28,803 nt of DNA from a virus. Every line of letters begins with the position of its first letter. Within the stretch, counting starts at the first letter, position 1. The notes beneath the pieces were generated by a model. That model had not been told where the DNA came from. It saw nothing but the letters and a program-made list of their open reading frames with translations, and searched no databases. This document shows positions 1 through 28,803 of this stretch, in pieces. A program made the position numbers and the translations under genes. Where the stretch lies: the IMG/VR virus record IMGVR_UViG_3300032893_002748, positions 1 to 28,803 of that record. The stretch is one strand, 5' to 3'.

Positions 1-1649
1 TTAATATCAAATGCACAACAATGATGCATTAACCAGGCCACTTGTTCATAATTTCCTAGCGGGAATCTGACATGACCTTTTTTTATTTGCTCAAACATCT
101 CTGCTATCCAAAAATCTCTTTCAAAATTAATAACTTTTGGAAAAATTTCAGAATTATATTTTACTTTATTATTTATTTTTCCCGAGGCCTGCGATGAAAG
201 AAACTTATCTCCATATTGAGTTTGCATAACTTCACTAAAATCGTTAGTAAAACCAATATCCATTACGGCCAAATTAACAGAATATCTTCTCATCAATTCT
301 TCTAAATAGGTTTTCTTACTTTCTAAATCGTTTCTTTTGAATTTCATTGCATATTCAATTTTAAGACGATAAGGGCTTGATACAGACACTACTACCGCAG
401 TACTATAGCTTTGTCCTTGAAATTTAGATTTTCCACTATCAACTAATTGCTCTAAATCCTGTTTTGCGCCTATATCTACTCCCAAAAAAACCAAAGTATC
501 ATCTGATTTTGCTATTGAGGAAGAGAATTTTCTTTCAGGATCTCCTCCCTTCTCTCTAATTTCTTCAGGAGTTAAAATAGAAGCCTCTCCCTGAAAGAAT
601 TCTCCTAATACTTCGTTTTGATATGTTCTTTCTGTATTTGCTGGATGAATTCCTGGTTTTTGAGCTTCCATTTGCTCTCTTGTAAAACCAGGCATATATA
701 ACTGATTAATATGAAACCCTATTAAAGAACAATCTGCAACATCTCTTGTGGCAACCCATTTCCCTCTATCTGCTGCCTTATGCTTATCTTGTTCATGTCC
801 ACAATGAGTACATCTAACAATATATTCATAAATCCAAATGTTCTCCCAATCATTATTTCCTGGAGTATACAGTGGGAAGTGCTTTTCACATTTTTCACAA
901 CCAAGATAATAATATTGCTGCGAGGATTTCTCCCATATCTTCCAGAATTCCGATCCTTTTTGTTTTGGCGTACCGAAATATACCTGAACTCCCTGATTAC
1001 CATATGGAGACTTATTTAATATTTTTAAAGAATTTCCTACGCCATCTAATCCCATGTCCTGAATTTCATCAAATAATAAAATATCAGCAGTTTTTCCTCT
1101 TAATCTATTACCATCAAGGCCAACAGATTCAATCCATAAATGATTTCCTCCAACGAATTGTTTAAATTGCAAAGAATCATTGGCTGAAGCAGACTGATCC
1201 AATAAACTTTGCATATATGTTTTTGCCTTCCCGGTTTTTTTATCAGGCTCTTCAATTACCAATGAATCTTGTATCATTGGATTTAATTTTGATTTAGAAT
1301 ATGCAAAGGCCAAATCAAGCTGAGGAAACGCATGGACAACTCTAATTGGGGGTTTGCCGTTAACACCAAAATGTCCGGAACCCATAAAAAACATTTCAAG
1401 AACGGCGGCCATAGTGGTTCCTCCAACCTGTCTTGATTTTAAAATTACAACTCCCTTGCTATCTTTTTCTAATGCCTTAATTCCAATATATCTATAAATA
1501 TCAACAAATGGCTTATATCCATTGTTCGTTAATCTAAAAGGTTTTCCTTCTAGTTTAAGATACTTTTCGGCAAATGCAACAGGATCTATATTTAATAAAG
1601 AATTTTTAATCCTTTCAAATACTGGATCTTTATTACTTTCTTTCGCCAT
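1..1649 (-). CDS. terL: Phage terminase large subunit, GpA-like (C-terminus cut by window edge)
   Basis: This is the motor that cuts concatemeric phage DNA and pumps it into the prohead. I translated it by eye; 549 codons are visible and the frame is still open at base 1. The ATPase has a P-loop of the form KSRQVGGTT (residues 71-79), with the lysine at the front as in lambda gpA rather than in the usual GK[ST] place. Walker B is DILLFDE (189-195) and the coupling motif is YFGTP (224-228). Four cysteines (251, 254, 280, 283) form a zinc ribbon between ATPase and nuclease, as in the Terminase_GpA family. The RNase H-like nuclease begins at FLGVDIG (388-394). The ATG at 1649 follows a 22-nt AT-rich gap with no clear ribosome site. 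It is the last gene of a same-strand block of probable virion genes. The family call is firm; the lambda-like subtype is inference. Confidence 0.93.
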   Translation of the reverse strand, partial: MAKESNKDPVFERIKNSLLNIDPVAFAEKYLKLEGKPFRLTNNGYKPFVDIYRYIGIKALEKDSKGVVILKSRQVGGTTMAAVLEMFFMGSGHFGVNGKPPIRVVHAFPQLDLAFAYSKSKLNPMIQDSLVIEEPDKKTGKAKTYMQSLLDQSASANDSLQFKQFVGGNHLWIESVGLDGNRLRGKTADILLFDEIQDMGLDGVGNSLKILNKSPYGNQGVQVYFGTPKQKGSEFWKIWEKSSQQYYYLGCEKCEKHFPLYTPGNNDWENIWIYEYIVRCTHCGHEQDKHKAADRGKWVATRDVADCSLIGFHINQLYMPGFTREQMEAQKPGIHPANTERTYQNEVLGEFFQGEASILTPEEIREKGGDPERKFSSSIAKSDDTLVFLGVDIGAKQDLEQLVDSGKSKFQGQSYSTAVVVSVSSPYRLKIEYAMKFKRNDLESKKTYLEELMRRYSVNLAVMDIGFTNDFSEVMQTQYGDKFLSSQASGKINNKVKYNSEIFPKVINFERDFWIAEMFEQIKKGHVRFPLGNYEQVAWLMHHCCAFDI

Positions 1650-1671
1650 ATATTAAATATATCAATAAATA

Positions 1672-2280
1672 TTATTGTTTAACTACCGGCTCTAATATCG
1701 CAAGTGGGTCTTTTCCAACCTCATCGCCGGTATCTGTTAAATCAGATTTTCCAAGATTATGATTAATGTCTTGATTAATACCTTTTTGTGTTTTGACCAA
1801 AACTATCTTATCATTAATATATTTTTTTACATCGTCTCCGACATCATGCGGATTTTCTAACTTATCTTTTATTGATTTTATTTTTAAAACCTCATCTATT
1901 ATTGCCTGTATTGATATTCCAGGACGGCTTTCTGTAAAATTATCTATAAATATTTTTAATTCTGGAACTTTTTTAAATATTTCTGGTTCTGAATGACCTG
2001 GTACATATCCGGTCTTACCAGCTTTCTTTTCTTGCAGATATTTACTTAATCCTGTTCTATGCTGAAGATCTTTAACTGCATCTTCCACTGTAGAATATTT
2101 TGATTTTGTATTACCTAATATTTCATTTATTTGATCATAAATAGAATTTTTAGGAGTTGTTGAATTTTTTTCTAAATTTTTAAAAAAATCATCTGCCCAT
2201 TCAGGATCTTTTTGATTTGGTCCAGAAAAGGAAGTATCTCTTGAAATTACTGGATTATTTCTGTAGTATTTTTTACTCAT
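1672..2280 (-). CDS. Hypothetical protein upstream of terminase
   Basis: This 202-residue protein is not recognised. It is hydrophilic and charged, with no membrane segment, signal peptide or cysteine pairs. The first 60 residues are rich in Asn, Ser and Asp and look disordered; residues of about 100-165 (PEIFKKVPELKIF through KDKLENPHDVGDDVKKYI) look helical. The start is well supported: a GGGTGA ribosome site lies 3 nt before the ATG and is made from the last codons of the preceding gene, which ends 3 nt upstream, so the two are probably translationally coupled. Its place directly before the large terminase suggests a packaging or head-assembly role, but that is inference from position only. 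Confidence 0.7.
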   Translation of the reverse strand: MSKKYYRNNPVISRDTSFSGPNQKDPEWADDFFKNLEKNSTTPKNSIYDQINEILGNTKSKYSTVEDAVKDLQHRTGLSKYLQEKKAGKTGYVPGHSEPEIFKKVPELKIFIDNFTESRPGISIQAIIDEVLKIKSIKDKLENPHDVGDDVKKYINDKIVLVKTQKGINQDINHNLGKSDLTDTGDEVGKDPLAILEPVVKQ

Positions 2281-2283
2281 AGA

Positions 2284-3195
2284 TCACCCAGGATAATTTC
2301 TATTAAGACTTCCGCCCTCTCTATTGGTCGTGTCTTCATCTGGACCATAAATAAAGTCTCTACGAATTGGCATATTCATATCAAATAAAAGTTGAATAAG
2401 CTCTGTTTGTTGATTTAGATCTAGCTTGTGTTTTTTGACCATTTCTTTATATAACTCTTCTAAATCTTGGCCGCCAGATATGGTGCCATTCACAATTGCT
2501 CTTGCTATACTTGATATTAGAAGCGGAACTACAATTACAGTTCCAGAAACAAATGGAGCTTTTTGAGCCTCTTTTACAATCTCTTCGTTATTTGATAAAT
2601 CGGCTTTCTTTTTTCTATTATATTTTTTATCTCTAACCTGAGTTAATCTATCTTCAAGCCTATCTATGCCATCATAAATTTGATCCATGGCATCAGAGAC
2701 CTTATTAGAATCAATCTCCCCTCTATAGTCTCTTTGCATGGCCTTGGATATTTCTGAAAGAACTCGCTTTAAATACGAGATAGCGCGCTCTAATCCCGGA
2801 ACATCTTTTCCAGAGTGTTGCGGAACTCTATCAAGAACATCTTTTAGCCAAAACAAAAATTTACTTAAATCAGGAATATCAAAATGGTCTTTTAGTTCAA
2901 TAACTTCTTCCTTACTTTTATCACTATCTTTATCCTTGCTTTTCTTTTCTTCTTTATCTGGGCCCTCTTCCACTTCTATCACATCTTCTGGGGCGCCTGG
3001 AAGAGATGGTAATTTAAATACTATTTCAAATGGCTCTTCTGAAACGACCTGTGGTTCACAAACCTCAAGCTCTTTTTTTTCAGCGGGAGCCTCTTCATAT
3101 ACAACTACATTACCTGCCTCATCATTATCTTCTGATGAAGGCATTTCAATTTCTATATTTTCCATTTGTAATTGTGCACTTTTGTATAGGGACAT
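2284..3195 (-). CDS. Hypothetical acidic, partly helical protein (probable virion or assembly)
   Basis: This 303-residue protein is not recognised. The first ~100 residues are strongly acidic and low in complexity, ending in a run of alternating K, D, E and S around residues 80-97. A helical, charged middle follows (LSKFLFWLKDVLDRV, then ISYLKRVLSEISKAMQ). A short hydrophobic, glycine-bearing stretch near residues 215-240 (VSGTVIVVPLLISSIARAI) could be a membrane or buried helix. The ATG is preceded by AAAGG about 8 nt upstream. A 49-nt gap separates it from the upstream gene. The acidic disordered head with a compact tail would fit a scaffold or virion-interior protein, but nothing in the sequence proves it. 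Confidence 0.7.
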   Translation of the reverse strand: MSLYKSAQLQMENIEIEMPSSEDNDEAGNVVVYEEAPAEKKELEVCEPQVVSEEPFEIVFKLPSLPGAPEDVIEVEEGPDKEEKKSKDKDSDKSKEEVIELKDHFDIPDLSKFLFWLKDVLDRVPQHSGKDVPGLERAISYLKRVLSEISKAMQRDYRGEIDSNKVSDAMDQIYDGIDRLEDRLTQVRDKKYNRKKKADLSNNEEIVKEAQKAPFVSGTVIVVPLLISSIARAIVNGTISGGQDLEELYKEMVKKHKLDLNQQTELIQLLFDMNMPIRRDFIYGPDEDTTNREGGSLNRNYPG

Positions 3196-3244
3196 AATAT
3201 TAACCTTTATGTATAAAACTCAATTATATGTCAAATTAATGCTA

Positions 3245-3709
3245 TCATCCGGCTTTGATCTTCTTTAAAATACTAAAAGCACTGGCATATTCACTTAACC
3301 CATAATATAAGTTTCTATTATAAAACGGATCTCCTGGTCCACTCATTGGCGGAACCGTATAAAGACCACTAAAACCAATTCCGTTCATTATTTGAGAGTA
3401 ATATTCAGACCCTTCAAATAATGGATTTTTTTGACCCGCAGATGAATCTCCAAACGAACATTCTACTGATTTATGACTTTTATTAAATAAATGATTGGCA
3501 TATTTACATTGAGACGGTGAAACAGATGATAAAATCTTCATGTTATTTGATCTTATCTTTTCTTCTTCATTTTTGGCTTCTTCTGATGCGGAATCATCTA
3601 TTTTAGTCATTTTATCTACAGAAATTCCCGCAGATCTGCATCCGTATGGTATTGGTAATCCAAACGGGCAGGGCGTTTCTTTATTTCTTATAACTGCAAG
3701 TTTTTTCAT
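3245..3709 (-). CDS. Hypothetical protein with spaced cysteines
   Basis: This 154-residue protein is not recognised. The N-terminus carries a Cys-x7-Cys loop (CPFGLPIPYGC, residues ~14-24), and a second Cys pair spaced by 15 residues lies in the middle (CKYANHLF through ECSFGD). Together these could bind a metal or form disulphides. The C-terminal half is rich in Gly, Pro, Tyr and Ser, as seen in some virion proteins. Its ATG overlaps the stop of the upstream nucleotidyltransferase in an ATGA arrangement with no ribosome site of its own, which implies translational re-initiation and shared expression with that gene. Confidence 0.68.
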   Translation of the reverse strand: MKKLAVIRNKETPCPFGLPIPYGCRSAGISVDKMTKIDDSASEEAKNEEEKIRSNNMKILSSVSPSQCKYANHLFNKSHKSVECSFGDSSAGQKNPLFEGSEYYSQIMNGIGFSGLYTVPPMSGPGDPFYNRNLYYGLSEYASAFSILKKIKAG

Positions 3710-4641
3710 TTTGGTCGTGTTTTAAGCATTTTCTTTAGTTGTTTTTTTCTACTTTTCATTTTCTTTTTTCTAAAATCCGAGACACTTTTATATTTATCTA
3801 TATTGCTGAATAGGCCGGTTCCAGGGCCGGTTTTATTCTCGGCATAGTCATAGTTTCTAAAAAATTGAGCTTCTTTTTTATTAGCGCCAACAAGAGACCT
3901 TTTGGCAAAATATGGATATAAAGATTCGGTAATTGGTATAGATCCCCATAAATCAAGCTCATCGAATAAAGCAAGAGTATTATTCAAATTATATTTTAGG
4001 GATCTATCTATATTTTTCTTGAGAAGGGAAATATCTGCTAAAGATATATTTTTTTTATTATTTGCTATCCAGTCTTTAATATCCTGATCTATACTGAAAT
4101 TAAGTTTAGATGATAAATATATTGCCCTCATAATTCTATTTGGGTTTTCTGACATTGTTATATATGCAGGCATACATGTTTTTAATTTCTTATCATCTAT
4201 GTCTTTTAGTCCAACTCCAAGCGGGTCCTGAATATCCTGCAAATTAAAGTTTAGTAAAAGAGCATTGCATGTAAAATCTCTGCTATACATTTCTTTTTGT
4301 AAATTTGATGGATTTTCAATTCCTTTTTCTTTTAAGAATTGTTCTGCATGTGGACTAATAAAATTAGATGAAAAATCTATTTTTAAATTTCCAAAATATA
4401 TAGAAGTATGACCATCATCCATTGTTCTTGAGACAATATCAAATTTTTTTTGAAATTCTATTGATACTTCTTTCGCTAAATTATGAATGGTTTTATCGCC
4501 AGTTGTAATATCTAAATCTAAAATATTTTCTTTTTTTCCCATATATCTATCACGAGCTATACCTCCACAAATGTATGGCTGCGAAGAACCTATATTCAAG
4601 TGAATCTGTTCTATACTCTTAAGAACTTCACGAAGCTTCAT
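3706..4641 (-). CDS. CCA-adding / poly(A) polymerase family nucleotidyltransferase
   Basis: This is a class II tRNA-nucleotidyltransferase/poly(A)-polymerase head domain, whose members add CCA or A residues to RNA 3' ends. Visible motifs are ICGGIARDRYMG (residues 24-35) with the DLD carboxylates at 42-44, a third acid in KIDF (88-91), the RDFTCNAL motif (121-128) and the NPNRIMRA block (166-173). Bacterial enzymes are usually about 400 residues; this one has 311, so the body and tail are shortened. It ends in a very basic stretch (about residues 288-311, many K and R) that could hold RNA. The start has AGGAT close before the ATG and lies 1 nt after the upstream stop. It overlaps the next gene by 4 nt. 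Whether it is CCA-specific, poly(A)-specific or a tRNA-repair enzyme cannot be told here; no tRNA gene is in the window. Confidence 0.88.
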   Translation of the reverse strand: MKLREVLKSIEQIHLNIGSSQPYICGGIARDRYMGKKENILDLDITTGDKTIHNLAKEVSIEFQKKFDIVSRTMDDGHTSIYFGNLKIDFSSNFISPHAEQFLKEKGIENPSNLQKEMYSRDFTCNALLLNFNLQDIQDPLGVGLKDIDDKKLKTCMPAYITMSENPNRIMRAIYLSSKLNFSIDQDIKDWIANNKKNISLADISLLKKNIDRSLKYNLNNTLALFDELDLWGSIPITESLYPYFAKRSLVGANKKEAQFFRNYDYAENKTGPGTGLFSNIDKYKSVSDFRKKKMKSRKKQLKKMLKTRPK

Positions 4642-4642
4642 A

Positions 4643-6208
4643 TTATCCTATTGGCTTTTGTGTCGTAGGCGCTGGTGTAGTAGGCGGCTTTATTTTCGCA
4701 GGTGTTTCCGGTAGCTCTTCTTTAATTTCTACCTCTGGCTTTTCTTTGCCCTCAAGCTTAGACCCAACCTCTTGATCTCTCAATTTTTGTCGCATTTCCT
4801 TTCTTTCTTTTTCTATCTTTTGAGAGCTATCAAGATTTTGTTTAATTTTTTGAATTTCTGGATTGCTTATTTCAACATCATCAGGATTTAAATCGATTTG
4901 CTTCGATTCCATTGCGCCCTTTAGTTTAGATAAAATATTATCTATACGAATTTGGCAATATTGAGTTGCATCGAGATTTCTATTTTGCGCCTCTGATAAA
5001 TCTCCGAAATATGTCGATAATCCAAGTTTATTCAACATAATATCAATAATAGCTAATTGTCTTGCTATCTCTCTTTTCTTAAAAATAGCATTAACTTCTT
5101 CTAACTTTCCAATAACATCTGATATTGTTATATTAGAGAAGGCGGCATCAAGAAGCTTATCAAAATTATCTTTTCCTTCTTGATTTTGTTGTATATTTTT
5201 AATTTCTACATTTTCTTTTTGTTGAGGAACATTATTGACAGCTGCATCTTGAGATAACACAATAAACCCATCATTATCTGCAGCGGCATCAATTTCTATA
5301 TCTTCTACCTCATTGATATCTGTTAATCCAAAGGTGCTTAAATTATCAAGAAAGCCCTGCATTCCTTCAAACGCTTTTTCATCTTTCTTTTTATCTTTTT
5401 GATCTTCTTTTTTGTCTTTTTCATCAGATACCTCGATATCTTCTGGTTTTTTACCAAGATCTTTAAGTGCCGGAGTTGGATTTTCAAGCGTTCCAGTTCC
5501 ATCTATTTTATCACCTAAAGGCAGAGGTCCCTGATTTGCATTATAGGCACCAGGAGTATGTTGTGCAATTTTTATTAAGATTTCAGAAGATTTTTCATAT
5601 CCTTTTTTTAACAACATATTTGCTTGTCTAACAATCATATCATTATATATTGTATTGGCAAAACTCTTCTTATTAACTTTTTGTATTTGTTTTTTTAATT
5701 CATATATCGAATTTAATAAAGCATCAAACTCATCACCTGCAAAAATATGACCGTCTTTTGATGTTAGCAATTTTTCTACAGAATTTAATCTACCAATTAT
5801 TCTTCTTCTTTGCTCTTCTATAATTAATTGCTTATTTTCAGCAGGAGGTTGATTTGTTGGAATAAAACTCATATCATCTGCTTTATGAGTATCAATAGAT
5901 TTTATAGGACTTGGAATTTTTGGATTTGGCAAAAAGTATCCAGGAACATCTTCGCTCATATAGAAATTGTGTTGAGCTGTTTTATATTTTAAATAATCTT
6001 TTGACTCATAATATTTAAGCCAATTTTTAAAATCAAATTGCTCTGTTTCTGGCCAAGCGGAAATAATGCTTTTAGTAGCATTATCTCGTGAAAAGCCATA
6101 ATTAACTTTTAGATAAATATCCTGAGCCGCCTTTATCCATTTTGACAGGTCGTATGTCGGCTTTCTTGATATATATTCATCAAAATTAGGGTATGATTTC
6201 TTTTGCAT
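4643..6208 (-). CDS. Hypothetical 521-residue protein, probable virion component
   Basis: I do not recognise this protein. The N-terminal ~95 residues are aromatic-rich (many W, Y and F: DLSKWIKAAQDIY, FDFKNWLKYYES) and look folded. Residues ~125-220 and ~330-465 are predominantly helical and probably coiled. Between them lies an acidic, lysine-rich low-complexity stretch (about 245-275). The last ~45 residues are rich in Pro, Thr, Lys and Glu and are probably disordered. No catalytic motif is visible. A ribosome site AGGT lies 5 nt before the ATG. It sits between another unknown gene and the nucleotidyltransferase, which starts 1 nt after its stop. A structural role is inferred from size, composition and place in the block that ends in the terminase. 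Confidence 0.72.
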   Translation of the reverse strand: MQKKSYPNFDEYISRKPTYDLSKWIKAAQDIYLKVNYGFSRDNATKSIISAWPETEQFDFKNWLKYYESKDYLKYKTAQHNFYMSEDVPGYFLPNPKIPSPIKSIDTHKADDMSFIPTNQPPAENKQLIIEEQRRRIIGRLNSVEKLLTSKDGHIFAGDEFDALLNSIYELKKQIQKVNKKSFANTIYNDMIVRQANMLLKKGYEKSSEILIKIAQHTPGAYNANQGPLPLGDKIDGTGTLENPTPALKDLGKKPEDIEVSDEKDKKEDQKDKKKDEKAFEGMQGFLDNLSTFGLTDINEVEDIEIDAAADNDGFIVLSQDAAVNNVPQQKENVEIKNIQQNQEGKDNFDKLLDAAFSNITISDVIGKLEEVNAIFKKREIARQLAIIDIMLNKLGLSTYFGDLSEAQNRNLDATQYCQIRIDNILSKLKGAMESKQIDLNPDDVEISNPEIQKIKQNLDSSQKIEKERKEMRQKLRDQEVGSKLEGKEKPEVEIKEELPETPAKIKPPTTPAPTTQKPIG

Positions 6209-6248
6209 TATTTACCTATCTAATAGTAGCAAATATATGCAAAAATAA

Positions 6249-7007
6249 TCACTCGTTATTAGAATGAAGACTACCTATAACCTCTGATTTTAACATTTCT
6301 GCTTGTTGTAGTCGTTCATCTATAGGCAGCATCTTTATTTCTTGTGCTTTTAATTTTTGCATTTCTTGGTTAAACATATCTATAAATAACATCGATGTTT
6401 CGTGATCTAATTTAGACAATATTTCTTTTATAACATTAAATACAACATCAATATGGCGGTCTACAACCTGAATATTAATATTGTTTTGTTGCATAATTTG
6501 GTCTGGACCCCCATTTAGTATGGTATCATATTTTTCTAAAATAGCAGTTAATGAATTAAACCATTCAATTAAGGTTCTGTCCATTTTAATATTTCTGGGG
6601 TCTTCTTGAATTAAATCAAATACCTGTGATGCTCGATGCTCTATTCCAACAACTAATTTTTTAACTACTGTTTTAATATCTATTTCTTTATCTATGTATT
6701 CATTTAATTTTTGATGATATGTTGGATTTTTTTGTATTGCCTCATTTAGTTCTTTTTCCGGATCTCTAATGCTCTCATTAACAGAATACAAATCATCTTT
6801 TATTTTTGTATAAATATCAAGATAATTATCATTAATATATTTTAAATCTTTTTCACTGATAACAAAATCTCTATTTATTTCCGAATATTTTGCCGATAAA
6901 GTCTCATGAATATCCTTAAATGATATTCCTATGACCATTTGAGATACTATTTGATCTCTATCTGGATGATCGAGAAAAAGTTTTATTTTATCTTTTTTAT
7001 TGGCCAT
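6249..7007 (-). CDS. Hypothetical helical protein (possible small-terminase-like)
   Basis: This 252-residue, almost entirely helical protein lacks cysteine. Residues 10-70 contain a segment (RDQIVSQMVIGISFKDIHETLSAKY) whose spacing resembles the helix-turn-helix of phage small terminase subunits, followed by helices that could oligomerise. The C-terminal ~100 residues (DRHIDVVFNVIKEILSKLDHETSMLFIDMFNQEMQ, split here only by description) would form a helical bundle. The large terminase is about 4.6 kb downstream in the same block, so a small-terminase role is possible but weakly supported. The ribosome site is poor (AAG about 5 nt before the ATG). It lies 18 nt after the stop... of no other gene on its downstream side within 40 nt. 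Confidence 0.62.
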   Translation of the reverse strand: MANKKDKIKLFLDHPDRDQIVSQMVIGISFKDIHETLSAKYSEINRDFVISEKDLKYINDNYLDIYTKIKDDLYSVNESIRDPEKELNEAIQKNPTYHQKLNEYIDKEIDIKTVVKKLVVGIEHRASQVFDLIQEDPRNIKMDRTLIEWFNSLTAILEKYDTILNGGPDQIMQQNNINIQVVDRHIDVVFNVIKEILSKLDHETSMLFIDMFNQEMQKLKAQEIKMLPIDERLQQAEMLKSEVIGSLHSNNE

Positions 7008-7025
7008 AACTTACTGCTAAAATAA

Positions 7026-7724
7026 TCAGCGTGTTTTTGATTCTCTGGTATCAAAGACCATTTTTTCAATGGGTAATATCGTAGCGCTTTGATTTTGAAC
7101 CGATGTGCCAGGAATCTTATTTCCTTTTAAAGTCTCAAAACCAACCTCATAATTATAAGTCTTACCATCGAGCGGGCATCTTACTTCTCTATGGCCCACT
7201 CTTTCTACTTGCATTCCGGGATGATCTGGACAATATCTTGTATCAATTGGGGCTTCAAGAGGGCGTTTTTCTTTTAAATATTTGCTTTTTTCAAGACCCT
7301 CTAATGCATCGGCTACGAAATTATATTCATCATGTTTTTCTTTTATATCTTTGTAGCGCTTTTTAATTTCTTCTATTCTGCTTTCATCACGCATTTTTAC
7401 ATCATCAGATGCATACTTTGGAGCAGCAATAGTCATCAATAATTCATCTAAAACAGAAGCATATTTCATTAAATCAGGATCTTCACTTTTATCAAAGAAA
7501 TCAGCCATTGCTACAATTTCGTTTAAATTCTCAATTGTATTATCTTCTGATTTTTCTATTTCGTCAATTTCACTCGCACATTTTTCTAAAATACCATTAA
7601 TTTCAGCCATTGCGTTAGCGACAAGTCCGAGCTTTATTTCATCATCTTCTGCCGAAACTAATAAATCATTTTGTGGATTATCAAAGTATCTGGCTATTTG
7701 TTTTATTTTTTGAGATATTTTCAT
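7026..7724 (-). CDS. Hypothetical protein with a small C-terminal zinc-binding-like motif
   Basis: This 232-residue protein is not recognised. The first ~125 residues are acidic and helical (CASEIDEIEKSEDN, DEYNFVADALEGLEK). Around residues 165-190 a compact motif appears: YCPDHPGM, then RCPLDGKTYNYE, a Cys-x-x-His / Cys-x-x-Asp layout like a degenerate zinc knuckle or rubredoxin-like loop. The ending is an extended tail rich in Thr, Ser and basic residues. The start is good: GGGGAT a few nt before the ATG, which overlaps the upstream stop as ATGA, so the two genes are probably co-translated. The role is unknown; a virion or assembly part is plausible by neighbourhood. Confidence 0.7.
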   Translation of the reverse strand: MKISQKIKQIARYFDNPQNDLLVSAEDDEIKLGLVANAMAEINGILEKCASEIDEIEKSEDNTIENLNEIVAMADFFDKSEDPDLMKYASVLDELLMTIAAPKYASDDVKMRDESRIEEIKKRYKDIKEKHDEYNFVADALEGLEKSKYLKEKRPLEAPIDTRYCPDHPGMQVERVGHREVRCPLDGKTYNYEVGFETLKGNKIPGTSVQNQSATILPIEKMVFDTRESKTR

Positions 7725-8071
7725 TTGATCCCCATTACTGATTTATTTTCCTGACAAATTTCTCCAATTGATTTTAGTATTTGATATAAATTAGAGACTT
7801 GTGCATCATAATATTTGTATAATTCTAATTTTTGAGCCTCATTTAATGTTGATAAATTACGCAAATCATTTGACATTTTTTGAATAACGCCATCTATGTC
7901 TGCAGGAACGGACTTCTTAATACCATTAAGAACACCTAATAGCTTCATTGCTCCTTTTATACCTTCTTCTAAATTATATCTATTGGATTGTTTAAAATCA
8001 GGGGGCATCGGTTCTTTCGTTGCCTCTTGTGATAATTTTAGAATAGATTTTACTCTATCTTTTGAATTCAT
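7721..8071 (-). CDS. Small hypothetical helical protein
   Basis: I place the start at the ATG at 8071, giving 116 residues (MNSKDRVKS at the N-terminus). A longer reading from a TTG at 8083 adds four residues, but the GAGG ribosome site sits inside that extension, 6 nt before the ATG, so the ATG is preferred. The protein is helical (MKLLGVLNGIKKSV, LYKYYDAQVSNLYQILKSIG) with a single Cys near the end and no recognisable motif. It overlaps the next gene by 4 nt (ATGA), and the upstream gene's TGA lies just before the ribosome site. It is probably an accessory virion or assembly protein, by position only. Confidence 0.68.
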   Translation of the reverse strand: MNSKDRVKSILKLSQEATKEPMPPDFKQSNRYNLEEGIKGAMKLLGVLNGIKKSVPADIDGVIQKMSNDLRNLSTLNEAQKLELYKYYDAQVSNLYQILKSIGEICQENKSVMGIK

Positions 8072-8079
8072 TTTATACC

Positions 8080-9690
8080 TCAAAAGAATATCTTGCTATT
8101 CATAAAGTAGGCGCCGATTCCAGTTTGTTCCATTTCTTTGCGATAAAGGGGTAGACAATTTCCGTGTTTATCTTGATACACTTTATTGAGCGGAAGATTT
8201 GTATGGCCACAAACCGGAGAACTATTATTTGCATTACGAATTATCATAGTGCATTTTGAGGCCTGTGGTTTTTCAACTCCACTTAATCCATGAGCGTATA
8301 TCTTAAATGCATTATCATATGCCTTCTTATCTTCTAACTGATAAAGAACATTTAATGCATCTTCGGCTTTTTTGAAATTACTCTCTGACACTGCCTGTTC
8401 AACAGTCTGTATTAAATCACCTGGTTTTAAGGCATATAGCGGTGAAGCGACAGCAAGAGCCTTATGATCTACCTTATTAGAGGCAAGAATTTCAAGTATA
8501 TTTTTTTGATTAAGCGCATTAACAGATCCGTTGCTTATAAAAACCTCAGGAGAATATACATTCTTTCCGTCTATTTTTACCGGAACTTTAAAGGCTATTT
8601 TACCATCATTTGCCGAGACTGCATATGAAATACCCTTGTCATCTGATGCCGCAATGGAAAGCTGAGCATTATATAGACCGAAATCATTTAATTTTCTCAA
8701 AACATTATAATGAGCTCTTTTTACCGCATCTTTTCCAAACTTAAATTCGGCAACACCGGCAGGAGTATCAAAAGATTTGGCAAAAGTTTCAATTTTTTCA
8801 TCATGATACTTTGGCAATTCAATATCTTTTACTTTATTTTCTTCTATTTTTTGATAAAGAACCTGAGGAGCAGCAAATTCTACATCAGTTCCCTTGGCTG
8901 CTTTCATTTTTATAACGGCCAAATCTACATCACTGACTTCTGATTTATCGACAAGAGAAGACGATACGGCCTTCAATACATCTTGTGCAGAATGAGCAAG
9001 CTTTACGCCACTATTGGTTAATAGATAATTTAATAAATTATCCTTTGTTAATTCCATTACCCCTGCATTTGAAATAAATAAATTATCTGCTTGTTTTTGT
9101 GTATGATATGGAATAAAAATGTTTGTAGTTCCCTTTGGAGTAATAAATCCAACGCTAAAAAGCAAGACATTATTGGTTCTTCCGGCAAGTTTAATACTTT
9201 CCGGCTTTAAACCAGTCTTATCTAAATACATTTTAATCTTACTTTCTACTGTTTTTGCCTGTAAGCTACTTTCCGAGAAGGAGGGTCCACCAAATGCAAG
9301 ATTTAGCTGATCTGCGAGAACCGGATCAACTACCTTTTCATAGGCTTCTTTTATTAGTAAAGTTCCATCGTTTTTGTGAGTTGAGGCTGTTTTTTCAGGA
9401 AGTGAAGCAACTTTAATTCCTAATTCATCTGCAAAAACTTCTGCAAATTTTGTATTTCTTGAATATAATTTTTTATATAAATCTTTTATTTCTGCTCTTG
9501 TAATGAATAGTTTATTTGAATTATTCATTCTTGAAACTATATCTGAAACCTGACCTATGCAACGATCTTCTGGATATTGTTCCTGCGCCCTTGCTAACTT
9601 AACAGATAATAAGGCAATTGGGGTTTTTTCATTATCCTCTATGGCCTGTGAGAGCGAAGTTAATACCTTTTTAATTTGTTCTATAGTCAT
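8080..9690 (-). CDS. Large hypothetical protein with C-terminal Cys/His cluster
   Basis: This 536-residue protein is not recognised. It alternates predicted beta-rich stretches (LFSVGFITPKGTTNIFIPYH; ISYAVSANDGKIAFKVPVKI) with helices, and the two beta-rich parts resemble each other in layout (internal sequence, 'SNAGVMELT' versus 'SNGSVNALN'), suggesting an internal duplication around residues 165-225 and 345-400. The last ~65 residues hold Cys, Cys-x-His and Cys (CTMIIRNANNS, VCGHTNLPL, GNCLPLYR), which could bind zinc. A ribosome site AGGG lies 8 nt before the ATG. It is one of the largest genes of the probable virion block, 11 nt after the gene upstream. The function is unknown; a major assembly or structural protein is possible. 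Confidence 0.75.
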   Translation of the reverse strand: MTIEQIKKVLTSLSQAIEDNEKTPIALLSVKLARAQEQYPEDRCIGQVSDIVSRMNNSNKLFITRAEIKDLYKKLYSRNTKFAEVFADELGIKVASLPEKTASTHKNDGTLLIKEAYEKVVDPVLADQLNLAFGGPSFSESSLQAKTVESKIKMYLDKTGLKPESIKLAGRTNNVLLFSVGFITPKGTTNIFIPYHTQKQADNLFISNAGVMELTKDNLLNYLLTNSGVKLAHSAQDVLKAVSSSLVDKSEVSDVDLAVIKMKAAKGTDVEFAAPQVLYQKIEENKVKDIELPKYHDEKIETFAKSFDTPAGVAEFKFGKDAVKRAHYNVLRKLNDFGLYNAQLSIAASDDKGISYAVSANDGKIAFKVPVKIDGKNVYSPEVFISNGSVNALNQKNILEILASNKVDHKALAVASPLYALKPGDLIQTVEQAVSESNFKKAEDALNVLYQLEDKKAYDNAFKIYAHGLSGVEKPQASKCTMIIRNANNSSPVCGHTNLPLNKVYQDKHGNCLPLYRKEMEQTGIGAYFMNSKIFF

Positions 9691-9701
9691 AGGTTTTTCC
9701 C

Positions 9702-10169
9702 TTATGATAATTCTGGATGCTTTTTACATAGTTCCAGTCTATGTTGTGTTGATAATCCTTTTAGAAGAGCCTTGGCGAGCCTTTCATTTGCTGCAAGTTT
9801 ATTTGGTAAAATTCTTTCGAGATCAGGTAGTTCCTTTTCGGCAAATCCTAAAGAGGATGATGCAATTTTTGTTATAAAATCGCCTTTATAAAATACATTT
9901 AATTCTTTTGATGTTTTATTTAACGAGACGCTCCATGGTTTTGCAGAAGCTTCCTTAACAACATCTTTTTGTTCATCATTATAAAGGGCCACAATATAGT
10001 CTCCATCATCAGCACTTTGTATTTGCCATAACTCTTCTACATTGGAGTCTTTAAATCTAACAACATCAAATGCAACTTTCTCAAGTCTATCCTTAACATC
10101 AGATAATTTATATACTTTTTTGCTTAATTTATTATATAATTTATCCATATCTACTTGAAATTTTGACAT
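9702..10169 (-). CDS. Hypothetical protein, first gene of the probable virion block
   Basis: This 155-residue protein is not recognised. After a basic helical start (MDKLYNKLSKKVYKL) comes a beta-like part (ELWQIQSADDGDYIVALYND; WSVSLNKTSKELNVFYKGDFITKI, described in pieces) and a helical C-terminus ending in LELCKKHPELS. No catalytic motif is visible. The ATG has a strong GAGGT ribosome site 7-8 nt upstream. A 73-nt gap before it holds a possible promoter and an inverted repeat, so it may lead its own transcript into the genes that end in the terminase. Confidence 0.68.
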   Translation of the reverse strand: MSKFQVDMDKLYNKLSKKVYKLSDVKDRLEKVAFDVVRFKDSNVEELWQIQSADDGDYIVALYNDEQKDVVKEASAKPWSVSLNKTSKELNVFYKGDFITKIASSSLGFAEKELPDLERILPNKLAANERLAKALLKGLSTQHRLELCKKHPELS

Positions 10170-10181
10170 AATGACCTCAAA

Positions 10182-10207
10182 AATATACTCTTCTACTAAA
10201 GTATATT
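10182..10207 (-). repeat. Perfect 7-bp inverted repeat (AATATAC / GTATATT) before a gene
   Basis: The arms are at 10182-10188 and 10201-10207 with a 12-nt spacer. They overlap the proposed -10 box and lie just upstream of the ribosome site of the gene starting at 10169. It could be an operator or a small RNA hairpin; in such AT-rich sequence chance is not excluded. Confidence 0.4.
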
Positions 10208-10228
10208 AGAATATAGCTATATCTTGAA
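10200..10228 (-). promoter_or_regulatory. Possible promoter for the probable virion block
   Basis: On the minus strand the boxes are TTCAAG (10228-10223), a 17-nt spacer and TATACT (10205-10200). The -10 matches sigma70 consensus in five of six positions; the -35 is weak. An atatagctatat palindrome fills part of the spacer (10211-10222), a possible binding site for a regulator. It is placed correctly for the gene starting at 10169. Confidence 0.35.
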
Positions 10229-10242
10229 TGCTAAATTGATGG

Positions 10243-10695
10243 CTAAACCCAACTCTCGTCTTTCAATTCAGCTATCTTTTTTAAGATCTCTTGAATCTTC
10301 TCATCTTGGTCTATAAGTTTCTTTATCCTTTTTAAGGATCCGCCATAACTTCTCTTGCCGTTTTTATAATCAACATTACCGTTTAAACTTTTGGTAATTG
10401 AACTTTGATTAACTCCAAGCTCTTTTGCGATTTCTATTTGCGTCTTACCTTCTGACCTTAATCTTATGACATCTCTTTGTCTTGGAGTGAGCATTGTATT
10501 AACCACTCGCCAAAATTCTTTTTTAAGCTGTTCCTGCAATTCCATTATATTTTCATCATATGCAAATGGATTTAATTTTTTATATATACTGTCGTCATTA
10601 GAAAATGATTCCAGCATTTCGTGGGGGAACGAAGATTCATTAAAAATAGATTGATAACCGGCACTTCTGTTAGATCTTCTCTCTCGATAGCTCAT
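10243..10695 (-). CDS. Sigma-70 region 4-like helix-turn-helix regulator
   Basis: This 150-residue protein has a clear sigma-region-4/LuxR-like helix-turn-helix at about residues 69-104: LTPRQRDVIRLRSEGKTQ then IEIAKELGVNQSSITKSL. The phrase 'promote-by-repeat' pattern of LTxRQRxVixLr is typical of sigma region 4. There is no region 2, so it is not a full sigma factor. After the HTH come a basic Gly/Tyr/Lys loop and a helical, charged C-terminus. The ATG has GGAG 6 nt upstream and a good promoter lies before it. It sits exactly between the replication genes and the probable virion genes, which suggests a transcription regulator for the later genes. A small-terminase-like DNA-binding role is an alternative, because HTH proteins of this size also serve there. 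Confidence 0.75.
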   Translation of the reverse strand: MSYRERRSNRSAGYQSIFNESSFPHEMLESFSNDDSIYKKLNPFAYDENIMELQEQLKKEFWRVVNTMLTPRQRDVIRLRSEGKTQIEIAKELGVNQSSITKSLNGNVDYKNGKRSYGGSLKRIKKLIDQDEKIQEILKKIAELKDESWV

Positions 10696-10729
10696 TAATT
10701 CTCCAAATCAAAATATATGTATAAATATA

Positions 10730-10759
10730 TATATATCTTAATTTAAGAATTATTATCAA
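10730..10759 (-). promoter_or_regulatory. Sigma70-like promoter for the HTH regulator gene
   Basis: On the minus strand: TTGATA (10759-10754), an 18-nt spacer, then TATATA (10735-10730). The -35 matches consensus in five of six positions and the -10 in five of six. The spacer contains the palindrome cttaatttaag. The predicted start of transcription is about 27 nt before the ATG at 10695, leaving room for the GGAG ribosome site. Confidence 0.5.
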
Positions 10760-10771
10760 TTTTTTTAATAA

Positions 10772-11509
10772 CTAATTTATCACAATATCAAATAGTTCTG
10801 AACCATTGTCTTTTAAATATTCATCTATATCTTTATATCCAGAAGGGAGATGCAAATCCTTAATATTAGCGTATTGTCCATATTTTGACTTTATTCTATT
10901 TCTTCCGCTTTCCCCGGCCTCATCATTATCTAATAACAAAAACAAATTATCAGTGTATCTTAATAATAAAGAAAACTGATCTGCTGTCATATTTGAAGAA
11001 CCAAGGGCAACTATATTTGTAATGCCCTTATCAAATGCACTAATACAATCAAACTGACCCTCAACTATAATGGCGCAGTTGTTGTCAATAATACTTTTTT
11101 TAGCCTGATATAACCCAAACAAATGCCTGCCCTTATCAAAGACAGTATTCATATATTTTGGATATGATCCACGCTCTTCATCAGATAATAGTGTTCTTCC
11201 AACCAGAGCAACAGTATCTCCATACACATCTCTATATGGCATTATCAGATTATAATTAAACATTGGGCAATAATATTTGCTAATCCCAACAGTATTTTTT
11301 TTATCAATTATTCCTAATTTAATTAATTCTTCTTCGTTTATTAATGAGGTTAGTTTTGATAAATTTTCTAAATTTGGAAAATATCCAAAATCAAAAAAAT
11401 CCTGACTATATTTAGATATCCTTCCATTTAGATATACTTTTAATCTATCTTCTTCCGGAAGTTCATTAATTAAAATTTTACAATATTTTATTAGATCATT
11501 CAGGTGCAT
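10772..11509 (-). CDS. DnaG-type primase (catalytic core, no zinc domain)
   Basis: This enzyme makes RNA primers for DNA replication. It has the DnaG fold: a basic N-terminal core part (MPYRDVYGDTVALVGRTL, residues ~90-107) and a TOPRIM domain with VEGQFD (E150, D154) and the acid pair in LLDNDEAG (D194, D196). At 245 residues it is much shorter than bacterial DnaG (about 580), lacking both the N-terminal CHC2-type zinc domain and the C-terminal helicase-binding domain. The upstream gene, a double zinc-ribbon protein, overlaps it by 14 nt, so the zinc function may be supplied in trans. The ATG has only a weak AAAG ribosome site, consistent with coupled translation. It ends in TAG. Confidence 0.88.
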   Translation of the reverse strand: MHLNDLIKYCKILINELPEEDRLKVYLNGRISKYSQDFFDFGYFPNLENLSKLTSLINEEELIKLGIIDKKNTVGISKYYCPMFNYNLIMPYRDVYGDTVALVGRTLLSDEERGSYPKYMNTVFDKGRHLFGLYQAKKSIIDNNCAIIVEGQFDCISAFDKGITNIVALGSSNMTADQFSLLLRYTDNLFLLLDNDEAGESGRNRIKSKYGQYANIKDLHLPSGYKDIDEYLKDNGSELFDIVIN

Positions 11510-11828
11510 CTTTAATATTATTTCTTAATATATTTGCAAATATAGGACTAATGTTAATTTTTTGTTTACATTTTTTACATATGAATGCGTCATTTTCAAC
11601 GATAGGAGTGTCGGAAGTTTTACAACTATCACATTTTACAGCGAATGCTTTCTTTTGAGCAGATTCTTTTACTACCTGCCCTAAAGATTTCATTTGTCTT
11701 TTTGTAAAATCAGAAACATTGCTAATAGTTCCGCCACATTCAGAGCAAATAACCTCATTTGTATCTATCTTTAATTTTGGTTCTTGTGTTTTAAAGCAAC
11801 CTTTATTATTACAATTTATTGAAAACAT
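11496..11828 (-). CDS. Double zinc-ribbon protein, overlaps primase gene
   Basis: This 110-residue protein carries two four-cysteine zinc sites: C6, C11, C28, C31 and C66, C69, C84, C87. A basic helical linker (about 40-60) joins them. No enzyme motif is seen. GGAG 5 nt before the ATG gives a strong start, and its 3' end overlaps the primase gene by 14 nt, so both are probably made together. Known roles for such ribbons include template reading by primases and contact with RNA polymerase. The best guess is a primase accessory, the missing zinc domain encoded separately; a transcription factor is the alternative. Confidence 0.8.
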   Translation of the reverse strand: MFSINCNNKGCFKTQEPKLKIDTNEVICSECGGTISNVSDFTKRQMKSLGQVVKESAQKKAFAVKCDSCKTSDTPIVENDAFICKKCKQKINISPIFANILRNNIKDAPE

Positions 11829-11830
11829 TA

Positions 11831-12766
11831 TTACTCCAAAGATTTAATTATATTATCTACATTTTCCGGATACATAACATTTAATATTACTCTGTGCTTA
11901 CCAGAGAAGCCAACCCCGCATCCCTCTATTGAGATTTCATCTTTATTTTTAGCTTTAGCTGGGATTGTTATATTTTTATCTCCATATATTGTCCTGACGC
12001 TTTTCTCAACGCCCCTCAAAGCATCAAGTAAAGGAATATCAATAGATGAAACAACATCTCTGCCTTCTATAGATATTTCTGGATCTTTTTCATAATGTAT
12101 TGTTATGAAGGCATCTGATACTGAATGCATTCCAAAGGCATTGCTTCCCATATAATGTCCCATCCCGGATAATCTTAATGTTTGGCCATTTCCTATTCCG
12201 GCTGGCACATTAATCATTCCGGACATTTTATCTTTTATATAGCCATTGGAATCACAGGCATCACAATCTTTTTTATTAACTTTTCCATAACATTTTGGAC
12301 AGGTTTGTATGAAAGTCATTCCATTTTGACCAGAAACAATTCTTCCTTGACCTCCACATTTATCACAGCCATTATTTAATTTAATAAAACCTTCTCCATT
12401 ACAAGAATTACATCTAACATTTCTATCGTATTCTGCCACCTTCTCGCAGCCTTTTACCGCCTCCTCAAAAGAAATATTAATATGAATATGCGGCGGCTTT
12501 TGCAATTCTATTTCTTGGTTCATATTACCAAAGAAATCCTCTATATTAAATCCAAACGGAGATGATTGTCGAGGCATATGTTTTTGAGGATTTTTCTTAT
12601 AATCTTGAATAAATTGATACGCCTCATTAATTTCTTTCATTTTGTTTGCATCACCGCCCTTATCTGGATGATTAGCAATCGCCAAATTTCTATATATTTT
12701 TTTTAATTCTTCTTCTGAAGTATTAGAGCTACATCCTAATACTTTATACGCCTTATTAATATCCAT
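11831..12766 (-). CDS. dnaJ: DnaJ (Hsp40) co-chaperone with zinc-finger domain
   Basis: This co-chaperone delivers client proteins to Hsp70 (DnaK) and stimulates its ATPase. The J domain is residues ~1-60 with the HPD motif at 33-35. The usual glycine/phenylalanine linker is shortened (about 65-82). Eight cysteines (119, 122, 134, 137, 156, 159, 168, 171) make the four zinc-finger repeats; the first two keep CxxCxGxG, the third (CPKCYGKV) and fourth (CDACDSNG) are degenerate. The substrate-binding C-terminal domain follows with VPAGIGNGQTLRLSGMG. At 311 residues it is shorter than bacterial DnaJ (about 375). No DnaK gene is in the window, so it presumably works with the host Hsp70, as phages that need host chaperones do. 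It starts 1 nt after the upstream stop with no close ribosome site. Confidence 0.95.
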   Translation of the reverse strand: MDINKAYKVLGCSSNTSEEELKKIYRNLAIANHPDKGGDANKMKEINEAYQFIQDYKKNPQKHMPRQSSPFGFNIEDFFGNMNQEIELQKPPHIHINISFEEAVKGCEKVAEYDRNVRCNSCNGEGFIKLNNGCDKCGGQGRIVSGQNGMTFIQTCPKCYGKVNKKDCDACDSNGYIKDKMSGMINVPAGIGNGQTLRLSGMGHYMGSNAFGMHSVSDAFITIHYEKDPEISIEGRDVVSSIDIPLLDALRGVEKSVRTIYGDKNITIPAKAKNKDEISIEGCGVGFSGKHRVILNVMYPENVDNIIKSLE

Positions 12767-12767
12767 T

Positions 12768-13289
12768 TTAATTATCTAACCTCATTAAATATGCAAGCCC
12801 AACCGCAATGCCGTCCGCTCTATCATAATTTTCTGATCTAATATTTTCGTTCCTATTTAATTCGTATTTCCATTTTATTTTTAATCTTTTTTCTAAAACA
12901 CTGGGTATTTCTTCTTTTTCTGGAATTTTATTTGATATTTTAATAGTATTTCTAATCGTTATTACCGGCAATAATACCGGCTCTTTTTCCATATATTCAT
13001 AACAATATTGTCCAATAAATCTATTATAAACAGCAAGAATGATAATTGTATTTGCCGAGCTTTTCTTTGGCATAAATTTAGTAATATCCTCTATTGCAAC
13101 AACATCCGGAGAATATTTATCTAATAATTTTGCAACTTCTTTTCTAACCTCTGAAAGAGATTTAAATATAGAGCATTCGTCTTTTAATGGTTTAAAATAT
13201 CCTGAATCGATTAATTTGATTTTTTTATTTTTTTCAAGCACACCGTAGCCAATTGTAGAACTCGAAATATCAAACGATAGAACTCGCAT
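12768..13289 (-). CDS. ruvC: RuvC-like Holliday junction resolvase
   Basis: This endonuclease cuts four-way DNA junctions left by recombination, which phages must remove before packaging. The RNase H-like fold shows the acids D7 (SFDISSSTIGYG), E67 (VVAIEDI) and D156/D159 (NYDRADGIAVGLAYL). The 173-residue length matches RuvC. It is the first gene after the hairpin region that follows ssb and is followed by dnaJ 1 nt later. The ATG at 13289 has no ribosome site, and a GATATATA box ends only 6 nt before it, so a leaderless or near-leaderless message is possible. Confidence 0.88.
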   Translation of the reverse strand: MRVLSFDISSSTIGYGVLEKNKKIKLIDSGYFKPLKDECSIFKSLSEVRKEVAKLLDKYSPDVVAIEDITKFMPKKSSANTIIILAVYNRFIGQYCYEYMEKEPVLLPVITIRNTIKISNKIPEKEEIPSVLEKRLKIKWKYELNRNENIRSENYDRADGIAVGLAYLMRLDN

Positions 13290-13295
13290 GAATAG

Positions 13296-13303
13296 TATAT
13301 ATC
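13296..13303 (-). promoter_or_regulatory. Possible -10 element immediately before ruvC
   Basis: The minus strand reads TTGATATATACT just upstream, an extended -10 shape. It ends 6 nt before the ruvC ATG and shares GATATATA with three other intergenic sites in the window. A weak ATTGTT is 16 nt upstream of TATACT. Being so close to the start codon and partly inside a terminator-like hairpin, it is only tentative. Confidence 0.25.
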
Positions 13304-13367
13304 AAAGAAAATAGGAACAATCGTGTTGTCCCTTTGACATTTATCACAATTGTTCCTATTTTTCTTT
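13304..13367 (-). terminator. Long-stem intrinsic terminator after ssb
   Basis: Arms at 13308-13325 and 13345-13362 form an 18-bp stem; on the minus strand the single non-Watson-Crick pair is a G-U wobble. Four further pairs (13304-13307 with 13364-13367) can extend it across a one-base bulge. The 19-nt loop contains a smaller stem, TGTC/GACA. The minus-strand 3' arm ends in UUUU followed by CUUU, as expected of a rho-independent terminator. It would end the ssb transcript before ruvC, or act in both directions. Confidence 0.6.
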
Positions 13368-13430
13368 AATCGAAAGTATTTTTAAATTACACTATGATAA
13401 ATTCATAGTTATGTTTTGTTGCTTTCGATT
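13368..13430 (-). repeat. Nested inverted repeats in the ssb 3' region
   Basis: An outer 9-bp perfect repeat (aatcgaaag at 13368-13376, ctttcgatt at 13422-13430) encloses an inner 7-bp hairpin with a 5-nt loop (actatga at 13391-13397, tcatagt at 13403-13409). On the plus strand the outer arm is followed by eight T (13429-13436), so this would be a terminator for plus-strand transcripts; on the minus strand it has no U-tract and would be a structured 3' UTR. The purpose is unknown. Confidence 0.55.
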
Positions 13431-13438
13431 TTTTTTAA

Positions 13439-14110
13439 TCAGGGGAATGTTGATGATGCATCATATTCGCCAAATTCATCGTCTTCCGTTGATGACTTTG
13501 ATAGTTGCCCGCTAGAAACTTCACCTCCTTCTGCGGATATTTTTTCAATGATGCTATTGAGTCTTTCCTCGACCTTTTCTGGTTCTGGAGCAGTACTCAT
13601 TTTAACCAAGAACTCCTGATCACTTTGTTCCTTTAACTGCAAATCTGCCGCAGATAAAGGCTTCTTGGGCTTAGCTATTACGGTGTAGTATCCGGTTGAT
13701 CCTCCTTTTGGATCAACTACGATATCAACATCGTAATTAGTTGGTGGTCCCCAATCGTCATCGTTAGCATATGTCTGTATTCCTTTAAATATTGAAAAAC
13801 CAATATCTAAAACCTTATACATACCGGTTTTGCGCTCGATAACACCAACAAGCCATCTACGCTTTGGTCGGTCTCCTTTGTCGCACACTACGCAGCGACC
13901 TTTTGATGCCGAACAATTAATGCGATGACCGTATCCTTTTTCTCCCTCAACCTTATATTTATGCTGATAATATTGATGAGGAAGCGTAACTATTCTAATT
14001 GGATTAGAACCTTGGCCTAATTTTAGAAAAGTATCTTTACCGTTTTTGGTGGAACCTGAACCTGCCGGTGCGTCGTTCCAACCTATTTCTCCGAATTTTT
14101 GATTTGACAT
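13439..14110 (-). CDS. ssb: Phage single-stranded DNA-binding protein, gp32-like
   Basis: This protein coats single-stranded DNA during replication and recombination. The core has basic-aromatic strands (FLKLGQGSNPIRIVTLP), a zinc site H62, C66, C73, C76 (GYGHRINCSASKGRC then VVCDKGD), and a WLVGVI strand typical of phage SSBs with the T4 gp32 layout. The tail is Ser/Glu/Asp-rich and ends near an acidic aromatic stretch, as in proteins that recruit partners through the C-terminus. I start it at the ATG at 14110 (223 residues), which has GGAG 9 nt upstream; a longer form from the ATG at 14125 has no ribosome site. Local GC is about 42% in its first-listed 60 bases, above most neighbours, as highly expressed genes often show. 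The terminator-like hairpins follow. Confidence 0.87.
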   Translation of the reverse strand: MSNQKFGEIGWNDAPAGSGSTKNGKDTFLKLGQGSNPIRIVTLPHQYYQHKYKVEGEKGYGHRINCSASKGRCVVCDKGDRPKRRWLVGVIERKTGMYKVLDIGFSIFKGIQTYANDDDWGPPTNYDVDIVVDPKGGSTGYYTVIAKPKKPLSAADLQLKEQSDQEFLVKMSTAPEPEKVEERLNSIIEKISAEGGEVSSGQLSKSSTEDDEFGEYDASSTFP

Positions 14111-14119
14111 TTTTTTATT

Positions 14120-14123
14120 CTCC
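14120..14123 (-). promoter_or_regulatory. Ribosome binding site that decides the ssb start
   Basis: GGAG lies 9 nt before the ATG at 14110 and inside the coding stretch of the alternative longer form from 14125, favouring the shorter protein. Confidence 0.6.
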
Positions 14124-14144
14124 ATCCAATTTGTTTATTAACAA

Positions 14145-14441
14145 TCAACGCGATTTTGTTAGAACAACCATTCTCTTACGATCGTGATCTGGTGTTCTCT
14201 CGAAACGAACGCTGACTCCTGCCTTACGAAGGCTCGGCACGACAGCATCAACCACTCTGCGTAGAGCGCTTGCCGATCCTGGCCAATTTTCTGGAACTGA
14301 ACGACGCGAAGTGATTGCTGTATCAAGTTGTGTCATTGTTCCTACCCACTCGCCGTTCTTTCTATTAAGAAGCGAAAGAATGCGATCCTTAACTGTGTTT
14401 CTTAACTCAACTACTTCATTACTTACTCTATTTTTATTCAT
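14145..14441 (-). CDS. Small winged-helix-like DNA-binding protein
   Basis: This 98-residue basic protein has the layout of the winged-helix module found at the C-terminus of several phage and plasmid primase/helicase proteins: a helical start, GEWVGTMTQL, then VPENWPGSASALRRVVDA, VPSLRKAGVSVRFERT and RKRMVVLTKS. Here it is a free-standing protein. GGAG 7 nt before the ATG makes a strong start. GC is about 48% over bases 14161-14400, against about 27% in a sample of the AT-rich neighbourhood (28141-28200), so codon use is unlike most of the window. This could be recent acquisition or selection for high expression. It lies between a small unknown gene and ssb, so a DNA-replication role is likely. 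Confidence 0.75.
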   Translation of the reverse strand: MNKNRVSNEVVELRNTVKDRILSLLNRKNGEWVGTMTQLDTAITSRRSVPENWPGSASALRRVVDAVVPSLRKAGVSVRFERTPDHDRKRMVVLTKSR

Positions 14442-14453
14442 TTCTTATCTCCA

Positions 14454-14765
14454 TCATTTTTGTTTATATGTTATGTTTCTTATTCTTAAGACACGATGAA
14501 AAGGTATCATCATCTCTAAATATAAGTCTTTGTTAGCCTCTGTTAACAGGCTTGTAAACTTTTCTACTATTGCATCCTCACTGAGGTTAGAATAGATTCC
14601 CGAAACTCTTACATAATTAGCACTTTCGTCTAATCTTGTTGCAATAAATTTCTTTATTTTTGAATTTTTAGAGTCTTCTCCTTCAAAGATTACTAAATAT
14701 ACTGGTGAGCGCAATATGTTTTTTTCTTGCACCGATTTTATCTGTGAAATTGCAATATCTGTCAT
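14454..14765 (-). CDS. Small hypothetical protein in the recombination/SSB operon
   Basis: This 103-residue protein is not recognised. It looks alpha/beta: strands around SPVYLVIFEGED, KKFIATRL and YVRVSGIY, a helix DAIVEKFTSLLTEAN and a basic ending RVLRIRNITYKQK. No cysteine or catalytic pattern is present. GAGG 5 nt before the ATG is a strong ribosome site, and a possible promoter element lies before it. Position between recA and the winged-helix and ssb genes suggests a part in replication or recombination. Confidence 0.68.
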   Translation of the reverse strand: MTDIAISQIKSVQEKNILRSPVYLVIFEGEDSKNSKIKKFIATRLDESANYVRVSGIYSNLSEDAIVEKFTSLLTEANKDLYLEMMIPFHRVLRIRNITYKQK

Positions 14766-14779
14766 TATTTCCTCTACAC

Positions 14780-14799
14780 TTTATATATCAGCTGCGGAC
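14780..14799 (-). promoter_or_regulatory. Possible promoter with GTCCGCAG box before the small-protein/ssb genes
   Basis: The minus strand shows GTCCGCAG (14799-14792), two bases, then GATATATA (14789-14782) running into an AAAG. TGATATATA is an extended -10 shape; no good -35 is seen. The same GTCCGCAG plus GATATATA pair occurs upstream of the UvsY-like gene. The start of transcription would be only about 10 nt before the ATG at 14765. Confidence 0.4.
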
Positions 14800-14806
14800 G
14801 ACAATT

Positions 14807-15790
14807 TTACTCATCGACTTCAACTATCTTACTATCCCAACCCTCTATATCTTTATAATTTTTAACTTCACTTGCCAATTGGACGGCGGTCGCAGAAACA
14901 CAAATATCTAATTCTGCTATTGTTTCTTGAGCTGTTGTTAAATGATTTTTCGTAACCTTCGCTCTACTTACAATTCCGAACTTATATTTATTTCCGTCTT
15001 TTACTCTTGTTAAATCTTGCTTTCTTGTAAGTTGTAAAATTAAACTCGAAAGATATATTAATTCCTGTCCGCCTTTTGTGGTAACTCCAACAGATCCGAT
15101 ATTCTGATATACCTGATTTATAATGAGAGTAGCAACTGTATCTTCTCCAGTTTTTCTATTAATATGTTTATTTGCCAATTTATTAAATTTCTTAATGGCA
15201 AAGGATATTTCTTTTGCTGAGATACCCGGCTGTTTTGAATAATCTTCATTTTCTTCATTATCTTCAGAAGAGTTAACAGAGGCACCAACGCTATCCCATA
15301 TGATTAATATTTTAATATCTGGATACTGTTCTTTAGCCGCATTGACTATTTGTGCCACTGCTCTTGCGCCATTTAAAATATTATTAGTATCGGTAATTAA
15401 TATCTTGTCCGGATCTCCTCCCATTGCAGCAAATCTATCAGCATTAAACTTCTTTTCAGAATCCCAGAGAACAACTAATGTCCCCTGTTTGCAGGCCTCT
15501 ACCATAAATGCCTGGGCGATAGATGATTTACCGCTATTTGGTTGACCGGCCACCATACAAATTCTTCCATATGGCAGACCCTTTAAGCCGGTTAATTCTT
15601 TCCAGAAATTATTATATGTCCAGAGAACGAAGTCGCTATCTTTACTTGGACGAACAAGCGATCTTCCGGTTGCAATTTGTTTTGCCAAACCCGCTTCTGT
15701 CTTATCATAACTATCTTGTGCTTTTTTAACTATTTTATCTATATCAATATTTAACATTTTTTTCTCTTCTTGTTTTAAATCTTTACTCAT
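14807..15790 (-). CDS. uvsX: RecA/UvsX-family recombinase
   Basis: This ATPase forms a filament on single-stranded DNA and drives strand exchange, repair and recombination-dependent replication. Motifs from the ATG at 15790: Walker A GQPNSGKSS (82-90), a catalytic-type glutamate in WDSEKKF (E112), Walker B ILIIWDSVGA (161-170) and an L2-like stretch INQVYQN ... TTKGGQ (224-242). The 327-residue length fits RecA/UvsX. A GTG reading at 15802 would add four residues, but GGGAG lies 5 nt before the ATG, so the ATG is chosen. It follows a UvsY-like gene by 2 nt; such mediator/recombinase pairs are T4-like. The name uvsX is given for its phage setting; bacterial-type recA is close. Confidence 0.93.
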   Translation of the reverse strand: MSKDLKQEEKKMLNIDIDKIVKKAQDSYDKTEAGLAKQIATGRSLVRPSKDSDFVLWTYNNFWKELTGLKGLPYGRICMVAGQPNSGKSSIAQAFMVEACKQGTLVVLWDSEKKFNADRFAAMGGDPDKILITDTNNILNGARAVAQIVNAAKEQYPDIKILIIWDSVGASVNSSEDNEENEDYSKQPGISAKEISFAIKKFNKLANKHINRKTGEDTVATLIINQVYQNIGSVGVTTKGGQELIYLSSLILQLTRKQDLTRVKDGNKYKFGIVSRAKVTKNHLTTAQETIAELDICVSATAVQLASEVKNYKDIEGWDSKIVEVDE

Positions 15791-15792
15791 AA

Positions 15793-16215
15793 TCACTCCC
15801 ACATCGTTTTTCCTTTGGCCATTGATCTATAATAAAGAGTAGCATCCTTAATAGTTCCCATTACATATGACCACTTTTTTAAAATAGATTCGTCTTTTGC
15901 TGCTTTTCCTTTAGCCTCAATAACCGCTTCGTCTTTTGCAACTAAATGAGCTAATGAAGCCTCTGAATTCTTACCAGATGAATTAGTTTTATAATGGAAA
16001 TATTTTTCCGCCTCAACAACTTCTACATTTCTTTTTGACTGTCTTGCCTTTAATTCATAAAATTCTAACAAATTAGCAAGATGCATTTGGGTGCTTAAAA
16101 ATAATGCAGCAGTTCTCTCTGCCTTATCCTGGTCATATTTAATTTCTTGAGAGTTATGTAGCTCATCAAGACACTTGTTGACCATCGCGTGTATTTCGTT
16201 TTCTTTTTCGCTCAT
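15793..16215 (-). CDS. UvsY-like putative recombination mediator
   Basis: This 140-residue helical, lysine/glutamate-rich protein sits directly upstream of the recombinase and ends 2 nt before it. T4 UvsY is 137 residues and helps UvsX load onto SSB-coated DNA. The layouts correspond: a helical N-terminus, a central basic helical part (FYELKARQSKRNVEVVEAEK), a lysine-acid helix (AKDEAVIEAKGKAAKDES) and a final helical part (KWSYVMGTIKDATLYYRS). No clear identity can be claimed by eye. The start is the ATG at 16215 with AGGAAAGG upstream; a longer TTG reading to 16266 runs through the promoter, whose -35 box is that TTG. Gene order supports the mediator role; homology is inference. Confidence 0.6.
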   Translation of the reverse strand: MSEKENEIHAMVNKCLDELHNSQEIKYDQDKAERTAALFLSTQMHLANLLEFYELKARQSKRNVEVVEAEKYFHYKTNSSGKNSEASLAHLVAKDEAVIEAKGKAAKDESILKKWSYVMGTIKDATLYYRSMAKGKTMWE

Positions 16216-16222
16216 TTTTTTG

Positions 16223-16230
16223 CCTTTCCT
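16223..16230 (-). promoter_or_regulatory. Ribosome binding site of the UvsY-like gene
   Basis: AGGAAAGG is 7 nt before the ATG at 16215. With the promoter just upstream it shows that the longer TTG-started reading of this gene is not real. Confidence 0.65.
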
Positions 16231-16237
16231 GTCAGAG

Positions 16238-16266
16238 AATATATATCCTGCGGACAAGAAAGTCAA
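16238..16266 (-). promoter_or_regulatory. Strong sigma70-like promoter of the uvsY-like/uvsX operon
   Basis: Minus strand: TTGACT (16266-16261), a 17-nt spacer, TATATT (16243-16238). Both boxes match consensus in five of six positions at optimal spacing. The spacer carries GTCCGCAG (16255-16248) directly followed by GATATATA (16247-16240). Transcription would begin about 16 nt before the ATG at 16215. This is the best-formed promoter in the window. Confidence 0.72.
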
Positions 16267-16284
16267 TAGAGAAAAAGATTATTT

Positions 16285-16593
16285 TTAATGCTGCAATTCT
16301 TGTATTTTTGACCTTATTTCACTTGCAAGATCTTCTACTTGTTTATATAAAATCTTCATATGCTGATGCTGATAAATACAATGAAAAAATAAAAACATTT
16401 CCATACTTGTATAATTAGAGGTTGGTGGCTTCAAAAAAACAATAATGCCACTATCATCTGTTTCAAATAAATTCTTGGCTAAATTTTCTCCCTTAAAATT
16501 AGGCCTATCATATGAACGACAAATGCTATTAAACATAGTCCATTCATCATCGGTTAATTCTATTTTTTTATTATCTATTATCTTTATGCTCAA
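16285..16593 (-). CDS. Small hypothetical protein with TTG start
   Basis: This 102-residue protein is not recognised. It has a folded look: IELTDDEWTMFNSI, FKGENLAKNLFETDDSGII, FLKPPTSNY and a helical aromatic C-terminal half ending in coiled KQVEDLASEIRSKIQEL. The start is a TTG (16593-16591) that overlaps the upstream TGA by 3 nt, with GGAG 9 nt upstream; the next ATG is 19 residues further in, so TTG is the likely true start. Such a start may lower its expression. It ends before the promoter of the recombination operon. Confidence 0.65.
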   Translation of the reverse strand: MSIKIIDNKKIELTDDEWTMFNSICRSYDRPNFKGENLAKNLFETDDSGIIVFLKPPTSNYTSMEMFLFFHCIYQHQHMKILYKQVEDLASEIRSKIQELQH

Positions 16594-17204
16594 TCGTCTT
16601 TTCTCCGGAACGCGCCATCTTTTCTTGACTGTTCTCTTAATAACTTCATTCTTTCTAGAACGGGAGAGGTTTTTTCCTCAAAAATAGCCTCTAATTCAGC
16701 TTTTTTATTATTATCTATAGGCTTATTTAATGCATCTAATGTCATAATATTTTGATCATCAGTATCGCTATACTCATCATCGGTCATATTATCGTCTTCT
16801 ACCGAATCGCCGTCTTCTAATTCTTTAATTTGTTCTGCCATCTTTTTTATTTTTGGATTTTTTAAATTCTCAACTCCGGCGCGTTTAAAAAAAGTAGATG
16901 CTGGTTTATTTTCTTTAGAATTTATTTTTAATTCCTCATCATCATTTTCTTTATGCTCGTTCTTTCTATGGAATGTTGGGGCTGGTTCGGCAGTTCCAAT
17001 TTTTGTTAAAGAATAATGTGATAATAACCATCCAGCTAAACCTTCAGGATCATTTGGCATTTTGGCCATAGCTTCCTTAAGTTCAGTAAGCATAGTACCA
17101 ATTTCATCTGTATATATCTTTTCCCCACATCCTGGACACACATTATTTCTAATAGATGCCACAAATTGCGGAGGAATATCTGCTTTACAATTCATACACT
17201 GCAT
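16590..17204 (-). CDS. Zinc-ribbon protein next to the DNA polymerase gene
   Basis: This 204-residue protein begins with a four-cysteine zinc ribbon (CMNC at residues 3-6 and CPGC about 20 residues on, followed by GEKIY). Then come a helix (MLTELKEAMAKM), a long acidic low-complexity stretch (about residues 115-155) and a helical basic end. The ATG at 17204 has GAGG 9 nt upstream and lies 1 nt after the polymerase stop; a TTG nine codons further up is not needed. No enzyme motif is visible. Co-expression with DnaE suggests a replisome or transcription accessory role, but I do not recognise the family. Confidence 0.72.
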   Translation of the reverse strand: MQCMNCKADIPPQFVASIRNNVCPGCGEKIYTDEIGTMLTELKEAMAKMPNDPEGLAGWLLSHYSLTKIGTAEPAPTFHRKNEHKENDDEELKINSKENKPASTFFKRAGVENLKNPKIKKMAEQIKELEDGDSVEDDNMTDDEYSDTDDQNIMTLDALNKPIDNNKKAELEAIFEEKTSPVLERMKLLREQSRKDGAFRRKDD

Positions 17205-17205
17205 T

Positions 17206-20200
17206 TTAATCTTCCTCTTCCGTAAAATCAATTAATCCAAGATCATATAATTCATCTTCTATATTTGTATTTATATCATTCTTTTTGTTTTCTTTCTCTG
17301 TTTCAGGAATAATATCTATTGCTTTTGGCTTTAAGTTTTTAGAATTTGGAAGCTGCGGAGGTGGTTGAATATCATAAACTCTATCAAGCACCAAGCCAAT
17401 ATCATCTTCATAAACATTAACAGATGCAGAGAAGGCTATAGCAAGACCATCATCAAGAGCATATTTATTTTTAAATTCTCTTCTTAATTTGTCTTTTATT
17501 TCCTTTAATCTATCTGGGAAAATAGTTAAAGAGCATTGTTCGCCATGTTGGTCTTCAATTGTAGCCTTAACCATAGTCTCTCCTAAAAGCTTACTTCCTA
17601 TTTTTTTGATTTTTAATTCGAAGACACTTTTTACTTCTGCCTTAATCAATGAAATGTTTTCTTTATTTTTCATTGATTTAATTTCTTTTAGGAAGGTAGT
17701 TCTATCCGTCTTAAAGAATGTTCCATAAGCATCTATTTTATTATACTTAAACGACTCTCCAAGGTAATTTTTTTCTAGAGCATATTTTTCAGGAACACTC
17801 CAATCGTTATCTTTTGGCCAAGTATATTTAAAGTCTGCAGGATTATTCTTTTTTGACCAAGATTGTAATTTCTTTCTGTAATCTGAACAATATAAATAAA
17901 TAGTCTTTCTAGGAATACCGAAAGAATCAAAACAGCCAGCAGCCGCTAATGCCTGAATTGTATTGGACCTAACGGCATGTGAATCTACCCGTATCATAAA
18001 ATCATTAAAAGAGCTAAACGGTCTTTTTTGAACAATATCTTTAACCGCATCTTCACCAACAAATTTTAGTGCATCGAGTCCGGTTAAAATGGCATTGTTA
18101 TCAACAAGAGTGTATGTACTTTCGGAGGTATTAAGATCTGGGGGTAGTACCTTTACTCCCATTAATCTTAACTCGTGTTTTATCTTATCTATATTAACTT
18201 TAGCAATCTTCTTATTTGTAGATCTGTTTTCTGAAAGTAAGTTTGCCAGCAAGAACTCTACCGGATAGTGAGCCTTAAGATAAGCTGTTTGATAGCTTAA
18301 TAAAGAATAAGAAATAGAGTGAGCCGCGTTAAATCCGTAGGAACCGAAAGAAGATATTACCTCGTCCCAAATTTTCATTGAGATCTCTTTTGAGATATTT
18401 TTATTCTTAAGAGCATCTTCAATAAATTCATCTCTCCATTTCAGTGCCTTTTCTGGATTTTTTCCTTTTTCTTTGGTAAGTTTTCTCAATCTATCAGCCT
18501 CGTGCAATGACCATCCGGCAACATCTTGAGCTAAATACATCAAACTTTCTTCATATAGACCAAAGCCGAAAGTTTTTCCAAATGAACGCTCCAATGAGGG
18601 GTGCATTAATTTGAATTTTTTCTTACCTTCTTTGGCCTCTATAAATGATTTTCTTATATCTTTAGCAGAAGGTCTGGCCAAAGCATTAATGTGGCTTATA
18701 TCTTCAATAGATTTTGGCTTAATTTTTTTACAAAGCTCAATTGTTCCACCGCTGGTCCCTAATTGGAAAACACATAAAACATCACCTCTGGATATTAGAT
18801 CATATGTCTCTTTGTCATATTCATCATAATTTGGAGGGAATTGTTTGATTTGTTTTCCATTTTTTTTAATTAATGACAAGGCTTCATTAATAATATCTAA
18901 TGTTTCTAATCCAAGTGTATCCATTTTAACAAGGCCACATTCTTCAGCATCATTTTTATCAAGCTGTAATGCTATTGCCCCATCTTTATCCTTGCGCACA
19001 GGAACAATATGGTGAAGTGGTCTTTTTGAGATAACTACACCTGCCGCGTGTGTTGCCCAGGCCCTATTCTTACCAACTATATTAGAAAATCTTTTTAGTT
19101 GAGTATATCTTTTAGCATACTCTGAAAAAAGAGGGGCCTTTTCAAAAACATCCTTAATTGATCCGTCCTTCAAATCTTTTGGTATCGAATCAGCAATATC
19201 ATTACCCAGTTTAACAGATGCTTGCCTATCTCCGGCTAATTCGCAAGATCTTGATATATCTCTGGCGAAAACCTTTGGAGTTATAGTATTAATGTTAGAA
19301 ACATGGGCGACATATTCTGCTCCATATTTATTCTTAATATATTCTTGAACCTTATCTCTTCCAGACGGAGAATAGTCTACATCGCAGTCAGGCATACTGG
19401 TTTTAAATTTATTATGGAATCTTGCGAAAATTAGATCATACTTAATAGAGTCTACCTGATGTATTCCTATTAAATATGCCACAAGAGAGCCTGCGACAGA
19501 TCCTCTTCCTGGACCTACAGATATTCCGTTTTTTCTAGCATAATCAATCATATCTGCAACAATTAACATATAGCTAGAAAATCCGTGATATTCTAATACA
19601 TCTAATTCTTCTTTTAATCTTGCTTCGTATTCTGAAATTCTATTTGATGGAACCTTCGAATAAAAATTCTTCATACACCTAAATCTTAGGAAGGCCTTAT
19701 CTTCATCTATTTTTTTAACTTCTTCTGGTTGAGTTTTTAACCAATTTAAAAATTCTTGGTAATCTCTCTCATCTTTTACGGGAAAAACCGGTAATTCTTT
19801 TCCACTTGGATTTGTAAATTTAGGATCAATCCATTCCGGCTCCTCACACATAGAGGCGAACTCAAATGTGTTATTACAAATTTCATTGGCGAAACTATCT
19901 CCGTAATTTCTTGCAAAAAATTTAACCACCTCTTCCTCAGACTTAAGATAGAAGTCAGGAGAAGAAATATATCTTAATCTTGCATTAGAATAGGCGGGTT
20001 GCATAGCTCCGATTGCCAAAAATACATCGTGCATTTCTGCATCTTCTTTTCGCAAATAATGAGAGTTTGTTGTAGGAACTATTTTAATATTATTTTTTTG
20101 AGCAAGTCTAATTAAATGGTAGTTAGTAAAAATTTGATTTACTGGACTATGGTAAAGACTATTATTTCTCGTCAGATTATTTGCCTGAACTTCTACTGCA

Positions 20201-20718
20201 AGATTGCTACCAAATATTTCTTTTAATTTATTTAAATCTCTTTCTGCTTGGTCAAAGTTTTTTAAATTAATACTTTGAGATACTATTCCGTGGCCACAAG
20301 AAGTTAAGCATATTAGCCCATCACTATTGTTTTCTAACGAACTCCAATCAAGCAATGGCATAACTTTTTTACCAAAAATGGCAGAGTTATCATAACTTAT
20401 TTTATTTAAATAAAGTAAGTTTTTGTATCCTTTAATATTCTTGGCTATTAAATTTATGTGTCTAATTTTTTCGCTACTTGTCCCACCTATTAATGCATTT
20501 CTGTCCGAATGGAAATAAAATTCACATCCAACTATATATTTAATCCCAACCTCTTTAGATACCTTAAAAGCATCCCATACTCCTGCAAGATTGCCGTGAT
20601 CATTTATTGCAACCGCAGGCTGTCCAAGTTCTTTAGCTCTAATAAAAAGCTCCTTGGGGGTTATCAAGGAGTCTAAAATACTATAATGTGTATGATTATG
20701 AAGATTTACGAATTTCAT
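17206..20718 (-). CDS. dnaE: DNA polymerase III alpha subunit (DnaE, C-family)
   Basis: This is the replicative DNA polymerase. The PHP domain opens with LHNHTHYSILDS (H7, H9) and DHGN (40-43). The polymerase core holds GPGRGSVAGS (402-411), the catalytic acids in PDCDVD (D446, D448), HAAG (557-560) and the third acid in GLVKMDTLGL (D600). Later blocks include FNAAHSISYSLLSYQTAYLKAHYPVEFL, described in pieces, and a helix-hairpin-helix-like part; an OB-fold-like region lies near residues 1035-1110. With 1170 residues it is full-length. No separate proofreading subunit is in the window; several PHP metal-site residues are kept, so PHP proofreading is possible. The ATG at 20718 is preferred to a TTG at 20730 because MKFVNLH is the usual N-terminus of this family. 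Most phages use A- or B-family enzymes, so this is a bacterial-type choice. Confidence 0.95.
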   Translation of the reverse strand: MKFVNLHNHTHYSILDSLITPKELFIRAKELGQPAVAINDHGNLAGVWDAFKVSKEVGIKYIVGCEFYFHSDRNALIGGTSSEKIRHINLIAKNIKGYKNLLYLNKISYDNSAIFGKKVMPLLDWSSLENNSDGLICLTSCGHGIVSQSINLKNFDQAERDLNKLKEIFGSNLAVEVQANNLTRNNSLYHSPVNQIFTNYHLIRLAQKNNIKIVPTTNSHYLRKEDAEMHDVFLAIGAMQPAYSNARLRYISSPDFYLKSEEEVVKFFARNYGDSFANEICNNTFEFASMCEEPEWIDPKFTNPSGKELPVFPVKDERDYQEFLNWLKTQPEEVKKIDEDKAFLRFRCMKNFYSKVPSNRISEYEARLKEELDVLEYHGFSSYMLIVADMIDYARKNGISVGPGRGSVAGSLVAYLIGIHQVDSIKYDLIFARFHNKFKTSMPDCDVDYSPSGRDKVQEYIKNKYGAEYVAHVSNINTITPKVFARDISRSCELAGDRQASVKLGNDIADSIPKDLKDGSIKDVFEKAPLFSEYAKRYTQLKRFSNIVGKNRAWATHAAGVVISKRPLHHIVPVRKDKDGAIALQLDKNDAEECGLVKMDTLGLETLDIINEALSLIKKNGKQIKQFPPNYDEYDKETYDLISRGDVLCVFQLGTSGGTIELCKKIKPKSIEDISHINALARPSAKDIRKSFIEAKEGKKKFKLMHPSLERSFGKTFGFGLYEESLMYLAQDVAGWSLHEADRLRKLTKEKGKNPEKALKWRDEFIEDALKNKNISKEISMKIWDEVISSFGSYGFNAAHSISYSLLSYQTAYLKAHYPVEFLLANLLSENRSTNKKIAKVNIDKIKHELRLMGVKVLPPDLNTSESTYTLVDNNAILTGLDALKFVGEDAVKDIVQKRPFSSFNDFMIRVDSHAVRSNTIQALAAAGCFDSFGIPRKTIYLYCSDYRKKLQSWSKKNNPADFKYTWPKDNDWSVPEKYALEKNYLGESFKYNKIDAYGTFFKTDRTTFLKEIKSMKNKENISLIKAEVKSVFELKIKKIGSKLLGETMVKATIEDQHGEQCSLTIFPDRLKEIKDKLRREFKNKYALDDGLAIAFSASVNVYEDDIGLVLDRVYDIQPPPQLPNSKNLKPKAIDIIPETEKENKKNDINTNIEDELYDLGLIDFTEEED

Positions 20719-20726
20719 CTTGTCTT

Positions 20727-21383
20727 TCAAATAATAAATATATCATATAAATCCAGCTCATTGATGGTACTGGTATCGTGAATTATTTTCATTACTTTAA
20801 ATCTGGTTTTCCAAAAATCTTTATTTTCTGATTTTCTCGTAAGTATATTCTTTAGTTCGTCAAAATTTAATTTCTTTTTTTTATACAAGTAGTGGGCAAC
20901 CAGCTTTACATCACTCCAGTATTTAATCAGAAGATCATTGACTTCTTTTTGAACCTTCTTCTTAAATAAAAATCTTTCTTTTCCGGCAGCAGCAAAATTA
21001 CTTTTTTTAATTATTTCTGATGCATTATACAGATCATTAGATGACCCTATTCTTAAATGCATTGGAAATTGATCGGAACCACAAATATCTTTGTAGTAAA
21101 GCTTTTCTGCAACAAGTCCGGCGTAATATATCTGTAGATCAAAATATAATATTGCCTTTTGAATATCTTCTTCGCCTAATTCCTCTATTTCTATAGATAG
21201 ATATTCTGTTTTACCATCATTGTTGGATCTTTCATTCATGACATCAACATTAATAACTTTCATATAATTATGTAAGGCACATACTGCATGCCCGCTTTCA
21301 TGATATGATTGAGCTATTAATTCATAATCATAAGATTGTTTTTTTCTTATGTTAGATAAAGATGATAATTGGCAGAGGCGCAT
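20727..21383 (-). CDS. Stand-alone M41 (FtsH-type) metallopeptidase
   Basis: This 218-residue protein matches the zinc-peptidase half of FtsH: YHESGH (H28, E29, H32), an AGLVAEKL block (88-95; FtsH has GGRAAEE) and GSSNDLYNAS (113-122) whose D117 corresponds to the third zinc ligand in FtsH GASNDI. The AAA+ motor and transmembrane helices of FtsH are absent. AGGA 5 nt before the ATG is a good ribosome site. It is followed directly by dnaE and preceded by two small unknown genes and trigger factor. It would cleave proteins in the cytoplasm, perhaps guided by another ATPase or acting on unfolded ones; phage lambda is known to interact with host FtsH through other proteins. Substrates are unknown. 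Confidence 0.85.
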   Translation of the reverse strand: MRLCQLSSLSNIRKKQSYDYELIAQSYHESGHAVCALHNYMKVINVDVMNERSNNDGKTEYLSIEIEELGEEDIQKAILYFDLQIYYAGLVAEKLYYKDICGSDQFPMHLRIGSSNDLYNASEIIKKSNFAAAGKERFLFKKKVQKEVNDLLIKYWSDVKLVAHYLYKKKKLNFDELKNILTRKSENKDFWKTRFKVMKIIHDTSTINELDLYDIFII

Positions 21384-21390
21384 TTATATC

Positions 21391-21666
21391 CTATATTGAT
21401 GCTAATATTTCTTCTACTTTTAATATACTATCATCACATTTATTATTCTTGCATTTAATTTGTAATGAGTTTCCGCCAAATGGACCTATAACAATTAAAT
21501 CATTATTCTCTGCATAGAAAAAACCTGATTTAGAATAAGACTCATTTGCTATAAATCCATTATTGGCGAAAATACTGATAAAATTATGAAGAACTGACGA
21601 ATCAAGTTCTAAAGTGGTTCTGGAATTACCACAACAAGATTTAATAATGTTTCTTTTTGATTTCAT
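21391..21666 (-). CDS. Small hypothetical protein between trigger factor and M41 genes
   Basis: This 91-residue protein is not recognised. It has a Cys-Cys pair near the N-terminus (KSCCGNSR) and a second Cys-x4-Cys (CKNNKC) near the end, which may bind metal. The middle looks beta-rich (FFYAENNDLIVIGPFGG). The ATG at 21666 overlaps the upstream stop as ATGA; a longer reading to 21705 would overlap that gene by 43 nt and has no ribosome site, so 21666 is chosen. Its stop is 7 nt before the M41 gene. Confidence 0.65.
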   Translation of the reverse strand: MKSKRNIIKSCCGNSRTTLELDSSVLHNFISIFANNGFIANESYSKSGFFYAENNDLIVIGPFGGNSLQIKCKNNKCDDSILKVEEILASI

Positions 21667-21938
21667 CCAACGACAACGCCACGGTCCTGAAGAACATGGA
21701 GGCAATATTTAATTTTGGCAGTTTCAGTTGCCTTGGCATCCCTGAAGGGCTGTGAGATATTCTTTAAATTTTCTCTTGCTCTCGTCAGCTCCTCATTGTT
21801 TTCTCGCTCGTGGTCTATCTCGTATATATGTCGCTCGGATTCAAGAATTTTTGACTTTAACTCTTCGGTATCAGCCGCTGCCATATTATCAGCAAAACCC
21901 TCTGGTAATTTCTTTAAAAATTTATCTGGAAAACTCAT
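21663..21938 (-). CDS. Small hypothetical helical protein, higher GC than neighbours
   Basis: This 91-residue protein is not recognised. It starts MSFPDKFLKKLPEGFADNM and then forms a long charged helix (about residues 22-55) with EELKSKILESERHIYEID and ENNEELTRARENL, ending in KIKYCLHVLQDRGVVVG. No motif is visible. GC is about 43% over bases 21721-21900, above the ~27-33% common nearby. Being placed directly after trigger factor with the next gene overlapping by 4 nt, it is probably co-expressed with the proteostasis genes. Confidence 0.68.
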   Translation of the reverse strand: MSFPDKFLKKLPEGFADNMAAADTEELKSKILESERHIYEIDHERENNEELTRARENLKNISQPFRDAKATETAKIKYCLHVLQDRGVVVG

Positions 21939-21954
21939 TCTATTCTACCTTTCT

Positions 21955-23187
21955 TTATTCTAAAATTGTTGAATTTCTTTTTATAAAATCAATAGTATAT
22001 TCGTCTCTTGCTCTTGACATAAGCATTTGCATTTGACCGCTATTTATAAGATTATTGATTAGTTCATCAACATTCTCATTATATCCCTTAAATTTATCTT
22101 TAATAATATTTAAAACTTCTTCATCTGTTAATTGGCTATCTGGCTCCTCACCTCTAACCTTTTCAAGAATTAAACTTAATTTAATATTATTTTCTATAAT
22201 CTGAGAAATTTTCATCTTCTCTTCATCTGTGGCATTTTGTGCATTCATTCTTGTAAGATTTTGCTGCAACTCATCTCCAACCATCCAGGCAGGAACATTT
22301 ATTTCGTGGCTTTCAATTAATCTATTATTAATCTGATCATAATAATATTGATTTTCTAATTCCTGAAATTTTTTAGATGCCATTAAATTAATCTGATTGA
22401 TTAAATCACTAATTGTCTCTAATCCAAATTTTTTGGCAAGCGAATCATCTAATGCTGCAGGGTGTTTTTTTGTTCCATTTTTTAATGTGGCAACAAAATG
22501 AACTCTTTTGCCAGCATATTTTGAATTATCTTCTTCTTTTATAAGAACATCAAATTCTCTGGTTTCTTCAAGCTTCATACCAAGTAAATTATCATCAAAA
22601 AGATTTGATTGACCAATTGTCATTAGCTCGCCTTGTGCAGATAGTTCTTCAACCATATCGCCTTCAATATAGCCATTATAATCAACTATGATAGAATCTT
22701 TCAATTGAACAAAGTCATCATTTGTGAAAGGAACAGTATCTCCGCTTTGATTTCTTAAATCTTCGAGCATTAAGGCAGCAATATCTTCTACGCTCTTTTC
22801 TGCATGATACGGAGGAATTTCAAAGCCCTTATACTGTTTTAATTCAAACTCTGGTAAAGTAAAAACATTAAATTCCATAGAAAAAACATCATCTTTTAAA
22901 TCTATAGATATTATATTTGGATTTCCGATCGGCTTAATTTTTTTCTCTGATATGATTTCCATAAAGGCATCTCTTGCCATTTCTATTTTAGCTTGCTGAT
23001 CTATTTCTTTTTTATAGACGCTTCCTATAATATTAGATGGGGCCTTTCCTTTTCTAAATCCTTTAACTTTTATGTCTTTTAATGATGAAACTATTTCTAT
23101 TTTTTTAGAATTAGATTTTTCATTATTAGATGTATATTTAATATTAAGTTTACACGGCTCTAATTCATTTATCTCTATATTCGACAT
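21955..23187 (-). CDS. tig: Trigger factor (ribosome-associated chaperone/PPIase)
   Basis: Trigger factor binds the ribosome exit tunnel and shields nascent chains. From the ATG at 23187 the ribosome-binding signature GFRKGKAP falls at residues 43-50, the same place as in the bacterial protein. A peptidyl-prolyl isomerase-like domain lies at about 165-250 (DSIIVDYNGYI, GMKLEETREFDV, KYAGKRVHFVATL, followed by HPAALDDSLAKKFG), and a helical chaperone C-terminus follows (VPAWMVGDELQQ, LIESHEINVPAW). 410 residues is close to the usual ~430. The ATG has AGAGGT 4 nt upstream; a TTG at 23205 is not needed. Phage-encoded trigger factor is unusual, and it heads a small cluster with an M41 peptidase. 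It could compete with host trigger factor for ribosomes. Confidence 0.92.
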   Translation of the reverse strand: MSNIEINELEPCKLNIKYTSNNEKSNSKKIEIVSSLKDIKVKGFRKGKAPSNIIGSVYKKEIDQQAKIEMARDAFMEIISEKKIKPIGNPNIISIDLKDDVFSMEFNVFTLPEFELKQYKGFEIPPYHAEKSVEDIAALMLEDLRNQSGDTVPFTNDDFVQLKDSIIVDYNGYIEGDMVEELSAQGELMTIGQSNLFDDNLLGMKLEETREFDVLIKEEDNSKYAGKRVHFVATLKNGTKKHPAALDDSLAKKFGLETISDLINQINLMASKKFQELENQYYYDQINNRLIESHEINVPAWMVGDELQQNLTRMNAQNATDEEKMKISQIIENNIKLSLILEKVRGEEPDSQLTDEEVLNIIKDKFKGYNENVDELINNLINSGQMQMLMSRARDEYTIDFIKRNSTILE

Positions 23188-23191
23188 ACTT

Positions 23192-23197
23192 ACCTCT
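23192..23197 (-). promoter_or_regulatory. Ribosome binding site that decides the trigger factor start
   Basis: AGAGGT lies 4 nt before the ATG at 23187 and directly after the TAG of the nuclease gene, favouring ATG over the upstream TTG. Confidence 0.6.
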
Positions 23198-24035
23198 ATT
23201 CCCAATTTGTTATTCCAGTTTTTTGTTTTCCTCGACCTAAAAAGGCCAAACCATCTTTACAGTTGCTTAAAAAATCACAATATTCACACAATTTACTTGG
23301 TTTTGCGCGAAATAATTTATCTGACAAAATTTCTTCTGCATATTTTTCATATTTATCTTTTATTTTTAATGTCTCTTCTCTATCAAATTCTCTTGTAAGA
23401 AACTCAAAATTATGTCTTAAAAGAATATAAGATCCTCTTATTTTAAGAATATCAGGATTTTCTAAAAACAAAATATAAGCATATGTTTGCAATTGAAAGA
23501 AATCATCCTTTAAATATTTTTTTTGCTTTGTAGTCTTATAGTCGGCCACATGAAGCATATTATCACCATCAACTTGTATTCTGTCAATGGCTCCGGTTAA
23601 AATTAACCGATCTTTTATATTTATAGTAAATCTTTTCTCTACCGCTATAACCCGACTGGGCTCAGATATCCCGCTAGAGCTCTTAATACTATATAGCCTC
23701 TTGAGATAATTGTCAAGGATCTTCTTGGCTTCTTGTTTTATTTCATTAGTAAGTTTTACCTTATATTTAACAAGAGCCTCCTTATATACAGAAGACATTA
23801 CTACATTATATTTTAATGTCGATCCATTTATATAAGCAATATGAAAATTCTCAAGAACTTCATGAACAAAAGTTCCAAGAATATGATGCTCCCATTCTTT
23901 TTTGGGCAACTTATCAATATAAGAAAATTTATACTGAGCGGCGCATGTATCGTAGCATTTAACTTTACTTACGCTTAATCTAAAATCTTCTAATATTTTT
24001 TCTTTATTTTCAAATAATTCTAATTGATCATTCAC
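23196..24035 (-). CDS. PD-(D/E)XK nuclease with Fe-S cluster (AddB/Cas4-like)
   Basis: This 279-residue protein belongs to the RecB/Cas4/AddB PD-(D/E)XK nuclease group. Visible motifs: LSVSKVKCYDTC at the N-terminus (C27, C31), GTFVHEVLE (54-62), catalytic GAIDRI (D151) and VADYKTT (D165, K167), and QLQTYAYIL (181-189). The C-terminus has C250, C253 and C259 which, with one N-terminal Cys, would hold a 4Fe-4S cluster that clamps DNA. Such enzymes chew DNA ends. It is followed by trigger factor 8 nt away and shares the strand with SbcC/SbcD, so a role in end processing for recombination is likely. There is no CRISPR array, so a Cas4 role is not supported. It ends in TAG. Confidence 0.9.
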   Translation of the reverse strand: MNDQLELFENKEKILEDFRLSVSKVKCYDTCAAQYKFSYIDKLPKKEWEHHILGTFVHEVLENFHIAYINGSTLKYNVVMSSVYKEALVKYKVKLTNEIKQEAKKILDNYLKRLYSIKSSSGISEPSRVIAVEKRFTINIKDRLILTGAIDRIQVDGDNMLHVADYKTTKQKKYLKDDFFQLQTYAYILFLENPDILKIRGSYILLRHNFEFLTREFDREETLKIKDKYEKYAEEILSDKLFRAKPSKLCEYCDFLSNCKDGLAFLGRGKQKTGITNWE

Positions 24036-24071
24036 GATGTATCTATATCGACGCCTTTCTTCAGTTAAAAA

Positions 24072-25052
24072 TTAAAATAATGCTCTTCTCTGGAAAGGTA
24101 TCCATTTAAATACATATTTGGAATCTCTCGGATAAACAATTTGAGACAAGTCATTAATAGATTGATTTGGTTGATATTGATATTTAGATATTATCCATCT
24201 GCCAACAGTATTATCATAGAAATAATTAGTAATATCATTGGTTCTTGCATTATAATATGATCTTAAATAAGATCCTCCTCCGGCATTAGCTTCACTGGCA
24301 GAGGTCATTAATTTATTTCCATTTATAACTATTTCAGGATTTTCTAATGTAAAATATTGTCTATTAATCATTAATGGATCTCCCGGTCCCTCGCTTGACG
24401 CATCCTGATAAACAACCATTGCCTTTGGATTAAAGATCTTATCACTCCTACTGCTTATTTCTTGCCTATAATCCTGGGGGCCATCATTATCTAAAATCTT
24501 ACTTTGTGGGAGAGTTCCTATGCCCGGTCCAGTCTTCCCCTGCCAATCGCTTTCAGAATATACGAGTTGATAATTTATAAGCTGTTGATTAGTAAAAGTT
24601 GTTGGCTGTCCATTAGCATCATACGCATTTGGTATAGACGGTAATGTTGGGTTAAGCACCGTAATTCCAGTATTTGCTGGATTATCATATTCAACATCTG
24701 GTGTCGGAGAATTAGTGCCAAATGGAAATAAACTAACATTAGAATTTGGACTTAAGTTATTTACCTGCGCCCTGGGCATTCTTGTATTATTTAATATATC
24801 TGTTTGATATGTTTTTGTAAATATAGATGAACTATTAACTCCATCTGTAGCAAACACAGAAAAAGTGATATTATCAGCATTTTGTGGCATCATAATCGGC
24901 TCTGTATAAACCGTTGATGAAGTGCTTGGTTGTGTTCCATCAAGAGTATAAAAAATAATTGACGGTGAGCTTGTCGCAACAGTTATGCTTCTCGGTATAC
25001 CAGAGATTACCTCATCCTTTGACTCTGTAATTGTTAAGCTTATTACCGACAT
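24072..25052 (-). CDS. Virion-like protein with chitobiase C-terminal-type domain
   Basis: The N-terminal ~80 residues match the CHB_HEX_C_1-type beta domain seen in phage tail and host surface proteins: IIFYTLDGTQPSTSSTVY then TEPIMM. The rest (about 85-326) is rich in Asn, Ser, Pro and Tyr, as tail or baseplate proteins often are, and ends PFQRRALF. No enzyme motif is visible. It is a structural-looking gene sitting among nucleases and a kinase, which is out of place. The start follows GTGGTA a few nt upstream and the neighbour's stop is 3 nt away. The carbohydrate-binding or tail role is inferred. Confidence 0.75.
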   Translation of the reverse strand: MSVISLTITESKDEVISGIPRSITVATSSPSIIFYTLDGTQPSTSSTVYTEPIMMPQNADNITFSVFATDGVNSSSIFTKTYQTDILNNTRMPRAQVNNLSPNSNVSLFPFGTNSPTPDVEYDNPANTGITVLNPTLPSIPNAYDANGQPTTFTNQQLINYQLVYSESDWQGKTGPGIGTLPQSKILDNDGPQDYRQEISSRSDKIFNPKAMVVYQDASSEGPGDPLMINRQYFTLENPEIVINGNKLMTSASEANAGGGSYLRSYYNARTNDITNYFYDNTVGRWIISKYQYQPNQSINDLSQIVYPRDSKYVFKWIPFQRRALF

Positions 25053-25055
25053 ATC

Positions 25056-25358
25056 TTATACCACATTTAAAAACTTATTATTTTTATTAATAGAATTCGT
25101 CTTTAGTAAAACTCTATATATTTTATTTCCTGCCTTTCTAAATATCTTTGCAAGCTCAAGATAATCAATCTCTCCTTCTCTTCTATATAATTGGAGAAAT
25201 TTTTCATAATACCCTATTAATTCTACTTCTGGGCTAATATCTTTCTTTTCAAAATTAGCAATTTTATCCATAGCGTAAGACAATAAAAATCTATAAAATC
25301 TATCTTCTCCCATAGATTTATATTTAGATATGAATAATTTATAAACATCTTCACGCAT
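25056..25358 (-). CDS. Small hypothetical protein
   Basis: This 100-residue protein is not recognised. It is helical and basic: REDVYKLFISKYKSMGEDRFY, LLSYAMDKIANFEKKD and LQLYRREGEIDYLELAKIFR. No cysteine pairs or catalytic pattern is present. I use the ATG at 25358; TTG codons just before it would add only two residues. No clear ribosome site is present, so translation may be coupled to the upstream gene. It lies between dNMP kinase and the virion-like gene. Confidence 0.62.
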   Translation of the reverse strand: MREDVYKLFISKYKSMGEDRFYRFLLSYAMDKIANFEKKDISPEVELIGYYEKFLQLYRREGEIDYLELAKIFRKAGNKIYRVLLKTNSINKNNKFLNVV

Positions 25359-25385
25359 CAACAATATGCGTAAATATCGATAAAA

Positions 25386-25973
25386 TTATTTCAATCTATT
25401 GTGTATCATTATTTTTACTGAATTTTCGAGGTCTGTTATAGATGAATTATTATTCAGAACGAAATCGAAAAGATCGTCCTCTATTTCGTCTTGCTGGGTT
25501 TCGCTAACATCATTAATTTTAGTAATATCTTTTCTTTTTAATCTTATAGTAAAATAATTATCTAATTTTAGGTAAGAAAATTCATTTCTAAACCTTACAT
25601 CGGGAACTATTATGCATTTTATATTTTTAGAGTTGCTTGCGACATCAACCCTATTCTTTAATAGATTGACCCATATATCATTATTATATGATCTTCCCAG
25701 CGTACCCAAATCTATAAGCGCCTGTCTGTAGGTTAATATTTTACCCTTTTTATCTTTGTATAAAGGAGATATGATATGGTTTCTCAACTCACTTTTACCA
25801 AATAAACACTCGCGTTTTGCTTCTGGAAACATCGATAATATCATTTCCTTAATAGGATCTGCGAAGGCAAACATTCCAACTTCTTTATCAGAAATATTTA
25901 AATCTTTTGTTATTATTGATGCTACTGTATTTTTCCCCGAATTAGCCTTTCCGGATATTGCTATTTTAATCAT
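25386..25973 (-). CDS. Phage deoxynucleoside monophosphate kinase (gp1-like)
   Basis: This enzyme phosphorylates dNMPs to feed phage DNA synthesis. The P-loop is GKANSGKNT (8-16). A PDVRFRNE block (about 124-131) matches the phage dNMP kinase family represented by T4 gp1. Adenylate-kinase-like lid and NMP-binding parts are between. 195 residues is a normal length. GGTGA just before the ATG is a fair ribosome site and the gene starts 4 nt after the SbcC gene's stop, placing it in the same operon. Substrate range (for modified or normal nucleotides) cannot be judged. Confidence 0.88.
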   Translation of the reverse strand: MIKIAISGKANSGKNTVASIITKDLNISDKEVGMFAFADPIKEMILSMFPEAKRECLFGKSELRNHIISPLYKDKKGKILTYRQALIDLGTLGRSYNNDIWVNLLKNRVDVASNSKNIKCIIVPDVRFRNEFSYLKLDNYFTIRLKRKDITKINDVSETQQDEIEDDLFDFVLNNNSSITDLENSVKIMIHNRLK

Positions 25974-25977
25974 ACTC

Positions 25978-28149
25978 TCACCAATTCTTTACTAATTTAG
26001 CCACTGAATTTAAACTATCATCTTGTTCAACCACTATTGCATAATTAAATTTCTCTTTTAACGAACTATTATGAGTGATTACAAGTATTTTAAAATCTTT
26101 CTGCAACTCTCTTATTATATCCGAAAATACGCCAACATTTCCATCATCTAATGCCTGGTCTACTTCATCAAGCAATAAAATCTTAAGGTCTACTCCAAGT
26201 TTCTTTTTTAACAAAGAAGAAATTGATAATTTTAGAGCAAGAGTAGCTATTAGCTTTTGGGCACCGGATAACTGCTTATATTCTCTATAAAATCCATCAA
26301 GAACATAGGTAATATCAAGAGTATCGTCTTGCTCTCCATTATTCTTGGATTTCACTAAAGAGAATTGAGCCTGAAGTCCTGGCCTAAACTTTGCTAACCA
26401 TTCATTTGTCTCATATTGAAAATCATCTAAAACATTAGATATGATAAAGGAAGGAATTCCGTCAGAACCAAATGCCTCTGAAACCTTGTTATGCATTTGT
26501 ATGTTTTTATCTAAATCTGAAATATAATCCTTTATTTTATTTATCTTTATAATATTATTTCTTTCTTCCTCAAGCCTATGCTCTAACACTGCCTTTTTGC
26601 TAATTAAGCTATTATTATCCAGTGTTAAAGAATTATTTTGCTCCTCAACAATGGATAAATTTCTTTTTATCTCTAATATTTTAGAACTAAATAATGAAAT
26701 TTTATCTACATCAACTTCTTTTTTATATTCTTCTATTTTTTTAATAGAAACTGATAACTCGTCTATTTCTTTAGATACACTTAATTTCAAAGAATTCATA
26801 TCATTGTATTTTTCTCTTTTAAGCTCTAATTCTTTAGTTTTCATAGACATTGATGCATTAATATCTTTTAATAAATTTTCTTTTGCTTTTATACTTGATA
26901 TTTTTTCTTCTAATAATTTATGCTGATTGGTTAATTCTTTTAAATTGTTGTTTAATTTTATTTTTAATGATGATATTTCTTTTAATTCTATATTGTCTTG
27001 TTGTTGACAATACTCGATATGTTCTTTTGTTAGTTTTTGCCTACAGTGCTTACAGAAACCATCTGTTGGTATTGGAATTAATAGTTCTGATTCTCTTTTT
27101 GATAATGAAATTAATTCTGCTTTTATTTCATTTGTTTTTTTAATTAAAGATGTTTTCTTTTCTTCCAGTCCATCTGCCTTCTCTATAATTGTTTCTTTTA
27201 TTTTTGCATTTAATTTCTCCAAATCTTTCTTTAGAGAAATGCCTTCATTCAATATGCTTTTCATTTTTATTTCTAAAGAAGAAAGCTCTGATTTTTTAGA
27301 AATTATTTTTTTGTTATATGCACTATATTGTTCTTCTGCAGAAGACGCTCCATCTTGTAATGATTTTAATTTAGATGTTAGATCTAATTTCTCTTCATTC
27401 AATACAGAAATTTTATGTTTCATTTGAGAAATTTGTTCATTATTGCTTTCTATTTTTTTATTCAAATCATTAATAGAAGATGATATTTGAGTTATTTCTT
27501 CTCCCGGATCTTTAAAAGTCGATAAAATTGTTTTGTTTTTCTCAACATCCTTAACTAATGATTGTATTTTTGTTTTAGTAAACTTTTCATAATTTGAATA
27601 TATATTTAATGATAATACTTCTTTTAATATTGATTTTCTTTTTTCGGGAGTAATAGATGCTATATTGGAATAGTCTCTTTGTGAGGGATTTTCCGAACCT
27701 ATCTGCGGAAATAACACAGATGCACAGAATGCCTTGTAGTTAACTTTGATTAGTTTGGTTATTTCTTTTTCATTATCGGCTATTCTTCTTTGCGTAATAT
27801 CTTCCCAATTATTTTCATTTTGTCTATAAAGCCTAACATCTGACCCTGATTTTTTAGAAATAGATCTGACTATACGATATATCTGATTATCAAAATTAGA
27901 TCTAAAATCAAATCCAACTCTGCAAATATCAGCGCCATCTTTAATAATCTTGTCGAGAGTAGATACTTTTATCTCGTTAAATAAAACATACTCTATCGCA
28001 TTGAATATGGTGCTCTTGCCGCTTCCGTTTGAAGACTTATCGTCTCCTTTAATTTTTCCTAATATTAATGCGCTGGAAAAAGAAGTAAAATCTATCTCGC
28101 TTTTAGAATGCCCACAAAAATCTTGCATCCATAATTTAATTGGTTCCAT
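25978..28149 (-). CDS. sbcC: SbcC/Rad50-like exonuclease ATPase subunit (gp46-like)
   Basis: This SMC-type ATPase partners SbcD/gp47 to process DNA ends and hairpins. Walker A NGSGKST is at residues 41-47. Long coiled coils flank a zinc hook CKHC (366-369). The ABC signature LSGAQ is at 627-631, Walker B ILLLDEVDQ at 657-665, the D-loop LDDGN just after, and the H-loop THN at 692-694. 723 residues is shorter than bacterial SbcC (about 1050) and closer to phage gp46 or archaeal-size Rad50. It starts 6 nt after the SbcD stop. In T4 the same complex resects ends to feed recombination-dependent replication, so it works with the UvsX and SSB genes here. Confidence 0.93.
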   Translation of the reverse strand: MEPIKLWMQDFCGHSKSEIDFTSFSSALILGKIKGDDKSSNGSGKSTIFNAIEYVLFNEIKVSTLDKIIKDGADICRVGFDFRSNFDNQIYRIVRSISKKSGSDVRLYRQNENNWEDITQRRIADNEKEITKLIKVNYKAFCASVLFPQIGSENPSQRDYSNIASITPEKRKSILKEVLSLNIYSNYEKFTKTKIQSLVKDVEKNKTILSTFKDPGEEITQISSSINDLNKKIESNNEQISQMKHKISVLNEEKLDLTSKLKSLQDGASSAEEQYSAYNKKIISKKSELSSLEIKMKSILNEGISLKKDLEKLNAKIKETIIEKADGLEEKKTSLIKKTNEIKAELISLSKRESELLIPIPTDGFCKHCRQKLTKEHIEYCQQQDNIELKEISSLKIKLNNNLKELTNQHKLLEEKISSIKAKENLLKDINASMSMKTKELELKREKYNDMNSLKLSVSKEIDELSVSIKKIEEYKKEVDVDKISLFSSKILEIKRNLSIVEEQNNSLTLDNNSLISKKAVLEHRLEEERNNIIKINKIKDYISDLDKNIQMHNKVSEAFGSDGIPSFIISNVLDDFQYETNEWLAKFRPGLQAQFSLVKSKNNGEQDDTLDITYVLDGFYREYKQLSGAQKLIATLALKLSISSLLKKKLGVDLKILLLDEVDQALDDGNVGVFSDIIRELQKDFKILVITHNSSLKEKFNYAIVVEQDDSLNSVAKLVKNW

Positions 28150-28155
28150 TTAAAA

Positions 28156-28803
28156 TCAATCCTTAATTGTATTAAACTCTTCTATAATTGAAGAGGCTAA
28201 ATTAATAAAATCACTTCTAATATCTTCTTCTATTTTGTTTTCTGCATACATTTTAATAGCAATAGAAGTATTAACTGTATTATCTAATTGTATAGATGAT
28301 GTCTTTTTGATAGGAGATATTTTTCTTTCCTCACAAATTCTAAACACACTAAATGCCCCCAATGATAGAATGAACTCCTCTATTTTAGGACGATCTATAG
28401 TTGGAGTATCTGGATTATTTAATAACACATTAACTCTGACTATAGCCTTTTTGAAATCATTATTTGATGATACTATATTAGAAATAATGTAAGAGGTAGT
28501 ATCTTTTATATCTGACGGAACATCTATATTTACTTGAACTAATGGTCTATTAGGAAGTGTTAATTCTTTAAAGAAGAATTCATCTTTAGTATCCAATATA
28601 ATTATTTGTTTTTTATGTTGAGCTTCTGAAAAATTAGAAAAATCCATACTGCCAATATGTGCTACTCTCGTTGGATATTCTGATAAAACTTGCGGCTTAT
28701 GAACATGTCCCATCCAAACATAATCGTATCCGTTAAACATATCTACTGGACAATATAATTCGTTTGACATATCATCTATTTCATCTCCTACCGGAATAGA
28801 TCC
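28156..28803 (-). CDS. sbcD: SbcD/Mre11-like nuclease subunit, C-terminal part (N-terminus cut)
   Basis: The frame is open at the right edge and reads GSIPVGDEIDD before the internal Met, so the gene continues outside. The visible part has the last phosphoesterase motif YDYVWMGHVHKPQ and the HIGSMDFSNFSEA segment typical of SbcD/Mre11, then a capping domain and a helical C-terminus (EEDIRSDFINLASSII). The metal ligands D and H of the first motifs are not in the window. It stops 6 nt before the SbcC start, as in T4 47/46-type pairs. Confidence 0.9.
   Translation of the reverse strand, partial: GSIPVGDEIDDMSNELYCPVDMFNGYDYVWMGHVHKPQVLSEYPTRVAHIGSMDFSNFSEAQHKKQIIILDTKDEFFFKELTLPNRPLVQVNIDVPSDIKDTTSYIISNIVSSNNDFKKAIVRVNVLLNNPDTPTIDRPKIEEFILSLGAFSVFRICEERKISPIKKTSSIQLDNTVNTSIAIKMYAENKIEEDIRSDFINLASSIIEEFNTIKD

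Follow-up and report, generated by a model that had tools for sequence, protein, structure and literature searches.

A trigger factor gene conserved across a lineage of uncultured huge phages

Huge phages are known to supply parts of the translation machinery, with genes reported for bS21, L7/L12, peptide deformylase, and initiation and elongation factors (PMC7162821), and phage-supplied folding factors have been described as T4 gp31, the Hsp60 and DnaJ of jumbo phages and the DnaK/DnaJ of moraphages, including J-domain proteins in phages that lack a DnaK of their own (PMC7824862, PMC12619734). These folding factors are described as acting after release from the ribosome or in assembly, whereas trigger factor (TF) acts at the ribosome; TF goes unmentioned in the chaperone passages of these last two papers, neither TF nor a chaperone appears in the main text of PMC7162821, and a Southern Ocean virus survey states that no TF analogues were found (PMC8407431). 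Our full-text search of 5.39 million open papers returned no report of a phage TF, and an unremarked prior annotation may exist in supplementary tables or subscription papers. Phage ribosomal proteins and translation factors are thus known, and control of the chain at the tunnel exit has been little considered. Here we describe a TF gene in the window, by which we mean the whole stretch of DNA analyzed, a virus contig of 28.8 kb (28,803 nucleotides). Its lineage belongs to the same class of viruses as the huge phages of PMC7162821 and shares with them phage-supplied translation parts, deformylase and bS21 among them, and differs in that every large member also carries a TF.

To place the gene among known families, we compared its 410-residue product with curated profiles and solved structures (Table 1), and the original prediction of a full-length TF in a phage was borne out. 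The NCBI equivalog for tig, TIGR00115, scored 206 bits over residues 36-402 (E 8.6e-61), above its cut-off of 180.2, and the same cut-off was exceeded by 13 of 14 relatives, with only L068 falling below it. The two Pfam domains scored above cut-off, Trigger_N with 82.2 bits and Trigger_C with 35 bits, and were present in all 13 aligned phage copies. A sequence search of solved structures returned Escherichia coli TF (PDB 1w26) as the best match (E 4e-25), and the same structure was the top Foldseek match among 350,542 PDB chains (E 3e-22, TM 0.72) for an AlphaFold2 model built on the alignment of 13 phage copies (mean pLDDT 87.7). A PHROGs family of unknown function, phrog_26774, also matches the protein. 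We conclude that the open reading frame encodes a real trigger factor. Its start is an ATG at 23187 on the minus strand, and Shine-Dalgarno-like motifs precede 60 of the 65 phage TF genes. Relative to bacterial TF (tig), the phage protein keeps the three-domain order, the predicted fold, the GFRxGK loop and a length within about 25 residues, whereas it is only about 21% identical on average, has a first arm about 9 residues shorter, and is encoded away from clpP-clpX.

Table 1. Positions of the trigger factor gene, its parts and selected neighboring genes in the window.
Feature	Position	Strand	Evidence
Trigger factor (TF), 410 aa	21955..23187	minus	TIGR00115; Trigger_N and Trigger_C; AlphaFold2 model with 1w26 as top Foldseek match
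N-terminal ribosome-binding domain (Trigger_N, residues 3-138)	22774..23181	minus	Pfam
Signature loop GFRKGKAP (TF residues 43-50)	23038..23061	minus	all 59 phage TFs keep G43 and R45
FKBP-like middle domain (about residues 150-245), pocket eroded	22453..22740	minus	Foldseek FKBP matches; residue comparison
Helical chaperone domain (Trigger_C, residues 259-403)	21979..22413	minus	Pfam; helices in AlphaFold2 model
Shine-Dalgarno-like AGAGGT, 4 nt upstream of TF ATG	23192..23197	minus	sequence
PD-(D/E)XK (RecB/Cas4-like) nuclease, immediately upstream of TF	23196..24035	minus	PF12705, 110.7 bits; 63/64 relatives
Small, helical, acidic protein immediately downstream of TF	21663..21938	minus	homologue in 63/64 relatives; no Pfam family
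Second small conserved protein, likely start at in-frame ATG 21666	21391..21705	minus	homologue in 64/64 relatives
DNA polymerase III alpha (DnaE)	17206..20730	minus	profile matches; 64/64 relatives
DnaJ-type co-chaperone, HPD motif	11831..12766	minus	PF00226 and PF01556; J domain in 20/20 large relatives
Large terminase, running off contig end	3..1649	minus	phrog_675, 1e-49; 51 relatives in IMG/VR

Evaluating the distribution of this gene across 2.9 million IMG/VR viral contigs, we obtained no match when scanning with the TF of the window as a single sequence; the route that worked led through relatives of the terminase and then used the alignment of 13 TF sequences as a profile. Among 26 related records, every contig of 45 kb or more (14 of 14) gave a TF match to TIGR00115, and the 12 shorter fragments gave none. 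The profile scan of the full collection revealed 64 TF loci, on contigs some of which are near-copies of one another. A second viral scan with an alignment of bacterial TFs yielded five loci, three of which belonged to the phage clade (one already known), bringing the total to 66 relatives, all from one uncultured huge-phage lineage with contigs up to 481 kb; the remaining two, a tig-clpP-clpX locus and a Pseudomonas-like TF at a contig end, were rejected as not of this clade. A search for the gene order in other phages recovered the same arrangement in the 64 loci, which read on one strand SbcD, SbcC, dNMP kinase, a small gene, an Fn3/chitobiase-C protein, the PD-(D/E)XK nuclease and TF, followed by two small genes, often an M41-peptidase-like gene, DnaE, two more genes and RecA. 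TF is therefore a core gene, universal in one uncultured huge-phage lineage, rather than a stray capture. The expectation that a phage TF would be rare holds in that it was not found elsewhere in the viral collection, but does not hold inside this lineage.

The remainder of the window contig is consistent with this placement. Terminases 43-63% identical to its own occur on contigs as long as 452 kb, and the nearest terminases in the cultured-phage collection are only about 25% identical, such that the lineage lacks a close relative there. When reverse-complemented, the first 127 bases of the window match the start of contig L052 exactly. This overlap resembles an assembly k-mer, and L052 encodes a portal protein (phrog_16240) adjoining the terminase; beyond window position 28803, we looked for an adjoining contig and found none. 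Terminase and portal thus accompany the TF, and the clade includes contigs over 200 kb, as in tailed huge phages.

Phylogenetic analyses of the TFs revealed one phage clade lying outside all sampled bacterial TFs and inside no bacterial genus, both in FastTree with 59 non-identical phage and 73 bacterial sequences (support 1.0) and in IQ-TREE under a mixture model with a reduced set of 29 phage and 46 bacterial sequences (SH-aLRT 100). The bacterial sample consisted of the matches most similar to the phage TFs and was weak in Bacteroidota and Patescibacteria. Mean identity was 45% among phage TFs, 21.5% between phage and bacterial TFs, and 29% among bacterial TFs, with the bacterial TFs closest to the window copy reaching about 25% over the aligned length and 31% in the best local segment. 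Because the phage stem is long, the root of the tree and the bacterial donor are not fixed, and the pattern reflects an old and probably single acquisition that the lineage then passed on vertically, or else a donor group outside the sample. Between moderately close phage pairs, dN/dS ranged from 0.05 to 0.19 and was mostly below 0.13, which indicates purifying selection.

Conservation was unevenly spread over the protein. The loop GFRKGKAP lies at residues 43-50, exactly as the original prediction had it, and across the 59 phage TFs (E. coli numbering) G43 and R45 are each invariant (59/59), with G47 retained in 53, and F44 and K48 each in 52. Only 21 columns of the whole phage TF are nearly invariant, G43 and R45 among them, and this conservation was not built into the search, since the search patterns of the viral scan that yielded the phage TFs lay outside the loop. 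P50, by contrast with bacterial TF, is relaxed and kept in only 16 of 59. The isomerase pocket, whose residues we take to be those transferred from FKBP12, also departs from its bacterial counterpart, with position 194 deleted in 58 of 59 phage TFs, F185 changed to E in 44, Y221 replaced in nearly all, and V or I at F177 in most, whereas F198 (55/59) and F233 (47/59) are kept. The prediction of a PPIase-like middle and a helical C-terminus stands with one refinement: Trigger_C and an FKBP-like fold are present, but Pfam FKBP_C, which scores in 10 of the 13 aligned copies, does not score in the window copy, and the pocket is eroded. Judged from these residues, the prolyl-isomerase activity of the phage TF is probably weak or lost, an activity that is not essential to TF function (PMC5402958). 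With the loop kept and the pocket eroded, the phage therefore seems to retain docking and cradle and to have given up the isomerase, and the family offers a natural experiment on which parts of TF matter. Separately, all 59 phage TFs share Cys12 (window 23152-23154), a residue that only 15 of 73 bacterial TFs possess.

Searching the 20 largest TF-bearing contigs, with control genomes giving the expected results, revealed peptide deformylase, bS21 and a J domain in every one (20/20 each), whereas profile searches for Hsp70 (DnaK) and Cpn60 (GroEL) found neither in any of the 20. On the TF strand of these contigs, deformylase lies 8.2-11.1 kb and bS21 11.6-24.0 kb upstream of TF, and DnaJ 9.7-16.1 kb downstream; the window contig stops short of the expected deformylase and bS21 positions, such that both are known only from relatives. 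SecA carries the SEC-C motif as a metal-binding tail at its C terminus, and a cysteine-rich, SEC-C-type C-terminal tail occurs on 19 of the 20 deformylases (L232-L251), e.g. CICGSGKKYKKCC, with only L233 lacking it. Such a tail may tether the deformylase at the ribosome.

Together, the presence of TF throughout the lineage suggests that the phages supply a helper of their own for newly synthesized proteins, and we consider it likely that the phage TF, inherited vertically, docks on host uL23 at the exit tunnel and shelters nascent chains together with the phage deformylase, bS21 and DnaJ. During infection, the N-terminal loop, through R45, would dock on uL23 of the host ribosome, the helical C-terminal arms would cradle the emerging chain, the deformylase (SEC-C-tailed in most copies) would strip the formyl group, and DnaJ would hand the chain to DnaK of the host, since no phage Hsp70 was found. 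The analysis shows homology, fold, conservation of the loop, gene order, co-occurrence and purifying selection; binding to the ribosome, cooperation among the four proteins, and a benefit to or preference for phage proteins are inferred, and the conserved docking loop supports the predicted action at the exit tunnel. A stronger version, in which bS21 would mark or favor ribosomes, the SEC-C deformylase would be held there, the phage TF would replace that of the host, and chains would pass to phage DnaJ and on to host DnaK as one dedicated takeover set, is something we entertain only tentatively and believe somewhat less than its negation; if true, these phages would possess a specialized version of the entire co-translational maturation pathway. 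The lineage-wide combination of TF, deformylase, bS21 and DnaJ makes viral takeover of co-translational folding testable.

Some observations run against a ribosomal role, in that P50 is so rarely kept, F44 is lost in 7 copies, and the TF gene has replication and repair genes around it, lying between nuclease and DnaE and adjoining neither deformylase nor bS21. Off-ribosome roles of bacterial TF are established, and the relaxed P50 and the gene neighborhood would likewise suit a phage TF working mainly away from the ribosome, as a chaperone in the assembly of abundant virion proteins or of large replication complexes. We nonetheless regard this as unlikely, as G43 and R45, known for ribosome docking, are invariant in 59 divergent copies and two ribosome-linked proteins, deformylase and bS21, are conserved alongside TF. 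Rather less probable still is that the phage TF acts as a competitor that occupies the exit site, blocks host TF or other tunnel factors, and damps host protein maturation instead of aiding the phage; retention of the loop with erosion of the pocket, and the supply of a set of tunnel-side proteins, would fit such a role, but the N domain alone could suffice for a pure blocker, and the C-terminal chaperone domain retains its full length, is conserved and is under purifying selection. That the gene comes from bacterial DNA and was misassembled or wrongly filed as viral, a contamination already thought unlikely at the outset, deserves practically no credence: misfiling does happen, as the cultured-phage collection illustrates, but here synteny and tree refute it, with a phage neighborhood shared by 64 contigs, a terminase on the window contig, a 127-bp overlap with a portal-bearing contig, and a phage-only clade.

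The cultured-phage collection held 25 records with a TF match, of which we inspected 11, the other 14 being mostly short unannotated contigs. Bacterial clpP and/or clpX adjoined TF in 10 of the 11, and the 10 TFs placed in the tree all group among bacterial TFs; because of these neighbors and this placement we rejected them as phage TFs and consider them misfiled bacterial DNA. Examples of such tig-clpP-clpX operons on bacterial chromosome pieces filed as phage are CAKLQH020000005.1 and MT835536.1.

Further observations concern the neighboring genes. The two small proteins encoded downstream of TF are possible TF partners, and the second carries a conserved CC near its start. An M41 (FtsH-type) peptidase-like protein (window 20727-21383) with HESGH and no AAA domain scores just below the Pfam cut-off and occurs in 51 of 64 relatives, while a chitobiase-C/Fn3-associated protein (window 24072-25052; 63 of 64 relatives) places virion- or surface-type domains amid the replication-repair cluster. 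The same contig carries a further translation-linked gene, a homologue of the CCA-adding tRNA nucleotidyltransferase (window 3706-4641). Finally, the DnaE match is split or lengthened in L054, L071, L072, L075, L076, L078, L088, L098, L119, L122 and L127, and some relatives (L047, L049, L050) have a terminase gene longer by about 400-500 bases, which suggests inteins or other inserts.
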